DNA from: Myxococcales bacterium
Lineage (GTDB): Bacteria; Myxococcota_A; Bradymonadia; Bradymonadales; Bradymonadaceae
NCBI GenBank assembly: GCA_007135085.1
Contig: SLJM01000036.1
Location: 1-62,752, forward strand
Length of the DNA stretch: 62,752 bases
Direction of reading: 5' to 3'
Part shown: positions 1 through 62,752 of the stretch, in pieces
Position numbering within the stretch: the first letter of the stretch is position 1
Layout: each line of letters begins with the position of its first letter
The notes under the pieces: generated by a model
Database searches by the model: none
The model's input: only the letters and a program-made list of their open reading frames with translations
Told to the model about the DNA's origin: nothing
Translations under genes and position numbers: made by a program

Positions 1-592
1 CGGGGCGCTCACAGCTCAAGCCGCCGCGGATCTGGAGTTGATCCGGTTGTCGGGTCAACACCACCACCACCGGTTCGCCATCGGCGGCTTCGGCGGCCTC
101 GATGGCCACCGGCGAGCCCTCGAGTTCGACGGTCTCCTCTAAGGGTCGCAGGGTCCACAGATCGATGCCGGTCAATGTGCGATCGCCCTGGTTGGCCACC
201 ACCGCCGCCGTGCCTCCATCGGTGACCGCCCCGTCCACCGGGCTCGGTCCCACGTCAATTCCCGTCAACCCGGGGCGCCGACTGTCGAGGTTGACCACCC
301 GCGGCTCTTGTTGACCAAGGGCGACGACGCTGACTTTGTGGCTTCGCTGGTTGATCACCAATCCAAAGCCCTCTCCCTCCTCGGCGCATCGCGGCATGGG
401 GCCCACATCGATGGTGGCGTCCTCGGCAAATACGGGGGGCAGGCATACCTCTCCATCCGCGGCCAGGAGGCTCACCGGCGCCTCCAATACGTCGGGGTAG
501 GTGATGCGCGGCTCGTCACAGCCCATCGCCAGGGCCGAAGCCGCTACCAGACCTAAAAGAGTTGCCTTCGTCGTTTTTGCTCGTCCCATCAT
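1..592 (-). CDS. Lipoprotein with propeller-like repeats, 3' end cut by window
   Basis: The frame is open from an ATG at 592 (or the next codon, 589) to the window edge, giving at least 197 residues with no stop. The N-terminus is a lipoprotein signal ending in LALAMGC, so the mature protein is probably anchored at Cys in the envelope. Further in are stretches such as VVANQGDRTLTGIDLWTLRPL that read like blades of a YVTN/YncE-type beta-propeller. It lies 76 bases downstream of the 669-1949 lipoprotein on the same strand, so the two are probably one transcript. No enzymatic motif is visible. The product is likely an envelope protein of unknown ligand. The lipobox and open frame are seen directly; the propeller fold is inferred. 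Confidence 0.7.
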   Translation of the reverse strand, partial: MMGRAKTTKATLLGLVAASALAMGCDEPRITYPDVLEAPVSLLAADGEVCLPPVFAEDATIDVGPMPRCAEEGEGFGLVINQRSHKVSVVALGQQEPRVVNLDSRRPGLTGIDVGPSPVDGAVTDGGTAAVVANQGDRTLTGIDLWTLRPLEETVELEGSPVAIEAAEAADGEPVVVVLTRQPDQLQIRGGLSCERP

Positions 593-628
593 GCTGCCTC
601 TATAGATGCCGCTGTAGATATCGCTGTG

Positions 629-652
629 ACCGGCCCGCCTCGGTGGGCCGGT
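629..652. other. Intergenic hairpin between two lipoprotein genes
   Basis: Perfect 8-bp inverted repeat (ACCGGCCC / GGGCCGGT) around an 8-base loop, between the stop of the 669-1949 gene and the start of the 1-592 gene. No T-run follows on the transcribed strand, so it is more likely an mRNA processing or partial attenuation element than a full terminator. Confidence 0.35.
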
Positions 653-668
653 TTCATCGGTGAGCGGG

Positions 669-1949
669 CTATTCAATGGTGTCGATCACGGTGTGGAAGG
701 TCTCGCTGTCGGGATCGAGGTCGATGACCGCCACCTGACCGCATAGGGGAGCATCATCATCGCAGCGGCGCTCTCCATCGGGGGCGCTGTCGAAGAGCGA
801 GACATAGCCCCAGCAGCGCTGGCCGGGGGCCGTACAATGGACCTCGGGGCTGTCGACCACCATATAGTAGGGGCTGCGCCCGACCTCGATGGTGTCCACC
901 ACGGCTTCCAATTCGGGATCGATGACCTCGATGATCCCCTGCCGATAGGAGGGCACGTACAACCGGGCGACTCCATCGGCCCCTCGATGATAGATGGCCT
1001 CCGAGGGGCGGCGCTCCAACGGTATGGACGTCACCACCTGGGGGGTGCCGTTGGTGACCCGCAGGATATGCAACGCGTTCGGTCGGCGCGAGGCCACATA
1101 CATCCACTCCCCGCTCTCGTCGAAGGCGATCCCGCGGGCGTCCATTCTCGTTCCCTGGCGCACCACCGCGGACGACGCCACGCGGACGATGGCCTCCACG
1201 GCGCCACGACTATCGATAAAGGGTCGAAATCCCTCGATGCGGTTGCTGTCTCGGCCCACCACATAGACGTCCTGGGTGCCCGGCCGAAGGGCCAGTTGAT
1301 TGCCCCCGCCCGGGATCAGGGCCCCGCTTCGAAGGGTGGCCCCGGCGATATTGCCCTCCGGAAAGGTCAGGGCCGTGACGTTCTCACCGCTTAGATGAGA
1401 CAGATGAACCACGTCGAGCTCGGTGCTCACCCCGCCGATGGTGCGCTCTGTGCGGCTGACGGCGATGCCGAAGGGATCGCGGGGAATTGTGGAGCCCTCC
1501 CGCGTATCGGGCAGCCGCCCCACCGTGCAGGGTCGGGTGTCGGAGCTGCGCTCTCCGTCGACCTCGCAGAATAGAGCCTGGCCCTGATCGGCGACGGTCA
1601 GCACCGTGACCTGATCGCGCTTGCGGCTGGTCACATAGGCCCGGGTGGCATTTTCGTTGAGGGCCACATGTCCCCCGAACGACGGCAGGTAGGGGCTCGC
1701 CGAGGGCAGAAGCTCCATGGTCTCCGTGTCGATCACCGTCACCGTGCCGCCCTGATCGGGGCGATAGCGAAGATCGAAATTGCTGTTGACCACATAGAGA
1801 AACCGCCCGTTCGGGTGGACCTCCAGGCCGATGGGATAATATAGCCCGTCCCGCGGCGGCAGCTCTTCCTGATATTCTTCGACGCAGCCCATCATCCCCA
1901 TCGACAGGGCCAGGGCGATCGCCAACGCGAAATTCTTTTGTCGTTTCAT
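669..1949 (-). CDS. YVTN/YncE-like beta-propeller lipoprotein
   Basis: 426 aa with a lipoprotein signal ([22 protein letters not shown]; lipobox MMGC, lipidated Cys at 22), so an envelope lipoprotein. The mature part has repeated blade-like segments such as [45 protein letters not shown] and [18 protein letters not shown], the pattern of YVTN/lactonase-type beta-propellers. A Cys-rich loop near residues 380-410 ([23 protein letters not shown]) may form disulfides. Proteins of this sort are common in Myxococcota envelopes but their ligands are mostly unknown. It is the upstream gene of a likely two-gene operon with 1-592. Start chosen at the ATG that begins the signal peptide; the ribosome binding site (GAAGA) is weak. 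Confidence 0.8.
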
Positions 1950-2045
1950 ACGATCTTCGGGGTACGGTAAGCCAGGAGGTCACGCCTGGCCCGGATTATC
2001 ACTGTCCGCCGCCATCGCGCAAGGACATGTGGGTCTTGAGTCCCT

Positions 2046-2089
2046 GGAGCGCGGACTGCCAGTCCGCATTGCGGCCAAGCTGGCCGCGC
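2046..2089 (+). repeat. REP-like double-hairpin repeat, copy 1
   Basis: Two adjacent perfect hairpins: 2051-2067 (7-bp stem GCGGACT/AGTCCGC, loop GCC) and 2071-2087 (7-bp stem GCGGCCA/TGGCCGC, loop AGC), separated by ATT and preceded by GGAGC. The same element lies inverted at 37044-37090 with one base different in the shared core. Both copies are intergenic. The form fits a dispersed REP/BIME-type palindromic repeat; no REP-associated transposase is in the window. Confidence 0.8.
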
Positions 2090-2125
2090 GCCAAATATAT
2101 TGTAATAAACAAAGTTTGGCGACAC

Positions 2126-2154
2126 TTGCGTTTCTCCATCGAGCCCGCTATGAA
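2126..2154 (+). promoter_or_regulatory. Weak sigma-70-like promoter candidate for rpmG-rpsR
   Basis: TTGCGT at 2126-2131, 17-base spacer, TATGAA at 2149-2154. Three and four matches to the consensus boxes respectively. It lies about 95 bases upstream of rpmG. Suggestive only. Confidence 0.25.
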
Positions 2155-2249
2155 GTGCGTCGCCCTTTTGGAGGGCTGAAATTTTTTCACCGTCGTCCGG
2201 GCCCGCCCGGCGGCCGTTCGAATAAGTCGAAACATCTGGAGAAATCGCT

Positions 2250-2408
2250 ATGCGCGAAAAAATCAAGCTCGTCTCCACCGCCGGTACCGGTTATTTCTAT
2301 ACGACCACCAAGAATAAGCGGTCCACGCCGGACAAGCTCAAGCTCAAGAAATACGATCCCGTCGTGCGCAAGCACGTCGAGTTCGTGGAAAAGAAAATCA
2401 AGTCCTGA
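2250..2408 (+). CDS. rpmG: 50S ribosomal protein L33 (zinc-free form)
   Basis: 52 aa beginning [20 protein letters not shown] and continuing KNKR...[11 protein letters not shown], a close match to the bacterial L33 pattern (E. coli has [23 protein letters not shown]). L33 is a small protein of the large ribosomal subunit near the tRNA exit site. It has no cysteines, so it is the C-minus form that does not bind zinc. GGAGA lies about 8 bases before the ATG. The stop is followed after 22 bases by rpsR, so the two are almost certainly co-transcribed. Full length for the family; too short for a simple length-filtered gene search but unmistakable. Confidence 0.96.
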
Positions 2409-2430
2409 AGCATTCCCAACGAGGCATATC

Positions 2431-2676
2431 ATGTCCAAATACGGCCGTATCAACTGGCGCCGACGGCGCAAGATCGATCCCTTCGACCAGAATCCCTCCT
2501 GGGATCTGAACTACAAGAACCCGGAGCTGCTCAAGCTCTTTGTGACCCGCACGGGCAAGATCCTGCCCCGCCGCATCACCGGCGTGTCGGCTCGCAACCA
2601 GCGCAAGCTGCGCAAGGCCATCCTGCGCGCGCGCCAGGTGGCTCTGCTGCCCTATACGACCCATCGCCGGGGCTGA
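2431..2676 (+). CDS. rpsR: 30S ribosomal protein S18 (zinc-free form)
   Basis: 81 aa with the S18 core [22 protein letters not shown] and [14 protein letters not shown]-type ending (here [20 protein letters not shown]). S18 binds S6 and the central domain of 16S rRNA in the small subunit. It has no cysteines, so like its neighbour L33 it is a zinc-independent form. ATG at 2431 follows GAGG by about 6 bases; a longer frame upstream runs through rpmG in another frame and is not credible. In several bacteria C-minus copies of L33 and S18 are paired in zinc-limitation operons. Here the pair may instead be the only copies, which the window cannot show. Confidence 0.95.
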
Positions 2677-2728
2677 GGGCAACCGGGGGTTTCAAAACTT
2701 CACAAACCCCTTGCCAGTACTCGCGAAG

Positions 2729-2766
2729 ATGCCTGTTTGCCCTCTGCGGTAGACAGGCATTTTTTC
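2729..2766 (+). terminator. Rho-independent terminator after rpsR
   Basis: 8-bp stem ATGCCTGT / ACAGGCAT around a 16-base loop, followed directly by TTTTTT. It lies 50 bases past the rpsR stop and before the VWA lipoprotein gene. Confidence 0.75.
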
Positions 2767-2836
2767 GTTCGATACTATGACCGGCAACAACCGGTATTTC
2801 TCCTCTGTAGTGATCAAAATTTTCCGAGGAAGACTC

Positions 2837-4846
2837 ATGGGCTGGATCTCACGCCTCGCCATTTCCTGCACAACCATCGCCGCCGGTGCGGCCTTGCTGA
2901 CCGTGACCAGCGGCTGCAACGAACACCGCGTCTCCTTCGCCACCGCCTCGGGCGCCGTGGAGCACCTGGAAAAGCGCAATTTGAGCGGTGGAGAGAAGAT
3001 CGATCTCCTATGGGTGATCGATAACTCCGGCTCGATGTGCCGCTCTCAGGAAGTGCTGCGAAACGGCATCGAAGAATTCGTTCGCATTCTCGGGGAGGTC
3101 AATCTGGACTTCCAGATCGGGATCACCACCACCCATATGGTGGACTGCGAAGGGGTGGATACCGAGACCAATCCCTGGCACCCCTGTGCACTGGAGCCGG
3201 TGGCTCTGGCGGGTCATCTGCAATCCACCCCCCAGCCGGTGCCCGGTTTTGACGAGGCCTGCTATCACCCGGTCGACGAAAACGGAATGCCGATTCCGGG
3301 TCAATACGATCCGGTCATCGAAAATGTTCAGGTCGCCGTCAACTGCACGGAAAACCCCGATGATTATCAGCATCTATTGAACTTCAATGCCCAGTGGGAG
3401 GAGAATTTCCGCTGCGCCGTGGACCGGACCATCGACGGCGACGATTGCACGGGGGCCCCCGATCTGGAGGATCTCTTCCCCAATCCGGCAGACTACCGAG
3501 ACATCCCGGTCGTCCTGCGGGCCTCAGATTACGACACCATCGAAGAATTTGCGGAAGACTTCCGCTGCGCCAGCCTTGTCGGCACCCGGGGCTACGGCTA
3601 CGAGATGGGCCTTCTGGCGGCGGTCACCGCCGTGTCTGAGGATCTGATCGGCGACCAGCCCTATGAAGAAGGAGACGAAGTCGATCTCGAGGCCCATCCC
3701 AACGCCGGCTTCATCCGCAAAGACGCCATGACGGGCCTGATCTTCGTGGGCGACGAAAACGACTGCAGCCACGACGGCACCCTCGATACGGGCACTCAAT
3801 GCGGGGTCAATAACTGCACGATTCAAGAGGAACTGGGCGAAGAAGGGGCTCTTCTTTCAATCGACGAGCTCTACGATATGTTCATCGAAAACCTCGCCGA
3901 CGCCCGCGGCACCGACGCGGCCACCCTCAAGGAAAATAACAGCACCATCTTGCCCGCCTCCTTCCACGCCCGGTATCGCAAGGCCAGCAATGTTCCCGAG
4001 GCTTGCCCCACCGGGGGCTGGGATGTCCCCCCCTCCTGCGCCTCGGAGATGGGCTTCGGTTGGTCGGGCCACCGCTTCGACTATTTTCTCGACAAATTCG
4101 ACACCCACTTCCCGTCCCGCGACGGTGATGAACCGCTCGAGGGTCTGATCTGTACTCAGGAGCAATTCGAACGAGGGCTCGAGGAGTTGGCCGAGTTCTT
4201 CACCGCCGAAGCGGGCGCCTGTTATCAGGACGTCTATACGTGCAGCGGATTTAATGATCACTGCCCGTCCTCGCCATACGATCCGGACGCCCCGGGCCAC
4301 TGCCTTCCCGACCCGGGCCACCACAATAATGTACTCAACATCGTCCAGAGCGGCGGCGTTGACGGCCTGGACGCGGCGATCGCCGAGTTGGACGCCTTCT
4401 ACGAAGAAGACCTCAACAGCGCCGCCGATCTGGCGCCGCGCCACGTCGACGAATTGCTCCGTCGATTGCCCGGCGGGGCTCTGGCCACCATCCAAAGCGG
4501 CCTGGGCGACGCCAACTTCTATTGCGATACGGGCATCGAGGTTCGCATCGGCATCCCCGACGAAAGCGAGCTGGGAACTGACTTTTTGGAGGGCACCGGC
4601 TATTGCCTGGAGGGTACCATCGACAGCGATCCCGCCTTCCCCGACACCTGTGTTGTCGATCCCGATTTCTACTGGTGGTCCGAATGCGGAGGCACCAATA
4701 ACGGCCTCCAGCTCGCCTGGGTAGAAGCCCAGGAGTGGATCCACGCCATCGGCGGTCTCGATCTCTACACTCGATACGCCACGATCCCCGGCGCCGACGG
4801 CGCCGACGGCGGCGACGACAACGGAGATGATAACGGGGAAGAATGA
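2837..4846 (+). CDS. VWA-domain Cys-rich lipoprotein
   Basis: 669 aa. The N-terminus is a lipoprotein signal ending LLTVTSGC (lipidated Cys at about 26), followed at residues 56-70 by LLWVIDNSGSMCRS, the DxSxS metal-site (MIDAS) motif of von Willebrand factor A domains (D62, S64, S66). Many cysteines are spread through the protein, suggesting disulfides in the periplasm or at the surface. The C-terminus is a low-complexity acidic tail (DGADGGDDNGDDNGEE). An upstream in-frame ATG at 2777 would bury the signal peptide; 2837 follows CGAGGAAG and starts it cleanly. VWA lipoproteins of this size are frequent in Myxococcota; binding or adhesion is plausible but not shown. It has its own terminator and appears monocistronic. 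Confidence 0.82.
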   Translation: MGWISRLAISCTTIAAGAALLTVTSGCNEHRVSFATASGAVEHLEKRNLSGGEKIDLLWVIDNSGSMCRSQEVLRNGIEEFVRILGEVNLDFQIGITTTHMVDCEGVDTETNPWHPCALEPVALAGHLQSTPQPVPGFDEACYHPVDENGMPIPGQYDPVIENVQVAVNCTENPDDYQHLLNFNAQWEENFRCAVDRTIDGDDCTGAPDLEDLFPNPADYRDIPVVLRASDYDTIEEFAEDFRCASLVGTRGYGYEMGLLAAVTAVSEDLIGDQPYEEGDEVDLEAHPNAGFIRKDAMTGLIFVGDENDCSHDGTLDTGTQCGVNNCTIQEELGEEGALLSIDELYDMFIENLADARGTDAATLKENNSTILPASFHARYRKASNVPEACPTGGWDVPPSCASEMGFGWSGHRFDYFLDKFDTHFPSRDGDEPLEGLICTQEQFERGLEELAEFFTAEAGACYQDVYTCSGFNDHCPSSPYDPDAPGHCLPDPGHHNNVLNIVQSGGVDGLDAAIAELDAFYEEDLNSAADLAPRHVDELLRRLPGGALATIQSGLGDANFYCDTGIEVRIGIPDESELGTDFLEGTGYCLEGTIDSDPAFPDTCVVDPDFYWWSECGGTNNGLQLAWVEAQEWIHAIGGLDLYTRYATIPGADGADGGDDNGDDNGEE

Positions 4847-4867
4847 GCGATCCTTACCATTCGGTCA

Positions 4868-4897
4868 GCCGCCGATCTTCGGATCGGCGGCTTTTTT
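4868..4897 (+). terminator. Strong Rho-independent terminator
   Basis: 10-bp perfect stem GCCGCCGATC / GATCGGCGGC closed by a TTCG tetraloop and followed by TTTTTT. It ends the VWA lipoprotein transcript. Confidence 0.92.
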
Positions 4898-5077
4898 ATT
4901 GGGTTCCCCCTTGTTTTCCGAAAGTTTTTGACAAAGTTTGACACACCGGCCCTTGGCATACGCTTGAGTAGTCACTAACATCTTCTGTCACTGGGCTTTG
5001 GAAAACGATGGAATGGGGGGATGCAAATGTGGCATTCTAATAAAGTAGTTCGTTCAGAAGTAAGAGCGGAGAAACCA

Positions 5078-7267
5078 ATGTCGAGGAAAAGCTCTACGGG
5101 GAGCAGCCAGCACCTTCGTGCCCTGCGCGATGCACGGCGAAAGCTTCTCCGTGAGCAAAGCCCACAGCACTATTGCCCTCATTGCCAGTCGGTGACCTTC
5201 GCCAGCGAAGATCACTGTCTGGAATGCGCACAGGAGCGCCCGGCCCAGGGGTGGCCCGATCTGGAGACGGTCAATAACGCCTGGTTGGGAAAGATCCTCG
5301 ATGGCCGTTATCTCATCGCCTGTGCCCTGGGCCAGGGGACCTCCGGCGAGGTCTACCGCGCCGAATCTCTGTCCATCTCTCGTCAATTTGCCATCAAGAT
5401 CATCGCCACCGACAAGGGCCATACCCAGGCCGAACAAATCGTGGCCCGCCTCAACCGCGAGATCGAGGCACTGAGCCGGCTGCGAAACCCCCATATCGTA
5501 TCCTTCTACGAGATCTTCGAGCTCGGTGAAAACCACGTGGCCGCCGTCATGGACCTCATCGACGGCGACACCTTGGAGGGCCTGGTCCTGGACAATGAGG
5601 GGCTGTCCATCCCCCGGGCCTGTTCCATCTTGCGCCAGGTGGCCAACGGCATCTACGAAGCTCATCAGGCGGGCATGATCCACCGCGATCTAAAGCCGGA
5701 AAACCTGATGGTCGAGCGCCTGCCCGCCGGCGACGACTTCGCTCATATTCTCGATTTCGGGATCGTGCGGCTCACCGACGACGTCTCCGTCAAATTGACC
5801 CACGGCTTCATCGGCACTCCCCTTTATGCCAGCCCCGAGCAGGCGATGGCCAAAGCCATCGATCACCGCAGCGATATCTACAGCCTGGGAGCGATCCTCT
5901 ATTTTATGCTCACCGGCCGGCCTCCCTTTGTGTCCAATAACGTCTACGAAGTACTGCGCATGCACGTGCGCCAGAACCCGCCCACATTGGCCGAGGGGGC
6001 GCCGGGACGCAGTTTTCCAAAGGCTCTGGAGAACTTGACGGCCACCATGCTGGCCAAACAGGCCGACGATCGTCCCGCCGACTTATCGGCGGTCATCGAA
6101 GAGCTCGACCGCTTTAGCCGGGCCCAGCTCTCAGAGGCCCATCAAAGCGAGATCAGCGACGCCTCGACCTCGTGGAATAAAGAGAAAACCACCGCCACCG
6201 TACAGACGCCGATCTCGGGGGTCGCCAAAGTGCCCCCGGGACTGCGCGAACCCCAGAGCGATGGCACCGAGGTCGACGAAGAAGACAATGCCTTTATGCG
6301 TGACCGACACAACTCGTCGGCCACCCTTCAGGCCTACGGACAACAACGCCAGCCCGTCCACACCCCGGTGGGCTTTTCGCGCAACCCCACCCCGGCGCCG
6401 CGAAAAGACAAGCGCCTCGAGCCCCTGCCCGGCGAGATTCATTTCGGAGACGGCGGCGACGAGAGTTCGGCGGCCACCGCCGTGCCGTCGGCGACTTATA
6501 AGATTCAGTCACCTATCTCCAAAATCGAAGTGGTCACCCGCTCCGACGGAGGGTTCGCTCTTCGGGAACCCTCCCCGGGAGAGGTCCTATATTTCGGCCC
6601 CGACGCCACCTCACCGGTGCCGGTGGCTCTGGCCTCGCCGCAGACCGTATCTTCCATCGCCCTGGCCAAAGATCATCTCATCGCCGGCCACGACGACGGC
6701 AGGATCTCCAAAACCGATCTGAGCACGGGCCAGCAGGAGTCGCTCTATCAGGATATTCGCCGGGTGCCGATCTCGGCGGTGGCCACCCATCGTCAAAAAA
6801 ATTGTATCCTCGCCGGGTCCGAGTCCGGCCGGGTCTATCTCTACGATGGAACTCAGCGCCGATCGGCGGACTGGCGGCGGGTGCGAAACGGGGAAGCCGT
6901 CCAGTCCATCTCCCTCAATGAGTCGGCCGACATGGCTGCCATCGCCCGGCGGGATAACACCATGGAGATTCTGGCCCTGGCTAATCCCCGAGTGCCCAGC
7001 GGCACCTTCCGGGTCAAAGCGCCGATCCGATCGATGTCGATTTCTCCCGACGATTATTTGCTGGCCGCCGTGCTCGTCGATCGTACGATCGCTCTGTATC
7101 AACTACCCACGGGGCGACAGGTATTGTCTCTGGACGCCAATATGGTAGATGTATTGTCTGTCCATTTTTCCGATGATGCGCGACCGGTGGCGGTCTGTTC
7201 TATTGAGCAACAGATTCAGGTGCTCAAGTTTGAACAAATAAGCTCCCGTGCAGCATCGAGCAAGTAG
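5078..7267 (+). CDS. Zinc-ribbon Ser/Thr kinase with C-terminal beta-propeller
   Basis: 729 aa. Order: zinc ribbon (CPHC at 33-36, CLEC at 47-50); Hanks-type kinase about 70-345 with ILDGRYLIACALGQGTSGEVY glycine loop start, FAIKII, HRDLKPEN (D204), DFG (D226) and YASPEQ; Pro/Thr-rich linker; then from about 480 a WD40/PQQ-like propeller (HLIAGHDDGRISKTDL, CILAGSESGRVYLYDG). All catalytic residues are present, so it should phosphorylate Ser/Thr in the cytoplasm; there is no membrane segment. Chosen start has GGAG 6 bases upstream; an in-frame ATG at 5021 is possible. Same architecture as the gene at 53319-55286 and a longer paralogue of the next gene. Substrates unknown. Confidence 0.88.
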   Translation: MSRKSSTGSSQHLRALRDARRKLLREQSPQHYCPHCQSVTFASEDHCLECAQERPAQGWPDLETVNNAWLGKILDGRYLIACALGQGTSGEVYRAESLSISRQFAIKIIATDKGHTQAEQIVARLNREIEALSRLRNPHIVSFYEIFELGENHVAAVMDLIDGDTLEGLVLDNEGLSIPRACSILRQVANGIYEAHQAGMIHRDLKPENLMVERLPAGDDFAHILDFGIVRLTDDVSVKLTHGFIGTPLYASPEQAMAKAIDHRSDIYSLGAILYFMLTGRPPFVSNNVYEVLRMHVRQNPPTLAEGAPGRSFPKALENLTATMLAKQADDRPADLSAVIEELDRFSRAQLSEAHQSEISDASTSWNKEKTTATVQTPISGVAKVPPGLREPQSDGTEVDEEDNAFMRDRHNSSATLQAYGQQRQPVHTPVGFSRNPTPAPRKDKRLEPLPGEIHFGDGGDESSAATAVPSATYKIQSPISKIEVVTRSDGGFALREPSPGEVLYFGPDATSPVPVALASPQTVSSIALAKDHLIAGHDDGRISKTDLSTGQQESLYQDIRRVPISAVATHRQKNCILAGSESGRVYLYDGTQRRSADWRRVRNGEAVQSISLNESADMAAIARRDNTMEILALANPRVPSGTFRVKAPIRSMSISPDDYLLAAVLVDRTIALYQLPTGRQVLSLDANMVDVLSVHFSDDARPVAVCSIEQQIQVLKFEQISSRAASSK

Positions 7268-7386
7268 AACGCCATCGCTTCCCTTTGGGGGCGCCCTCCT
7301 GATTCGATAGGTGAGCGTCCATTGCAGTATCCCTGGGAGGGACTGTTCTTCGTCGACTAATACGACGACCACAGCGAGCCACACCT

Positions 7387-8709
7387 ATGATTGGACCGAC
7401 AAAACGCAACCGAAGCGCCCGACTTCGCGCCGCTCAGCAACAGCCGACCTGTTTCTGTCGGCGCTGTAGGGCGGCGGCCCACGCCGAAGAGCCGGCCTGC
7501 GTCTATTGTGGGGCTCCCGCTCCCGAAAAGGGGTGGCCGCCCCTTGCCGACCTGGGCGATCCCTGGCTGGGCCGCACCATCGACGGCCGCTACCGGGTAA
7601 CCCGTCGCATCGGCCGGGGCACCTTCGCCGACGTCTACCGCATCGACTCGGTGAGCATCGCCCGCCATTTTGCGATCAAGATCATCGACACCGATCGGGG
7701 CGACGCCGATCCGGAGGCCATCATCGCCCGCCTCGATCGGGAGGTCGACGCCCTGAGCCAATTGCGAAACCCCCATATCGTCTCTTTCTACGAGATCCTC
7801 GACCTGGGGGGGGGGCATATCGGGGTGATCATGGATCTCGTCGACGGGGTCACCCTCCAACAGCTGGTCAGCCAGGGCCAGCCGCTGAGCACTCACCGGG
7901 CCTATACCATCCTGCGCCAGGTGGCCAACGGGCTTCTGGAAGCTCATAAAAGACAGATGATCCATCGCGATCTCAAGCCGGACAATATCATGGTCGAGCG
8001 GCTGCCCGCCGGCGATGACTTCGCCCGCATCTTGGACTTCGGCGTGGTCAGCACCACCGGTTCCTCGACGGTGCGCCTGACCCATGGATTCGTGGGCACT
8101 CCACTTTACGCAAGCCCGGAGCAGATCCAAGATCTGCCCCTCGACTGGCGCAGCGATATCTACAGCCTGGGCGCCATCTTATTTTTCATGCTCACCGGCC
8201 ATCCTCCCTTTCCCTCCAACAATACCTACGACGTGCTTCGCATGCATCTGGAGAAGCCCCCGCCTCGGCTGGCGTCGGTGGTGCCCTGGGGCACTTTTCC
8301 TCCCTCCCTGGAGGCCCTGGTGGCGGCCATGCTCGCCAAGGACCGACAGGTGCGCCCTGCCGATCTATCCCTGGTCATCGCCGCCCTGGACCGCCTCACT
8401 CTGGAGGAGACATCCGAGGCCCACCTGGATAACCACTCCACCATCGATCGCAACCTTCGGCCCCTGGACCGCCATGGGCAGCGAATGTCTCACCCCACCA
8501 ACGAACACAGCCCGGAGCCAATCCGCCGTCACCGCGACACCCCCCTTTCGGGGGTCTTGAAATTGCCCTCTGACTTTGGCGACGACGGGCACAATCAGGC
8601 TGACTCTTCACCGCGAAAACGCTCCCAGACCCCTTTGTCGGGGATACTCAAGCGCCCTTCCAGGCGAAAAAACCCCACACCCAATACCTTCACAGAGCCC
8701 GTCGAATAG
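7387..8709 (+). CDS. Zinc-ribbon Ser/Thr kinase, short paralogue
   Basis: 440 aa. N-terminal zinc ribbon (CRRC 24-27, CVYC 38-41) then a complete kinase domain with TIDGRYRVTRRIGRGTFADVY, FAIKII, MIHRDLKPDN, LDFGVV and YASPEQ. The kinase half is very like that of the preceding gene (shared LRNPHIVSFYEI, NIMVERLPAGDDFA, SDIYSLGAI and MLTGHPPF), so the pair arose by tandem duplication. Unlike its neighbour it stops after a Pro/Ser/Arg-rich tail with a repeated TPLSGVLK/TPLSGILK motif, which also occurs upstream of the propeller in the neighbour (TPISGVAK); that motif may be a shared docking or phosphorylation site. A PP2C phosphatase lies 160 bases downstream, a natural counterpart. Confidence 0.88.
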   Translation: MIGPTKRNRSARLRAAQQQPTCFCRRCRAAAHAEEPACVYCGAPAPEKGWPPLADLGDPWLGRTIDGRYRVTRRIGRGTFADVYRIDSVSIARHFAIKIIDTDRGDADPEAIIARLDREVDALSQLRNPHIVSFYEILDLGGGHIGVIMDLVDGVTLQQLVSQGQPLSTHRAYTILRQVANGLLEAHKRQMIHRDLKPDNIMVERLPAGDDFARILDFGVVSTTGSSTVRLTHGFVGTPLYASPEQIQDLPLDWRSDIYSLGAILFFMLTGHPPFPSNNTYDVLRMHLEKPPPRLASVVPWGTFPPSLEALVAAMLAKDRQVRPADLSLVIAALDRLTLEETSEAHLDNHSTIDRNLRPLDRHGQRMSHPTNEHSPEPIRRHRDTPLSGVLKLPSDFGDDGHNQADSSPRKRSQTPLSGILKRPSRRKNPTPNTFTEPVE

Positions 8710-8869
8710 CCATCTTGCCCCTATTCGACTTCACTTTTTGGAGCCTCAACCAAATCCTTCGCATGTGAACCTTGCTCCCTTGGTCTGCGACAAGTAAAGT
8801 AGTCAAAAGTGCGGCAATGATTCCGCCACAGGATCAATTTTAGAGTAAGACGTCGAACGGGGTACGAAC

Positions 8870-9646
8870 GTGTCGATCAAATTGCGCTATGCGGGCAGCA
8901 CAGACGTGGGACGGAAGCGAGGCCATAACGAGGACAACCTCTGCCTCCTCCCCGAGCAAAATCTCTATCTCGTCGCCGATGGCATGGGGGGCCATGCAAG
9001 CGGCGAGGTGGCATCACAATTGGCAGTGGAGACGGTGGCCGAGTTCTTCGAGGAGACCGCCGACGACGCTGAGATGACCTGGCCCTACAAGATGGACAAG
9101 GACCTCAACTACGAGGAGAACCGACTGGCGGCGGGCATCAAGCTGGCCAACCTTCGGATCTTCGAGCAGGCCAAAGGGGACCCGGCCTCCCATCACGGCA
9201 TGGGCACCACCGTGGTCTCCTCCTTCGTCTCCGGAGACGTCATCTACTTCGGTCACGTCGGCGACAGCCGCATCTACCGGCTTCGCGAAGATGAGTTGAC
9301 CCAGGTCACGGAGGACCACTCCCTGCTCAACGACTACATCAAGATGAAAGATCTCACCGAAGAGGAGATCGAGAACTTCCCCCACAAAAATGTCATCGTC
9401 CGTGCCCTGGGCATGAAAGAGACCGTCCAGGTCGACGTCAATCACGAAAAACCGGAGCCCGGCGATGTCTACCTGCTCTGCTCCGACGGCCTGACGGATA
9501 TGCTCAAAGACAAAGATATTCTGGAGATCATGCTCGACGAGCGCGACGATCTGGAAGCCTGCGTCCAACGGCTCATCGATCAGGCCAATGAAAATGGCGG
9601 CAAGGATAATATCACGGTCGTATTGGTCGAGGTCGTCAAAGCCTGA
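8870..9646 (+). CDS. PP2C-family Ser/Thr protein phosphatase
   Basis: 258 aa, full length for bacterial Stp/PrpC phosphatases. Metal-binding motifs are all present: RGHNEDN (E21, D22), VADGMGGH (D37, G38), VGDSRIYRL, LLCSDGLTD and GKDNITVVLVE. It should remove phosphate from Ser/Thr in a Mn/Mg-dependent reaction, most simply opposing the two kinases just upstream. Start is GTG at 8870, giving MSIKLRYAGSTDVG, the usual N-terminus of the family. Cytoplasmic; no membrane segment. The 160 bases upstream contain no terminator I can see, so read-through from the kinase genes is possible. Confidence 0.93.
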   Translation: MSIKLRYAGSTDVGRKRGHNEDNLCLLPEQNLYLVADGMGGHASGEVASQLAVETVAEFFEETADDAEMTWPYKMDKDLNYEENRLAAGIKLANLRIFEQAKGDPASHHGMGTTVVSSFVSGDVIYFGHVGDSRIYRLREDELTQVTEDHSLLNDYIKMKDLTEEEIENFPHKNVIVRALGMKETVQVDVNHEKPEPGDVYLLCSDGLTDMLKDKDILEIMLDERDDLEACVQRLIDQANENGGKDNITVVLVEVVKA

Positions 9647-9684
9647 TTCTCTACTTTTCGACTCCCCTCATCGGACATTTCCTC

Positions 9685-10590
9685 ATGTCCCAATCACTCG
9701 ACGAGTCCTCCGAATCCCTGTCTCTCGGACATCCGCGGGTGGTGATCATCACCGGGCTCAGCGGCTCGGGAAAGAGCACGGCCATTCGAGCCCTGGAGGA
9801 TATGGGTTATTTCTGCATCGATAACCTGCCCGTCCCCCTTCTACCAAAAGTATTGGAACTGGCCGCCTCCGGCCCCTCCCATCAGGAATGGCGACGCCTG
9901 GCCTTCGTGGTCGACACCCGCGATCACGTCCACTTGGACCAGGCCCAGGCCATGTTCGATCAACTCCGCGACGAGGGGGTGAGCCTGCAGATCGCCTTTT
10001 TGGAAGCCGCCGAAGACGTGCTGGTCCGGCGGTTTAGCGAGACCCGGCGGCGCCACCCCTTGAGCGAGGGGGACACCGTGCGCGACGGAATCCGACGGGA
10101 GCGCGATCACCTCGAGGAGATGCGAGCTCGCGCCGACCTGGTCATCGACACCACCAATCACACCGTCCACACCCTCAAAGGCCTTCTCAACGAGCATTTC
10201 TCCTCCGAGGAGGCCCCGCCGCTGACGATCACGGTCTTGAGCTTTGGCTTCAAGCACGGCCTTCCCGTGGAATGCGACCTGGTCTTCGACCTGCGCTTTT
10301 TGCCAAACCCCTATTTCGTCGAAGAGCTGCGCCCCCAGACCGGCCTGGACGAGCCGGTCCAACATTTCGTGCTCGGCCTGCCCGAGGCGGCGCGTTTTCT
10401 GGGCATCTTCCAGCAGATGGCGGAGTTTATGCTCCCCATGTACGAGCGCGAGGGAAAGAGCTATCTGACCATTGGCATTGGCTGTACCGGCGGAAAACAC
10501 CGCTCGGTGGCCATGTCCGAGACCATCGGCGAGCGCCTGCGCGACCGAGGCTGGCAGACCAATGTACGACACCGCGACGTCCCCCGGTAG
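9685..10590 (+). CDS. rapZ: RapZ/YvcJ-type RNase adapter, P-loop nucleotide-binding protein
   Basis: 301 aa. N-terminal Walker A GLSGSGKST (24-32) followed by MGYFCIDNLP, both hallmarks of the family; C-terminal domain with SFGFKHGLP, DLRFLPNPYF and IGCTGGKHRSV. In E. coli RapZ binds small RNAs and directs RNase E, controlling glucosamine-6-phosphate synthesis; in Gram-positives YvcJ has nucleotide hydrolysis activity. Which of these roles applies here cannot be told. It starts 38 bases after the PP2C gene on the same strand. In many proteobacteria rapZ lies beside HPr kinase and PTS genes; here it does not. Confidence 0.94.
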   Translation: MSQSLDESSESLSLGHPRVVIITGLSGSGKSTAIRALEDMGYFCIDNLPVPLLPKVLELAASGPSHQEWRRLAFVVDTRDHVHLDQAQAMFDQLRDEGVSLQIAFLEAAEDVLVRRFSETRRRHPLSEGDTVRDGIRRERDHLEEMRARADLVIDTTNHTVHTLKGLLNEHFSSEEAPPLTITVLSFGFKHGLPVECDLVFDLRFLPNPYFVEELRPQTGLDEPVQHFVLGLPEAARFLGIFQQMAEFMLPMYEREGKSYLTIGIGCTGGKHRSVAMSETIGERLRDRGWQTNVRHRDVPR

Positions 10591-10736
10591 AACTTCCCAG
10601 CTCAGGGGGATCATCTATTAGATATTTCTCCGTCATTGCCGGCAAATCGGCACTGCGAGTCGTGAGTTCGATGCTCCCCGATGAGCCGTGATTAGTTTTG
10701 ATAGGGATAAGGTCACTTTGTCCCGTCGAGACAGCC

Positions 10737-11771
10737 ATGGAATATCCCCGTCCGCCAAGCACTCAGGCCGCGCTGGAACAGTGGCTCGATATCGCCCCCT
10801 GGCCGATGCATTTCGTCGATCAACGGGCCGTCCCCCTGGCGGTCAATCCAGCCCTGACCGCATTGCTCGGCTTCGAGGCCCAGGAGATGACCCGCCAGCA
10901 ACTGCGACAATGTATGCCGACCCGAACCCGCCGGCGCCTCCGTGAGGCCATCGAGGAGCTGTCCCAACGGGATCAACCCGAGCCCTTCGTGGAGCTGCCT
11001 CTGATTTATCTGCACCGCGATGGCAGTGAGCTCTGCGCCCAGCGAGCAAGGGTGAGTCTACAATCGCCGGGACAAGCCACCTTTCTTGTCATGCTCGCCG
11101 GCGTCGAAGCCGCCGAGGGGCTCAACCGAGCCGAACTTCAAGCCAGGCTCTGTCGGCTGGTAACCCACGACCTGAACAACGGATTTACGGTAGCCCAGAG
11201 CTTCGTCGACCTGACCCGGCGCCAGCGCCCGCGCTACGAACAGGCACGAGATTACCTGGACCGGGCCGCCCGAGCCCTTCGCCGGAGCATCGAGATCAGC
11301 AGAATGCTGGCCATCATCACCGTGGACCATCCCCTGCCCTACGAAGAGGTGGCGCTGGCCGAGGAGGCCACAGCCCTTCGGGCCTTCATCCCACGGCTCT
11401 TCTCACCGGGGCCACAGTGGTCCATCCACTGCGAAAACGATCTCCCCCTGGTGATGTCTCACCCCATCTATATCCGACGGCTCCTCCTCGATCTGAGCAT
11501 CAACGCCCGTCTGCGCTGGCCCCACAGCGGGGAGCTCTCAATGGAGATTCGCACCTCCCGAGGCGAAGAGAACACCATCCTCATCCGAGTCACCCCGTCG
11601 GCGACGGCTTCCCCGGCCCATATGATCCCCTTTCGACTCTTCTTCACCCGCGCCGATCCCTTCACCCAGGTCATCGAAGATCCGCTATTCATTCGCGGTA
11701 TCCTGCGCCACCACCGCGTCCCCATCGACGCCGCCGACGACGGGATCACCGCCATCTTGAGCACCGATTGA
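10737..11771 (+). CDS. PAS-containing histidine-kinase-like protein with degenerate ATPase half
   Basis: 344 aa. Residues about 15-130 look like a PAS sensor domain (PMHFVDQRAVPLAVNPALTA, LGFEAQEMT). Near 140-165 is RLVTHDLNNGFTVAQSF, resembling the phospho-acceptor helix (H box, HDLNN). A possible N box is LLLDLSINARLRW. No clear G1/G2 glycine boxes follow, so ATP binding looks weak or lost; it may act as a phosphotransfer or dimer partner rather than an active kinase. ATG at 10737 preferred over an upstream TTG. No response regulator is adjacent. It follows rapZ by 146 bases. Confidence 0.6.
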   Translation: MEYPRPPSTQAALEQWLDIAPWPMHFVDQRAVPLAVNPALTALLGFEAQEMTRQQLRQCMPTRTRRRLREAIEELSQRDQPEPFVELPLIYLHRDGSELCAQRARVSLQSPGQATFLVMLAGVEAAEGLNRAELQARLCRLVTHDLNNGFTVAQSFVDLTRRQRPRYEQARDYLDRAARALRRSIEISRMLAIITVDHPLPYEEVALAEEATALRAFIPRLFSPGPQWSIHCENDLPLVMSHPIYIRRLLLDLSINARLRWPHSGELSMEIRTSRGEENTILIRVTPSATASPAHMIPFRLFFTRADPFTQVIEDPLFIRGILRHHRVPIDAADDGITAILSTD

Positions 11772-11893
11772 CCCCGATGGTCCGAGAAAACTCTCTATGA
11801 CCGTCTAAAACCGATCCCCCGAAAATCCGAGCCTTTGTCAATCGTGGCGACCTGAACTATAACTTCGATGGTGCCCGCTAGTATGGAGCCATC

Positions 11894-12472
11894 GTGTCGC
11901 AAGATGAACTGGACAATCCGACGTCACCTGCGGAGGAAGAAGCCGAGCTGCCCCGGTGGATGAGCCGCGCCCTGGAGTCGGCGGCGGTCGTGCCCGGAGC
12001 AGCCAGGCATATCTCTCTGTGGTTACCCACTCTTTCGGCGGCCTGGAGCGCCGGTCGGCGAGGAATGACGCTGGCCAAGGCGCTGCGCGACGGCCTGGAA
12101 GAAGGGGAACCGCTGGAGTGGCCAGACGAGCTGGCCGCCGATTTTACGGCCACCGTCGGCGAGCTCGGCGAAGCTCTTCCCGGCCTGGAGGAAGCCCTTC
12201 CATCGTTGGCGGGGCTCGTCGATGCCGGAGAGCAGCTCGTCGATCCCGAGCTTGCCAAAAGCCTGGTCATCGACGTGCTGGCTCAAGCCGAAAAGATCGG
12301 GGAGAAGCTGGTGGCCCGATTGGTCGACGCCGCCTTCTTTACGGCCAATGTCGGTGATTCGGCGCGGCGCACCCGCGACCTTCGCCAACTCTTTTTGCGC
12401 CTGGAGAAGCTCTTCGATCGAGCTCTCGAGGCCTGGGTCTTTCAACAAGACGACCAGGAGGCTCGCCAATGA
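11894..12472 (+). CDS. Hypothetical helical protein before GlcDEF-like genes
   Basis: 192 aa, not recognised. Composition is Ala/Leu/Glu-rich and predicted helical throughout, for example LAKALRDGLEEGEPLEWPD and VIDVLAQAEKIGEKLVARL. No signal peptide or membrane segment. Start is GTG at 11894 with GGAG at 11885-11888. Its stop overlaps the start of the next gene by 4 bases (ATGA), so it is translationally coupled to the GlcD-like flavoprotein and is probably an accessory or structural subunit of the same pathway. Confidence 0.65.
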   Translation: MSQDELDNPTSPAEEEAELPRWMSRALESAAVVPGAARHISLWLPTLSAAWSAGRRGMTLAKALRDGLEEGEPLEWPDELAADFTATVGELGEALPGLEEALPSLAGLVDAGEQLVDPELAKSLVIDVLAQAEKIGEKLVARLVDAAFFTANVGDSARRTRDLRQLFLRLEKLFDRALEAWVFQQDDQEARQ

Positions 12473-14082
12473 GCCCTGCCGCCTCGCCACTCACCGCACA
12501 CCAGATAGCCGATCTCGAAGAATTGATCGGCCCCCATCGGGTGCGCACATCCTTTCCCGACCGATTGGCCTACCAGAACGACTGCTGGCCTCGGGGCATC
12601 ATCCTGTCCCGGGGACGTCGTCTGGACCACCACCTGCCGTCGGCGATCGTACAACCCGCCGATGAAGCCCAGGTGCGGGAGATCGTCAACTGGGCGCGCC
12701 GCCAATCGGTGCCGATCGTGCCCTTCGGGGCCGGCAGCGGGGTCTGCGGCGGAGCGGTGGCCGACGAGCAGGCCATCGTCGTCGACCTCAAGGGACTCGA
12801 CGACCTGATCGAACTCGACGAAGAGGCGGCCACCGTGCGCGCCGGCCCGGGCATCATAGGCATGGATCTGGAGCGCTATCTAAACCAGGCGGGCTGGACG
12901 ATGGGCCATTTCCCATCGTCCCTATATTGCTCGTCTCTGGGGGGCTATCTGGCCGGTCGAAGCGCCGGACAATGTTCGAGCCGCTACGGCAAGATCGAGG
13001 ATATGGTGCTCTCCATGCGGGTCGTCACCGGCACGGGCCAGGTCTTGGACACCGCCGCCGATATCGGCCGACGCGCCCCCGCGCCGGGTCACGAACCGGG
13101 CCGCGATCTAAACCCGATCTTCGTGGGCAGCGAGGGCACCCTGGGGGTCATCACGGAAGCGCTGATGCGCATCGAGCCAATGCCCACCACACGCCGGTAT
13201 CGGGGCTTTCAATTTAGCCGCCTCGACCTGGCGCTGGGCGCCATTCGGGAGGTCATGCAGCTCGGCCTTCGCCCGGCAGTGGTCCGCCTCTACGACGAGG
13301 TGGACAGCGTGATCGCCGGCTCCAAGAAAAAAGGGGGCGCCAAAAAGAGTCCCACCAGACCGTCGCTCTTTCAGAAATTAGCGGGCCGAGCCCTCGATTT
13401 CTTGCCCTCTTCCATCGAGGGTTCCGTCGAAGATACGGTCGAAAGAGCGGGCAAAGCCCTGATGGGCCGAGCCATCGGCCAGCCATTATTGCTCAACCGG
13501 GTCATCGACGCCGTTCCCGGCCACTGCATGTTGGTCATCGGCTTCGAGGGCACCAACGATCTGGTCGACGACGAGGCCGACTACGCCTTCGAGATCTTTC
13601 GCCGCTACGGCGTGGACATGGGCCGCGGCCCCGGCGATCACTGGCTGGAGAACCGCTATAGCGTCTCCTACAAACAATCGCCCATGTTCGACACCGGGGC
13701 CTTCGTCGACACCATGGAGGTCTCCACTACCTGGGATAAGGTGGAGGCCCTGTATCACAACGTGCGCCGCGCCCTTCGGCCCCATGTGTTCGTGATGGCT
13801 CATTTTAGCCACGTCTATCCCGAGGGAAGCTCCATCTACTTTACATTCGCCGGATTTGCCCCCGATCTGGACTCGACGCTCGAGAAATACGAGACCACCT
13901 GGAAGACCGGCCTCGACGCCGTGGCCTCCACCGGCGCCAGCGTGGCCCACCACCACGGCGTGGGCCAGTCGAAGGCCCCCTGGACCCATCACGACCACCC
14001 CGGGGGCCCGGCCCTATTCAAAACGGTCAAAGATAAATACGATCCGGACCGCATCCTCAACCCGGGAAAGGTCTACCCATGA
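12469..14082 (+). CDS. FAD-linked oxidase, GlcD / alkyl-DHAP synthase family
   Basis: 537 aa. The N-terminal half is an FAD_binding_4 (PCMH) domain: AIVQPADEAQVREIV, VPFGAGSGVCGGAV, GIIGMDLERYL, SLGGYLAGRSAGQCSSRYG and FVGSEGTLGVITEA. The C-terminal half carries VAHHHGVGQSKAPW; a His-rich HHHGVG at this place is characteristic of alkyldihydroxyacetonephosphate synthases as well as present in variant form in D-lactate/glycolate oxidases. Thus it either oxidises a 2-hydroxy acid or makes an ether-lipid precursor. It sits in a tight block with a GlcE-like and a GlcF-like gene (4-base overlap at each side up to GlcE), which favours an oxidase complex; the adjacent DAGK-like gene leaves a lipid role open. 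Confidence 0.85.
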   Translation: MSPAASPLTAHQIADLEELIGPHRVRTSFPDRLAYQNDCWPRGIILSRGRRLDHHLPSAIVQPADEAQVREIVNWARRQSVPIVPFGAGSGVCGGAVADEQAIVVDLKGLDDLIELDEEAATVRAGPGIIGMDLERYLNQAGWTMGHFPSSLYCSSLGGYLAGRSAGQCSSRYGKIEDMVLSMRVVTGTGQVLDTAADIGRRAPAPGHEPGRDLNPIFVGSEGTLGVITEALMRIEPMPTTRRYRGFQFSRLDLALGAIREVMQLGLRPAVVRLYDEVDSVIAGSKKKGGAKKSPTRPSLFQKLAGRALDFLPSSIEGSVEDTVERAGKALMGRAIGQPLLLNRVIDAVPGHCMLVIGFEGTNDLVDDEADYAFEIFRRYGVDMGRGPGDHWLENRYSVSYKQSPMFDTGAFVDTMEVSTTWDKVEALYHNVRRALRPHVFVMAHFSHVYPEGSSIYFTFAGFAPDLDSTLEKYETTWKTGLDAVASTGASVAHHHGVGQSKAPWTHHDHPGGPALFKTVKDKYDPDRILNPGKVYP

Positions 14083-15158
14083 GTCCACGATCGGCTGCAC
14101 CTTCGAAATCATTCTACGAGGCCCGCCGCCTCAACCTGCCCGCCCGGGAGTTCAGCCCCGAAGGAACGGCCCAACTGTGCCAGCTCCTCGACGAGCTGCA
14201 CCGCGACAACCGAGCCTGGACCCTCGTCGGCGACGGCCAGCACCTGCGACGAGATCTAAAGGACCAGGTCGCGGTGCGCACGACGGGATTGTCCGGGGTG
14301 CAGGACGTGGACCCCACGAGCGGCACGGTCCGCGTCGGCTCCGGCACCACCTGGCGAGAGCTTCAAAAGGGCGTGGACCACCGCGGCCTGTCCCTTCAGC
14401 GCTACGACCTGCAACCGCCATCGGCCACCGTGGGCGGCCTGCTCGCCAGGCGCCGCCCCGGCCCCCCGCTGCTTCGCGGCGGCAGCCTCCTCGACGGCTG
14501 CGTGGGCCTGGGGGTCCACAAACCGGCCGCCCATGGCTATCGCTATCTGACGGCTCCCCGCAAAGCGACGGGCCCCGATCTTCGCCACCTCTTTGCCGGA
14601 AACGACGGCGGCGACGGCGCCATCCTGGAGGCCACCCTGGTGGCCTGGCGACCGGTAAGCCAGCGGCTACTTCGCTTCGAGGGCTGCGATCTCGACGAGC
14701 TGACTCAGATCATGGACGGTCTCTTTCGGGCCGGTATCATGGCCAGTTGGGTTCACTACAAATTGAGCAACCAGACACTTCAGATGGCGTTGACCGGGCC
14801 GGGCCAATTGCTGCGAAGCCGCATCAACTGGATTACCGACAACCTGCGCGCCCCCGATGAGACTGGCGACAAGGAGAAGACCGAAACACGCCGACGATGG
14901 CTGGAGGCCCGCCACCCGGAGCGCCGGGAGCATCGCCTGGCCCCCACTACCCGGGTCTTCGCCGTCCTTCCCGCCGCCCTGAAATTGGGGGCCGCCGAGC
15001 TCTTTGGCCCCAACGTCAAAGAAGCGGAGATCATCCACTGGACACCCCGGCGGGCGATGGCCTTTGCCCGCTACGACAGCCCGATCACCGTCGACGATCT
15101 TCACGCCCCGCCGGCCGGAAGCTGCTGGGCCGACTGGCCGTTGATGCCCCTGCACTGA
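14079..15158 (+). CDS. GlcE-like FAD-binding subunit
   Basis: 359 aa. Shorter FAD_binding_4 protein with WTLVGDGQHLRRDL, LSGVQDVDPTSGTVRVGSGTTW and LQPPSATVGGLLARRRPGPPLLRGG, typical of GlcE, the second flavin subunit of glycolate oxidase. It starts inside the stop of the GlcD-like gene (ATGA overlap) and is followed 18 bases later by a CCG-domain Fe-S protein, completing a GlcD-E-F order. The C-terminal region (280-359) is long for GlcE and has an unrecognised segment. Likely cytoplasmic, associated with the membrane through its partners. Confidence 0.82.
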   Translation: MSPRSAAPSKSFYEARRLNLPAREFSPEGTAQLCQLLDELHRDNRAWTLVGDGQHLRRDLKDQVAVRTTGLSGVQDVDPTSGTVRVGSGTTWRELQKGVDHRGLSLQRYDLQPPSATVGGLLARRRPGPPLLRGGSLLDGCVGLGVHKPAAHGYRYLTAPRKATGPDLRHLFAGNDGGDGAILEATLVAWRPVSQRLLRFEGCDLDELTQIMDGLFRAGIMASWVHYKLSNQTLQMALTGPGQLLRSRINWITDNLRAPDETGDKEKTETRRRWLEARHPERREHRLAPTTRVFAVLPAALKLGAAELFGPNVKEAEIIHWTPRRAMAFARYDSPITVDDLHAPPAGSCWADWPLMPLH

Positions 15159-15176
15159 TTTTGCACCGGAGTAGCC

Positions 15177-16310
15177 ATGGATCGCCCCGATCTCGGCGCT
15201 GATATCGAAAAAATGACCGCCTACTGCACCTATTGTCCCAAGATGTGCCGATTTAGCTGTCCTGCAGCGGCGGCCGAGGGGCGAGAGACGGTCACCCCCT
15301 GGGGGATGATGCGGCTGCTGGAGTTGGCCCGCGACGGCTCGGTGGAGCTCGACGAGGAGGTGGCCGACATCTTTCATCACTGCACGGGCTGTCGGCGCTG
15401 TCAGACCTGGTGCAAACACGGCAACGACGTGCCCCGCGCATTGTGGAAGGCCCGTCGATGGGCCGCCGAGCAGGGATTTATGCCGCCCCAGCTGGCCTCA
15501 TTACTCGACCATTTCGACGCCCATGATCGGCCCTTCGACCAGCCGCCGCCCGAGGTGGACGACACCCCTTTCGACGAAAGCGCCGGCCTGGCCTATTGGC
15601 CCGACTGCTCCACCGCCCAGAATCATCCCCATCTAGTGGGGGCCGTGGGTCGTCTGCTGGAGAAAGTCACGGGCTCGAAGGTCCGGCTCATTCGCTCTGA
15701 GGACACGGGCGCCACGCCCTGCTGCGGCTTTCCCTTGAGCGCCGCCGGCCTCGAGGAAAGCGAAACCATTCGCGCCGAGCGCTGGCCCGCCTTCGCCGGG
15801 GTGGAGCGGGTTGTGACCGATTGTGCCGCCCTGGCCGCCTGGAACCGCCCCGATAGCAGTTGGCCCATGGAACCACGGGCGGGCGACCCGGAGGTGGAGC
15901 ATATTTTTGGGTTATTGGCCAAAGAGCTGCCCCAGCTCACCGCAACCGATCCCATCGACGGCGCCGATTCACTGCTCCATCACAGTTGTTATTCGGCTCG
16001 CCAGCTCGACGGGGTGGACCAGGTCCACACCATCATCGCCCAGATCTATGAGACGCCGCCGGCGGCCATGGCCTACGACGGCGACGAGAGCCCCTGCTGC
16101 GGCGGGCGCCACCACTACCGAGCGTTGGAGCCCGACAGCGCCAAAGAAGCGGCCCGGCGAGTGCTCAATTCAATGGACCGACGAGACGACGCATCTTCCA
16201 TGGTCACCACCTCCTCCAATTGCCGCTGCGCCTTAAGCGACGCCGACGATCAGAAGCAGGTGACGTCCCTTCTGGAGCTGGTCTGTCAGGCCTATGGATG
16301 TCTTGAATGA
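15177..16310 (+). CDS. GlcF-like Fe-S oxidoreductase with CCG domains
   Basis: 377 aa. N-terminal cysteines CTYCPKMCRFSC (starting at about 17) and CTGCRRCQTWC (about 69) give two 4Fe-4S-type clusters with modified spacing. Two cysteine-rich CCG repeats follow: TPCCGFPLSAAG and SPCCGGRHHYRA, the fold of heterodisulfide-reductase subunit B and GlcF. It would carry electrons from the upstream flavoproteins towards quinone or another acceptor. Good start at 15177 with GGAG 7 bases before the ATG. Last gene of the 11894-16310 operon. Confidence 0.85.
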   Translation: MDRPDLGADIEKMTAYCTYCPKMCRFSCPAAAAEGRETVTPWGMMRLLELARDGSVELDEEVADIFHHCTGCRRCQTWCKHGNDVPRALWKARRWAAEQGFMPPQLASLLDHFDAHDRPFDQPPPEVDDTPFDESAGLAYWPDCSTAQNHPHLVGAVGRLLEKVTGSKVRLIRSEDTGATPCCGFPLSAAGLEESETIRAERWPAFAGVERVVTDCAALAAWNRPDSSWPMEPRAGDPEVEHIFGLLAKELPQLTATDPIDGADSLLHHSCYSARQLDGVDQVHTIIAQIYETPPAAMAYDGDESPCCGGRHHYRALEPDSAKEAARRVLNSMDRRDDASSMVTTSSNCRCALSDADDQKQVTSLLELVCQAYGCLE

Positions 16311-16383
16311 CCCGTCGAAGTCGAAACCAATGCAGAATGCGAAATATCCAACTGTTTGAAACTCTCGAGCCCCGGTGTTTTTG

Positions 16384-17394
16384 ATGTCCTCCCCATCTGT
16401 CAATTACCGCACCTTCGTCATCGCCAACCCCATCGCCGCTGCGGGGAATGTCAAAGATGAGTGGCCTCTTATCGAGCGCCTGCTGCGGGCCAATCTGCCC
16501 GAGCTGGACTACGCCTTTACGGACGGTCCGGGCCACGCCACGCTGTTGACCCGCGAGGCCCTGCGGGCGGGCTGGGAGATGGTCGTCTCCGTCGGCGGCG
16601 ACGGCACCCTCAATGAAGTGCTCAACGGCTTTTATGACCGCCCCAAAGCGCAGGAAGACTTCTCGATTTCGGAGCGCGGCTTTGTCTGCGCCGAAAACTC
16701 CACGCCCACACCGGTCAACCCCGACGCCGTGCTGGGCGTCATCCCCATGGGCACGGGCGGTGATTTTCGCCGTACTCTCGGCCTGATGGGCGGCATCGCC
16801 GAGACCGTCGATCGCCTCCGCGGACGCCATACGCGCGCCATCGACCTGGGCCAGGTGGCCTATTTGAACCACAAAGACAAATTGGCCAGCCACTACTTCC
16901 TCAATATCGCCGCCGCCGGCCTTAGCGGATTGGTCGACCACTACGTCAATCGCTCCTGGAAGGGACTGGGCGGAACCACCAGCTTTGCCATCGGCACCCT
17001 TCGAGCGGGCATAAAGTGGAAAAACGCTCAGATGGCGGTGGTCCTCGACGGCACCACCGAGATCGACGACATGCTCCAGAACGTCATCGTCGCCAACGGC
17101 GCCTATTTCGGCGGCGGCATGTGGATCGCCCCGGGCGCTCTGGTCGACGACGGTCAATTCGAGGTGATCCTGATGCGCGATCTGAGCTTTCGCGAATCAT
17201 TGGTCATCCTCCCCCAGATCTATTCGGGAAAACACCTCTCGTCGCGCAAGGTCACCCGCCACCAGGCCGAGCAGATCGCCGTGCGAGCCGTCGGCGAAGA
17301 TCGGGATATCCTGCTCGACATCGATGGGGAGCAGCCCGGTAAATTACCGGCCTTGTGGAAAATGCACCGTGGTGCGTTGAAGTTTAAGGTATGA
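16384..17394 (+). CDS. Diacylglycerol/lipid kinase family protein (YegS/LCB5-like)
   Basis: 336 aa with the DAGK catalytic pattern: ANPIAAAGNVKDEWPLI, VVSVGGDGTLNEVLNGF (nucleotide-binding GGDGT), GVIPMGTGGDFRRTLG and a C-terminal beta-sandwich with GGGMWIAPGALVDDGQFEVIL. Family members phosphorylate diacylglycerol, sphingosine or phosphatidylglycerol at the membrane face. ATG 16384 preferred; GTG 16375 is three codons upstream in frame. A second family member, with rather different sequence, is at 31772-32812. Substrate cannot be told from sequence. The nearby GlcD/AGPS-like gene hints at glycerolipid metabolism but is 70 bases away with no overlap. Confidence 0.87.
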   Translation: MSSPSVNYRTFVIANPIAAAGNVKDEWPLIERLLRANLPELDYAFTDGPGHATLLTREALRAGWEMVVSVGGDGTLNEVLNGFYDRPKAQEDFSISERGFVCAENSTPTPVNPDAVLGVIPMGTGGDFRRTLGLMGGIAETVDRLRGRHTRAIDLGQVAYLNHKDKLASHYFLNIAAAGLSGLVDHYVNRSWKGLGGTTSFAIGTLRAGIKWKNAQMAVVLDGTTEIDDMLQNVIVANGAYFGGGMWIAPGALVDDGQFEVILMRDLSFRESLVILPQIYSGKHLSSRKVTRHQAEQIAVRAVGEDRDILLDIDGEQPGKLPALWKMHRGALKFKV

Positions 17395-17558
17395 ACATCT
17401 TCAGCTCCTTCGGTCCCCCCTGGGAATAACCACCACCACACCGCACTTTTTGCACTGTCCGAACCGGCCATGCTTGATTGTAAGACCTGGCTTCTATAGG
17501 TTCTGAGGACTGGCGCCCCCCTGATGGGACGCCTGGCGTTTCTCGTAAATTTGGTGAG

Positions 17559-18266
17559 ATGAACCCAACCCGCCTTCCACATAGGATGACCGACGCCGCC
17601 GCCTGGTTTTTAGGTGCGGCCCTGGTCCTGGCTTATTGCCTGGTCGCCCCGACGGCGGCCTGGGCCGAAGAGTCCTGCGATGAATCGGCGGAAGAGACGC
17701 TGACGTCCATGGCCGAGGTAATGCTGGCCTCCGCCAAAAAAAGCGGGCCGCTTCTATCGCCGGTGCCCGAGATGGCGCCGGCCACCCCCTGCTCGCTGAG
17801 CCAATACGACTCGCCAGGCTATAATGTGTGCTACGCCGCCAACCCCCGGCCGATCTCGACGATGCCCAAATGGCTCGCCGAATTGCAGGCCGAAGATGTG
17901 GTCAGCGGCGTCCTCGATCAAATCGATCACTTCATCGCCGAAGATGCTCCCCCACGGCGGTCGGCCAGATCTGCTCTGTCGGCGTCGATGCTGGCGGAGC
18001 TCATCGAATTTTATGAACGCAGCGAAATGGGCGGCCACCCTCTGCCGATGTGTGTGGAGGGCCTGGACGTCGATAGTTGCGAGGCCATTCCCCCGGCGGC
18101 GGCGCTGGTCTTTAGCAACGCCACCATTCCCGTGGTCCGCCCCGCCGAGCTCTCCGATCCACCGCTGCGACTCACGGCAGAGATGATCCAGCCTCCGCTG
18201 GTCGACCTGCGCGTGGGACCGGCCGCCGAACACCGAACGACTCCGGATCGCCCGCCGCCGGCATGA
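17559..18266 (+). CDS. Hypothetical secreted protein
   Basis: 235 aa, no family recognised. A signal peptide ends near APTAAWA-EESC, so it is exported. The mature part has six or so cysteines (including CSLSQYD, VCYAAN and SCEAIPPAA) and a Pro-rich tail. It may be periplasmic. GGTGAG abuts the ATG at 17559; an in-frame ATG at 17586 also precedes the signal. Stands alone between the DAGK-like gene and the multi-DsbA genes and may serve as a disulfide-containing client of them, which is only inference from position. Confidence 0.6.
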   Translation: MNPTRLPHRMTDAAAWFLGAALVLAYCLVAPTAAWAEESCDESAEETLTSMAEVMLASAKKSGPLLSPVPEMAPATPCSLSQYDSPGYNVCYAANPRPISTMPKWLAELQAEDVVSGVLDQIDHFIAEDAPPRRSARSALSASMLAELIEFYERSEMGGHPLPMCVEGLDVDSCEAIPPAAALVFSNATIPVVRPAELSDPPLRLTAEMIQPPLVDLRVGPAAEHRTTPDRPPPA

Positions 18267-18417
18267 CACCGGCTCCCTGGCCGGTCTTCCACCCATCGAC
18301 ATTGCAGATCTGCACCCTTGTGCACCTCCCCCGAATTATGCCATGTAGTCGGCATGCTCCGGAACTATGTCGAAGTGTGGAACGGATGCACAACCACAAT
18401 AGCTCAAATCGAATACC

Positions 18418-18445
18418 CCGACATGCCGCGCTGTTGCGGCGTCGG
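18418..18445 (+). promoter_or_regulatory. Leader hairpin upstream of triple-DsbA gene
   Basis: Stem of CCGAC and GCCGC pairing with GCGGC and GTCGG (two-base bulge AT), loop GCTGTT, ending 32 bases before the ATG and just before the AAGGAG ribosome binding site (18462-18467). Could modulate translation or mark an upstream termination point; there is no T-run. Confidence 0.3.
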
Positions 18446-18477
18446 GAAATCATATCCTGATAAGGAGATTTAGACTC

Positions 18478-20490
18478 ATGGAAAACGCACAATCACAAGG
18501 ACAAGGCAGCGTGATCCTCATGGTGATCGCTGGCACCCTTCTGGGCTTCGGCCTGGGATGGTTCGTGGGCGTCAACAATGTATCGCCCGAGAGCGCTGAC
18601 GACACCCGAGCCGAGCAGGTCGCCGTCGACGGAGAATTGGCGGACAGCGATATTCTGCCCGTGGGCGACAGCCCCATTCTGGGCAACCCCAACGCACCGG
18701 TGACCATCGTGGAGTTCACCTCCATGCAGTGCCCCCACTGCGGCCGCGCCGGTGAGACCCTCAAGCAACTGGTGGAGCGCTATCCCGAAGACGTGCGACT
18801 GGTCTTCAAGCACTTCCCCCTTCGCATGCAGCAGCAGGCCCGACCGGCGTCGATCGCCGTGGAGGCCGCCCATCGCCAGGGCAAGGCTTTTGAGATGAAG
18901 GACGGTCTCTTTGCCCGCCTGAGCGACTATCGCAACAGCGATATGGAAGAACTGGCCTCGGAGATCGCCGAAGAGATCGGCCTCGACGTCGACCAGTTCC
19001 GCCAGGACTTCAACGACGACGCCGTGGCCGCCAAGGTCGACGCCGATCTGGAATTGGGCGGAAGAGTCGGCGTGCGCGGCACCCCTCACTTCTTCGTCAA
19101 CGGCGAAACCATGAGCGGCGCCCAGCCCCTGGACGCCTTCGCCGAGACCGTGGAGCGCAAGCTCGAAGAGGTCGCTCAGATGCGCGAAGACGGCGTGGCC
19201 GACGACCAGATCTACGTGGCCTCCATTCAGCGCCACCTCGGTGACGACGACGGCCCGGCTGAACGCGCCGCCGATCAGCCCCAGCGTGAAGCCGCCGACG
19301 TCCATATGGTCGACGTCCACGACGACGACGCCATCAAAGGCGCCGCCGAAGATGACGTGCTCGTGACCATCATGGAATTCTCCAGCTTCCAATGTCCCTT
19401 CTGCGCTCGCGGCGCCGAGACGATGCGACAACTTCTGGAAAAACACGGCGACGAAGTGCGCCTGGTCTTCAAGCACTTCCCCCTTGGTAACCAGCAAATG
19501 GCCGAGCCCGCCTCGCGAGCCGCCATCGCCGCCGGCAATCAGGGCAAATTCTGGGAGATGTACGACCTGATCTACGAAAACCAGCGTCAGCTCAGCGACG
19601 ACAAGCTCACCGAACTCGCCCAGCAGATCGGTGTGAATATGGACCGATGGCGAACCGACTGGGAAGCCTCGGAGACGGCCGAACTCGTCCAGCGCGCTCA
19701 GCGTGAAGGTCGATCCGCCGGCGTTCGCGGCACGCCGGGATTCTTGATCAACGGCATCGTCGTCAGCGGCGCCCAGCCCCTCAACGTCTTCGAAGGTCAT
19801 GTCCACGACCAGATCGAAATCGCCAAGAAGGTGCGCGAAGAGACCGGTAAGAGCGGAAACGAGCTCTACGCCGCGATCGTCGAGTACAATAAAGAGAACG
19901 CCGGCGGCGGCGCCGAAGCTCCCACCCCGGAGCGCGAGCCCGCTGCAGATGAGCCCACCGTCATCGACGAAGACGCTCTCTCCGTTGGCGACTCCTACTT
20001 CAAGGGGGCCGAAGACGCTCCGGTGACGATCTATGAATTCTCCAGCTTCCAATGCCCCTTCTGCGCTCGCGGCGGAGAGACCATGAAGCAGATCCTGGAG
20101 CGCTACGACGGCCAGGTCAAATTGGTCTACAAGAACTTCCCCCTTCCCTTCCAGCAGCAGAGTGAGCCCGCCGCGCGAGCCGCTCTTGCCGCCGGTGAGC
20201 AGGGCAAGTTCTGGGAGATGCACGGAGCGCTGTTCGACAACCAGCAGCGACTGGCCCAGGACGGCATTTTCGAAGAATTGGCCCGCAATATCGGTCTGAA
20301 TATGGACCAGTTCAAAGCCGACTTTGAAAGCGAAGCTATCGCCGAACAGGTCAAGGCCGAACAACGAGAAGGACAGTCCGTGGGTGTCCGTGGCACGCCG
20401 GCCTTTTTCGTCAACGGCGAAATGGTCAGCGGCGCCCAGCCCGTCGACGCCTTTGCCCGCATCATCGACCGACACCTCGAGGACAACTGA
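18478..20490 (+). CDS. Membrane-anchored protein with three tandem DsbA-like domains
   Basis: 670 aa. One N-terminal membrane segment (about 11-31, VILMVIAGTLLGFGLGWFVG) then three thioredoxin-fold DsbA-type domains (Thioredoxin_4) outside the membrane. Each has an intact active site: CPHC 85-88, CPFC 306-309, CPFC 526-529, each followed by a helical insert and the cis-Pro strand GVRGTPxFxxNG. Domains 2 and 3 are nearly identical in DNA around the active site, indicating recent duplication. Likely thiol oxidase or isomerase of the periplasm. AAGGAG lies 10 bases upstream of ATG. Followed by its own strong terminator. Three fused catalytic DsbA domains is unusual; standard proteins have one. 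Confidence 0.88.
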   Translation: MENAQSQGQGSVILMVIAGTLLGFGLGWFVGVNNVSPESADDTRAEQVAVDGELADSDILPVGDSPILGNPNAPVTIVEFTSMQCPHCGRAGETLKQLVERYPEDVRLVFKHFPLRMQQQARPASIAVEAAHRQGKAFEMKDGLFARLSDYRNSDMEELASEIAEEIGLDVDQFRQDFNDDAVAAKVDADLELGGRVGVRGTPHFFVNGETMSGAQPLDAFAETVERKLEEVAQMREDGVADDQIYVASIQRHLGDDDGPAERAADQPQREAADVHMVDVHDDDAIKGAAEDDVLVTIMEFSSFQCPFCARGAETMRQLLEKHGDEVRLVFKHFPLGNQQMAEPASRAAIAAGNQGKFWEMYDLIYENQRQLSDDKLTELAQQIGVNMDRWRTDWEASETAELVQRAQREGRSAGVRGTPGFLINGIVVSGAQPLNVFEGHVHDQIEIAKKVREETGKSGNELYAAIVEYNKENAGGGAEAPTPEREPAADEPTVIDEDALSVGDSYFKGAEDAPVTIYEFSSFQCPFCARGGETMKQILERYDGQVKLVYKNFPLPFQQQSEPAARAALAAGEQGKFWEMHGALFDNQQRLAQDGIFEELARNIGLNMDQFKADFESEAIAEQVKAEQREGQSVGVRGTPAFFVNGEMVSGAQPVDAFARIIDRHLEDN

Positions 20491-20520
20491 GCTTTTGCTG
20501 AGTTGACTCGAAGGTAGCTC

Positions 20521-20563
20521 GAACCCCCGTCGTTCCACTTTGGAGCGACGGGGGTTCTTTTTT
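20521..20563 (+). terminator. Rho-independent terminator after triple-DsbA gene
   Basis: 12-bp perfect stem GAACCCCCGTCG / CGACGGGGGTTC with further imperfect pairing above it, followed by TTTTTT. Confidence 0.92.
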
Positions 20564-20700
20564 CTGCGTCGAGTTCGCCCCCCGTCTCATCGAAGACCGA
20601 TCGAATACCACCGGTGGTCAATCGCCTCACTCTTGGCTAGGATGCGCCCGTGTCACATCTAAGAAAGTTGACTTACCAATCGAAAAACGAGGACTTACTC

Positions 20701-22050
20701 ATGAAGTTGAATAGGAAATTCACATTTGGTCTGGGCATCTTGCTCATCGCCGTATCTCTGACCTGGGGGGCCTGTTCGTCGGCCCCGGACACATCTGACG
20801 AAGAGGTGGCCGAACAACAGGCCGAACAACAGGCCGAACAACCGGTCCATCAGTTCGCCGATAGCGACCAGATTCCCGTGGGTGACAGCCCCATTCTGGG
20901 CAATCCCGACGCCCCGGTGACCATCGTCGAATTCTCGTCCATGCAATGCCCCTTCTGCGGCCGCGCCGCAGAGACCCTCGATCAATTGCTGGAGCGCTAT
21001 CCCGGCCAGGTGCGAGTGGTCTTCAAACACTTCCCGCTGTCTATGCAGCAACAGGCGCGCCCGGCCTCGATCGCCGTGGAAGCTGCCCATCAGCAGGGGC
21101 AAGCCTTCGAGATGAAGAGCGCTCTCTTCACTCGCCTACAAGATTACCGCCGTTATGCGGGCCAGATGGAGGAGTTGGGCGCCGAAGTGGCTGAGCAGAT
21201 CGGTCTGGACGTGGAGCAATTTCGCCGGGATTTCAACGACTCCGTGCTGGCCGCGAGAGTCGATGAGGACTTGAGATTAGGCGCCACACTGGGCGTGCGC
21301 GGTACTCCCGCCTTCTTTATCAATGGCGAGATGGTCAGCGGCGCCCAGCCACTGAATAAATTCGCCGAAGTCGTAGAGCGAAAATTGATCCAGATCGAGG
21401 AACTGGAAGCACAAGGGGTGGACCGACGTGAGCTCTATGCGGTAGCCGTCGATCACAACCTGGCCGCCGCCGAACAAGCCGCCCCCCCGGCACCTGAGCC
21501 CGCACCGGAACGACAGCCCACGATCATCGGCGAAGACGACCTGTCCATCGGCAACTCCCACGTCAAAGGCGCCGAAGGCGCCCCGGTGACGATCTACGAA
21601 TTCTCCAGTTTCCAATGCCCCTTCTGTGCTCGCTCGGCAGAGACCATGCGCCAGATTCTCGACGAATACGACGGGCAGGTCCGCCTGGTGTACAAAAACT
21701 TCCCCCTCGCCTTTCAGGAACACAGCGAGCCCGCCGCACGAGCCGCTCTGGCCGCCGGTGAACAGGGCAAATTCTGGGAAATGCACCAGGCCCTCTTCGA
21801 GCATCAGCGAGAATTTGCTCAGGCCGGACGCTTTGAAGAGCTGGCCGCCGATCTGGGCCTAGATGTGGAACAATTTTTGGCCGATATGAACAGCGACGCC
21901 ATCGCCGAGCAGGTCAAATCAGAGGTGGCCGAAGGTCGAAGCGTCGGCGTGCGCGGCACGCCGGCCTTCTTCATCAATGGCGAGATGGTCAGCGGTGCTC
22001 GGCCTATCGATGACTTTCGTGAGGTCATCGACCGCCACCTCGAGAAGTGA
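20701..22050 (+). CDS. Lipoprotein with two tandem DsbA-like domains
   Basis: 449 aa. Lipoprotein signal ending SLTWGAC (lipid on Cys25), a short Glu/Gln-rich linker with a repeated AEQQ unit, then two DsbA-type domains with CPFC at 83-86 and 306-309 and cis-Pro loops GVRGTPAFFINGE in both. Domain 1 matches domain 1 of the upstream triple protein (shared PVGDSPILGNP, HFPLxMQQQARPASIAVEAAH) and domain 2 matches its domain 3, so the two genes share an ancestor. ATG 20701 begins the signal; the frame extends upstream to a GTG at 20650 that would bury it. The last 26 bases overlap tail-to-tail with the C69 hydrolase gene. Function: envelope thiol oxidoreductase, lipid-anchored. Confidence 0.88.
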   Translation: MKLNRKFTFGLGILLIAVSLTWGACSSAPDTSDEEVAEQQAEQQAEQPVHQFADSDQIPVGDSPILGNPDAPVTIVEFSSMQCPFCGRAAETLDQLLERYPGQVRVVFKHFPLSMQQQARPASIAVEAAHQQGQAFEMKSALFTRLQDYRRYAGQMEELGAEVAEQIGLDVEQFRRDFNDSVLAARVDEDLRLGATLGVRGTPAFFINGEMVSGAQPLNKFAEVVERKLIQIEELEAQGVDRRELYAVAVDHNLAAAEQAAPPAPEPAPERQPTIIGEDDLSIGNSHVKGAEGAPVTIYEFSSFQCPFCARSAETMRQILDEYDGQVRLVYKNFPLAFQEHSEPAARAALAAGEQGKFWEMHQALFEHQREFAQAGRFEELAADLGLDVEQFLADMNSDAIAEQVKSEVAEGRSVGVRGTPAFFINGEMVSGARPIDDFREVIDRHLEK

Positions 22051-23323
22051 GGGGCATCTGGTCTAACCAACTCTGATATTGCCAGAAGAGCGACGTCGGT
22101 GAGATTCGTCGACGACTTCCGCCGATGGCGTCGGCCCAGGTGCCGACCCGTCGGCGGTGTTCTTTCCACAACTCGACGGGGTGGTCGGTGTCGATTTTGC
22201 CCTCCCGTCGGCGAAGCTCTGCAAGCTCGGCGCGCACCTGATCGGGCAATTCCATCTGAGCGGCCAGGGCGCGCCGATGGAATAATTCGTGACGCCAGAA
22301 CAGGCTCTTATCGTCGAAGCGCCCCGCCGGCCGCGGCCCGAGCTCGCCCAACTCGCCATGCAGGCTAACCGGCTTAAAGACGCTCAGACAGGGTGAGGAC
22401 GTGCCCGTGAGCCAGTGAGATTGGCCGTCTTCGCCGAGGCGACTGACCATGGATCCCACGGTCTGACCCGCCGTGCGCGTCGGCAGCCAGGAGGCGTGGG
22501 CGCAGGGAGCGGCCATGCGGATTCCCTTCGTCGGCGAACGGCCACCGTGGTTTCGCAAGGCGTCGATCATATGAGCCACCCGTAGATCTGGCTTATGTCG
22601 GCTCAGATCGCTCATGGTGCAACGCCTCCGGGCCACGGCGCCGGCCAAAAAATTCATCAGGGGATCACCGAAGGCCTTGTCGAATCGAAATTTCGCTTTT
22701 GACTCCGCCCAGCCTCGCTCCACGGCAAATTCGACGGCCCCGTCGCTGATGCGATCGAAATTTGCGCCGATGGTCAATCCGTTGGAAAGGCTCCAGACGG
22801 TGCGAACCCTTCGTGCAGCCCAGAAGTCGCCCGCCGTCTCCAGGACCCAGGCCTGGCCGGGATCGGCGATGATGAAGGAGCTGTGGTATCGAAAATTGGG
22901 GTGGCGATAACCGCACCGTCCACCCTGGCCGAAACGCTCCAGGTGATCGATGATGGTCGCCATAGCGTCGGCGGCTGTGGGAGCGCGCTCCAGAGCGATC
23001 CGGACCAGATCCATTCCCGTCAGCCCCGATTTCGGGACGTCAAAGCGGGTAAAGACGGCCTGATTTCCTATGACCACCCCCTGGTCGTTGGCGCCCATTT
23101 CGGCGCCCCACATCCAGAACGGCCGGCATAGGACGGTGCGAAAGGTGCGCCGGGCCTGGGGGATCTCGATCCAGGTCGCGCGCAGGATCGTCCCCGGCCG
23201 ATGCTCTCGCCCCTTGCAGAGCTCGACGGCCTGGGCCTCACCGGGTTCGCGATCGCTATTTTTGGCAAATAGCACGGCCCCATCGGCGGTAGCAGCGGGG
23301 GCGGCGACCAGGGTATCACACAT
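22025..23323 (-). CDS. Secernin-like peptidase family C69 hydrolase
   Basis: 432 aa. Starts MCDTLVAAPAATADG and continues LFAKNSDREPGEAQAV, the pattern of secernins and C69 dipeptidases, which are N-terminal-nucleophile hydrolases where Cys2 becomes the nucleophile after Met removal. Further family features are MGANDQGVVIGNQAVF and ETAGDFWAARRV. Substrate probably a dipeptide or other amide; not determinable. It runs against the multi-DsbA genes: its stop lies inside the 20701-22050 gene (26-base overlap) and its start is 66 bases from the next DsbA-like gene, with which it shares a divergent promoter region. No signal peptide, so cytoplasmic. Confidence 0.85.
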   Translation of the reverse strand: MCDTLVAAPAATADGAVLFAKNSDREPGEAQAVELCKGREHRPGTILRATWIEIPQARRTFRTVLCRPFWMWGAEMGANDQGVVIGNQAVFTRFDVPKSGLTGMDLVRIALERAPTAADAMATIIDHLERFGQGGRCGYRHPNFRYHSSFIIADPGQAWVLETAGDFWAARRVRTVWSLSNGLTIGANFDRISDGAVEFAVERGWAESKAKFRFDKAFGDPLMNFLAGAVARRRCTMSDLSRHKPDLRVAHMIDALRNHGGRSPTKGIRMAAPCAHASWLPTRTAGQTVGSMVSRLGEDGQSHWLTGTSSPCLSVFKPVSLHGELGELGPRPAGRFDDKSLFWRHELFHRRALAAQMELPDQVRAELAELRRREGKIDTDHPVELWKEHRRRVGTWADAIGGSRRRISPTSLFWQYQSWLDQMPLTSRGGGR

Positions 23324-23389
23324 AGCTCGACTCGTTGGTTGAATTCAGCTCGTGGAAAATTCGTGACTCTAAGCTCTACGACAAAATTC

Positions 23390-24772
23390 ATGTTCGGCGC
23401 AAACCTCAAGTGGTTTGGCCTCGCTCTGATGGGGGCTCTTTTGGCCGCGGCCTGCACCACCGGATCGGGCCTGCCCGACGCAGAAGGAGAGGTACAAGCA
23501 GAAGTAGAAGGACAGGAGAAGGTGGCGCTCGAGGACAGCCCGATTCTTCCCGTGGGCGCCAGCCCCACCATCGGCGCCGACGACGCCTGGGTGACCGTCG
23601 TGGTCTTCGCCGACTTCCAATGTCCCTTCAGCGCCCGACTGGCGGCCACGCTGGACGAGGTCTTCCACGGCGTCGACGAGGGCATTGTGCGGCGAGTCTT
23701 CAAATACCACCCCCGACAGGGCAGCGAGGGCTCCTTAAAAGCTGCCCGCGCCGCCGAAGCCGCCCATCGCCAGGGCAAATTCTGGGAGATGCACGACCAC
23801 CTCTTTGACGCCTTTGCCGACCTCGGGGGCGATGATATCGACCAGGTCATCGCCGAGATTGCAGTCCATATTGACCTCGATCTCGACCGCTTCCACCGGG
23901 ATATGGAAGAGCAGACCCTCCACCGCCGGGTCGACGACGACCTCGCCCTGGCGGCGAATTTGGAGTTGGCCCAGGAACCGGCGGTCTTCGTCAGCGGCGG
24001 GTATATCGCGGGCGTGCGCTCCCATATCACCTACGTGGAGGCCGTCACCCAGCTCTACGCCGCCCTTCGTCAGGCCGTGAGCCAGGGCGATATGGAGCGC
24101 TCACAGGTCTATCGTCAGTCTGTAGAAGCCCTCTTCGAACATACCCGCCAGGCCGGGGCCGCCTCTCGCCGCGCCGCCCCCTCGGTGGTAGAAGTTCCCA
24201 TCGGCGGCGACGCTCCTGCCACAGGCCCCATCGACGACGCCGTCGTTCAGATCGGGGCCTTTATCAATCTCGGCGCCGACCCCACCCTGGAGATGCTCCG
24301 ATTGCTCTTATACGAACTCGATGACCATGAGGATGATCTACGCCTGACCTTCTTTCATCTTCCCCACAGCGACGACACCACAGCGCATCTGGCCCATCGA
24401 GCGTTGGAGGGAGCCCGATCGGGCGATGAAGTCCGAGAACTCCTCACCTGGCTCAGCGATGAGGACAACCGGTGGCGCGACGATCCCGATCGACTCCAGG
24501 ACTATCTCGATGAACAGGGGATCACAGCCGCTGACGAGAGGGACTTCGATCGAGCCTGGCGAGCCGATCTCAACGCAGCCGACGACTACGACGTCTACGC
24601 CACGCCGACGATCTTCATCAACGGCATCCCCCTGGCGGGCCTGCGCGACAGGGAGGAATTAATGCGCGTCGTCGACGAACAGCGCCAGCTGGGACGAGCC
24701 TTGAGAGACGACCAGGAGCTAGATGGATGGGAGCTGTACGAGAGGGCCGTGGAGATGAACCAACAGCGGTAA
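23390..24772 (+). CDS. Degenerate double DsbA-like lipoprotein
   Basis: 460 aa. Lipoprotein signal with lipobox LAAAC (Cys22). Domain 1 keeps the first active-site Cys but has Ser for the second (CPFS, 78-81). Domain 2 has no cysteine at the equivalent place (FINLGADPTLEML) while keeping the cis-Pro loop (YATPTIFINGI); domain 1 has lost the usual TP loop (LAQEPAVFVSGG). Thus it cannot cycle as a normal DsbA. It may bind thiols, act as a chaperone or partner for the two upstream catalytic paralogues, or form mixed disulfides only. ATG 23390 starts the signal; a TTG at 23339 is in frame upstream. Ends 14 bases from the convergent MgtC/DUF4010 gene. Confidence 0.82.
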   Translation: MFGANLKWFGLALMGALLAAACTTGSGLPDAEGEVQAEVEGQEKVALEDSPILPVGASPTIGADDAWVTVVVFADFQCPFSARLAATLDEVFHGVDEGIVRRVFKYHPRQGSEGSLKAARAAEAAHRQGKFWEMHDHLFDAFADLGGDDIDQVIAEIAVHIDLDLDRFHRDMEEQTLHRRVDDDLALAANLELAQEPAVFVSGGYIAGVRSHITYVEAVTQLYAALRQAVSQGDMERSQVYRQSVEALFEHTRQAGAASRRAAPSVVEVPIGGDAPATGPIDDAVVQIGAFINLGADPTLEMLRLLLYELDDHEDDLRLTFFHLPHSDDTTAHLAHRALEGARSGDEVRELLTWLSDEDNRWRDDPDRLQDYLDEQGITAADERDFDRAWRADLNAADDYDVYATPTIFINGIPLAGLRDREELMRVVDEQRQLGRALRDDQELDGWELYERAVEMNQQR

Positions 24773-24786
24773 TGGCCGGCGCTCTC

Positions 24787-26118
24787 TTATAAGAAAAACG
24801 ACACGCCCAGACCGACGGCAAAGATCGGGAATAGGCCGGCCGTGACGTAGCCGCCCAGCTTGCGGTTGCCCACGATGCTGGCCATCACGGCCTTGACGAT
24901 GCTGTTGGCCAAAATGGCGATCACGATCGACTGGGTGGCCACAGAGGCGCTGATCTCGCCGAGATTCTCCATGCGAGCCACGGCCAGGCTGATGGCGTTG
25001 GTCTCGGCCAACCCGCCAAAGACGGCGGCCACGTAGATGGCGCCGCCTCCGTAGAGCTCCTGCAGGAGGTTGGCGCCGCCGATGATGAGCATCAGAAGGG
25101 CCGCAAATTTCAGGGCCGGCACCAACTCGAAGGGGTTGCGGATATCGAGCTCCGGATCTTCGTCGGCCAGCTCCTCCAGTTCGTCATCACCGTCGCTGCT
25201 CTCCTGCTCTTCTTTTCTGGTCATATGCCGGTGCAAGACGATCCACATTCCCCCGGCGATAAGCGATCCGGGAATGGCCATGGCCACAAAGGGCACCCAT
25301 AAGGTGGCGATGAGCGAGACGTTGATCACCGCCACTGCCACGGTGACTCGAAAGAACATAAACGCCGTGGCCAGCATGATCGCAAAGGCCGCCGCCAGGG
25401 TCACCGTCCTGGAGTCCGGTTGTTTTCGCACCTGCCGGGCCATCGCCAGGGTGACCGCCGTGCTCGAGGCCATGCCCCCCAGGACTCCTGTAAGGGTCAG
25501 GCCCCGCCGGGTGCCCATAAAGCGAATGGCGAAATAGGCCATGAAGCTGATCCCGCTGATCAGCACCACGAGCAGCCAGATCTCACGGGGGTTGTAGATC
25601 CCCCAGGGATCGACGGGCTCGTTGGGCAGCAGGGGAAGCAGGACCACCGTGACCAGCAAGAACTTCATCGTCGAGATGATCTCCGCCGGCGTCAAAAGGC
25701 GGACAAAGGAGCTGGTATAGCGCTTGGACGCCAACACGGCGGCCACGATCACGGCCAGGCTGGCCGCAAATAAAGGGTTCGACGGCACGAGCACGCCGAT
25801 GACGAAGACCACCATCGCCGACACCTGGGTGGTGATCCCCACCTCGTGTTCGGTGGCCCGGCGCTCGTGCCAGAAAAAAGCCACCAGAAGAGCGAAATAG
25901 CCAATGCCGACCACGTAGACCAGACCGTTCATCACGGTCTCGGCCAACACGGCGGAGGTGCCCAGCAAGGAGGCCAGGGCAAAGGTGCGCATCCCCACCG
26001 AACCAAAGGGACTCTCATCGTCGCGGTGGCTCTGGCGCTCCAGGCCAACGATGCCGCCCAGAGCGAGGCTGATCACCACGGCGCGGATGAGCGTCCAATC
26101 CATGGTTGCTACGTCCAC
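24787..26118 (-). CDS. MgtC/SapB-DUF4010 family membrane protein
   Basis: 443 aa with about 11-12 hydrophobic segments. The N-terminal part (GGIVGLERQSHRDDE, GMRTFALASLLG) is MgtC/SapB-like, and the C-terminal half with GVLGGMASSTAVTLAMA and GGLAETNAISLAVA is the DUF4010 membrane domain. The two are often fused. A charged loop near residue 290-320 (KEEQESSDGDDELEELADEDPE) is cytoplasmic-like. Role uncertain; MgtC relatives affect Mg homeostasis or ATP synthase in pathogens, but this fused type is not characterised to my knowledge. GTG start at 26118 has GGAGAG 7 bases upstream; ATG at 26103 is an alternative. Confidence 0.82.
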   Translation of the reverse strand: MDVATMDWTLIRAVVISLALGGIVGLERQSHRDDESPFGSVGMRTFALASLLGTSAVLAETVMNGLVYVVGIGYFALLVAFFWHERRATEHEVGITTQVSAMVVFVIGVLVPSNPLFAASLAVIVAAVLASKRYTSSFVRLLTPAEIISTMKFLLVTVVLLPLLPNEPVDPWGIYNPREIWLLVVLISGISFMAYFAIRFMGTRRGLTLTGVLGGMASSTAVTLAMARQVRKQPDSRTVTLAAAFAIMLATAFMFFRVTVAVAVINVSLIATLWVPFVAMAIPGSLIAGGMWIVLHRHMTRKEEQESSDGDDELEELADEDPELDIRNPFELVPALKFAALLMLIIGGANLLQELYGGGAIYVAAVFGGLAETNAISLAVARMENLGEISASVATQSIVIAILANSIVKAVMASIVGNRKLGGYVTAGLFPIFAVGLGVSFFL

Positions 26119-26384
26119 AGGAACTCTCTCCGTCGATCGTCAGGTGGGGTTAGAGTCATCACAGCAAATGATGACATCGATCGGGGGGAAAGGCCAGAAA
26201 TCAGGGCGGTGAAAAGAAATCCGAAATTTGGGCCTTGTACAATTGGCGCCAGCGTTTATTCTGCCACCATCTCAGTACCAGCAGTACAACCCTCCGGGGG
26301 TCGTATCGAAGTCCGCAGTCCGGCACGGGCCTATTTGTCCTAAGACGAATTAATACCGAACCGCTCTGAGGAGACCAATAATCG
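26119..26384. other. Divergent intergenic region
   Basis: 266 bases between the minus-strand MgtC/DUF4010 gene and the ALDH-like gene. More AT-rich than its surroundings. I see no convincing -35/-10 pair or hairpin, though promoters for both genes must lie here. GAGGAG precedes the ALDH-like ATG by about 11 bases. Confidence 0.5.
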
Positions 26385-27953
26385 ATGGAAAATTATCAGA
26401 CCGAGACACCGACTCCGGAACATACGAAGCCCCCCCGTCACCAGGATCAGACCCTGCCTGAGAATCAGCGTCTCTGTTCGTTCAACCCCGTCGATCGATC
26501 GGTGGTGGGCGAAGTAGAGCTGACTCCGGCGTCTCAGAGTGACACCATCGTCGAGCAGGCGAGCGACGCTCAGCGCGCCTTTCAGCGCCGGCCGCTCGAC
26601 GAACGCATCAAGATCGGCCGACGCCTTGTCTCGCAGGTTCTGAAGTGGCGAACTGAATTGTTGGAGCTCATGGTCGACGAGACGGGCAAGAGCACTCTGG
26701 AAGCCCGCTGGGAGCTGTGGAAGACCTGCGATGAAGCAGGGGAATTGTTGTCACAGGCCAAAAAGAGGATCAGCGGCGATCGCACCCGCCAGTGGTGGCG
26801 CCCCCACCGGGTCATCGAATCCACCTGGCAGCCTCGAGGAGTGGTCCTTGTGGTGGCCTCGGCCTATGAACCCCTCCAGACCACGGTGGCCCCCGCGCTG
26901 GCCGCTCTGCTCGCCGGCAATGCGGTGATCGTCGTCGGCGATGAGCGGGCGCCGCTGACCGTCAAGTCCGTGACCAATATCGCCGCCGGCGTCACCGGCC
27001 AGGAGTCGTTGTGGACCGGCTGGGTCGGCGGCCGACGCCTGGTGGACTCTCTGGCCGACCGGGTGGACGCGGTGGTCTCCTACGGACCGCCCATGATGAC
27101 CCGCAGGCTGGCGCGGCGCCAGGGCGATCGCACGATCCCCGTCATCGGCCGCTGGCCCACTCAGAACGCCATGATCGTGCTCAACGACGCCGATCTGGAC
27201 CGGGCGGCCAGAGCGGCCGTCTTCGGCGCCTGCTCCGGCGCCGGCAGAAGCCGCCGGGCGATCCGGCGAATCTATGTCCAGGACTCGGTGGCCGATCTCT
27301 TCGTGGACTCCGTAGTCGAACAGATGGGCACCCTGCACCAGGGCAGCGACGGCGACGGCGATAATCGAAAGCGCCAGATCGGCCCCCTCTTCGAACCGCG
27401 CGATCTGGAGCGCCTGGAGAGCCTGGTCGACGACGCCTGCCGCAGCGGCGCTCGGCTCATCGCCGGAGGAAGGCCGCGTCCCCGCTGTCGAGGCACTTAT
27501 TTCGAGCCTACCGTGCTCACCGGCGTCGACGAATCGATGCGCCTGTGGCGCGAGCCCGCCCCGGGCCCGGTGGTGGCCATCAGCTCCGTGCAGGCCCCGG
27601 CCGACGCCGCCCGCAGGGTGCGCGATATCCCGGGCTACGGAACGGTGGCGATCTTTTCGGCCAACCAACAGGTGGCCCGCAACCTGGCAATACGGCTGGA
27701 GGCCCCGGTGGTGGGGATCAATGAAGTCGTCGACGACCTGCGCGCCGCCTCTCCCACCGTGCAGGGCACCTTCGACGGGCCCATCGATCCGACCGGCGCC
27801 GATCGGCTCGAGGCCCTGTCCCGAAGGGTCGTCACCGTGGAGCGCCGCCTTTTGGGCCTGCCCAAAGTCCTGGAGACACGCCACGCCGGCCGCACCGAAA
27901 AAGCCCTCGACGCAGCGATGAGCGTGCTGCGCTTCGCTCGCACGCTGGGGTGA
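26385..27953 (+). CDS. Aldehyde-dehydrogenase-fold protein lacking catalytic residues
   Basis: 522 aa with the ALDH architecture: FNPVDRSVVGEV, WQPRGVVLVVASAYEPLQTTVAPALAAL region, SYGPPMMTRR, DADLDRAARAAVFGA and GTYFEPTVLTGV. Where ALDHs have the ELGGK general base, this has IGRWPTQ (Arg for Glu by my alignment from the DADLD anchor). Where they have GQxC, it has GRSR (287-290), placing Arg290 at the catalytic Cys; Cys283 is nearby but seven residues off. It therefore looks like a non-catalytic ALDH. A Lys/Arg-rich C-terminus (SVLRFARTLG) is encoded by the first unit of a hairpin repeat array. Neighbouring genes give no pathway. Confidence 0.78.
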   Translation: MENYQTETPTPEHTKPPRHQDQTLPENQRLCSFNPVDRSVVGEVELTPASQSDTIVEQASDAQRAFQRRPLDERIKIGRRLVSQVLKWRTELLELMVDETGKSTLEARWELWKTCDEAGELLSQAKKRISGDRTRQWWRPHRVIESTWQPRGVVLVVASAYEPLQTTVAPALAALLAGNAVIVVGDERAPLTVKSVTNIAAGVTGQESLWTGWVGGRRLVDSLADRVDAVVSYGPPMMTRRLARRQGDRTIPVIGRWPTQNAMIVLNDADLDRAARAAVFGACSGAGRSRRAIRRIYVQDSVADLFVDSVVEQMGTLHQGSDGDGDNRKRQIGPLFEPRDLERLESLVDDACRSGARLIAGGRPRPRCRGTYFEPTVLTGVDESMRLWREPAPGPVVAISSVQAPADAARRVRDIPGYGTVAIFSANQQVARNLAIRLEAPVVGINEVVDDLRAASPTVQGTFDGPIDPTGADRLEALSRRVVTVERRLLGLPKVLETRHAGRTEKALDAAMSVLRFARTLG

Positions 27954-28102
27954 AGGGCGCTTACGCGCCCGGGGTGGAGCGGCTTCGCCGCGGGGTGGAG
28001 GGCCCTTTCGGGCCCGGGGTGGAGCGGCTGGACAGCGCCGCGGGGTGGAGCGTGCTACGCTTCGCTAAGGCACGCGGGGTGGAGGGCCTGGACTGATGGC
28101 CC
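27921..28102 (+). repeat. Hairpin array 1 (GGGGTGGAG orientation)
   Basis: Constant word GGGGTGGAG at 27971, 27992, 28016, 28042 and 28076, with a variant GGGGTGAAG at 27947. Between the words are short inverted repeats of different sequence: GGGCGC/GCGCCC, CGGC/GCCG, GGCCC/GGGCC, CGGC/GCCG, CGTGC/GCACG and GGCC/GGCC. The first unit (27921-27946, AGCGTG/CACGCT stem) lies inside the ALDH-like coding region and the TGA stop sits in the variant word. Unit 27921-27946 and unit 28051-28075 resemble each other (both contain CGCTTCGCT). Confidence 0.85.
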
Positions 28103-28387
28103 GGTAACAACGGTAAACCCATGCGGTCGAGAAACTCTCAATGGCAAATATCACGATCAAGACTTTTACTGCGAAAGACCTCGATGGGTAGTTCAACCCG
28201 CGGCGCAGTTTAGCCGCTCCATCCCGCGGCGCAGTCCAGCCGCTCCATCCCGGGCCCGAAGGGCCCTCCACCCCGGCTGCGCAAGCAGCCTCCACCCCAG
28301 CGCGAGCTTGTCGAGCGCGCCTGGTCTGCGTAGACTGGAGGTGACTCTAACCCGTCCCCTACCAGAGCCCTACCAGAGGCATCGCCG
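27954..28387. other. 434-base intergenic region holding two opposed hairpin arrays
   Basis: Apart from arrays 1 and 2, the centre (28103-28191) is a less GC-rich stretch with no recognisable gene, and 28321-28387 is the leader of the HEAT-Clp gene. The arrays face each other, so the whole region is a large imperfect inverted repeat around the central 90 bases. Confidence 0.7.
28192..28320 (-). repeat. Hairpin array 2 (CTCCACCCC orientation)
   Basis: Constant word CTCCACCCC at 28266 and 28290 and variant CTCCATCCC at 28217 and 28243, with a decayed end near 28192 (TTCAACCCG). Hairpins between them: two almost identical CGGC-GCAGTNNA-GCCG units, GGCCC-GAA-GGGCC, GCTGC-GCAA-GCAGC and GCGCG...CGCGC. 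This is the reverse-complement form of array 1. Confidence 0.85.
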
Positions 28388-30946
28388 ATGGAAGATAAGC
28401 TGCAATTGGCCAAGGAACTCTTCCGCAAGATCGAGGAGACCGAAGGTGAGGAGCGATATCGCAGTTTTCGCGACCAGCTCTATGGATTGGGATCTGAAAT
28501 TGCACCGGTCTTGCTGGAAAACTTAACCCACCGCAGTTATCTGCGCCGCATGGCAGCGGCCACCAACCTGGGCCGCCTGGGTTATAAGGACGCCGTCGGC
28601 GATCTGGTGGAGCTGCTCAACGATCCCCAGGCCGGGGTGCGGGAGATGGCCCTGTTCTCCCTGGGGATCCTCGGCGATCCGTCGGTGACCGAGCCCGTCT
28701 TACAGGCTCTTCACGACTACGATGCCGACGTGCGCTATCGAGCGCTGGTGGCCCTGGGCGACCTTAGTTATCCCCACCTGGAAGAAGTACTGATTCGCTG
28801 TATGGACGACGAATCCTACGGGGTTCGTGAGCAGGCGCTGTCCCAGCTTCGCGCCGTGGGCACCCCGCGGTGCGTGCCTGTGGTGCTCAAGGCGCTGCTC
28901 GAGCGCGAGCTCGATATGCAGCGAAGCGCCGAGGAGCTATTGGACCGCCTGGTGCCGCGGCTGACCCGCGAGCATTATCGCAAGCTGCCCCAGCAATTGA
29001 GCCCCCGAGAACGGCGGCTGATCCTCAACTATATGGAGGCCCGCAAACTCCAGGAGGTCTACGGCACCCTCTGGAAGCACCTCCAATTGACCTCCCCGGC
29101 GGTCAAAGAAGAGCGGGGACTCGATAAATACGGGCGCATCCTCAACAGCGACGACGAACGCGAATTTCTGGTCCGCGCCTACGGCCGCGACGACACGGTG
29201 GACACCCTGGTCGACCATTTTTGCGATCAGGGCTCGTCGCGCAGCATCTTGCTCGTCGGCGAAGCCGGCTCGGGCAAGACGGCCATCGTCCACGAGATGG
29301 TCCACCGCCTCCATGAGGTCGGCGAAGATGGTGAAGAGTGGACAGTCCTGGAGACCAATACGAGCGAGCTCATTAGCGGCACCCGCTACCTCGGCGATTG
29401 GGAGACCAAGCTCAAGGAGATGACCGAGGCCATTCTGGAGCACGATCGGGTCATCATCTACGTGACCAACCCCAACGATCTCCTCGGCGCCGGCGCCCAC
29501 TCCAAGAGCGACGAGAATTTTGCCGATTTCTTCAAGCCCTATCTGCAGCGCGGTCAACTTCGGATGATCGCCGAATGCACCGAAGAGGACTTGAAAAACG
29601 GCCTGACCAGCGATCCCGGCTTCTTACGTCTCTTTCGCCAGGTCAAAGTCCAGCCCATGGACGAGGCGCAGACCCTGGAGGTCTTGAGCCGGCGGATCAT
29701 GGATATCGACGTCGACGACGATCGGGTCGTGCGCGCCGAGCCGGGGTGTCTGGAACAGATCCTCGATTTTTCGGAGAGTTTTTATACTCGCAGCCATCCC
29801 CCGGGGAGGGCCTGCGATCTGATGGACGCCCTGGTGGACTATACGGAGCGCCACGACGACGGAGAGGGTGAATTCGTCCTCTCTGTAGAAAATATCCCGC
29901 CCTGCCTGGCAGAAGTGACGGGGATGAGCCTCGATCTGCTCGACGATACGGTGCCCCTCGATCTGAATGAGACTCGCCAGTGGTTCGTGGAGCGCCTCAT
30001 CGATCAGGAGCACGCCGTGGAGGCCATCGTCGACCGGCTGGCCCTGGTCAAGACGGGGATGGGCGATCCCGACAAGCCTCTGGGGGTCTTCTTTTTGGTC
30101 GGTCCTACGGGCGTGGGCAAGACCTATTTTACCAAGCTCATCGCCGAGCGGCTCTTTGGCTCCCAGAAGCGCATGGTCCGCTTCGACCTGAGTGAATATC
30201 AGGGCCGCTACGCCGTGGAAAAGCTCATCGGATCGCCACATGACAAAGACCGCGAGGGCCTTCTCACCGAGGAGATCCGAAACCAGCCCTTCTCGGTGCT
30301 TCTCTTCGACGAATTCGAAAAGGCCGACCCGGAGATCTTCAATCTCTTCTTGCAGATCCTCGACGAGGGGCGGCTGACCGACGCCCGCGGGCGGACCACC
30401 GATTTTCGCCAGACCCTGATCTTTTTGACGAGCAACCTGGGGGCCTCGAAGATGAGCATCCAGCCCCTGGGCTTCGGCGCCGGCGCCGAGCAGGTGGGCG
30501 GCCAGATCCAGAAGAAGCTCGACGAATTTTTCGCCCCTGAATTTCTAAATCGCCTCGACGATACGCTGATCTTCAACCCCCTGTCTCGCTCGGCCATGGA
30601 GCGCCTGGTCGACATCGAGTTGGAGCGGGCTTTCGAGCGCCGGGGCTTTCGCCGCCGAAACCTCGAGGTCCAGGTCGACAAGCCAGTGCGCCACTGGCTC
30701 GAGGAGCAGGGCTTTAGCCAGCGTTTCGGCGCTCGAAAGCTAAAGCGGACGATTGAAAAATACGTCCTCACCGCGATCAGCCGCCAGATGTTGGCCGAGC
30801 CGGGCCCCCACGACGGAAAGCTTATCGAGGTCACCGTCGACGAAGGCGAGATCCTGGTCCAGCTCAAAGAACGGGCTACCGAATCCTCATCGGCCCCCAG
30901 TCTTCCGAGAGAACCACGAAGCCCGAGCCGCCTCGAGTCGCAATGA
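28388..30946 (+). CDS. HEAT-repeat Clp/Hsp100-type double AAA+ ATPase
   Basis: 852 aa. Residues 1-200 are HEAT/PBS-lyase-like repeats (AAATNLGRLGYKDAVGDLVELL, DVRYRALVALGDLSYPHLEEVL) where Clp proteins normally have the Clp_N domain. First AAA+ has Walker A GEAGSGKT (291-298) but Walker B reads VIIYVTNPND (355-364), with Thr-Asn instead of Asp-Glu, so hydrolysis there is doubtful. Second AAA+ has Walker A GPTGVGKT (572-579), Walker B LLFDEFEKA (D641, E642) and Clp C-terminal GFSQRFGARKLKR. No ClpB middle coiled coil. PLGFGAG at 693-699 sits where ClpA/ClpC carry the IGF/LGF loop that docks on ClpP. Likely an unfoldase with HEAT-based substrate choice. Overlaps rsmG by 4 bases. Confidence 0.85.
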   Translation: MEDKLQLAKELFRKIEETEGEERYRSFRDQLYGLGSEIAPVLLENLTHRSYLRRMAAATNLGRLGYKDAVGDLVELLNDPQAGVREMALFSLGILGDPSVTEPVLQALHDYDADVRYRALVALGDLSYPHLEEVLIRCMDDESYGVREQALSQLRAVGTPRCVPVVLKALLERELDMQRSAEELLDRLVPRLTREHYRKLPQQLSPRERRLILNYMEARKLQEVYGTLWKHLQLTSPAVKEERGLDKYGRILNSDDEREFLVRAYGRDDTVDTLVDHFCDQGSSRSILLVGEAGSGKTAIVHEMVHRLHEVGEDGEEWTVLETNTSELISGTRYLGDWETKLKEMTEAILEHDRVIIYVTNPNDLLGAGAHSKSDENFADFFKPYLQRGQLRMIAECTEEDLKNGLTSDPGFLRLFRQVKVQPMDEAQTLEVLSRRIMDIDVDDDRVVRAEPGCLEQILDFSESFYTRSHPPGRACDLMDALVDYTERHDDGEGEFVLSVENIPPCLAEVTGMSLDLLDDTVPLDLNETRQWFVERLIDQEHAVEAIVDRLALVKTGMGDPDKPLGVFFLVGPTGVGKTYFTKLIAERLFGSQKRMVRFDLSEYQGRYAVEKLIGSPHDKDREGLLTEEIRNQPFSVLLFDEFEKADPEIFNLFLQILDEGRLTDARGRTTDFRQTLIFLTSNLGASKMSIQPLGFGAGAEQVGGQIQKKLDEFFAPEFLNRLDDTLIFNPLSRSAMERLVDIELERAFERRGFRRRNLEVQVDKPVRHWLEEQGFSQRFGARKLKRTIEKYVLTAISRQMLAEPGPHDGKLIEVTVDEGEILVQLKERATESSSAPSLPREPRSPSRLESQ

Positions 30947-31575
30947 GCCCCCACACCTCGCTGGACCGCATCGCCGCCTTCTGCGCCGACGCCGACCTTC
31001 CCTGGGACGACGACCGCGCCGAGAAGATGGCCCACTATCTCGATCTGCTCATGCAGTTCAATCAGGCCATGAACCTCATCGGTCCCCTGACTAGCGACGA
31101 GGTGGTGGACCAACTTTTGCTCGACAGCCTGGTCGCCACGGCGGCCCGCAAGCCACAGGGTCCGATCCTGGACGTGGGCTGCGGCGCCGGTCTACCGGGC
31201 ATCCCCATCAAAATCGCCTTCCCCGACTGCCCCTTGAGCCTGGTCGAACCACGCCGCAAGCGCTCGACCTTCTTGAAGATCGCCGCCCACCGCCTGGAGC
31301 TGACCGACGTCGACGTCTTCCGCAGCCGCATCGAGGACTTCCACGCCAAGGACTTCGACACGGTCATCTCCAAGGCCTTCCAGCCCCCCACCACCTGGCT
31401 TGAGACGGCCCGTCCCTTCATCGCCGACGACGGCGCCCTCATCGTCATGGGCCGCGAATCGGACCGCCCCGATCTGCTCGACGCCGCCAGGCCCCTGGGC
31501 CTTAGCCTCGAGGGCTCGGCCCGCGGCGCCGGCGACGGTCCGGAACAACGCGTATGCTACGCGTTTGGGGCTTAA
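30943..31575 (+). CDS. rsmG: 16S rRNA (guanine-N7)-methyltransferase RsmG
   Basis: 210 aa, standard GidB/RsmG length. Motifs: MQFNQAMNLIGPLT, QLLLDSLV, ILDVGCGAGLPGIPIKIAFP (SAM-binding loop) and LVEPRRKRSTFLK. The enzyme methylates N7 of G527 in 16S rRNA using SAM. Its ATG overlaps the TGA of the HEAT-Clp gene (ATGA), so the two are translationally coupled. In many bacteria rsmG lies near parA/parB and mnmG; that context is absent here. Confidence 0.94.
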   Translation: MSPHTSLDRIAAFCADADLPWDDDRAEKMAHYLDLLMQFNQAMNLIGPLTSDEVVDQLLLDSLVATAARKPQGPILDVGCGAGLPGIPIKIAFPDCPLSLVEPRRKRSTFLKIAAHRLELTDVDVFRSRIEDFHAKDFDTVISKAFQPPTTWLETARPFIADDGALIVMGRESDRPDLLDAARPLGLSLEGSARGAGDGPEQRVCYAFGA

Positions 31576-31640
31576 ATACCGCACCACCTCGATGGCCCCA
31601 CCGAATAGACCCCGCTGATCTGCACCACCCCGCTCACCGC

Positions 31641-31669
31641 CCGTCGGGAGGTCCTGCGCCTCCCGACGG
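31641..31669. terminator. Hairpin terminator between rsmG and DAGK-like gene
   Basis: 11-bp perfect stem CCGTCGGGAGG / CCTCCCGACGG with 7-base loop. It lies 65 bases past the rsmG stop, between convergent genes. T-tract is poor (AATATTT), so it may act bidirectionally or with Rho. Confidence 0.6.
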
Positions 31670-31698
31670 AATATTTGCGCGCCAGCGCTCTTAATTCG

Positions 31699-31719
31699 CC
31701 GCTAGTCCTGTACTAGCGG
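31699..31719. terminator. Second hairpin between convergent genes
   Basis: 8-bp perfect stem CCGCTAGT / ACTAGCGG with loop CCTGT, 29 bases beyond the previous hairpin. On the minus strand it would come after the stop of the 31772-32812 gene. No strong T-run. Confidence 0.45.
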
Positions 31720-31771
31720 ACCCATTGCAGACCTCGATGACTCGATCCCCTTGCTTTAAGACTCAACCGCT

Positions 31772-32812
31772 CTACCGCAGGGGAACCGCCAACTCGGCGC
31801 CGTATTCGTCGAGGCTCCAGGTGACCTCGTCGCGGAATCCGGCGGCGTCGCCGGCGACCTGGTAGGACATCGGGCCGTCTTCGATCTCGACGTGGACTTT
31901 GGAGACCAGCCAATCGCCCAGGCGTGACGGGGACATGCGGCCCTTCCAGAAGGCCGGCAGGTTGCTCAATACCCGGGGGATCGATCCCGTATAATAGCGG
32001 AGCTCGAAAAAACCGGGGCGCAGGTTGCAATAGGGGAACATGCGCACCTTAAAGCCCCAGTAGGGAATGGAGGCGGGGCTGGTGATCTTGATCGCTCCCC
32101 GATACAGAATTTCGCCGGGGCCAAGAGTGCGCACGATCTGGCCGTGCTCGTCGAGCTCATGGGCCTCTTCACCGAGGTTGGTGAAGGTGGCCACATAGGA
32201 CCCCTTCTTGATCGCCCTCGGGATCGTGCGAGTGGCCACGGACATGACGTAGCCCCCAAGCCCGGTGGCGATCTGCTCCAGGACCGTATTGCGCACTGAA
32301 TCTTTGAAGTCGTGGTAGTCGTTGAGAATATCGGCGTCCCAGCCAAAGCCGGCGAAGGGAAAGCGCTCCTCTCCGTCGCTGACCATATTGATGCGGCGCA
32401 CCAACAGGGGCGCTCCCGCCGCCAGGGCCTCCAGATCCTCGATGATCGGTCCCGAGCCCACGTAGGTGGCGATGGCATTTCCCGTGCCCAGTCTCAACAC
32501 GCCCACCAGGGGCGCCTGGTCGCGCTCGATTCGCCCCTTTTTGATAAACTCTTCGATGGCGTTGATCAGATAGACCACCGTACCGTCGCCACCGCCGGTA
32601 AAGACCACCGGATAGCCCCGGTCTATGATCCTATCGACCGACGTTCTGGCCTGGGTAAAATCGTCGGTCAAAAAGAGATCGCGATTGGGCACGAAGCGAT
32701 TGACCGCCTCATGGACCGCGCCGGTCCATCCGCGAGCCCGGGCGTTGAGCAAGACGGCATACCGCTCCGGCGCCGCCTGCACCCGAACGGCCTCTTCATC
32801 GTATTCCACCAT
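31772..32812 (-). CDS. Second diacylglycerol-kinase-like protein
   Basis: 346 aa. DAGK catalytic motifs VLLNARARGWTGAV, VVFTGGGDGTVVYLINAI and GVLRLGTGNAIATYVG; a long C-terminal half with GEILYRGAIKITSPASIPYWG, then YQVAGDAAGFRDEV. It may phosphorylate a lipid substrate different from that of the 16384 gene, since the two are quite diverged (here GGGDGT, there GGDGTLNE). It starts 6 bases after the Gfo/Idh/MocA gene on the same strand, so both are co-transcribed. Substrate cannot be read from sequence. Confidence 0.83.
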   Translation of the reverse strand: MVEYDEEAVRVQAAPERYAVLLNARARGWTGAVHEAVNRFVPNRDLFLTDDFTQARTSVDRIIDRGYPVVFTGGGDGTVVYLINAIEEFIKKGRIERDQAPLVGVLRLGTGNAIATYVGSGPIIEDLEALAAGAPLLVRRINMVSDGEERFPFAGFGWDADILNDYHDFKDSVRNTVLEQIATGLGGYVMSVATRTIPRAIKKGSYVATFTNLGEEAHELDEHGQIVRTLGPGEILYRGAIKITSPASIPYWGFKVRMFPYCNLRPGFFELRYYTGSIPRVLSNLPAFWKGRMSPSRLGDWLVSKVHVEIEDGPMSYQVAGDAAGFRDEVTWSLDEYGAELAVPLR

Positions 32813-32818
32813 CCCAGA

Positions 32819-33898
32819 TTATCCTTGTTGCAATTTGACCGCCCGCCCACGCCGAGATGACTCGAGATAGGCAAGGGTCAACAGCAACAGCTGGCGTGCC
32901 TCGCCCATCCCCAAAAGGGGCTCGTCTTCGCCGTAACAGGCGCTGACGAAATTCTGGGTAGCGCGCACGAAGCTGTCGCGAAATGCCGTATTGCGCTGGC
33001 CGTAATAGACCTTTCGATTATCCCGCCGAAGCTCCACGGGAGCTTCCAATTGGGTGGGATCGGAGCTGCGAATGATGTCGATGCTGCCCCGGGTGCCCTC
33101 GACGGTGATCAGGGCCTCCAGGGGGTGATGATCGGTGCGCATCTTGCGCTCCGGCGCGTATTGGAGGGTCATCGTGCCGTAGCAATCCTGCTGAAAATGC
33201 TTCCACATCGCCACCGTGGGGGCGTCGATATTCATCCCCTCCCGGATCTCTTTGTCGCTTCGCCAGACCTCGACCTTCTCCACATTGCCGATCAAAAAGA
33301 GGGCGATGCAAAAGGTCTGGTAGCCCACGTCATATAGCATTGGCGAGCCGCCTGAGAATTTCGGGTCGAAGCGCCACAGCCCTCGATCGTCTTTTTGGGA
33401 GGCAAAATCCCAGATGCTCGTATTGCCCTTGCCGATGGTCATGGACACCCGGATCGCCGTGGGCGTCCCCACCTCGCCGGCGTCGATGAGATTCCTGGCG
33501 TCAAGCAGAGGCTTGTAGAACAAGCAGGGCTCATAGACCTGCAACACCTTGCCCGAAGCCTCGGCGGTCTTGACCACCTTATTGGCCTCCTCCATGGACA
33601 GGGCGATGGGCCGCTCCACCGACACGTGCAGGCCCGCCTGGAGAGCGTCGATAACCTGGTCGGCGTGCAGATAATGGGGGGTCAGGATCTCGACGGCGTC
33701 CAGATCCTGGTTCTCCAACATCTCTTTGAAGTCCGTATAATAGGCACGGGCTCCCCAGTCGAGGGCGCGTTGAATGGCCCGATCCTCATCACGGTCGCAA
33801 ACTGCAATAATCTCTGCTCGCGGTTCTTTTTCGTAACCGGCCGCATGGAGATCGGCGATGCTTCCTGCTCCCACGATGCCCACTTTCAATCGCGCCAT
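32819..33898 (-). CDS. Gfo/Idh/MocA-family oxidoreductase
   Basis: 359 aa. N-terminal Rossmann fold KVGIVGAGSIADLHAAGY, then ILTPHYLHADQVIDAL, LHVSVERPIAL (the family EKP motif with Arg in place of Lys) and a C-terminal substrate domain with GGSPMLYDVGYQTF, matching the family GGG..D.G pattern. The enzymes oxidise or reduce sugar and inositol derivatives with NAD(P). The catalytic Lys of EKP is replaced by Arg, which is a notable change and might alter or weaken activity. GAGG lies 5 bases before the ATG. First gene of a two-gene unit with the DAGK-like gene. Confidence 0.87.
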   Translation of the reverse strand: MARLKVGIVGAGSIADLHAAGYEKEPRAEIIAVCDRDEDRAIQRALDWGARAYYTDFKEMLENQDLDAVEILTPHYLHADQVIDALQAGLHVSVERPIALSMEEANKVVKTAEASGKVLQVYEPCLFYKPLLDARNLIDAGEVGTPTAIRVSMTIGKGNTSIWDFASQKDDRGLWRFDPKFSGGSPMLYDVGYQTFCIALFLIGNVEKVEVWRSDKEIREGMNIDAPTVAMWKHFQQDCYGTMTLQYAPERKMRTDHHPLEALITVEGTRGSIDIIRSSDPTQLEAPVELRRDNRKVYYGQRNTAFRDSFVRATQNFVSACYGEDEPLLGMGEARQLLLLTLAYLESSRRGRAVKLQQG

Positions 33899-34162
33899 CG
33901 ATGCCTCGTCTCTGGACGTAAAGCGAATCTTTGATCACTCATCTTATAAGCCAGCTTGTTTCAACTTGTCAAAAGCGCGCTGCGCTTTGCTCGCCCGCTG
34001 GACAAAATGCGGTGAGACGAACTAATTTTCGATCAAGCAGTTGCCGGGCTAGCAGTCCAAGCCCTCCATACCGGGCCCCCAAGGGCCCTCCACCCCGCGC
34101 CGAAGGCGCCCCACCCCGGGCCCCCAAGGGCCCTCCACCCCGACGCGCGAGCGGAGCGTAGC
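33899..34162. other. Divergent intergenic region with hairpin array 3
   Basis: 264 bases between the Gfo/Idh/MocA gene and the FHA-ABC gene. 33899-34045 must hold the promoters but no clear boxes are seen. 34046-34162 is repeat array. Confidence 0.6.
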
Positions 34163-34166
34163 GTGT
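34046..34166 (-). repeat. Hairpin array 3 (CTCCACCCC orientation), running into a start codon
   Basis: Units: a GGCT...AGCC-type imperfect stem, CTCCATACC, GGCCCCCAAGGGCC hairpin, CTCCACCCC, CGCC-GAAG-GCG hairpin, CCCACCCCG, GGCCCCCAAGGGCC again, CTCCACCCC, then a last GC-rich unit (34142-34166) similar to units 27921-27946 and 28051-28075 in reverse complement. The last unit contains GGAG (34153-34156) and the GTG start (34163) of the FHA-ABC gene. Confidence 0.83.
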
Positions 34167-37039
34167 CCAACCTCTGTCCAAATTGTGGCGCCGCCAATGC
34201 CGACGACGAGATCGTCTGCCAGAGCTGCGGCCTCACCCTGCAGGTGATGGGCTGGGGAAGCAACGAGGTCACCCGCCCGGAGCATAAGACCCATAGCTTC
34301 GAATCATTTAAACCGCCGCCGGGCATCGAGGGAGCCGACGGGATCAGCGACGCCGTCCTCGACGAGGGGCCAGAGCCCTTAAATTATGCCCCCGTCGAGG
34401 ATTCCGAGCCCGATGCGCCGACGCTGCGCCTCGGTTTTTCTCAGGACAATGATCTCATCGTCCCCGTGCCCCAGGTGTCGTCGCGGCATGCCGAATTGGC
34501 GCGGACCTCGCGGGGCTATCTGATCCGCGACCTCCACTCCACCAACGGGACTTTCGTCAACGGTCAGCGCGTCCAGGTGGCCTATATTCAGCCCGGGGAT
34601 CGCCTGGCGCTGGGGAGCTACGAATTCGTCTTCGACCAGGAGCTGGCCGCCCGGCTCGACGGCCTGGAGACTCATAGTGAGCATCAGGACCAGCCGCCGA
34701 TTATCATCGGCCGCGACGATGTGGCCGACGTGGTCCTCGACGCTCCTCAGATCTCTCGCCAACACGTTCGCCTGACCCCCCTGGGGGAGAGGAGTTGGCG
34801 TGTCGAGGACCTGGGCAGCGCCAACGGCACCTTCGTCAACGACCGGCATCACCGCATCGACAAATCGATCGTCTCCGAGGAGGACGTCCTCTTTTTGGGG
34901 AGCTATCGCTTTCCCCTGACCCGGATCCGCGAGTTTTTGCACGTCGACGAGCCCTCACTGCCCTCGGGGGCCCTGGCCCTGCCCGCCGGCCAGCCGGTCA
35001 TCACCTTCGGCCGTGGCGAGGATAACGACGTGGTCCTGGAGGCGCCGCAGATCTCGCGCTACCACGCCCGTCTTCTGCGCACCGCCGACGGGGTCTTCCT
35101 CGAAGATCTGGGCAGCGCCAACGGCACCTTCATCGACGGCGATCGGATCCACCGGGCCCCCGTGGAGTCCGGTCAGACCATCAGCCTCGGCTCCTATGCG
35201 ATCCGCCTCGATCTGGAGGCCAATACGGTCCAGAAGAGCTACCGCGGCGATATCTTGCTTCAGGCCGAGAATCTGCGCGTCGAGGTCGATATCGGCGGTG
35301 GAGAGAAATTGCGCATCCTCGATGGGGTTTCCTTTACGGTCTACCCCACGGAATTCGTGGGACTTATGGGCCCATCGGGAGCGGGAAAGACCACTCTGCT
35401 CAACGCCCTTATCGGCTATACGCGGCCCACCTACGGCCGGACCCTGCTCAACGGCGACGAGCTCATCAGCCACTACGACCGCTACCGCGGGGCCATCGGC
35501 TACGTGCCCCAGGAAGACATCATCCACGGCGAGCTCACCGTCTACGAGGCCCTCTACTATACGGCCAAGCTGCGTCTTCCCCCGGACACCACGGACGACG
35601 AGATCAACCGCCGCATCGACGAGGTCTTAGCCGATCTGGAGATCTCGGAGACCCGGGACGTGCTCATCGGCTCCCCGGAGCGAAAGGGCATCTCCGGCGG
35701 TCAGCGCAAGCGGGTCAACCTGGCCATGGAGCTGCTCACCGACCCCAGCCTGCTCTGCCTCGACGAGCCCACCAGCGGCCTGGCCAGCGAGGACGCCTTA
35801 AACGTCATGCGTCTTCTGCGCCAGCTCGCCGACCGGGGCAAAACGATCTTGTTGACCATCCACCAGCCCTCGCTTCAGGCCTATCGGCTGATGGACAACA
35901 CCCTGTATCTGGCCGACGGGGAGCAGGTCTATTACGGGCCGGCCTTTCCGGACTCCTTCTATTTTTTCCACCCCGGCATTCGCCCCAACACACCGGAGGC
36001 CGAGGAGATTCTCTCCGATCCGGGCACCTGCATGCGCCCTCTGATGGAGGCCAAGCGTGCCGGCGAGCCCATGGAGACTTTTGCCGCCCGCTATCGGCAG
36101 AGCCCCTATTTTGAGGAATTCGTCGACGAGCGGCGAAAAAACCGCACCGACGTTCGCCTCACCGGCTCGGGAGAGCGCCAGAAACCGAAATTTTCGGTGC
36201 GCGAGTTCATGACCCTCTGCCGTCGCTATATGACGATCAAGCTCAAGGACCGAATCGGCACGTTTATCCTGCTCATCCAGGCGCCGATCGTGGCCATTTT
36301 GCTCAACCTGGTCTTCGTCCAGGAGGCCGGCGGTGTGGTCAGCCGGGTTGAGCACACGCCGCTGGCCCTATTTTTACTCATCATCTCCGCCATCTGGTTC
36401 GGCTGCTCCAACGCCGCCCGCGAAATCGTCGGCGAACAGGCCATCTACAAACGGGAGCGCATGGTCAACCTGTCGATCCCGGCCTATGTAGCCAGCAAAT
36501 TTGCGGTCCTGGCACTGCTCTGTCTGGTCCAATGCGTGGCCCTGTTGTCGCTGACCTATATCCCCCTCGATTTTCACGGCCCCCCGTTGATGCATCTGGC
36601 CGTCTTGTGGCTGTGCTCACTTGCCGGGGTGGCCACGGGGCTGCTCCTGTCGGCGCTGGTGCGCACCAGCGAGGCGGCGATCGCCCTGGTGCCCATCTTG
36701 CTCATCCCTCAGGTGGTCCTGGGCGGTGCGATCATGCCCATCGATCGCATGGATCCCGTCACCTCCCTGGCGTCGAGCGCTTCCTTTAGCCGCTGGGGCT
36801 TTGAGGGAGCCCTCCAGATCGAAGAGGCCCACGGCGCCTACGAGTGGCGATTGGAGCAAATGCCCCGCTCACCGGACCCCGACCTCTATCCGGCCCCGCC
36901 GACGGTGCCCCACCCCCTGGATCGCTTTTTTGGGGAGGCCGAGACCGACGTGCTCGTCGACCTGGGCGTACTCGGCGGCTTTACGATCGTCCTCATCGGC
37001 GGGGTGGCCACCGTTTTACGGGTTCGCGAGCGTCAATGA
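34163..37039 (+). CDS. Zinc-ribbon, triple-FHA, ABCG-type transporter
   Basis: 958 aa. Order: zinc ribbon CPNC/CQSC (5-8, 19-22); three FHA domains, each with GR/S..H and N-G-T motifs (SSRHAEL...STNGTFVNG; ISRQHVRL...SANGTFVND; ISRYHARL...SANGTFIDG) at about 90-345; ABC ATPase with GPSGAGKTT (403-411), YVPQEDI, ISGGQRKR (510-517) and CLDEPTSGL; ABC2 membrane part with about six helices from 690. This is the layout of Rv1747-like FHA-regulated exporters, where kinases phosphorylate Thr partners that FHA domains read. The five Ser/Thr kinases of the window are obvious partners. GTG start with GGAG 6 bases upstream, both supplied by the repeat array. Exported substrate unknown. Confidence 0.9.
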   Translation: MSNLCPNCGAANADDEIVCQSCGLTLQVMGWGSNEVTRPEHKTHSFESFKPPPGIEGADGISDAVLDEGPEPLNYAPVEDSEPDAPTLRLGFSQDNDLIVPVPQVSSRHAELARTSRGYLIRDLHSTNGTFVNGQRVQVAYIQPGDRLALGSYEFVFDQELAARLDGLETHSEHQDQPPIIIGRDDVADVVLDAPQISRQHVRLTPLGERSWRVEDLGSANGTFVNDRHHRIDKSIVSEEDVLFLGSYRFPLTRIREFLHVDEPSLPSGALALPAGQPVITFGRGEDNDVVLEAPQISRYHARLLRTADGVFLEDLGSANGTFIDGDRIHRAPVESGQTISLGSYAIRLDLEANTVQKSYRGDILLQAENLRVEVDIGGGEKLRILDGVSFTVYPTEFVGLMGPSGAGKTTLLNALIGYTRPTYGRTLLNGDELISHYDRYRGAIGYVPQEDIIHGELTVYEALYYTAKLRLPPDTTDDEINRRIDEVLADLEISETRDVLIGSPERKGISGGQRKRVNLAMELLTDPSLLCLDEPTSGLASEDALNVMRLLRQLADRGKTILLTIHQPSLQAYRLMDNTLYLADGEQVYYGPAFPDSFYFFHPGIRPNTPEAEEILSDPGTCMRPLMEAKRAGEPMETFAARYRQSPYFEEFVDERRKNRTDVRLTGSGERQKPKFSVREFMTLCRRYMTIKLKDRIGTFILLIQAPIVAILLNLVFVQEAGGVVSRVEHTPLALFLLIISAIWFGCSNAAREIVGEQAIYKRERMVNLSIPAYVASKFAVLALLCLVQCVALLSLTYIPLDFHGPPLMHLAVLWLCSLAGVATGLLLSALVRTSEAAIALVPILLIPQVVLGGAIMPIDRMDPVTSLASSASFSRWGFEGALQIEEAHGAYEWRLEQMPRSPDPDLYPAPPTVPHPLDRFFGEAETDVLVDLGVLGGFTIVLIGGVATVLRVRERQ

Positions 37040-37043
37040 GCCT

Positions 37044-37090
37044 GGAGCGCGGCCAGCCTGGCCGCAATGCGGACTGGCAGTCCGCGCTCC
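37044..37090 (-). repeat. REP-like double-hairpin repeat, copy 2 (inverted)
   Basis: Hairpins 37049-37065 (GCGGCCA/TGGCCGC) and 37069-37085 (GCGGACT/AGTCCGC) separated by AAT, all enclosed by GGAGC and GCTCC. It begins 5 bases after the FHA-ABC stop. Same element as 2046-2089 in opposite orientation. Could help to end or stabilise the FHA-ABC transcript. Confidence 0.8.
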
Positions 37091-37259
37091 AATGCAACAG
37101 GAGAGCTCAGAGTCGAATCCCCACTTAACATATCAGAACGGGGCCTGTGCTTTTATTTCCACCGTAATTTCGCTACCAATTAGAATAGACGGTCAAGTCG
37201 GCTATCGACTGCAACAGTCGGGACCATCGCGACACTTTTTGAGCATAACGGTGAAGATT

Positions 37260-39269
37260 ATGAAGATGCGCCTATCTGTGCTGGTTGTTTTGACCTTATT
37301 GGTCGGTGCATTGGCCATCGCGGCCTGTACGGACACCGCCGGTTTGCACACCAATAGCAGCGACGGCAACGGGGACGAAGACTGTGAGGAAGGCTACGAG
37401 TTTAATCCCCAGCTCGACGAATGCGTGGAGTCGGAAGAAGATAATAGCACCTTCAACACCACCCTGCCCGATCCGAGCCAACTCGAGCCCTGGGGCGACG
37501 AAGCCAGCGACGGGATCCCGAACCAATACGACAACTGCCCGTTCCACTATAATCCGGATCAAACCGACACCTCCGGCGACGGCGTGGGCGACGTCTGCGA
37601 TAACTGCCCCCACCTGGCCAACCCCGATCAGGCGGCGAGCCCGGACAACCCGGTGTGGCCCGACCGCTACGATGCCAACGGCGAGCCCATGCTCATGGGC
37701 GACGCCTGCGTGCCTGGCAACGAATATGTGGACGACGTCTCCGACAGCTCCGGCGACGGCGTGCCCGATGTGATGGACAACTGCCCGGATCACTTCAACC
37801 CGCCCTTGACCGCCGGATGCTCCTGCCCGGCCGGCGATCCCTATTGTGAAGCCTGCTGGTGTCAGTGCCCGGACGATCAATATCCCTGTGACGGCTGCGC
37901 CCAGCTCGACAGCTCCGGCGACGGCGTCGGCGACGCCTGTGACGTCTGCCCCGACCACTACAACCCCAACCAGACCACCTCACCGGGCAACCCGACCTGG
38001 CCCGATCGCCTCGACGGCAACGGCAACCCGATCGTCATGGGCGACGCCTGCTCGCCGGAGCCGGGCAATATTCCGATCTGTGCCACCCAGGATACGGAAT
38101 TCGAACTCCTCGAGCCCAACGTCTATATCATGCTCGACATCTCGGGCTCCATGAGCTGGGCCGTCGATGGCTCCACCAACCCGCCGGCCGGACAGAGTCG
38201 CTGGGAGCTGGCCCTGGATGGGCTGGAATTGATGGCCGACGACCTCCACGACGAAGTGCGCTTCGGGATCGGCTCCTTCCCCGCTCCCGGCAGCAGTTGC
38301 AGCCCCGGCTTTGCCCACCTGTTGAATATGGGCGATCACAGCGCTCAAGCGCTCAAAAACGAATTCAATGCCCTCAGTCCCAACGGCGGCACGCCCATGT
38401 ATATCGGGCTCGACGACATCCACAGCGGCAATCTGTACAACGATCCCGGCGATCCCCTCGACGCCCAGCGAATCAAGACCATTCTTCTCGTCACCGACGG
38501 CGAACCCAATTGTGACCCCTACGGCGACTGGGGCGCCGGAGCGGTCAATAACGTGGTCGACAAGCTCACCGAGATTTACAGCGACGGCATTCCCGTCTTC
38601 GTCCTCGGGTTTGCGCATAACACGGCGAGTCTGGCTTCTTACGCAGAAGCTGGCGGAACGGATGAGCACTTCCTGGCCGATGATGCACAATCACTGGCCG
38701 ACGCCATGCGCGACGTGGCCGACCTCCTCATCAGTTGCAGCTATTCATTGGATCCGATTCCCGAAGACAGCAACAAGATCTGGATTTCCGTCGACGGCGA
38801 CTATCTCGACCCCTCGCAATATTCCTACGATCACAGCGAGAACGTGCTGACCTTGAACGACGCCGCCTGTGACCAGGTGCGCTCCATCGACGCTGATATG
38901 TTGCAACTTGAGATCAAAATGGGCTGCGCTTCCCAATGCGTGGCCGAGCAGCCTCAGGGATTGTGTGACCTCTACTACGAGACCTGCGGCGAACCCTATC
39001 CCTGCGATGAGTGCTCCCCGGAGATCTGCGACGGGCAGGACAATAACTGCTCCGGCGTGATCGACGATAATTGCCCGGAATGCTCGATCTTCGAGGCTCC
39101 CTGCCAGAGCAGCAGTGATTGCTGTGAGCCCTTCATCTGCAACGAAGAGGGCTTCTGCGACCACGATTGCTATCCCTCGGGCACGACATGCCTGTCCAAT
39201 GATCGATGCTGCTCCGGCGTCTGTGCCATCCCCTCCGGCTCGGAGGTGGGCTCTTGTATTGACGGGTGA
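37260..39269 (+). CDS. VWA lipoprotein with thrombospondin-3-like and MopE-like repeats
   Basis: 669 aa. Lipoprotein signal ending GALAIAAC. Residues about 75-250 have Asp-rich calcium-binding repeats like DNCPFHYNPDQTDTSGDGVGD and DSSGDGVGDACDVCPDHYN, the thrombospondin type-3 pattern. A VWA domain follows with MLDISGSMSW (about 291-300). Near 585 comes ICDGQDNNCSGVIDDNCPEC, the MopE/Cu-binding-type motif, then further Cys-rich knots. Surface adhesion or metal-dependent binding is likely. ATG 37260 chosen because it begins the signal; a longer frame runs upstream through the FHA-ABC gene in another frame. Not related in order of domains to the 2837 VWA protein though equal in length. Confidence 0.83.
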   Translation: MKMRLSVLVVLTLLVGALAIAACTDTAGLHTNSSDGNGDEDCEEGYEFNPQLDECVESEEDNSTFNTTLPDPSQLEPWGDEASDGIPNQYDNCPFHYNPDQTDTSGDGVGDVCDNCPHLANPDQAASPDNPVWPDRYDANGEPMLMGDACVPGNEYVDDVSDSSGDGVPDVMDNCPDHFNPPLTAGCSCPAGDPYCEACWCQCPDDQYPCDGCAQLDSSGDGVGDACDVCPDHYNPNQTTSPGNPTWPDRLDGNGNPIVMGDACSPEPGNIPICATQDTEFELLEPNVYIMLDISGSMSWAVDGSTNPPAGQSRWELALDGLELMADDLHDEVRFGIGSFPAPGSSCSPGFAHLLNMGDHSAQALKNEFNALSPNGGTPMYIGLDDIHSGNLYNDPGDPLDAQRIKTILLVTDGEPNCDPYGDWGAGAVNNVVDKLTEIYSDGIPVFVLGFAHNTASLASYAEAGGTDEHFLADDAQSLADAMRDVADLLISCSYSLDPIPEDSNKIWISVDGDYLDPSQYSYDHSENVLTLNDAACDQVRSIDADMLQLEIKMGCASQCVAEQPQGLCDLYYETCGEPYPCDECSPEICDGQDNNCSGVIDDNCPECSIFEAPCQSSSDCCEPFICNEEGFCDHDCYPSGTTCLSNDRCCSGVCAIPSGSEVGSCIDG

Positions 39270-39283
39270 TCTCAGCGTCGCAA

Positions 39284-39316
39284 GGAGATCGCTCCCCCTT
39301 CCCGGGGGGGCGATCC
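39284..39316. terminator. Hairpin between convergent genes
   Basis: AGGA-GATCG-CTCCCCC pairs with GGGGGCGATCCT (one bulged base). It lies just after the stop of the 37260 gene and before the end of the minus-strand 39331 gene. No T-run on either side. Confidence 0.45.
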
Positions 39317-39330
39317 TGGCGCCACTGATA

Positions 39331-39651
39331 TCACCACCCGTTCACGCACCACCCCGCCGAGGGCGGTCCACAGGTCATCGTCCACCCCTCTTCCCAGGTC
39401 ATCTCGTCCGGGTAGAGCAGGGCGTTGGGAAAGTCATCCTCCTCGTCGGGCTCATCGTCACCGAAAAACTCTTGATCATCGGTAAAATCGATGGGCTCGA
39501 TGTGGTAGACGGCGGTGCGCTCCACTTCCACTACCGGGGAATCGGCTGCCGTGGACTCCGGGGCCGGGGCCATCCATAACGGCAGGGCGATAAGGGTGAA
39601 TCCGGCGACCCCCACGGCGCTGGACTGGACAAGCCATCTCGGGCAGATCAT
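39331..39651 (-). CDS. Small secreted acidic protein
   Basis: 106 aa, no family recognised. N-terminal hydrophobic signal (SSAVGVAGFTLIALPLW) followed by an acidic segment (DFTDDQEFFGDDEPDEEDD) and two cysteines near the C-terminus (CGPPSAGWC). The start has an excellent GAGGAG seven bases upstream, which supports it as a real gene against an overlapping open frame on the other strand. Likely exported or membrane-anchored. Convergent with the VWA lipoprotein gene and divergent from the 39747 membrane protein gene. Confidence 0.65.
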   Translation of the reverse strand: MICPRWLVQSSAVGVAGFTLIALPLWMAPAPESTAADSPVVEVERTAVYHIEPIDFTDDQEFFGDDEPDEEDDFPNALLYPDEMTWEEGWTMTCGPPSAGWCVNGW

Positions 39652-39746
39652 GATCGCTCCTCATGGTATCGTCGGACTGCAGTGACGATCGAACCGGTCA
39701 GTGCGAAATATTAGCGCCAACGGCGAAGGACAAAATCGAGGTCCTC

Positions 39747-40412
39747 ATGAGTTCCACGCTGAGCAATAAACAAGTGGCCGGGATATGTGCCGCCATCGTC
39801 GTCGGATTCGGCGCTCTCCACGCCTGGTTGACCCCGCCCTGGGTGGTGTGGAGCCAATTTGGAGACACGGCGGCCACGGCGCTGGGCACCTGGGCGGTGG
39901 CCCCCTGCGCCATGGCTGCTCTGGCATTGCTGGTGGGAGACGCCGACCTGTCGGCCCGCCGAAACTCTCCCTTCGACGACACACAGTCGATTATGGCCGC
40001 CGCCCTGTTGCCATTGCTCGTTCTGGCCGCCATGGCCGCCATGCGCGAGCCACTGGCCTACGCCCCTCAGGGATGGATGGCTCAACTGGCGCTCCCGGCG
40101 CTCGCCGTTGGTGCCGGCCTGGCCCTATGCGCCCTGTTCTGGCAGGGCGTCGTTCAACAGCGCATGCCCGAGCACTGGCCCGGGGTGATGCGAGTTATCG
40201 CCGCCGCCGGGCTGGCCTCGGTGATCTGGCTTCCCTTCGTGCTGAACGATGCCACCGGCGACGGTGACTTTCCGATCTGGATTGACCTCTTCTTACTCAG
40301 CGCCACGGCAGCTATCCTCCAGGAACTCGGCATGACCACCCGGGTGATCATGGGGCTCGTCGCTTTTGCCGGCGCAGGGGCCACCTTCGTACACGCTCCT
40401 CTCTTTCTTTAG
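39747..40412 (+). CDS. Hypothetical integral membrane protein
   Basis: 221 aa with about six hydrophobic segments, for example VAGICAAIVVGFGALHAWL, LLPLLVLAAMAAM, LALPALAVGAGLALCALFW and MRVIAAAGLASVIWLPFVL. No recognised family motif. ATG 39747 has GAGG upstream; the frame continues upstream to 39663 without a better start. Position next to secreted proteins suggests an envelope role but nothing more specific can be said. Confidence 0.65.
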   Translation: MSSTLSNKQVAGICAAIVVGFGALHAWLTPPWVVWSQFGDTAATALGTWAVAPCAMAALALLVGDADLSARRNSPFDDTQSIMAAALLPLLVLAAMAAMREPLAYAPQGWMAQLALPALAVGAGLALCALFWQGVVQQRMPEHWPGVMRVIAAAGLASVIWLPFVLNDATGDGDFPIWIDLFLLSATAAILQELGMTTRVIMGLVAFAGAGATFVHAPLFL

Positions 40413-40504
40413 GTCCTGGGGACTCGCCCGTCACTTTTAATCGCCGTGCACACTGGCTATCGTAATTGAAGACGGCGGACGAGAAATCGACTTGGATTTT
40501 TACC

Positions 40505-42241
40505 ATGAAAAATTCAACCTCCCTGGTATTGACGAGCTTTATTCTCTTCGCTTTTCTCACCACCGCCTGTGGTGGCGAAGAGGTCTGTACCACCGACGAC
40601 GATTGCGGCGATGGCGAGATCTGCGCCCAGGGTGAGTGCCTGGCCGGCGAAAATAGCGGCTTCGATATTGGTGAAGAAAACGGCGACGATTGCCCCCAGG
40701 AGGGCTGTCTACCGCCATGGCTGGTGACTTCGACATCTCTGGACTTTTATTTTTCTCAGCCGGGCTCGCCGCAGTGGCTTCCCCTCGAGGTTCGAAACGC
40801 CGGAGAGAGTCCCCTGGAGATCGAGGATATCACCATTGGAAGCGGCCAAGTCTTTGCGGTCACTTTTCCCCGCGACGGCCGTGACGAAGACGGCTTTTTC
40901 CCCCGTCCAGGAAACGACAGCGACAACTTCTCGCCGACCACGGTGTGGCCCGAGGGCGATCCCCTCCTGGTTCGGGTGTGGTTTCACCCTGAGGATCTGG
41001 AGCCCCATAGTGGGACCCTCGAGATTCACAGCAACGATCCCGACCAACCAGAGTACGTCATCGAACTCAACGCCAACCGCATGCGGGCCTGCCTGACAGT
41101 TGATCAGGTCGACGGCATTGACTTTCAATCGGCGCCTACCAATGAGATTACGACCCGGACGGTCAGCCTTCGAAATTGCAACGTCCGCCGCGACGTGCAC
41201 CTCAACTCGATTACCATCTCCAACAGCGACGGCGGCTCCTTCTCCATCGACCCCGACTCCTATCCAGGTAGCCTTCCCGGTGAGACCCATATCTTGCCAC
41301 CGATGGAAACCACGACGGTGATCGTGCGTTACCATCCCGAGCAAGCCGGTCCCAATGAAGGAGAGCTATTCATCTCGAGTACGGATGAGCGGAACCCGCA
41401 ACTTCGCATTCCCCTCCTGGGTCAAGGTGTGGAAGGCGATTGTCCCCAGGGGGCCATCGGCGCCGCGATCGACGCCCCACCTACGGTGTCGATCCAGAAG
41501 ATGGAGGCCAGCCCCCTGGAGACGGTCAATCTAAGCGTCATCGACGCCGAGGATCCCCAGGGTGGCCAGCTCAGCTACGAGTGGTCTCTCATCACCCGGC
41601 CTTTTGCCTCCGATGCCCGTCTGTCTCCTTCCGGCAATATCATCGACCCCGATCTGTGGCTCGATCTGGCCGGAACCTATGTCGTGGAGTTGACGGTGCG
41701 AAACGACGAGGGCGTCGGCTCCTGTTCACCGGCCCGTCTCGAGATCGAGGCCCGGCCCGACAACGATATCTATATCCAGCTCAACTGGTATACTCAGGCC
41801 ATTCCCGAACCGGAGGGTGGAGAGGGCACCGACCTCGACCTGCACTACGTCCACCCCCAGGGGGACTGGGGATCGCCCCAATGGGCGGTCTGGGTGGACG
41901 AACAAGAACAGAACTGGGACGACGGGGTAGCCCGCATGCCAATCGCCGACGCCTGGGGCGAATTTCCCGAAGTGGTGACCCACGACAATCCCGTGGCCGG
42001 CCATCTCTACGCGGTGGGCGTACACTATAATTGGGACTTCCTACTTGGCTCCTCCGAGGCGTCGGTGCGAATCTTCATGAACGGCCTGTTAATGTGGGAG
42101 GAATTTGATCGCTCCTTACATGAAGTCGACGACCTCTGGTTCGTCGGTCATATCGAGTGGGGCGACGAACCCCAATTTCATCTAGTCGATGAAATGACCG
42201 GAGACCATGATCTGGTGGGCAGCGAGCCTCCATGGTGGTAG
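40505..42241 (+). CDS. Cys-rich lipoprotein with immunoglobulin-like/PKD domains
   Basis: 578 aa. Lipoprotein signal ends AFLTTAC. A short Cys knot follows (CTTDDDCGDGEICAQGECLAG). Residues about 75-300 are beta-sandwich repeats of the choice-of-anchor/ASPM-SPD-2-Hydin type (WLPLEVRNAGESPLEIEDI, LEIHSNDPDQPEYVIEL, RYHPEQAGPNEGELFI). A PKD-like segment (SYEWSLITRPFASDARL, LDLAGTYVVELTVRND) lies near 350-420, and the C-terminal part (YVHPQGDWGSP, HYNWDFLLG) resembles a carbohydrate- or ligand-binding sandwich. Presumably a surface or periplasmic structural protein. It ends 10 bases before a Tat-targeted oxidase subunit, so may be co-transcribed. Confidence 0.78.
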   Translation: MKNSTSLVLTSFILFAFLTTACGGEEVCTTDDDCGDGEICAQGECLAGENSGFDIGEENGDDCPQEGCLPPWLVTSTSLDFYFSQPGSPQWLPLEVRNAGESPLEIEDITIGSGQVFAVTFPRDGRDEDGFFPRPGNDSDNFSPTTVWPEGDPLLVRVWFHPEDLEPHSGTLEIHSNDPDQPEYVIELNANRMRACLTVDQVDGIDFQSAPTNEITTRTVSLRNCNVRRDVHLNSITISNSDGGSFSIDPDSYPGSLPGETHILPPMETTTVIVRYHPEQAGPNEGELFISSTDERNPQLRIPLLGQGVEGDCPQGAIGAAIDAPPTVSIQKMEASPLETVNLSVIDAEDPQGGQLSYEWSLITRPFASDARLSPSGNIIDPDLWLDLAGTYVVELTVRNDEGVGSCSPARLEIEARPDNDIYIQLNWYTQAIPEPEGGEGTDLDLHYVHPQGDWGSPQWAVWVDEQEQNWDDGVARMPIADAWGEFPEVVTHDNPVAGHLYAVGVHYNWDFLLGSSEASVRIFMNGLLMWEEFDRSLHEVDDLWFVGHIEWGDEPQFHLVDEMTGDHDLVGSEPPWW

Positions 42242-42251
42242 AAGAGGGGTT

Positions 42252-42767
42252 ATGAATCGTAGGCAATTCCTAGTACTCGGGGGATTTTCCACGCTGGGCC
42301 TGGCCCTGGGCTCGACAGCCTTTCGCATCGGCGGTGTCTGGTGGGATCAGAGCGCCCATGAGGACTACCAACTGCTCAGCGCCCGGGAGGTGGAGATCGC
42401 CGAGGCCATCGTGGACGCCCTCTTTCCCGGCGACCACCTCAATATGCCCAACGGAAACGACGTAGGCGTCGTGGCCGAGCTCGACGATTACCTGGCGGCC
42501 ATCCATCCCCATAAGGGCAATCTGCTGCGACTGTTGCTCCACGCCATCGACGATCTGGCCATCTTTGACGGCTTCGGGATGACCCCCTTTCGCCATCGCT
42601 CTCGCCAGGAGCGTATCGCCCTGCTCAACGGCTGGGACGACGCGAAACTCAACGCTCGACAGGAGGCTTTCTTCGGCCTCAAGGTCATCTTATCCATGGG
42701 CTATTGCGAGGCCCCGGAGGTGATCCGGGCGGCGGGCATCGACTACGACTGCGGAGCCTGGGAATGA
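42252..42767 (+). CDS. Gluconate 2-dehydrogenase subunit 3-like protein (Tat signal)
   Basis: 171 aa. Starts MNRRQFLVLGGFSTLGLALG, a twin-arginine export signal. The rest (LLSAREVEIAEAIVDALFPGD, LDDYLAAIHPHKG, SRQERIALLNGWD) matches the small subunit of membrane-bound gluconate-type dehydrogenases, which carries its GMC flavoprotein partner across the membrane by Tat. GAGGGG precedes the ATG. Its stop overlaps the ATG of the GMC gene by 4 bases, so they are coupled. The partner lacks its own signal peptide, which fits this hitch-hiking export. Confidence 0.8.
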   Translation: MNRRQFLVLGGFSTLGLALGSTAFRIGGVWWDQSAHEDYQLLSAREVEIAEAIVDALFPGDHLNMPNGNDVGVVAELDDYLAAIHPHKGNLLRLLLHAIDDLAIFDGFGMTPFRHRSRQERIALLNGWDDAKLNARQEAFFGLKVILSMGYCEAPEVIRAAGIDYDCGAWE

Positions 42768-44326
42768 GCGTTATCGACCACGGCGCCGTCGACTTTCTGG
42801 GCTCCTCGCTCCAGACGGCCCACACCTTCGGCGAGCACCCCACGACTATCGAGGAGAAGGTCGACGCCCTGATCATCGGCGCCGGACCGTCGGGGTTGGT
42901 GGTGGGCACCATCCTGGCCGAGGCCGGCCTGGAGGTGGTCATCGTCGAGGCCGGGCGCTTCTGGCGGCCCGAATGGTTTAAGCGAAAACAATCTTGGGCG
43001 GCCAAGCAGCTCATGCAGGAGCAGGCCACGCGGGTGATGACGGGAAACGCCTTCGTCCCCGTCGCCTCGGGACGCGGCGTCGGCGGCGGCACCCTGGTCA
43101 ACTCGGCGATCTGCTTTCGCGCCCCCGAATGGGTCCTCGACGAATGGGTCGAGGACTGGGGGGTGGACTATTTTGCAAACAGCGAGCGAGAGGCCCTCTT
43201 CTCGGAGGTCGAAGAGCGCATCGGCGTGGCTCCTACCCCCTCAAATGTCGCCGGTGAGAACTCCGAGATTGCCCGCCAGGGTTTTGCAAAGCTCGGCGGC
43301 GTACACCACGGCTATATGCCGCGAAACGCCCCGGGTTGCGTGGGCTGCGGCACCTGCCAGACGGGCTGCCCCGTAGGGGGCAAGGCCACCGCCGATCTGA
43401 CCTGGCTGCCCCGGTTTTTGCGCGCCGGGGGCAGACTCTACGCCGACACCCGAGCCGAAGAGATCGACGTCGACGACAAGACCGTCCGTGGGGCACGGGC
43501 GGTGATGGTCGACCCCGATTCTCGCACCCAATTGGCAGAATTTGAATTTCGCGCCCACCGCACCATCCTGGCCGCCGGGGCGATCAATACGGCGCTCCTC
43601 TTATTGGAGCAGAATCTGGCCAACAGCTCCGGCCAAGTAGGTCAGAACCTTTGGGTTCACCCCACCTGCGGAGCCGTGGCCAATTTCCCGAATCGGGAGG
43701 TCAAGCTATGGTCCGGGGCCACCCAGGGTTATTACGCCTACCACCCGCGAGACAGGGAGATCTTGCTCGAGACCTTTTCGGCCTCTCCCGACGTCTTTTT
43801 GGCGCAGATGGCCACCGTGGGCGACGTCAGCCCCGGGCAATTCCTGCGTCAATTCAAACACCTCGCCGCCTGCGGGCTGCTCCTTCGCGACTCCCGTCCC
43901 GGCCGCGTCCGCCCCGGCCGCGGCGGCGCACGGATCAATTATCGGATCACCCAGCGCGACGTGGATCGCTTCAAGATCGGCCTGTACACCATCATCGATA
44001 TGTTCCACGAGGCGGGCTCCCGGGCCATCCGCCCCATGGTGGCCGGGAGTCGTTTCTTCGCCCATAAAAGAGACGCCCGCGACTGGGTGCGCCGCCATAA
44101 CTCGCCGAAGAATTTCTCTCTCTATTCGAGCCATCCCATGGGCACCTGCCGTATCGGCACCGACCCGGGCCGCGCCGTGGTGCGCCCCGAAGATGGGCGC
44201 ACCCACGACCTGGAGGGCCTGCACGTGGTGGACTCCTCGCTCTTTCCCACCGCCATGGGCGCCAACCCTCAGATCACGATCATGGCCCAGGCCCTGGCGC
44301 TGGGCCGCCGAATCGCCGAGAGCTAA
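42764..44326 (+). CDS. GMC-family FAD oxidoreductase with CxxCxxCxxxC motif
   Basis: 520 aa. FAD Rossmann motif DALIIGAGPSGLVVGTILAE at 34-54, VPVASGRGVGGGTLVNSAICF, and the C-terminal GMC signature YSSHPMGTCRIGTDP and VVDSSLFPTAMGANPQ (catalytic His and Asn). Residues 192-202 read CVGCGTCQTGC, with ferredoxin-type CxxCxxCxxxC spacing followed by Pro; this could bind a 4Fe-4S cluster or be structural. It likely oxidises a sugar, alcohol or sterol in the periplasm with electrons passed on. Between a Tat-carrying small subunit and a Rieske protein, it looks like the catalytic subunit of a three-part dehydrogenase. Confidence 0.87.
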   Translation: MSVIDHGAVDFLGSSLQTAHTFGEHPTTIEEKVDALIIGAGPSGLVVGTILAEAGLEVVIVEAGRFWRPEWFKRKQSWAAKQLMQEQATRVMTGNAFVPVASGRGVGGGTLVNSAICFRAPEWVLDEWVEDWGVDYFANSEREALFSEVEERIGVAPTPSNVAGENSEIARQGFAKLGGVHHGYMPRNAPGCVGCGTCQTGCPVGGKATADLTWLPRFLRAGGRLYADTRAEEIDVDDKTVRGARAVMVDPDSRTQLAEFEFRAHRTILAAGAINTALLLLEQNLANSSGQVGQNLWVHPTCGAVANFPNREVKLWSGATQGYYAYHPRDREILLETFSASPDVFLAQMATVGDVSPGQFLRQFKHLAACGLLLRDSRPGRVRPGRGGARINYRITQRDVDRFKIGLYTIIDMFHEAGSRAIRPMVAGSRFFAHKRDARDWVRRHNSPKNFSLYSSHPMGTCRIGTDPGRAVVRPEDGRTHDLEGLHVVDSSLFPTAMGANPQITIMAQALALGRRIAES

Positions 44327-44330
44327 TGCC

Positions 44331-44702
44331 GTGAATACCACCACCCCACTGGCCGTCATCGACGGCGCGCAATTACGCCGCGACGGCGACGTGATCCCCT
44401 TTAGCTACAGCGATTCCTTCGGGCGAGAGCAAGAGGGCTTCGTCCTGCGCTGGCAGGGCGAATTTTTCGCCTACCAGAACCTCTGCCCTCATTGGAGCGC
44501 CCCCCTCGACGAATATGGCGACGGTCTATTCAGCCACGGCAGCAACGCCCTGATCTGCCAGACCCACGGGGCCCTCTTCGAGCCCCACAGCGGCGAGTGC
44601 ATCAGCGGCCCCTGCGTGGGCGATAAATTGAAGAAATTTCGCGTCCAGACAGATGATGATGGACAACTCATCATCACCCGAGCCGGACTGTCGCTTAGCT
44701 GA
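44331..44702 (+). CDS. Rieske [2Fe-2S] protein
   Basis: 123 aa. Both Rieske cluster motifs are present: LCPHWSAPL (CxH) and ICQTHGALF (CxxH). No signal or membrane segment, so a soluble ferredoxin-like form. Start is GTG at 44331, 4 bases after the GMC stop; a longer frame upstream is inside the GMC gene in another frame. The close placing suggests it accepts or supplies electrons for the GMC flavoprotein, although the latter is predicted to be exported and this one is not, which needs explanation. It ends exactly where the minus-strand moaCB gene ends. Confidence 0.85.
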   Translation: MNTTTPLAVIDGAQLRRDGDVIPFSYSDSFGREQEGFVLRWQGEFFAYQNLCPHWSAPLDEYGDGLFSHGSNALICQTHGALFEPHSGECISGPCVGDKLKKFRVQTDDDGQLIITRAGLSLS

Positions 44703-45605
44703 TCAACACTGACCTGCCATGCCGTGGAGCAGGCCGGTGATGATGGCATTCGCCGTCTCTTCGGCGCCATTGGTGCTGCCCGGGAAGGTGACCACCCAGG
44801 TCTTGTCGACCACACCTGCCACTCCGCGAGAGAGCATGGCGAAAGGCGTTCGCCCCTGCCCGTAGGCTCGCGCCGCCTCCATCACGCCCGGCGCCTCTCG
44901 GTCCAGGCGGGACCGCACCCGATCGACGGTGCAATCTTTGGGCTCCATTCCCGTCCCACCGACGGTGGCGATGAGGTCGAGATTCTCTCCCAGCAAATCG
45001 CCCAGAGCGGAGTCGACCTGTTCGGCCGCATTGCCCACGATCTGATAGTGGGCCAGGTCCACACCTTTTTTCTCCAGGGCGTGCCGTACGGCCTGCCCGG
45101 CTGTGTCCTCTTTCTCTCCGGCGGCCACCCCGTCGTGAGTGACAAGCACGGCGGCGCGCAGCCCTTCGGGCCTGGCGAAATCGCTCTTGCCTCCCCGTTT
45201 TTTGACGAGATGGACGTCGGTCACGGCGATTAGCCCCGTATCCTTCGATGCGTGTGGCTTGAGCATATCGTAGAGGTTCATCGCCGCCACCCCGGCTGCG
45301 TAGAGGGCCTCCATCTCCACGCCGGTGGCGGCGATGGTCGTGGCGCTGACCTCGAGATAGATCCCATCATCGCGAAGATCGAACTCCACGTCGCAATGAG
45401 TGATCGGTATGGGATGGCAAAACGGCAGGGCCTCCCAGGTGCGCTTGACGGCCATAATCCCGGCCACCCGAGAGGCCTCCAGGGCATTTCCCTTATCCGT
45501 ATTTCGTCCAGACTCGGTGGCCTCCAAAATGGCCCTGTCGATGGACAAAAACGCGGCGGCCAGAGCTGTGCGGCGAGTGGTGGTCTTGTGGGTGATATCT
45601 TTCAT
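44703..45605 (-). CDS. moaCB: Bifunctional MoaC-MoaB/MogA molybdenum cofactor protein
   Basis: 300 aa. Residues 1-155 are MoaC, cyclic pyranopterin monophosphate synthase (KGNALEASRVAGIMAVKRT, LPFCHPI, EMEALYAAGVAAMNLYDM). Residues about 160-300 are the MoaB/MogA fold that adenylates molybdopterin (VGGTGMEPKDCTVD, SRGVAGVVDKTWVVTFPGSTNG). The fusion covers two non-adjacent steps of Moco synthesis. Its start shares one base with the stop of the MoaD-MoaE gene (TAATG). Last gene of a minus-strand operon. Confidence 0.9.
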   Translation of the reverse strand: MKDITHKTTTRRTALAAAFLSIDRAILEATESGRNTDKGNALEASRVAGIMAVKRTWEALPFCHPIPITHCDVEFDLRDDGIYLEVSATTIAATGVEMEALYAAGVAAMNLYDMLKPHASKDTGLIAVTDVHLVKKRGGKSDFARPEGLRAAVLVTHDGVAAGEKEDTAGQAVRHALEKKGVDLAHYQIVGNAAEQVDSALGDLLGENLDLIATVGGTGMEPKDCTVDRVRSRLDREAPGVMEAARAYGQGRTPFAMLSRGVAGVVDKTWVVTFPGSTNGAEETANAIITGLLHGMAGQC

Positions 45606-46300
45606 TAATTACCTTTACCTTCTCTCAGGGGCACCCCATCTAAATACCGATCCTCTCCGTCTTCATAAAACTCGCGCTTCCAGATCGGGGTGCGCTCTTT
45701 GAGTTCGTCGATCGCATAGCGGGCGCCGTCGAAGGCAGCGGCCCGGTGGGCGGCGCGGCAGATGACGAGGACGCTCGATTGACCGACCTCGACCCGGCCC
45801 AGCCGATGCTGGACTCGACATTGATGAACCTCGAAATTTTCGCGCACTTCCGCTTCGATCGCCTCCAGCACTCTGGCGGCCATGGTGTGATGGGCTTCGT
45901 ATTCAATGGCCACCACATCGCGGCGGCCGTCGTTATGATTGCGTATATCACCGCTGAAGATCACCAGGGCGCCGCAGCGATCGTCGGCGGTCTCCTCGAT
46001 GAGAGCATCTCGATCAAGGGGTTGTTCAGAAAGCCACTTCCGCCAGGGATCGCTTCCTCCGCTGACCGGCGGGAGCAGGGCGATCGTGGCACCGTCGTCG
46101 ACGGGAAAATCGCCGCCCACGATCTCGTCGCCCACGGCGCGAGCCACCGATTTCAGCGTCCCCCGAAGCACGGGCAGCTCCTGCTGCAGTTGTTCCACTG
46201 CACCATCGACGGTGACCTCATCACCGGATACCTCAACGCTGACCTCTGAGGTCCCCGCTCGCTGGCGAAGGCCGGCGTAGAATTTGAAGTGAATCCTCAT
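45605..46300 (-). CDS. MoaD-MoaE fusion (molybdopterin synthase, MoaX-like)
   Basis: 231 aa. The N-terminal 80 residues are MoaD (RIHFKFYAGLRQRAGTSEV ... ALLPPVSGG), and the rest is MoaE (SGDIRNHNDGRRDVVAIEYEAH, HRLGRVEVGQ, AAFDGARYAIDELKERTPIWKRE). Together they form molybdopterin synthase, which inserts the dithiolene sulfurs. MoaD normally needs a free C-terminal Gly-Gly to be thiocarboxylated; here the GG is followed directly by SDPW of the linker. The mycobacterial MoaX fusion is known to be cleaved after the GG, so processing is expected. GGAGG lies 6 bases before ATG 46300; a longer frame to 46354 lacks this and overlaps moaA. Confidence 0.88.
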   Translation of the reverse strand: MRIHFKFYAGLRQRAGTSEVSVEVSGDEVTVDGAVEQLQQELPVLRGTLKSVARAVGDEIVGGDFPVDDGATIALLPPVSGGSDPWRKWLSEQPLDRDALIEETADDRCGALVIFSGDIRNHNDGRRDVVAIEYEAHHTMAARVLEAIEAEVRENFEVHQCRVQHRLGRVEVGQSSVLVICRAAHRAAAFDGARYAIDELKERTPIWKREFYEDGEDRYLDGVPLREGKGN

Positions 46301-46302
46301 GC

Positions 46303-47289
46303 TTATCCTCCCAGCGCGGACATGCCCGTCTCGGTCACATGCCCGTCGCGCCACTGATGACCCGCCGGCTTTTCGGCCACCGCCTTTCGGAAACCGGCGA
46401 TCACTGCCAATTCGTCGCGAGCTTTGATGGCCTCTCCAACGGAGACGTGATTGTCATAGGCCAGACAGGCCCGAAGATCGCCCTTCGAGGTCAAACGCAT
46501 CCGTGAACAGCTATCGCAATAGGAATTGGACATGGGCGTGATAAAGCCGATTCGTCCTTTCGCTCCCGGTTCGCGCCAGTAGCGGGCCGGACCGTTGCCC
46601 ACCTCCGGATCAGCAGGCACGAGCCCCCGGGTCTCGACCAATCTATCCTTGAGGGTCGTCAGGTTCAGATAATCACCGAAGCTGCCCAGTTCGGCGCCCT
46701 CGCCGATGGGCATAAGCTCCATAAACCGCACGTCGATGGGGTTTTCTCGGGCCAGCTCCAGCCAATCGTCGACCTCGTCGTCGTTGAACCCGTCCAACAA
46801 CAAGGTGTTGATTCTCATCGGCGACAGGCCCGCCTTCGAGGCAGCCTCAATCCCCTCCCAGACCTCGCTGAGAATGCCGTGGCGAGTGATCTTGGTAAAC
46901 CGCTCCGGATCCAGCGAATCGAGGCTGATATTGATCCGCCTCAATCCGGCCTCGGCCAGGGCCCGGGCGTGGCGCGCCAATAAGAGTCCGTTGGTGGTCA
47001 GCGCAATATCGATGGCGTCGGTCTCGTCGTTGAGCATGGCGATCAACTCGGGCAACTCCGTCCGAAGAAGAGGCTCTCCGCCAGTGATCCGCACTCGGTC
47101 AACCCCCAGCGACAGGGCGACCTGCACGGCGAAGGTGATATCCTCGAAGCTGAGCAATTCCTCGCGGGGCACGAAGGGAAGACCCATGGCGGGCATGCAA
47201 TAGCGGCACCGCAGATTGCAGCGATCGGTCACCGAGACTCGCAGGGAGCGATGACGGCGGCCAAATGAGTCGACCAGTGGTTTCATCAA
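46303..47289 (-). CDS. moaA: GTP 3',8-cyclase MoaA
   Basis: 328 aa. Radical SAM motif CNLRCRYC (C24, C28, C31), GGEPLLR, a second cluster CDSCSRMRLTSKGDLRACL at the C-terminal side, and a final Gly-Gly (ALGG), as in active MoaA. It starts the molybdenum cofactor pathway by converting GTP to 3',8-cyclo-GTP. It precedes the MoaD-MoaE fusion by 2 bases and follows a membrane protein gene by 5, so the pathway genes are one transcript. The start is either of two adjacent Met codons. Confidence 0.95.
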   Translation of the reverse strand: MMKPLVDSFGRRHRSLRVSVTDRCNLRCRYCMPAMGLPFVPREELLSFEDITFAVQVALSLGVDRVRITGGEPLLRTELPELIAMLNDETDAIDIALTTNGLLLARHARALAEAGLRRINISLDSLDPERFTKITRHGILSEVWEGIEAASKAGLSPMRINTLLLDGFNDDEVDDWLELARENPIDVRFMELMPIGEGAELGSFGDYLNLTTLKDRLVETRGLVPADPEVGNGPARYWREPGAKGRIGFITPMSNSYCDSCSRMRLTSKGDLRACLAYDNHVSVGEAIKARDELAVIAGFRKAVAEKPAGHQWRDGHVTETGMSALGG

Positions 47290-47294
47290 GTTTC

Positions 47295-48074
47295 TCAGAA
47301 GGAGGGGAAAAACTCTGTCTCTTCGTCACGGCGCCGGGCGCGGCCGTCGACGAATGCCTCTTCCAGAGCCTGGGCGCTGTCGACGACGGCCTCGATAGTG
47401 GTCACCAACTCCGATGCGTTCAAGCCCCGAAAGTCGATCTCCACTGTGAGCTTGCCGAGGCGGATCTCAAACCACAGATAGGCGGGATCTTCGTCCAGTC
47501 GGCGCAGGGCCTCTTTGACCTCGGGCTGGCGCAGCCAGCTCAAGTGCTCGTCGTCGACCAGGCCGCCGATGATAAAATCGGCGTCGAATTTATCGTCTCC
47601 CGTCGGCGTATCGGGCTGGCCCCAGTCCACGTCGGCCATATTTCCAACGGCTCGCTTCTCCAATCGACCCAGCTTATCCCGGGGCTGGATGCGTAATTTT
47701 TTTATTCGCTCATCGTTGAGGCCCACCGAGATCCGCGGTCGATGGCGAAATTCACTGCCATTTCGGCGCAGCCTCTCCACCTTACCCAACCCCTCGATGG
47801 TTCGTCCCCGCCACTGCCCCTTGATCTGGGGCTCATGGCTGGGCAGATAGATCTGCTGGTCCTGATTAAAATAATCATAGGCCGACAATCCCGTGGGCCG
47901 GAGCTCAAATAGGAGCCCCAGCTTTTGGGCAGCCCCCTCAAAGGCATCCTGAACGCGCCGGTCCCGATCCTCTGGAAAGCCTCCGCGGATCAGGGCCGTA
48001 ATAAGCGGCGCTAGCATGGCGAGCACCACCAGGCCACCCAACAAATAGATGATCGGGATCTTCTCAAAAATCAT
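47295..48074 (-). CDS. Membrane-anchored hypothetical protein
   Basis: 259 aa, no family recognised. One N-terminal hydrophobic segment (IPIIYLLGGLVVLAMLAPLI) then a soluble part of mixed alpha/beta composition with DFIIGGLVDDEHLSWL and LGKLTVEIDFRGLNASELV. It lies between gpsA (13 bases) and moaA (5 bases) on the same strand. A link to molybdenum cofactor or lipid metabolism is only positional. Confidence 0.7.
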   Translation of the reverse strand: MIFEKIPIIYLLGGLVVLAMLAPLITALIRGGFPEDRDRRVQDAFEGAAQKLGLLFELRPTGLSAYDYFNQDQQIYLPSHEPQIKGQWRGRTIEGLGKVERLRRNGSEFRHRPRISVGLNDERIKKLRIQPRDKLGRLEKRAVGNMADVDWGQPDTPTGDDKFDADFIIGGLVDDEHLSWLRQPEVKEALRRLDEDPAYLWFEIRLGKLTVEIDFRGLNASELVTTIEAVVDSAQALEEAFVDGRARRRDEETEFFPSF

Positions 48075-48087
48075 AGGCTAGCCTGGA

Positions 48088-49098
48088 TTACATCCAGCCG
48101 CCGAGCTCGGGCTTGAGATCCCGCGCCATCAGATCGGCCACGGCCTGCTTCGGCTCTTTGCCCTCGTAGAGCACCTGGTAGACCTGTTCGGAGATGGGCA
48201 TCTCCACTTCCATCTGGCGCGACAGATCGTAGACGCTCTTCGAGGTCTTGACCCCTTCGGCAACCATATTCATCTCGTCTAAGATCTCGTCGATGGTCAT
48301 CCCCTGACCCAACTTAAAGCCCACCGTGCGATTACGGCTCAAGCCCCCGGTACAGGTAAGCACCAGGTCACCCATGCCGGCCAGGCCGGTCAAGGTCAGT
48401 GGATTGGCTCCCTTTCGCACCGCCAGGCGTGTGATCTCGTGCAGGCCGCGGGTGATCATTCCCGCCGAGGCGTTCAGCCCCAGCTCCATTCCGCTCACCG
48501 CCCCGGAGGCGATGGCGATCACGTTTTTGAGAGCCCCGCCGATCTCGACCCCGATGACGTCATTGGACGTATAGGCTCTGAAAAAACCATTACTGAAGAC
48601 CTTCTGAACCCGCACGGCCAGTTGATGGTTATAGGAGGCGATGGTCACGGCCGTGGGCTTTTGCTCGGCTACCTCTTTGGCGAAGCTGGGCCCCGACAGA
48701 TAGCATAAAAAGGGATGAAACCGCGGAGCCAGCACATCTTCGAAGATGTCGCTGATCAACATGAGGGTATCATTTTCGATGCCCTTGGTGGCGCTGACGA
48801 TGGGCACTCCCTCCGGAATATGATCTCTGGCCTGCTCCAGGACGCTGCGCAAGACGTGGCTGGGCGGCACGGAGAGAATCATCTCCCGGCCCCCGACGGC
48901 CTCGGCCATATCATTGGTGGCCTTTAGATTCGGAGGAAGCTTGATGTCGGGCAGATAGGTCGTGTTCTCATGAAGCTCGTTGATCTTGGGGACCAACTCC
49001 GGCTCGTGTACCCAGAGGTGAACGTCATTGCCCTTGTCGGCCAATAACTTCGAAAGTGCCGTACCCCACGATCCTCCTCCGATAACGCCGATATCCAT
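48088..49098 (-). CDS. gpsA: NAD(P)H-dependent glycerol-3-phosphate dehydrogenase
   Basis: 336 aa. N-terminal GVIGGGSWGTALSKLLA, then SATKGIE, LSGPSFAKEVAEQKPTAV, EIGGALKNVIAIASG and GLAGMGDLVLTCTGGLSRNRTVG, all standard for GpsA. It reduces dihydroxyacetone phosphate to sn-glycerol-3-phosphate, the first step of phospholipid synthesis. ATG 49098 has GGGAG upstream and starts the fold directly; an extension to 49116 adds six residues. Lies 83 bases downstream of the cNMP-binding gene and heads the gpsA-moa run. Confidence 0.95.
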   Translation of the reverse strand: MDIGVIGGGSWGTALSKLLADKGNDVHLWVHEPELVPKINELHENTTYLPDIKLPPNLKATNDMAEAVGGREMILSVPPSHVLRSVLEQARDHIPEGVPIVSATKGIENDTLMLISDIFEDVLAPRFHPFLCYLSGPSFAKEVAEQKPTAVTIASYNHQLAVRVQKVFSNGFFRAYTSNDVIGVEIGGALKNVIAIASGAVSGMELGLNASAGMITRGLHEITRLAVRKGANPLTLTGLAGMGDLVLTCTGGLSRNRTVGFKLGQGMTIDEILDEMNMVAEGVKTSKSVYDLSRQMEVEMPISEQVYQVLYEGKEPKQAVADLMARDLKPELGGWM

Positions 49099-49181
49099 GA
49101 TCTTCTCCCAATGCAATGATCAAACAGAAAAACTTCTCCTACGATGAGCACTGAATATCCAATCCAGTCGACGTCAATTCC

Positions 49182-49694
49182 TCAGGTTTGCCGAACCCGC
49201 CGCCGCAGAGAACGCAGAGTCTCGGCGGGGTTTCCGAAGACGTCGTGGAGCCGCCGGTTGGCATCGCGCATCTCCTGGACCAGGTCTTCGGCTAACTGAT
49301 CGACGAGGCGATAGGCCGCCGCATCGCCCTGCTCGAAGAGTTCTTCGAAGGCCTTTCGACTGAGCTTCAACAACTCCGTTCCCTCCGGAGCGGTGGCGGC
49401 GCTGCCGTGAGTCCAGCTCTTGACCAGATAGGACAGGCCCAACACATCTCCCGGGCTGTTAAACTGAACGACCCGCTGACCGTCGAGATGAGAGCGATAG
49501 CTACGCTCCACGCAGCCGTCGATGAGGATAAAGGCGGCATCTCCCTTCTCACCCACTGCCCACAGCGCTTCTCGGGCAGCCAGCCGCCTGGGCTCGCAGG
49601 CCTCCACTACGGATCGCAGCTCCTCCTTTTCGAAAGATTCGAAAAAAGGAGTGGGCGCCAAGATTTCGCAATACTGGTCGACGTCAATCGTCAT
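49182..49694 (-). CDS. Cyclic-nucleotide-binding-domain protein, second of pair
   Basis: 170 aa. cNMP-binding (CRP/PKA-type) beta-roll: EALWAVGEKGDAAFILIDG and VVQFNSPGDVLGLSYLV. The phosphate-binding cassette is altered (SPGDVLGLSYLVKSWTHGSAAT, no GExALL...R.A), so nucleotide binding is uncertain. No HTH follows; the C-terminal 40 residues are helical (RLVDQLAEDLVQEMRDANRRL). It starts 26 bases after the related upstream gene. Likely a protein-protein sensor rather than a transcription factor. Confidence 0.82.
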   Translation of the reverse strand: MTIDVDQYCEILAPTPFFESFEKEELRSVVEACEPRRLAAREALWAVGEKGDAAFILIDGCVERSYRSHLDGQRVVQFNSPGDVLGLSYLVKSWTHGSAATAPEGTELLKLSRKAFEELFEQGDAAAYRLVDQLAEDLVQEMRDANRRLHDVFGNPAETLRSLRRRVRQT

Positions 49695-49720
49695 GGCCCG
49701 TATCTCATATCAAAAGAGTT

Positions 49721-50296
49721 TCAAGATTTTCGAAGGCGTCCCACCATTTCGTGGAGCTGGGACTCGAAGGCGTCGATATGGGAGGCCGGATCGTTGAAGA
49801 CCTCCTGAATCCGGGCATCCGTCTGACGGCGACGCTCACCGACGGTGGCGGCCAATCCGAGGATGACCTTATAGGCCACTGGGCGTCGTTGGGCGCGCAG
49901 CTTGTCGAAGGCCTCTCGCTCGAGACGAAAGATATCGCATTCGCTCACGGAGCGCACAGTCGCCGATCGGGGACCACCCTCGATCAACGACATCTCCCCC
50001 ACCACCGTACCCTGTCCGAGTATGGCGAGGACGACTTTCTCGCCCATCTCAGACCTGCCTACCACTTCCAGTTCCCCATGGCCGACGATGAATAATGCAT
50101 CCGATTGGTCGCCCTGCTCAAAGAGCACTTCTCCCGGCCCGATATGAGCTTGCTTGCAGGCATGAACGATCTCGCCCAACTCTTCGCCCGACAACCCCTT
50201 GAAGAGTCCGATATTGTTGAAGATAGACTTCACTTCACTAAGACCGGTGGCCAGAGAGACTTCCTGAATACCTTCTTTTTGGTCGTCAGCCGTCAT
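49721..50296 (-). CDS. Cyclic-nucleotide-binding-domain protein, first of pair
   Basis: 191 aa. Well-preserved cNMP domain: GEVLFEQGDQSDALFIVGHGELEV and VVGEMSLIEGGPRSATVRS, the latter matching the phosphate-binding cassette with Glu and Arg. The C-terminal tail is helical (DARIQEVFNDPASHIDAF) without a HTH, like its neighbour, which shares VFNDPASH/VFGNPAET near the end. The pair arose by duplication and the second copy has decayed in its cassette. It is preceded by 135 bases and then the 50432-52429 kinase gene on the same strand. Confidence 0.85.
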   Translation of the reverse strand: MTADDQKEGIQEVSLATGLSEVKSIFNNIGLFKGLSGEELGEIVHACKQAHIGPGEVLFEQGDQSDALFIVGHGELEVVGRSEMGEKVVLAILGQGTVVGEMSLIEGGPRSATVRSVSECDIFRLEREAFDKLRAQRRPVAYKVILGLAATVGERRRQTDARIQEVFNDPASHIDAFESQLHEMVGRLRKS

Positions 50297-50431
50297 CTAT
50301 GCTCGTCCCATTTTGCCTCTCCGCAAATCGAGAGGCAGAGATTGTATACGTTCTTTTCTTATTCGGCTCGGCTTGTGGCAGTGTATCGCTGCCCAAGTTT
50401 GGGCGCAACCGGGGAGGCCCGCTCCCGTCGT

Positions 50432-52429
50432 TCACCTTCCCCAGATAACCCAGCCCAGCACCAGCAGGGCCATCAATAGGGCGACCACCCCGATGGCGAT
50501 CCAGAGGACACCCCCTTTTTGGGTATCTTTATCGGCATCCACGTCGGTCTGTGCACGGGCCACTTCGGGATCAACCGTCTTCTGTGGCCTTGACCCGGAG
50601 GTCGTACTCGATTCAGATGAGTCGTTAATACCAATATCAGTGGGCGCTCGCAGGGCGCGCAGCGCAGGCCGCTCGGCGGCAGTGGACTCCGAGTGGTCAT
50701 CACCGAGTTGATGGGGGCCGCTTCCCGTCTTTTGCCGGGTTTGCTGTTCGCGGTGCTCCCTTCGAAGCTCAGAAATTCTTTTCGAGGGTCGCACCTCGGC
50801 TGTCTCCACGGTCTCGCTGCCCACGGTCTCGCTGTCCACAGTCTCGCTGCCCTCATTACCGAGGGTGGAAAGTTTCCGCAGGGAAGGACGCTCGGCGGCG
50901 GTGGAGGCCGAAATATCGGCGTCGTCCGTTTCGTCGACATCGTCTTCTGGTCGAACCAATACTTCCAGCCGCTGTGAGCGGGTATGCTCACTGGTGGCGC
51001 GCAATTCCTCATGAGCCCCTTTGGGGATATGAACGTGGGTCACTTCCTTGCTGTCCACCCCCGGCTTGTCGACGGCGACGACTCCCTCCGGTTCGTCGTC
51101 TACCCAGGCCTTCATCCCGGCCGACATGGGAATGGTCTCCATGACGTCGTCGAAGTCATCGTCATCCAGCTCTTCCACCTCGGGCCGGGCCCGCTCCGTG
51201 GTGGTGGGTAAAAAGTCATCGCCCGACTCGGAAAACGGCAGGGTCGTCGTCTCGTCGATCTGGCGCGGGTTGGTGTCTTTCGGCGGCTTTCGCTCCTGAG
51301 TTTCGGCCTGCGAGCTCTCCTCGAGGCCCCCTGCCTTTCGGCGAAGCGCCTTGACCCGATCCCTTTCGATCTTGCGCACCGCCGAGGTGCTCAACTCCAC
51401 GGTCATCCCCGGCGAACTGTCGGCTCCATCGACCTCCAACGTATCTGCCCCGGAGGCCAGATATTCGAGCCGAAATTGATCGGTCTGATCGAGGGCCACC
51501 TCATCGGCGGCCAGGGCGAATTCCAGTAGATCCGCCGGCATGGGCCGAGTGATCGTATCTGAAGGCTCGGTCTCATCGCCGATCTTGATGAGGGCCTGGG
51601 TCATCTCCTTGATGGACTGGAAGCGGTTCTCCGGCTCTTTGGCCAGCGCCCTCAAGATGATCTCTTCCATCTCCGGTGAGAGATCGGGGCGAAGCTCGCT
51701 GGGCGGCGTGGGCGGTGCCTCGACCTGAGCCATCATCAGAGCGAATTCGGAAGAGGCGTTAAAGGGCACCTCGCCGGTGCATAATTTGTATAGCGAGCAG
51801 CCCAGGCTATAGATATCGGCCCGGCCGTCGATATTGCGCGAGCCCACGATCTGCTCGGGGCTCATATAGTGGAGTGTACCCACCGTGGTGCCGTCGGCGG
51901 TCAACTCCTTGCCCCGGCTGACCTTGGCCACCCCGAAGTCCATCACCTTTGGCTCGGCATAACCCGACGTCGTCTGCAGAAGCACGTTGCTCGGCTTGAG
52001 GTCGCGATGGACGATGCCCTTACTGTGGGCAAAGCCAACGGCGCTCATCACGGGCATGAGCAGCTCCACGATCTCCCGCTCCGACAGGGGCGCCTTGCGC
52101 TGGAGATATTCGTCGAGGGTCTCGCCATCGACATATTCCATCACGAAACAGAGCAGGGGCTCGCGCACCACCTGGTAGACGTGGACGATATTGGGATGCT
52201 TGAGCATCGCCTGGATTCGGCCCTCGTCGAGAAAGCGGGCCTTGACCACCGTGTTGTCAGAATAATGAGCGAACAGTATTTTGATCGCCACCGGCAGGCC
52301 CGACGTCTCGTCGACGGCCTGATAGATAGTGGCCATTCCCCCCTCGTCGATGCGGCGCTCGATGCGGTAGCGCTCGCAAAAGAGCATCCCTGGATGGATG
52401 CTCGACGGGCTGGGGTTATTTGGGACCAT
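50432..52429 (-). CDS. Tail-anchored Ser/Thr kinase
   Basis: 665 aa. Kinase domain about 18-280: RYRIERRIDEGGMATIYQAV, VAIKIL, HSKGIVHRDLKPSNVLL, VMDFGVAKV, YMSPEQ and ADIYSLGCSLYKL. A 350-residue low-complexity acidic and Ser/Thr-rich linker follows (DVDETDDADISASTAAERPS), ending in one membrane segment, VLWIAIGVVALLMALLVLGWVIWG, at the extreme C-terminus. There is no external sensor domain: the protein is anchored by its tail with everything in the cytoplasm. All catalytic residues intact. Downstream lie the two cNMP proteins. Confidence 0.9.
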   Translation of the reverse strand: MVPNNPSPSSIHPGMLFCERYRIERRIDEGGMATIYQAVDETSGLPVAIKILFAHYSDNTVVKARFLDEGRIQAMLKHPNIVHVYQVVREPLLCFVMEYVDGETLDEYLQRKAPLSEREIVELLMPVMSAVGFAHSKGIVHRDLKPSNVLLQTTSGYAEPKVMDFGVAKVSRGKELTADGTTVGTLHYMSPEQIVGSRNIDGRADIYSLGCSLYKLCTGEVPFNASSEFALMMAQVEAPPTPPSELRPDLSPEMEEIILRALAKEPENRFQSIKEMTQALIKIGDETEPSDTITRPMPADLLEFALAADEVALDQTDQFRLEYLASGADTLEVDGADSSPGMTVELSTSAVRKIERDRVKALRRKAGGLEESSQAETQERKPPKDTNPRQIDETTTLPFSESGDDFLPTTTERARPEVEELDDDDFDDVMETIPMSAGMKAWVDDEPEGVVAVDKPGVDSKEVTHVHIPKGAHEELRATSEHTRSQRLEVLVRPEDDVDETDDADISASTAAERPSLRKLSTLGNEGSETVDSETVGSETVETAEVRPSKRISELRREHREQQTRQKTGSGPHQLGDDHSESTAAERPALRALRAPTDIGINDSSESSTTSGSRPQKTVDPEVARAQTDVDADKDTQKGGVLWIAIGVVALLMALLVLGWVIWGR

Positions 52430-52564
52430 TGCCTGGGTTCGCTGGTTCGAGTGACGAAATAACGTGGTCAGTGTAGCGTAACAACGTGGCGACGCAAATT
52501 CGCGGTCGTCCCGCTGATAGGCAGGTCAAACCGCGATGATCGGGCTCCACGGTAGGTCTATTTG

Positions 52565-53326
52565 ATGACTAACACCCAAAAGCTGGCCACCATTTCCGCA
52601 ATCCTGATCCTGATCCTGGTTCTGTTCCTGCTCGTCTCCCTTCCTACCGAAGAACCACCTGATTCCGAAGAGCTACCCCGGTCACAGACATCATCAGCTC
52701 CCGAACAACCTGCCCGATCGGCGACGGCCGACGCCAAACCGGCCTCCACTGCTCCTGATCATTCCCATTCATTCGCCGATTCAGCTCCAGTCGATGAAGA
52801 GCCGCCCCAGCCTCCCCGGCCATTGCCCGGCCACGACTCCCGGGCCGACCAAGAAGTTTCCCAGGCACCACAGGAGCTGTCGATCACCATCGACGACCTC
52901 GACGAAGCGGTTGGTCCGGCGCGGTGGATGGCCCAACCCCACGACGTGGACGTGGAAGCTCTGGAAGAGGAACTCCACCAGGGGGCGATGGACCAAGAAT
53001 TCGAAATCGCCCTGCGCCGTGACCGACGCCGCTCCATAGAGGTCGTCGACGCCGCCGTCCAGGACTGCTACCGGGCCTGGCGACGCCGTGGAATCGACGC
53101 CGAGATCGTCACCCAGGGCATCGATGACAGCCGGGTCGCCCTGGGGTGGACTCTGAACACCGAGGCCGGGCGGGGGCGAGTTGAAGACCCGCAGATCCTC
53201 CACCAACTGGGCCCTCGAGATGGGCGTTTTGAAGCCTGCTTGATCGACAATGTCGACGGCCTTCGCTTCCAGGCCGTCGGCGACGGGGCAAACCTGGAAG
53301 TCCAATGGGCGATGCAGCCTAATTGA
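52565..53326 (+). CDS. AgmX/PglI C-terminal-domain-like membrane protein
   Basis: 253 aa. One N-terminal membrane segment (ISAILILILVLFLLVSL), a Pro/Glu-rich spacer, and a C-terminal domain with the pattern VDAAVQDCYRAWRRRG ... VALGWTLNTEAGRGRV ... GRFEACLIDNVDGLRF, which resembles the AgmX/PglI C-terminal domain linked to gliding machinery and related TonB-like proteins in Myxococcota. The matching is by pattern only. ATG 52565; a TTG directly upstream is in frame. The last 8 bases overlap tail-to-tail with the kinase gene at 53319. Lies between two kinase genes, on the opposite strand. Confidence 0.65.
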   Translation: MTNTQKLATISAILILILVLFLLVSLPTEEPPDSEELPRSQTSSAPEQPARSATADAKPASTAPDHSHSFADSAPVDEEPPQPPRPLPGHDSRADQEVSQAPQELSITIDDLDEAVGPARWMAQPHDVDVEALEEELHQGAMDQEFEIALRRDRRRSIEVVDAAVQDCYRAWRRRGIDAEIVTQGIDDSRVALGWTLNTEAGRGRVEDPQILHQLGPRDGRFEACLIDNVDGLRFQAVGDGANLEVQWAMQPN

Positions 53327-55286
53327 CCTTGAGCTGCCAGGCCTGAACGGTGGCGCCGAATAGAGAGAGAGCTACGATCCGGCCGTCGACCAGACGTCGT
53401 ACCGTGCGCAGGCCGGCACCCACCGAAATCGTCCGCAGCACCTGGCCATGTGCCAGCGCGCCGATATGAAAACCGCCTCGGCCGTCGAGAGCAAAATAGT
53501 GCTCGTCATCGAGCAATCCCACGTCGGCGATGGCATCGGGGGCGACGGGAAGGTGCCATTTGAGCTGCTCGTCGCCGTCGACGAAGGCCATCGAACCATC
53601 CCACAACCCCACCAGCATCGCTCCCTTTCGCCCCGCCGACAGGGTGGAGATCGCATCGGGAAAGCGCAATAATTCATGGCTTGAGTTGGTGCGCAGATCG
53701 AGCTTCCATAATTGGCCCCGCTCCAGGCCGTAATAGACCACCGGCCCCGACGAGACCAACTCCAGCGCCAGCGGAGAGCCGTCGACCTGATGCTCGCTGC
53801 GTCGCCGCCCGGTGCCCGGGTCGAGCTCGCAGATCTGTCCCTCTCGGCCGGCGACGATCATATATCCGGCGTGGAGATCGAGATCGGTGGCGCAGATAAT
53901 CTTGGAGCCGGCGATCGAATTTCGAAACGCCCCGGCTCCCAGGCCCACCAGGTGGACCGATTTTTTGGCATCGGCGAAGACGCAGGCCATGCCCTTGGGG
54001 TCGAGCACGGCAGCGGTGATCATGGGAATGGAGTCTCTTTCAAAGGGGGACTCCACCTCGGAGACCAGCTCCATATCGAGTTCGGTGTCGCTGGCCAGCC
54101 AGGGCGCCTCTTCGGCCTCGGTCATAGTGGGATCGTTGGCCAATTCAGTGGAGGTCCACTCGCTGAGACTGACCCACTCGAAGGGAGGCGGCGTGGTGAC
54201 GGCGAAGTGACCCCGATCTGCATCGCTCTGCGATGGCTCGTCATACCCCACCGGCCGGTTGCCGAAGTGACGCGGGCTGCGCCCCTTCTGCAGGGCCATG
54301 AGATCTTCGTAGATCAGGTGGAGATCGTTCGGGCGGTCGGCCCGATCCCGGGCCATGAGATGGCCCACCAAAAACTCCAGGGGCTCTGAAAAGCTCTGCT
54401 CCTCGTTGGCCTCGGCCAGACGGGGGCGACGGTCGTGAACGTGGGCATCCATCACCCGAAGGGCATTGGTATAGGCAAAGGGAGGCTGACCGGTGAGCAT
54501 ATGATAGATCAAACAACCCAGGCTGTAGATATCACTGCGGGCGTCCGGGGGCGCCTCCTCCGTACACTGCTCGGGGGCTGCATAAAGGGGAGTGCCCTGA
54601 AAGCCGAAGCTCCCCGAGCTCGACCCGTCCTCTTCGATGTCGCGGGCGATGCCGAAATCCAACACCCGGGCAAACAGTCCGGAGGCCGGCAACTCCTCGA
54701 TCATCACGTTCGCCGGCTTTAAATCACGGTGGATAATCCCCCGCGAATGGGCCTCGTGGAGGCCGTTGGCCAACTGCGCGGCGATCGCCAGCGCGTCGTC
54801 GACGGGAAGATAACCCCGCTCCTCGAGAATCTGCTCCAGAGTGCGCCCCTCCACAAAATTCATCACCAGCCCGAAGATATCCTTGTCGAGCTCGATGGCC
54901 TCGTAGACGTCGATGACGTGGGGGTTTCGAATCTGGGTGATCGCATCCACTTCGGCGTGGAAGCGCTCGATGACCTTCTGGCGCACTTTGCCCTCTTCAA
55001 AGCGCCGGGCGTCGACGATCTTGAGCGCAAAGGGACGGCGAAACCGCAGCCCCCGGGCACGATAGACGTGGCCCGAAGCCCCGGAGTCCAGAAATCGGTC
55101 GATGAGATAACGCCCGTCGACGACTCGCCCCAAAAATGGGTAGGGATATTCCCGCAGCGACGGCCAATCGCCGTCGGGACGATCCTGACCACACTCGACA
55201 CATTCATCTTTGGCCCGCTCAAAACAGGTATTGCACTGCGGGCACACGGCGTCGAGTAACGACGTAGTCAAAACGGAGGCGGCCAC
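53319..55286 (-). CDS. Zinc-ribbon Ser/Thr kinase with C-terminal beta-propeller, second locus
   Basis: 655 aa. Zinc ribbon CPQC/CVEC (15-18, 29-32), kinase about 50-330 with RYLIDRFLDSGASGHVY, FALKIVD, IIHRDLKPAN, LDFGIARD and YAAPEQ, then from about 430 a WD40/PQQ-like propeller (CVFADAKKSVHLVGLG, YMIVAGREGQICELDPGTGR, LKWHLPVAPDAIADVGLL). Same layout as 5078-7267, so this kinase-propeller form is a recurrent family. GTG 55286 chosen: GGAG five bases before, 16 bases after the upstream kinase stop; a longer frame to 55418 would overlap that gene. Cytoplasmic. Confidence 0.87.
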   Translation of the reverse strand: MAASVLTTSLLDAVCPQCNTCFERAKDECVECGQDRPDGDWPSLREYPYPFLGRVVDGRYLIDRFLDSGASGHVYRARGLRFRRPFALKIVDARRFEEGKVRQKVIERFHAEVDAITQIRNPHVIDVYEAIELDKDIFGLVMNFVEGRTLEQILEERGYLPVDDALAIAAQLANGLHEAHSRGIIHRDLKPANVMIEELPASGLFARVLDFGIARDIEEDGSSSGSFGFQGTPLYAAPEQCTEEAPPDARSDIYSLGCLIYHMLTGQPPFAYTNALRVMDAHVHDRRPRLAEANEEQSFSEPLEFLVGHLMARDRADRPNDLHLIYEDLMALQKGRSPRHFGNRPVGYDEPSQSDADRGHFAVTTPPPFEWVSLSEWTSTELANDPTMTEAEEAPWLASDTELDMELVSEVESPFERDSIPMITAAVLDPKGMACVFADAKKSVHLVGLGAGAFRNSIAGSKIICATDLDLHAGYMIVAGREGQICELDPGTGRRRSEHQVDGSPLALELVSSGPVVYYGLERGQLWKLDLRTNSSHELLRFPDAISTLSAGRKGAMLVGLWDGSMAFVDGDEQLKWHLPVAPDAIADVGLLDDEHYFALDGRGGFHIGALAHGQVLRTISVGAGLRTVRRLVDGRIVALSLFGATVQAWQLKVN

Positions 55287-55302
55287 AACTACTCCGGGAT
55301 AT

Positions 55303-57897
55303 TCAACGGTTAATAATTCGTTCTTCTGCGCCGGCTTCGATGTCGACGTAATAAGTCTTATTGAGATTGAATTCGTCGTTGACCAGGACCACCTTGTGGC
55401 TCCCCACAGGCAATTCAAAATCGCGAAGCGGAGTATGATGTCCCGTATCGCGGTCGTTGATATAAACCCGGGCCACTGGACGGGAGGCGACGGTCAACGT
55501 TCCCGTACCGGCCGGCTCGGGCTCGGCCGGGGGATCGGGCGTGGGCGTGGGTGTGGGCTCGGCGCGGGCAGGTTCGGGCTCGGGCTCCGGTTCGGGCTGT
55601 GGCCGAGTGCGCCGTGGCGTGGGTTCGGGCGCCTGGCGAGCCGAGCCGCCATCGCTGCGACGGGGCGACGAGCCGGCCGAGGCATCGGCCACCGCCGTCT
55701 CTTCGCGCTCGAGCTCGGCCTCCATCTCCACTTCGCGCTCCATTCCGGGCTCGAAGGTCTCCTCCCAGCTCTCGTAGCGGTTTCGCTCCACCACGACCCG
55801 ATAGGTCAACCGAGCGTCCAGCTCCTCGATGGTGTCCGGCGTGCGCCCCGAGGCGATCTCATCGTCGTTTTCGGCGTCCAGAATCTTATAATCCGAGCGA
55901 TTCGGCGTCGAACTCAGGACCAGCGCCACCTGGGCGGGCCGAAGCTCCACCGCGACGTCGACGACCTCATCGTAGGTGATCTCCACCTCACGGGTCTCCT
56001 CGAGATAATCGTCAAGGACTATCTTAATCTCGTAGCTACCCGGTTTGAGCTCCCGTACTTCGACGGGCGTCGTCTCGTCGTATTCCTCGCCATCGACGAA
56101 GAGGGTCGCCTCCTCTGGAGCGGTGACCAGGTCAAAGCCGGTGTCGCTGAAGTCGTGCGGCGTCAATTCCTGGGCAACCCGGCGGGCCTGCCCGGCCTCG
56201 AAAGTCTCGTTCAGTTCCAGGGCATAATGATGCTCTCGTTCGACGACGATCGAGGCGACCCCGGCGGGCAGCTCGGTCTCAAAGGGGGTGGCCCCCTCAT
56301 GGATGACCTCACCGTCGACGGTGATGACCACCGGCTCCTCGCCAAAATCAAAGGTCACCGCAGCGGTGGTCTCCATCATCATGAAATAATAGACGCCCAG
56401 ACCGATCCCGACGACCAGCACCGCCACCAGGGCCACCACACCCAGCCGGGTCTTGGAGCCCGATTTGCCGCGAGTGCGCTGGGACTGGGGAAACATCTGT
56501 GCGTTGGGCACCGTCACCTGAGCCTGGGGCTCAGGCCGGCGCTCCACGGCGTGCATCTGAGCCGTCGGCTGGGGCTGGCGCCGCGGTTCGATCTCGATCC
56601 CTCGTCCACCGCCGGAGCGCTGACCAGCTAGATCGAGTTCTTCGTCCCACCGATTATACTCCATGGTGGGGTCGTCGTCGGCCAACCCGGGGACGTGAAT
56701 CTGGGTCACCTCGTCATCACCGGCCCCGCCGCCGTGGACGTGACCCACGTCTTCAGCATAGACGATATCGGACTCGGTAATACTCTCCTCTTCCTCGTCT
56801 TCCCGACCGAAGATCTGGGTCTCCATCTCCTCGTCGCCCCAGCTCAGATCGGCCGCCGTGGGCGCCGAAGATTGCCCGGCGGGCGCCTGGCTTGCCATGA
56901 TGGGCTGCAGGTCCAGGGAGCGATAATATTCGAGCTTCTTATTTTCGAATTCGATATCGGCCTGAAAGGCCTCCTTCATATAGGCGGCCAGATCCTTATT
57001 CGTATAATAATAGCCCTGGTTGCGCATAAAGAGCTCCAGGTCTTCCGCCAGCTCATAGGTCGACTGGTAGCGCTCCTCCGGAGTGCGCGCCAGCGCCTTT
57101 AAGACGATATCTTCCAGACCTTTTGGTATATGCGGATTGTATAGAGATGGCGGGCTCATCTCGACTTTACGGATCTTCTCCAGGGTGTCGAAATCGCTCT
57201 CTCCCAGGAACAGCCGCTCCAGGGTGAGCATCTCGTACATCACGATGCCCAGGCTAAATAGGTCGCTTCGGTGATCGACGTGCAGCCCCCGCACCTGCTC
57301 GGGGCTCATATAGCTGAATTTGCCCTTGAGGATTCCCACCTGAGTCTGGCTGGTCTTGCCCTGGGCCTTGGCGATGCCGAAGTCGATGATTTTGACCTCC
57401 CCCTCATAGGAGACCAGGATATTCTGCGGCGAGATATCGCGATGGACGATGTCTAAGGGGCGGCCCTGAGGGTCTTTTTTCTCGTGAGCGTGGCCCAGCC
57501 CCTCGCAGACCTTCATGATCGTGTAGCAGATACGGGGAATCGACACCTCTTCGCCGATGCGCCGGGCCCGCTCGAATTTGGTCTTCAGATCTTTGCCGCC
57601 GATATATTCGAGGGCGATAAAATAGGAGTCGTCCACCTGCCCCAGATCGAAAATCTGGGCAATATTGGGATGGTTGAGCTGGCCTGCGATCTTGGCCTCG
57701 TCGATGAACATTTTAATAAACGATTCATCTTCGGCGATGCTGTCCAGAATTTTTTTGATCGCCAGCAGCCGCTCAAACCCCTCCACGCCAAAGGCTTTTG
57801 CTTTATAGACCTCGGCCATGCCTCCCACGTTGACACGCTCGAGGAGGTAATATTTGCCGAATGGGATCGGTTCTGGAAGGATTCCCGGTTCGCTCAT
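55303..57897 (-). CDS. Ser/Thr kinase with transmembrane segment and PEGA domains
   Basis: 864 aa. Kinase about 14-290 (YYLLERVNVGGMAEVYKAK, LAIKKIL, DIVHRDISPQNILV, IIDFGIAKA, YMSPEQ). HRDISPQN is a form common in myxobacterial kinases. Then a linker, one membrane segment near 498-520 (LGVVALVAVLVVGIGLGVYYFM), and outside it several PEGA-type beta-sandwich repeats (VITVDGEVIHEGATPFETELPAG, TLFVDGEEYDETTPVEV, GSYEIKIVLDDYLEETREV), plus a Pro-Glu-rich spacer (PQPEPEPEPEPARAEPTPTP) and a last PEGA (VASRPVARVYINDRDTGHHT). PEGA domains bind envelope carbohydrate or glycan in general. First gene of the 57897-53319 unit. Confidence 0.9.
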   Translation of the reverse strand: MSEPGILPEPIPFGKYYLLERVNVGGMAEVYKAKAFGVEGFERLLAIKKILDSIAEDESFIKMFIDEAKIAGQLNHPNIAQIFDLGQVDDSYFIALEYIGGKDLKTKFERARRIGEEVSIPRICYTIMKVCEGLGHAHEKKDPQGRPLDIVHRDISPQNILVSYEGEVKIIDFGIAKAQGKTSQTQVGILKGKFSYMSPEQVRGLHVDHRSDLFSLGIVMYEMLTLERLFLGESDFDTLEKIRKVEMSPPSLYNPHIPKGLEDIVLKALARTPEERYQSTYELAEDLELFMRNQGYYYTNKDLAAYMKEAFQADIEFENKKLEYYRSLDLQPIMASQAPAGQSSAPTAADLSWGDEEMETQIFGREDEEEESITESDIVYAEDVGHVHGGGAGDDEVTQIHVPGLADDDPTMEYNRWDEELDLAGQRSGGGRGIEIEPRRQPQPTAQMHAVERRPEPQAQVTVPNAQMFPQSQRTRGKSGSKTRLGVVALVAVLVVGIGLGVYYFMMMETTAAVTFDFGEEPVVITVDGEVIHEGATPFETELPAGVASIVVEREHHYALELNETFEAGQARRVAQELTPHDFSDTGFDLVTAPEEATLFVDGEEYDETTPVEVRELKPGSYEIKIVLDDYLEETREVEITYDEVVDVAVELRPAQVALVLSSTPNRSDYKILDAENDDEIASGRTPDTIEELDARLTYRVVVERNRYESWEETFEPGMEREVEMEAELEREETAVADASAGSSPRRSDGGSARQAPEPTPRRTRPQPEPEPEPEPARAEPTPTPTPDPPAEPEPAGTGTLTVASRPVARVYINDRDTGHHTPLRDFELPVGSHKVVLVNDEFNLNKTYYVDIEAGAEERIINR

Positions 57898-57918
57898 GTG
57901 CCCTACACCACATAGCTG

Positions 57919-57947
57919 GCGCGCCCCTATGCATGCAGGGGGCGCGC
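57919..57947 (-). promoter_or_regulatory. Leader hairpin before PEGA kinase
   Basis: 10-bp stem GCGCGCCCCT / AGGGG(G)CGCGC with one bulged base and an ATGCATGC loop, ending 22 bases before the kinase start codon. In the mRNA it would sit just upstream of the ribosome binding site and could limit access to it. Confidence 0.4.
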
Positions 57948-58018
57948 GGTGAAAAAGTCGGCGCTGTTAACGTCCGCTCTTATGAAGAGCAGCTAGATCT
58001 GTGCCGACGGCGCCCTGA

Positions 58019-58048
58019 ATCGTAAGGAAAGGGCTCTCAAGTTGTCAA
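58019..58048 (-). promoter_or_regulatory. Sigma-70-type promoter for PEGA kinase
   Basis: On the minus strand TTGACA (58048-58043), 18-base spacer, TACGAT (58024-58019). Perfect -35 and four-of-six -10. It points at the kinase gene starting at 57897, giving a leader of about 110 bases that includes the hairpin at 57919-57947. Confidence 0.55.
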
Positions 58049-58148
58049 TCATCGAGGACGAGCGAGTGAGAATGGGTTGACGAATCCCCCCTGCCAACGC
58101 ACGGTCAGCGTCGGCGTTTGACTGACCTATGCCCCGACACTCGAATCT

Positions 58149-60665
58149 ATGACACGAGCCGTACTGATAGTCGCTTTATTGCTGGTCACCCTGCCTGCCT
58201 ATGCCCAGGATGACGAAGCGGATCAGCCAATCCCGCCCGACGATTCCGTAGAAGACACCGAGCCAGCCGAGCCAGCCGTCGGTGCCGAACCGGCCCCCAC
58301 CACCCAGCGACTCACCCTGTTGCTCGACGGCAACGTGGACGGTTATTTCGCCGACGTCGATTGCCGGCAGGGCCCGCAGGAACAATCGCTGTGGTGGTCA
58401 CGACATGCCGCCTATCATAAGTCGCTTGGCGAGTTGTCGGCGGCCTCGGGGCTACCCGAACCGGTGGCGCTCAATACGGGAAATTCGGTCTTCCCCGGCG
58501 TCCTCGGGCGCTATCTGGCCACCCGGGACGTCGACGAGGCCCGCCGGCTGGCCGAGATCATCGCCCAGGTGCCTACCAAGGTTCACGGCGCCGGAAACCG
58601 TGAATTTACGATTCCTCGCCAGGGCTTCGTCAATTTTGCCGAGGCACTCCAGGGCCAGGGCATAGACGTGCAGGCCGCCAATCTGGAATGCCCCGCCTTC
58701 GGCGGCTCCGAGGTGTTGTGTGACCTGGTCCAGACCGCCGACGACGATCGGGCCTTTCGAATCTACGAACGAGGGGGATTGCGAATCGCCGTGACCACCG
58801 TCCTGTCCCCGGATCTGCTGGACCGACTGATCCAGGAGCAGCGACAGGGCATCGAGCTCATCGATCCCCTGGAGGTGCTCCCCGACCTGGTGGAGCGAAT
58901 GAGGGAGGCCGCCGATCTGGTCATCGTCCAATTTCAGGCTCCATCGAGGTCGGTCATGCAGGGCTCGCGCGAATTGGCCTCCCGAGTCGAGGGCATCGAC
59001 CTGGTCATCACCAGCCAATCTCTCGATTCCACCGACGACGACGGCGAACTCTCCCCCTTGAGTTCTCTTGAAAGCGTCATCCGCGCCTCCGGCACAGGCA
59101 CCCCCGTCATCAGCGCCGACGGTGGTCCGGCGGCCTTGATCAACGTCGACCTCAACCTGGTCACCGCCGGCAGAGACGACGATCGCTGGACGGTGCGCAC
59201 CGCCATTCCCCGCCGGGTCGACTTGAGCGAGATGCCCATCGACCCACGTACGGGCAAACTTTTGCAGGAGAGCATCGAGGACTTCTGCGACCATTGGGGC
59301 GAAGCCATCGGCGACAACGCCAACCTGGCCGAGCCGATGGAGCTCGAGGATTTCCAGCGCTTCGTCTTAAATGTGATGCGCTTTTCCACCGGCCAGGAGG
59401 TGGCCCTGCTCAACCGCCGGGCCTTTCGCAAGGGCCCGGGGTTTCCGCTGACCGGCGAGCTGACCCGGGCTGATATTTACGCCACCATGCCCTTTGAGAA
59501 TCGCCTGGTCCTCGCCGAGGTCTCCGGGGCGGTCCTCCAGCGGGTGGCGGGCTCTCTGGGCGAACATCTCATCGGCGTGGGTATCGACGTCGTCGACGGG
59601 GCGGTCACCATCAACGGCCGCTCTGTGCGCCCCGATCGCATGTACCGAGTCGCCGTCAACGACTTCTTATCCCAGGGCGGCGACCGCCATTTTCGGCCCG
59701 CCGAGTTGCAAAACCGCACCACCTTTTACCCCGACTGGAGCGTTGACCCTCCCACCATCGACGACGTGGTCATCGAATTTGTGGCAAATAACCGCCACCT
59801 CCAAAGAGGTCCCGTCGACGACGCCCTGTCGCCGGTGGGCAATTTTCCCGATCTGCACCGGAAATTTCTGTGGACCCTCACGGGCTCATTGAATTCGTCA
59901 TACAACCAGGTCGCCGTCCACAACCCGGTCCTCGACGGCCAGCCCGGCTACGATCAGAGTCGGCTCACCGTCCAATCGACGGACCAGATCAATATCGAGA
60001 GCCGCTTTACGGCCAACGCCGACAGTCGCTCCCACGGCTGGAATAACGACCTGAACGTCCAATTTGCCCGGGCCCGGGTCCACGACGATGACGATGAGGC
60101 GCTCTTCGAGACGACCAAGGATCATATCCGGTTTCGAAGCCGCTACCGCTATCAGGGCTGGCGCGCCGCCGCTCAGGGCCGACGCTACGTGCCCGACCCG
60201 ATGGTAGAGGGTCAGGTGGAGACCGAATTCCAACCGCCGCCGACCCGCGACTGGCATCGCCTGGACCTTCGGGGAATACTCGGGGTGTCGTTTCAACTCT
60301 TCGATCCCCTGGAATTGCGCGTCGGCGCCAACGTGCGCCACGAGGTCAATCGGCCCGACGCTCTACCGACCTGGGGAGTCAACGCCGGCTTTACCCTGGC
60401 CCGTATCAGCCCCTTCGATCTGCTGGGCCGACCCGTGCGTTTTGAGAGCGAATTGGAGTATTTCTACAACGATATCGCCCTCCAGAATATCCACGAAGGG
60501 CGCACGAGCAACCGCATCTTCTTCGCCGTCTTCGAGCAATTTTTCTTCACCACCACCTTCAACGCATTTCTCTACCGCGACGACGTCGTCGGCGAATTGG
60601 GCACCAATACGGAGCTCACCGTCGGGGTCAATTATAGCTGGGAGCTATCGCGGCAGACTCAGTGA
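58149..60665 (+). CDS. 5'-nucleotidase-like protein fused to a C-terminal beta-barrel
   Basis: 838 aa with a signal peptide (LIVALLLVTLPAYA-QDD). Residues about 55-360 resemble the N-terminal metallophosphatase of 5'-nucleotidases but metal ligands look lost: LLLDGNVDGY for the usual TNDxHG, LNTGNSVF for GD, and GAGNREF for GNHE. Residues about 370-540 match the 5'-nucleotidase C-terminal domain (TGELTRADIYATMPFENRLVL, YRVAVNDFLSQGGDRHF). The remainder (545-838) is aromatic alternating sequence (VSFQLFDPLELRVGANVRHE, LEYFYNDIALQNIHEG, TELTVGVNYSWEL) like an outer-membrane barrel ending in an even Tyr/Trp strand. Probably surface-exposed, binding rather than cleaving nucleotides. Confidence 0.75.
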   Translation: MTRAVLIVALLLVTLPAYAQDDEADQPIPPDDSVEDTEPAEPAVGAEPAPTTQRLTLLLDGNVDGYFADVDCRQGPQEQSLWWSRHAAYHKSLGELSAASGLPEPVALNTGNSVFPGVLGRYLATRDVDEARRLAEIIAQVPTKVHGAGNREFTIPRQGFVNFAEALQGQGIDVQAANLECPAFGGSEVLCDLVQTADDDRAFRIYERGGLRIAVTTVLSPDLLDRLIQEQRQGIELIDPLEVLPDLVERMREAADLVIVQFQAPSRSVMQGSRELASRVEGIDLVITSQSLDSTDDDGELSPLSSLESVIRASGTGTPVISADGGPAALINVDLNLVTAGRDDDRWTVRTAIPRRVDLSEMPIDPRTGKLLQESIEDFCDHWGEAIGDNANLAEPMELEDFQRFVLNVMRFSTGQEVALLNRRAFRKGPGFPLTGELTRADIYATMPFENRLVLAEVSGAVLQRVAGSLGEHLIGVGIDVVDGAVTINGRSVRPDRMYRVAVNDFLSQGGDRHFRPAELQNRTTFYPDWSVDPPTIDDVVIEFVANNRHLQRGPVDDALSPVGNFPDLHRKFLWTLTGSLNSSYNQVAVHNPVLDGQPGYDQSRLTVQSTDQINIESRFTANADSRSHGWNNDLNVQFARARVHDDDDEALFETTKDHIRFRSRYRYQGWRAAAQGRRYVPDPMVEGQVETEFQPPPTRDWHRLDLRGILGVSFQLFDPLELRVGANVRHEVNRPDALPTWGVNAGFTLARISPFDLLGRPVRFESELEYFYNDIALQNIHEGRTSNRIFFAVFEQFFFTTTFNAFLYRDDVVGELGTNTELTVGVNYSWELSRQTQ

Positions 60666-60677
60666 CGGACCACATCC

Positions 60678-62282
60678 ATGGCTGAATTTACCTCCAGGAG
60701 CAGCGATCCCACCCCTTCCGAAGAAGAACACTCCGGGTGGTTCGCCCGCTTCTTGAACGTCGTCGAATGGCTGGGAAATCTGCTGCCCCATCCGGTGACC
60801 CTCTTCGCCCTCTTCGCCCTGGGGGTCATCCTCATCAGCGGCCTCGCCGAGTGGGTCAACCTTAGCGTTATCGACCCCCGGCCCGAGGGGGCCTCGGGGC
60901 GAAGTGAGTCGGGCACCATCGAGGCGGTGAGCCTCCTCAACGCCGACGGCCTGCGGCGGATCATCGAAAATCTGGTGAGCAATTTCGTCCACTTCGTGCC
61001 TCTGGGAACGGTCCTCGTCGCCCTGCTGGGCGTGGGCGTCGCCGAACACTCCGGGCTCTTGAGCGCCACCATTCGCGCCATCGTCCTAAAAGCCCCGGCC
61101 GGGCTGATCACGACGGCCATCGTCTTCGCCGGTGTTGTCTCCAACACGGCCTCCGAGGCCGGCTATGTGGTGCTCATCCCCCTGGCGGCGGTGATCTTTT
61201 TGGCCCTCGGGCGCCATCCCCTGGTGGGCATGGCGGCGGCCTTCGCAGGCGTGTCGGCCGGCTATAGCGCAAACCTCCTCATCGGCACCGTCGACCCCCT
61301 CCTGGCGGGGATCACCGAGGAGGCGGCCCACCTGATCGACCAGGACTATATGGTCCACCCGGCGGTCAATTGGTACTTCATGATCGTCAGCACCTTCCTC
61401 ATCACCCTCGTGGGCACCCTGGTCACCACGAAGATCGTCGAGCCCAGACTCGGTGAATACGACCCCTCAAATGCTCGCGAAGGGGCCGCCGACGATCGCT
61501 CCATGGAGCCCCTGACCCGCCGGGAGTGGTGGGGGCTGGCCGCCGCCGGGGCGAGCGTCTTATTCGTCAGCGGTCTGCTCGCTTTAGGGGTGGTCCCCGA
61601 GTGGGGCATTTTGCGCAACCCCGAAGACGGAGACATCCTCAACTCGCCATTTCTGCGGGGCATGGTGGCCCTGATCTTCGTCTTCTTTCTCGTCCCCGGC
61701 GTCGTCTACGGTGCCGTGGTGGGCACCATCCGAAGCGACGAAGACGTCATCGATGGCATGGCCAACGCCATGAGCTCACTGGGTCTGTATATCGTGCTGG
61801 TCTTCTTCGCCGCCCAATTCGTCAGCTTCTTCGGCTGGACCAACCTGGGCGCCATACTCGCCGTCAACGGCGCCGACTTTTTGGAATCCTCGGGCCTGAC
61901 GGGCCCCGTCGTCTTCATCTTCTTCATCCTCATCTGCTGCTTCGTTAACCTCATGCTGGGGAGCGCGTCGGCCCAGTGGGCCATGACGGCCCCCATCTTC
62001 GTCCCCATGCTCATGCTCGTCGGCTACTCCCCGGAGGTCATCCAGGCCGCCTACCGCATCGGCGACTCCACGACCAATATCATCACCCCCATGATGAGCT
62101 ATTTCGGGCTGATCCTGGCCTTCGCCGACCGCTACCACAAGGGCATCGGCATCGGCACGGTGATCAGCATGATGCTCCCCTACACCATCTTCTTCCTCCT
62201 GAGCTGGGTCGGCCTCTTCTACCTGTGGGTCTTCGGCCTCGGCCTCCCCGTAGGCCCCGGCGCCCCCACCTACTACCCATAG
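60678..62282 (+). CDS. AbgT-family transporter
   Basis: 534 aa with about 12 hydrophobic segments. Family features: FLNVVEWLGNLLPHPVTLFALF at the N-terminus, LGTVLVALLGVGVAEHSGLL, AGVVSNTASEAGYVVLIPLAA, GYSANLLIGTVDPLLAGITEEAA and RIGDSTTNIITPMMSYFGLIL. AbgT proteins move p-aminobenzoyl-glutamate and some export sulfonamides, driven by ion gradients. It starts 12 bases after the barrel protein and is followed 10 bases later by a small membrane protein, so the three may form one transcript. Confidence 0.92.
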   Translation: MAEFTSRSSDPTPSEEEHSGWFARFLNVVEWLGNLLPHPVTLFALFALGVILISGLAEWVNLSVIDPRPEGASGRSESGTIEAVSLLNADGLRRIIENLVSNFVHFVPLGTVLVALLGVGVAEHSGLLSATIRAIVLKAPAGLITTAIVFAGVVSNTASEAGYVVLIPLAAVIFLALGRHPLVGMAAAFAGVSAGYSANLLIGTVDPLLAGITEEAAHLIDQDYMVHPAVNWYFMIVSTFLITLVGTLVTTKIVEPRLGEYDPSNAREGAADDRSMEPLTRREWWGLAAAGASVLFVSGLLALGVVPEWGILRNPEDGDILNSPFLRGMVALIFVFFLVPGVVYGAVVGTIRSDEDVIDGMANAMSSLGLYIVLVFFAAQFVSFFGWTNLGAILAVNGADFLESSGLTGPVVFIFFILICCFVNLMLGSASAQWAMTAPIFVPMLMLVGYSPEVIQAAYRIGDSTTNIITPMMSYFGLILAFADRYHKGIGIGTVISMMLPYTIFFLLSWVGLFYLWVFGLGLPVGPGAPTYYP

Positions 62283-62292
62283 AGATTTTCTC

Positions 62293-62565
62293 ATGAGCGA
62301 CCAAGAGGACTTCGAGTTTTATATGCAGAAAAAAACCGGCCGCGCCCTTACCTACGCCTTTTTGGGCGTCGCCGCCGCCCAATTCCCGGCGGTCGCCATC
62401 TGGATCGGCCTCGTCGTCAGCGGTGTATTCGACGCCGACGACCAACTCTATATCTTCATGACCAGCCAACTGCTCTATTTTCTCACCACCCTATCCATCG
62501 GCGTCTTCTTGGTGCGCCGCTACCTGGCCCGAGCCCGCGACGAATTTCCCGGCGAGCCTGACTGA
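62293..62565 (+). CDS. Small two-helix membrane protein
   Basis: 90 aa, no family recognised. Two hydrophobic segments (FLGVAAAQFPAVAIWIGLVVSG and MTSQLLYFLTTLSIGVFLV) with charged ends, so both termini likely cytoplasmic. It follows the AbgT transporter by 10 bases and may be an accessory subunit. Confidence 0.7.
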   Translation: MSDQEDFEFYMQKKTGRALTYAFLGVAAAQFPAVAIWIGLVVSGVFDADDQLYIFMTSQLLYFLTTLSIGVFLVRRYLARARDEFPGEPD

Positions 62566-62570
62566 CCGCT

Positions 62571-62752
62571 ATGACCGACGAACTCTTTCCCGACATCGAT
62601 GAGGTCCGCTATGGACTCCTGACTATTCTGCCGAGTCTTCCTCAAACAACTCCCCCTGGTAACACCCACACCAGGTCGGTTTTACTGGATATTCCCTCGA
62701 ACCTACCTCCCATCACTCTCGAATCGACCCTCGATGAGCGCCGTAAACTGAC
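62571..62752 (+). CDS. Partial hypothetical gene at window end
   Basis: ATG at 62571, 5 bases after the previous stop, and open to the window edge (60 codons, beginning MTDELFPDIDEVRYGLLTIL). No stop and no recognised motif. The tight spacing supports a real gene, but no clear ribosome binding site is visible. Confidence 0.45.
   Translation, partial: MTDELFPDIDEVRYGLLTILPSLPQTTPPGNTHTRSVLLDIPSNLPPITLESTLDERRKL

Follow-up and report, generated by a model that had tools for sequence, protein, structure and literature searches.

What kind of genetic element consists of a constant nine-base word alternating with hairpins of differing sequence, arranged as two opposed arrays? The question is raised by a locus (27921..28320) in the window, by which we mean the whole 62,752-nucleotide stretch of Myxococcales bacterium DNA that was analyzed. 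Its first array (arm 1, 27947..28084, plus strand) has six head words, beginning with the variant GGGGTGAAG at 27947 and continuing with five exact copies of GGGGTGGAG at 27971, 27992, 28016, 28042 and 28076, which alternate with five hairpins whose stems are GGGCGC, GCGGC, GGGCCC, GCGGC and GCGTGC. The array includes a 26-nt hairpin (28050..28075, plus strand), a G plus a 25-nt spacer, that has the constant loop TACGCTTCGCTAAG. The second array (arm 2, 28217..28298, minus strand) has two exact words at 28266 and 28290, two of the variant GGGATGGAG at 28217 and 28243, and three hairpins; in both arrays the numbers of exact and variant words agree with the original prediction. Each arm is bounded by a terminal hairpin. 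The left one (AGCGTGC..GCACGCT, 27921..27946, plus strand) encodes the final residues of a truncated aldehyde dehydrogenase, and the right one (28299..28320, minus strand) overlaps the likely promoter region of a downstream AAA/HEAT gene, probably TTGTCG-17-TAGACT as judged by comparison with congeners. Between the arms lies a conserved core (28085..28216, plus strand) whose inner left hairpin, GGGCC-TGGACTGAT-GGCCC (28084..28102, plus strand), forms the start of the conserved L core end, and whose inner right hairpin, GCGGC-TAAACTGC-GCCGC in the minus-strand reading (28200..28217, minus strand), forms the R core end. The arrays are separated by 132 nt from word to word, and the inner hairpins are about 97 nt apart; the 90-base core described previously was thus roughly right.

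The repeat unit is a GGGGTGGA head and a hairpin that begins with the final G of the word; counting this G as the first stem base gives the best pairing of the spacers. The head has the layout GGG-GTGG-A followed by a GC hairpin, with GTGG one base ahead of the stem. The window contained 10 exact copies of GGGGTGGAG versus 0.9 expected from dinucleotide shuffles, with none of 100 shuffles reaching 10. In the genome-wide test that had been proposed as a means of refutation, 93 pairs of GGGGTGGAG words were found 8–38 nt apart versus none for the reversed pattern, and 156 close pairs versus none when GGGATGGAG was allowed. The presence of words and hairpins is thus confirmed and is strongly non-random. 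These genome counts were obtained from pattern searches and fetched loci in an assembly of 5.19 Mb and 509 contigs, 93% complete, in which many contigs end at arrays. The fetched loci yielded 71 arrays on many contigs, comprising at least 259 words and 188 spacers, with 74 distinct spacers; 40 of the 71 arrays have four words. GGGGTGGAG accounts for 173 of the 259 words and GGGATGGAG for 60, and in the latter GATG/ATGG replaces GTGG so that the head is degenerate there.

Perfect stems of 5–6 bp were present in 180 of the 188 hairpins, represented by 19 stem sequences, with loops mostly of 3–4 nt and some of 8 or 14. Across the 74 distinct spacers the stem averaged 5.36 bp versus 0.57 in shuffles (shuffle maximum 1.04), and when the 3' arms were re-dealt the paired positions fell from 4.88 to 3.00 of 5; neither procedure, the first of which had been suggested as a check, ever approached the observed pairing. 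The cleanest case is the unit with the 25-nt spacer beside the core, which has a near-constant 14-nt loop and the stems GCGTGC, GCGTCC, GCGCGC, GCGCCC and GGGCGC, every one of them paired, and in which three stem pairs are altered on both sides between copies. The covariation is therefore genuine, and the claim that differing stems still pair holds beyond the window locus, throughout the genome. By itself, covariation cannot tell whether the hairpin folds as RNA or is recognized as DNA by a transposase. The order of the stems is also non-random. Neighboring units share a stem in only 2 of 117 cases versus 7.3 expected when positions are retained (a value as low arose in 42 of 4000 permutations), whereas next-but-one units do so in 14 of 54 versus 6.2 expected (2 of 4000 permutations were as high). 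The units have preferred positions, with mostly GG- stems first and third, GC- stems in the middle of the arm and the 25-nt unit beside the L side of the core. There was no significant sign that the arms of an element exchange units with each other (15 shared stems versus 12.8 expected).

The window element belongs to a two-armed class (n = 19) composed of an arm, a conserved core of ~132 nt and an opposed arm, with the arms 130–142 nt apart. Each arm usually has a terminal hairpin and about three units of head and hairpin in head-to-tail order, and the arms differ in the number and order of their units. Full-length copies of the core are 76–93% identical to that of the window, contain blocks such as CTCGATGGGTAGTTAA, and have inner hairpins with TGGACTGC-like loops. 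In a second class, which is common, a single arm finishes in a short conserved tail resembling CGGCTGGACTGCGCCGC-GGGGTTAACGGCGCGCTGCGTGTCG. The window also has a second, degenerate copy of the family (33975..34166, minus strand), which has one arm, the L core end and the remnant of an outer hairpin. The GTG start (34163) of a 958-aa ABC transporter gene, zinc-ribbon/FHA-like according to the domains read from its sequence, is inside that hairpin. Another palindromic repeat, CAGGGCAGGGATGCCCTG, is present at two other loci (L043 after 2400; L038 420-450), either in tandem or close to arrays, and on contig C27 a phosphopantetheinyl transferase-like gene, so named from sequence only, is located between two facing one-armed copies (L273, 1768-2700).

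When folded, the whole window element was far below its shuffles (z −15.2), largely because its arms are complementary to each other; arm 1 alone was mildly below (z −1.6) and the core alone showed no advantage over its shuffles (z −0.8). There is no support for a riboswitch- or ribozyme-like core, given that last value and the fact that only 2 of 22 consensus pairs are changed on both sides, both of them in an end hairpin. The search for a known Rfam RNA returned only two sub-threshold matches (18.1 and 11.3 bits versus gathering scores of 50 and 100). No sigma-70 promoter consensus was found at the window element, and no terminator-like site (a GC hairpin with a T run) in 27850-28450.

None of the 25 other genomes examined from the order has the core; four of these are congeners, which also had no word pairs. 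In a survey of 379 genomes of the phylum the others had at most a few word pairs, with the exception of one genome of the same order (G025). Its approximately 60 pairs of GGGGTGGAG, spread across many contigs, are a short GC-rich tandem repeat, GGGGTGGAGTGTGGGGGACAG, that is without these hairpins and is unrelated. An exact word-pair scan of the named genome collection gave, among the matches listed, only five in three loci with even a 4-bp spacer stem, and none with this layout. Arrays of this kind were seen in none of the other genomes searched, and the family is recent or species-restricted. It had been suggested that the whole may be a mobile or regulatory unit, and mobility is borne out in the broad sense that copies are dispersed and orthologous sites in a congener are empty.

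Our analyses indicate that the family probably consists of REP-type, GTGG-headed repetitive extragenic palindromes assembled into BIME-like composite elements. The GTGG head near the stem, the palindromes, the compensatory stems, the location at gene 3' ends and the lack of a target-site duplication all fit REPs. The original prediction is upheld as to covariation and broad-sense mobility, but not in its statement that no named element has this layout, as the REP/BIME design is just this, a GT(A/G)G head and a palindrome that occur in inverted groups at the 3' ends of genes (PMC2817692, PMC3733652). REPs of the GTAG superfamily have a GT(A/G)G head and a palindrome, as in the Pseudomonas examples of TGTGGGAG plus a hairpin (PMC2817692, Table 1), the tetranucleotide GTAG/GTGG being 0–2 nt 5' of the hairpin and in some cases 1–2 nt from a shorter stem (PMC6006769). 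Their stems are of 5–13 bp and in most GTAG families include alternative residues that are complementary; REPs prefer convergent and unidirectional gaps, are mostly at gene 3' ends and can supply stop codons (TAG) to flanking ORFs through their ends or insertions (PMC3733652). The family described here is alike in its head 0–2 nt from a GC-rich palindrome, its alternative complementary stems, its dispersed, extragenic, high-copy distribution mostly at gene 3' ends, its ends that supply stops, and in there being several families per genus, with species-restricted families. Its palindromes fall within the 5–13 bp of the REP definition (PMC3733652) but outside the stricter search rule of a 7–20 nt basal stem (PMC6006769). 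It differs in having 19 stems under one nine-base word, a 132-nt core, no cognate RAYT identified, and head-to-tail arrays as the usual arrangement, an order that is rare in described REPs (PMC3733652). As in BIMEs, REP units form mosaics with other conserved motifs, and units of opposite orientation can fold into a larger structure; however, BIMEs alternate orientation unit by unit (PMC2817692), whereas here each arm has one orientation and only the arms are opposed. REPINs (PMC3116915) similarly have two opposed REP arms around a spacer and are presumed to be non-autonomous mobile units. Unlike REPINs, the present elements have about three to five different hairpins arrayed in each arm and a conserved core of 130–142 nt. 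REPINs carry single REPs. The many stems under one head, the head-to-tail arrays, the avoidance of equal neighbors and the abutment to stop codons are unusual for REPs, and the REP model offers no explanation for the conserved 132-nt core.

Under the REP reading, a single-strand transposase of the RAYT type, recognizing head plus hairpin, would have spread the copies in trans, which would be the reason that the head and the pairing are conserved and the stem letters are not. Most likely, each copy is a gene-less palindromic element that is mobilized in trans and inserted from single-stranded DNA. Direct repeats of at least 4 nt at the element ends were found in only 1 of 14 pairs versus 1.7 expected, and such an absence of target-site duplication fits transposition of the IS200/IS605 Y1 type. 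Searches with Y1_Tnp and REP_Tyr_transpos found no cognate RAYT flanked by GGGGTGGA units in this assembly, which is 93% complete with many contigs ending at arrays. They identified one RAYT homolog flanked by repeats, on contig C415 (NF047646, 74.7 bits, cut-off 80; best solved relative TnpArep 4er8). Its repeats are of another family, with a GTGGGGCCG head and GTGGTCTCCAGACC or ATAGTCTCTGACTAT palindromes on both sides (L049, 4524-5955), that has exact matches at 12 places in only two contigs; this type of repeat recurs on contig C255, where no RAYT gene was seen. Four longer, weak RAYT-like homologs (L302-L305; contigs C445, C273, C323 and C104) have open frames of about 310–380 codons and no GGGGTGGAG words alongside, and a GGTATTT-type tandem repeat is near one of them (L303). 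In two congeners, G017 (L282) and G020 (L287), the repeats beside a RAYT gene likewise combine a single constant head with either of two palindromes. The RAYT-linked repeats of the genus, including those on C415, lie on both sides of a RAYT gene in opposite orientation and resemble the GGGGTGGA family in keeping the head and varying the stem, which supports the REP reading by analogy, although their heads and stems differ. We infer that the GGGGTGGA family was moved by this genome's RAYT or by one that was lost or is unassembled. In a complete genome of the same bacterial family (G002, L289), a Y1-transposase-like gene is flanked by long palindromic repeats including AGCGAAGCGTAG, a word that is also present in the 25-nt unit of the window family.

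The position of the elements relative to genes bears on a different explanation. With gene ends called heuristically by open frame and codon-position GC, 42 of the 66 scorable outer flanks were at gene 3' ends and 24 at gene starts. In 41 of the 42 gene-3' flanks the stop codon falls at −37 to +7 nt relative to the first head word, which places it within the outer hairpin or at its border; where the outer hairpin is clear, its start is at −2 to +1 relative to the end of the stop codon in 24 of 33 cases. In outer hairpins of seven pairs, TAG occurs with a 3' end CT and TGA with TC. At the window locus the element supplies a new C-terminus, SVLRFARTLG, in place of that of the aldehyde dehydrogenase, and the reading frame stops at the TGA of the first head word. 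The element was absent from all 18 orthologues in the congener G017, which likely represent the earlier state before the element; relative to these, the stop was at the same residue in nine, the protein of this genome was 1–9 residues shorter in seven, and it was one residue longer in two. Such regularity is what would be expected if the family were a host-adapted RNA module for mRNA 3' ends at stop codons, acting in 3' stabilization, ribosome release or the blocking of convergent read-through, with recombination between copies rather than a transposase as its means of spread. The scarcity of equal neighboring stems is also in its favor, since this would prevent mispairing of the RNA. We nevertheless consider this explanation unlikely, as more than a third of the outer flanks are at gene starts, the terminator-like T run was not found, and REP insertions alone are known to give flanking ORFs stop codons (PMC3733652).

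A second alternative, quite improbable, is that the family is a MITE derived from a classical (DDE) insertion sequence, in which case the arms would be its long terminal inverted repeats and the core a remnant. It would account for the inverted arms and the core of constant length, and on contig C399 a putative lipoprotein gene lies between two inverted R core ends as if it were a captured passenger (L038, 1128-1796). However, target-site duplications are no more frequent than expected, the number and order of units vary between arms, and single-armed copies are common. Chance words and hairpins in GC-rich DNA are refuted, for although local G+C is near 0.70 and short GC palindromes arise easily, the reversed control gave no word pairs, shuffles and re-dealt arms never matched the observed pairing, and the congeners have none.

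Returning to the REP reading, copies may persist through selection at those gene ends where the junction closes the ORF, which would be needed because GC-rich arrays offer few in-frame stops. Such selection can explain part of the abutment to stop codons, and the remainder may be due to target preference or an RNA function. The upstream mRNA would extend into the array, which would form its 3' end, and termination of translation as well as 3'-end decay may be affected by the stable hairpin at the stop, as has been suggested for E. coli REPs near stops; PMC12306157 cites E. coli REPs less than 16 nt from a stop codon as lowering translation. Tentatively, it is possible that this is a REP system that reads only the head as sequence, its stems being free if paired and unlike their neighbors, and whose terminal hairpin is built on the host stop codon, with some copies pairing its last two bases (AG..CT or GA..TC). 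The element would then be a replaceable cassette for translation termination and the 3'-UTR that recently spread through one species.

These findings add a REP/BIME-like system in a lineage distant from the gammaproteobacteria, where most are studied. A single genome with many natural hairpins, whose stems differ under a constant head, represents a test bed for whether the head, the pairing or the stem letters matter in REP recognition and function. The close stop-codon junction, which was checked against element-free orthologues, renders the proposed effect of REPs on translation termination directly testable.

Follow-up and report, generated by a model that had tools for sequence, protein, structure and literature searches.

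Class I Hsp100/Clp ATPases are recognised by two AAA+ modules, of which the second is of the AAA_2 type and is followed by a ClpB_D2-small domain. In ClpA the second ring (D2) is the principal motor and the first ring (D1) is auxiliary, and the pore-1 aromatic residue has been described as present in all AAA+ unfoldases (Kim et al., PMC9663308). ClpC of Staphylococcus and Mycobacterium (PDB 6em8 and 9gi1) docks on ClpP via an LGF-type loop. The presence of an LGF loop serves as a marker of partnership with ClpP (PMC10149685). ClpI of Actinomycetota is a separate double-ring class delimited by sequence analysis, in which the N-domain is variable, some members carry LGF, a short M-domain is present and the ATPase modules and unfolding motifs are intact (PMC10149685). 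In the ClpB/Hsp104 group, ClpB combines an active D1 and a long M-domain with the absence of an LGF loop.

The gene described here, termed HEAT-Clp, lies in contig SLJM01000036.1 of a Myxococcales bacterium placed by GTDB in the order Bradymonadales; the stretch from position 1 to 62,752 of that contig is referred to as the window. The reading frame runs on the forward strand from the ATG at 28388 to the stop codon at 30946, and the coordinates and residue numbers of the initial annotation proved exact on re-reading. Its layout is as follows.

28388..30946 (+): HEAT-Clp ATPase reading frame, 852 aa, with orthologues in 25 of the 26 genomes of the order
28388..29083 (+): HEAT solenoid at the N-terminus, aa 1-232, replacing the Clp N-domain (Pfam HEAT_2 and HEAT_PBS, AlphaFold2 helices, PDB sequence matches to alphaRep and HEAT proteins)
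29180..29947 (+): D1 AAA+ module, aa 265-520, of ClpA-like length and without an M-domain (Pfam, PDB, alignment)
29960..30862 (+): D2 AAA+ module with ClpB_D2-small, aa 525-825 (AAA_2 154.8 bits, ClpB_D2-small 52.2 bits)
30863..30943 (+): disordered tail, aa 826-852, with an LPREPRxPSR-like motif in the nearer orthologues (AlphaFold2, alignment)

With two AAA+ modules and an AAA_2-type second module that carries ClpB_D2-small, the product belongs by sequence to the Clp-type (Hsp100) two-ring ATPases, as a form specific to Bradymonadales. The proposal that HEAT repeats replace the Clp N-domain holds: HEAT_2 scores 80.5 bits (cut-off 27.7) and HEAT_PBS 53.1 bits on the N-terminal part, no Clp N-domain match appears among the Pfam families listed, and the AlphaFold2 model built from 21 family sequences (mean pLDDT 82.8) folds residues 1-232 as a helical solenoid of 14 helices across 2-218 and one at 226-232, mostly at pLDDT 84-97. 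By sequence, ClpC is the best match in the PDB, and ClpC-ClpP complexes lead the fold matches. The best NCBIfam scores fall far below the family cut-offs, at 364.6 bits for the ClpA equivalog TIGR02639 (cut-off 993.15) and 362 bits for ClpB (cut-off 1232), and the genome has its own ClpA, located near ClpS on contig C2.

HEAT-Clp shares with E. coli ClpA (TIGR02639) two AAA+ modules that follow each other without an M-domain, the D1 pore-1 tyrosine, a docking loop at the same position (LGF against IGL) and the full D2 catalytic set; it differs in its HEAT solenoid, in TN instead of DE in the D1 Walker B and in the absence of the D2 GYVG. Unlike ClpC, it has neither an M-domain nor a Clp N-domain, and its D1 Walker B and D2 pore-1 are changed. 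From ClpI it is set apart by the loss of the D1 Walker B and the lack of an M-domain, and from ClpB by the features named above, although the D2 and small domain are homologous to those of ClpB and give a strong profile match. No curated family fits this combination. Searches of the open-access literature for HEAT-Clp, Bradymonadales Clp, PCRF-Clp and degenerate D1 returned nothing relevant, in line with the first impression that this combination was not a recognised one.

The D1 ring has lost its Walker B acids and has kept its ATP-binding and grip residues.

29258..29281 (+): D1 Walker A GEAGSGKT, aa 291-298, intact, K297 in 21 of 21 sequences
29384..29392 (+): D1 pore-1 loop RYL, aa 333-335 (ClpA KYR 258-260), aromatic Y334 retained in 21 of 21
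29450..29470 (+): D1 Walker B strand VIIYVTN, aa 355-361, with T360-N361 for ClpA D285-E286 (alignment)
29627..29629 (+): D1 R414, equivalent to the ClpA arginine finger R339, retained in 21 of 21, with L415 in place of R340

The substitution of TN for the Walker B DE pair, on which the initial annotation had built its suggestion of a possibly silent ring, is borne out by a gap-free alignment of VIIYVTN-PNDLLGAG with SILFIDE-IHTIIGAG of E. coli ClpA, in which D285 corresponds to T360 and E286 to N361. The position of the catalytic glutamate is asparagine in all 21 aligned sequences; among the 19 orthologues N361 is found in every one and T360 in 17, the other two having lysine. P362, a GAGAHSKS stretch, Y334, R414 and G695-F696 are likewise fixed across these 19. 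A misaligned Walker B was considered and rejected, since the alignment is ungapped as far as GAG and the sole other nearby D-E pair, D375-E376, sits in the pore-2 loop. D364 is an unlikely compensating acid, as it stands three residues beyond the catalytic position and is not retained in the wider clade described below. Judged from T360-N361, D1 is very probably hydrolytically silent. Because Walker A and one arginine finger are kept while Walker B is lost, D1 may still bind ATP and serve as a static or allosterically driven ring.

The D2 ring has a complete catalytic set and an altered pore loop, a feature that had been overlooked in the initial annotation.

30101..30124 (+): D2 Walker A GPTGVGKT, aa 572-579, intact and invariant
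30230..30259 (+): D2 pore-1 region GSPHDKDREG, aa 615-624, with three residues fewer than in ClpA, without GYVG and with H618 fixed in orthologues (alignment)
30296..30313 (+): D2 Walker B VLLFDE, aa 637-642, intact, D641 and E642 in 21 of 21
30551..30553 (+): D2 arginine finger R722, in 21 of 21

K578, D641, E642, N683, R722 and R783, which together cover Walker A and B, sensor 1, the arginine finger and sensor 2, are each present in 21 of 21 sequences, and all D2 catalytic residues of E. coli ClpA align with those of HEAT-Clp. The aromatic GYVG motif of the ClpA and ClpC D2 pore-1 loop (Y540 in ClpA), which in ClpA is the chief element for gripping substrate, is missing from every orthologue; SPHDKDREG, with no aromatic residue, takes its place in HEAT-Clp and is nearly invariant among orthologues, and S616, P617, H618, D621 and R622 are each found in 19 of 19 of them. 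The channel thus retains the D1 grip (Y334) and has lost the D2 tyrosine, whereas for the hydrolytic residues it is D1 that has lost them and D2 that keeps them. The two rings therefore look re-specialised. Since D2, the ring left to pull, has no pore-1 aromatic, the ordinary threading mechanism cannot be assumed.

The third distinctive element is the candidate ClpP-docking loop.

30467..30475 (+): LGF tripeptide, aa 694-696, in the ClpP-docking (IGF/IGL) loop, aligned to ClpA IGL 617-619, GF in 21 of 21, loop disordered

The tripeptide follows sensor 1, after the strand of that motif (677-682) and ahead of the helix at 700-714, and aligns with I617-G618-L619 of ClpA and with VGF of the ClpA of the same genome. 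That LGF occupies the docking-loop position, as the initial annotation had noted, is therefore upheld, and neither burial nor misplacement of the motif is indicated: the loop has pLDDT below 50 in the AlphaFold2 model, as expected of a flexible, exposed loop. G695-F696 is found in 21 of 21 sequences, and at the neighbouring positions 698-704 the top-residue frequency is merely 0.16-0.37; two residues fixed within a fast-changing loop are not a product of chance, and the motif is under selection. In the alignment GF is absent from this position in the ClpB paralogues of the same genome.

The genome encodes two full-length ClpP proteins (on C131 and C181), one of them beside trigger-factor-like and ClpX-like reading frames. 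In the window's GTDB family, each of the 12 genomes with completeness of at least 90% has two ClpPs; in the class outside the order, 16 of the 17 genomes at the same completeness have a single one. In the order's second family, where HEAT-Clp is present too, one of five genomes shows two ClpPs and the other four show just one. The ClpP duplication is a single phylogenetic event.

HEAT-Clp is a conserved gene at the level of the order, rather than the one-off as which it was initially treated. A scan of genome contigs found 19 further loci at 54-85% identity. Among 284 genomes of the phylum the gene is present in 25, all of the window's order (25 of its 26 genomes): one GTDB family has it in 20 of 21 genomes and another in all 5. 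Among the named matches is the cultured Lujinxingia vulgaris, assigned to Bradymonadales by NCBI. The sole genome of the window's family in which it was not detected (G078) is 87% complete, so that absence is uncertain, and it carries a tandem pair of other Clp-like relatives (L122:1307-4576(-) and 4561-7548(-)). The orthologue in G008 is a single intact frame of 919 aa with an insertion in the D1-D2 linker. Against ten orthologues dN/dS is 0.06-0.22 for the HEAT region, 0.10-0.24 for D1 and 0.09-0.28 for D2, mostly about 0.1-0.2 with D1 not relaxed, although these values are rough as dS is near or past saturation in many pairs. A pseudogene or assembly error is contradicted by the presence in 25 of 26 genomes and by these ratios. 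The neighbourhood is also conserved.

26385..27953 (+): aldehyde-dehydrogenase-like reading frame, upstream, often retained (synteny; named from sequence reading)
30943..31575 (+): RsmG-like methyltransferase reading frame overlapping the stop codon (synteny; named from sequence reading)

The RsmG-like frame is directly downstream in most genomes of the window's family whose flanks were read, and the aldehyde-dehydrogenase-like frame upstream in many. A defence system was considered and set aside, as PADLOC matches only AAA or HEAT stretches and the gene is order-wide with stable neighbours.

HEAT-Clp is one branch of a wider clade common to which are the losses of the D1 glutamate and the D2 GYVG. 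In a tree of the D1-D2 core, the window's family is sister (support 100) to a second HEAT-Clp type with a C-terminal extension; next out are L111 and tandem Clp-like genes of Planctomycetota, Verrucomicrobiota and Acidobacteriota. Ultrafast bootstrap support is 97 for HEAT-Clp with this paralogue, L111 and the tandem genes, and 86 for the whole group, which is separate from ClpA and ClpB. The members without the D1 glutamate and the D2 GYVG are thus monophyletic, with support of just 86; L118-L128 were placed by motifs and BLAST matches, outside the tree. At the D1 Walker B catalytic position clade members carry N, D, Q, S, P, G, A or R and none has glutamate; GYVG is found in no member, and the docking-loop GF in nearly all, two tandem proteins having GL or GV instead. 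No NCBIfam model covers the clade, whose best scores are about 290-410 bits against ClpA and ClpB cut-offs of 993-1232.

The second HEAT-Clp type belongs to the order's other GTDB family (L080:5793-8804(-), L081:5737-8760(-) and L094:161-3157(-)). It is 38% identical and likewise carries TN in D1; close to the D2 pore-1 site it has W or Y, and its C-terminal extension holds a weak remnant that resembles RF2 (L081, E 7e-4). The tandem ATPases (L028-L037) are usually of three types in a row, of about 1100, 1100 and 760 aa, and all of them lack the D1 catalytic glutamate and the D2 GYVG. Their loci have no conserved non-Clp neighbour, the other recurrent reading frames being reverse or shifted-frame shadows. 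The opposite loss is seen in a 977-aa Clp-like paralogue of the window's genome (L006:1390-4320(-)), which retains DE in D1 and in which the D2 Walker B reads LLEDFDRA and the D2 Walker A GPPGVGKA.

Several clade members end in a release-factor domain (PCRF, PF03462; E 3e-16, 5e-9 and 3e-8). Two-ring proteins with a full-length RF2-like domain are encoded at the following loci.

L111:4317-7913(-): Clp-RF2-like fusion
L112:632-3400(+): Clp-RF2-like fusion
L113:935-3745(-): Clp-RF2-like fusion
L118:3400-8109(-): Clp-RF2-like fusion
L121:4282-7149(+): Clp-RF2-like fusion
L127:2522-5224(-): Clp-RF2-like fusion

L111 is matched by TIGR00020, the RF2 model, with E 2e-31 and across positions 3-352 of 353, and a profile built from six tails scores 103 bits on E. 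coli RF2, the alignment covering residues 25-354 of the translated stretch. For the L111 tail, a fold search with the predicted structure ranks RF2 structures first (E 3e-16), at TM 0.4-0.6 and pLDDT 70 with the domain arrangement uncertain. GGQ is not conserved in these domains, where it is degenerate. Additional PCRF matches lie within reading frames of 900-1570 aa in 12 genomes of the class, and all of these frames are Clp-like ATPases. These fusions have no curated model and no account in the open-access literature searched, and the release-factor-fused family is apparently unreported. A ClpP-like domain lies within reading frames of 509-588 aa in two genomes (G261:C96:23559-24089 and G161:C437:1962-2486), each of which has two Clp-RF2-like proteins. 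As far as they are on the tree, the tandem genes and the fusions belong to the same clade as HEAT-Clp and share both losses; they differ from it in having no clear HEAT repeats, other N-domains and C-terminal extensions, RF2-like in the fusions, whereas the HEAT-Clp of the window has no release-factor domain.

We put at about an even chance the reading that HEAT-Clp is a ClpP-docking two-ring ATPase in which hydrolysis is left to D2 alone, D1 binds ATP and grips, and the HEAT solenoid acts as a client or adaptor surface. The layout of the domains, the identity and conservation of the residues, purifying selection and the presence of clpP genes are observed; assembly as a hexamer, ATP hydrolysis, nucleotide binding by D1 in the absence of cleavage, docking on ClpP, the HEAT surface, threading and the proteolytic or unfolding activity proposed initially are inferred. 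The LGF loops would dock the ATPase on ClpP, the HEAT solenoid would pick a restricted client set, and clients would be remodelled or fed to ClpP. D1, binding ATP with no normal hydrolysis, would hold the hexamer together and grip substrate by Y334, and the stroke of D2 would be passed on in place of the standard pore-1 tyrosine, perhaps via H618, K620 and R622 or via D1. Supporting this reading are the invariant D2 catalytic residues, K297 and R414, the asparagine at the D1 catalytic position, the fixed G695-F696, the Clp-type profile and fold, the low dN/dS in all three regions, the two ClpPs of the genome and of its family, and the stable neighbourhood. Against it stand the single origin of the ClpP duplication, seen in one of five genomes of the second family, and the location of the gene away from clpP. 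More tentatively, and rather doubtful as a whole, the protein may represent an unrecognised major clade in which the roles of the rings are inverted relative to ClpA and coupling to ClpP is kept, and in which the release-factor module of other branches ties Clp-type unfolding to the ribosome.

GF loops can persist for a partner other than ClpP, which also counts against the leading reading. HEAT-Clp could be a ClpP-independent remodelling chaperone or assembly factor whose loop serves such a partner, which we consider unlikely. The gene does not adjoin clpP, and the paralogues L003 and L006, which are of other types, also have GF loops in this genome, so that GF alone is no proof; however, the two ClpB-like paralogues have none, as in ClpP-independent members, and the LGF loop is a used marker of ClpP partnership (PMC10149685). 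Also unlikely in our estimate is that HEAT-Clp regulates ClpP rather than unfolding proteins, with LGF docking opening or capping ClpP so that only unfolded or peptide-like clients held by HEAT are admitted, and D2 hydrolysis timing the association. The loop is conserved, and with no D2 pore-1 aromatic and no D1 Walker B the pulling force should be weak; nonetheless, Y334 in 21 of 21 sequences and a nearly invariant SPHDKDREG suggest that the channel still works.

A descent of HEAT-Clp from a ribosome-linked quality-control lineage, its ancestral release-factor module lost and its HEAT repeats now recruiting ribosome-related clients, would accommodate the full RF2-like C-terminal domain of relatives outside the order, the weak remnant in the sister paralogue L081 (E 7e-4) and a downstream neighbour that looks like a 16S rRNA methyltransferase gene. 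Yet HEAT-Clp itself lacks a domain of this kind, the release-factor-like domains do not conserve GGQ and the neighbour evidence is weak; we hold this to be very unlikely. Decay of a functionless ClpA/ClpC duplicate, to which the loss of canonical motifs in both rings might be attributed, is extremely improbable given retention in 25 of 26 genomes, dN/dS of about 0.1-0.2 throughout and conservation of the replacement motifs.

HEAT-Clp offers a natural Clp under selection in which one ring is apparently non-hydrolysing and the other is without the tyrosine, so that the division of labour between rings could be tested without recourse to point mutants. With the HEAT domain, a ClpP system would have a new surface for choosing clients. 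Furthermore, the wider clade with its release-factor fusions, not described in the open-access literature searched, would link Clp-type unfolding to translation termination.
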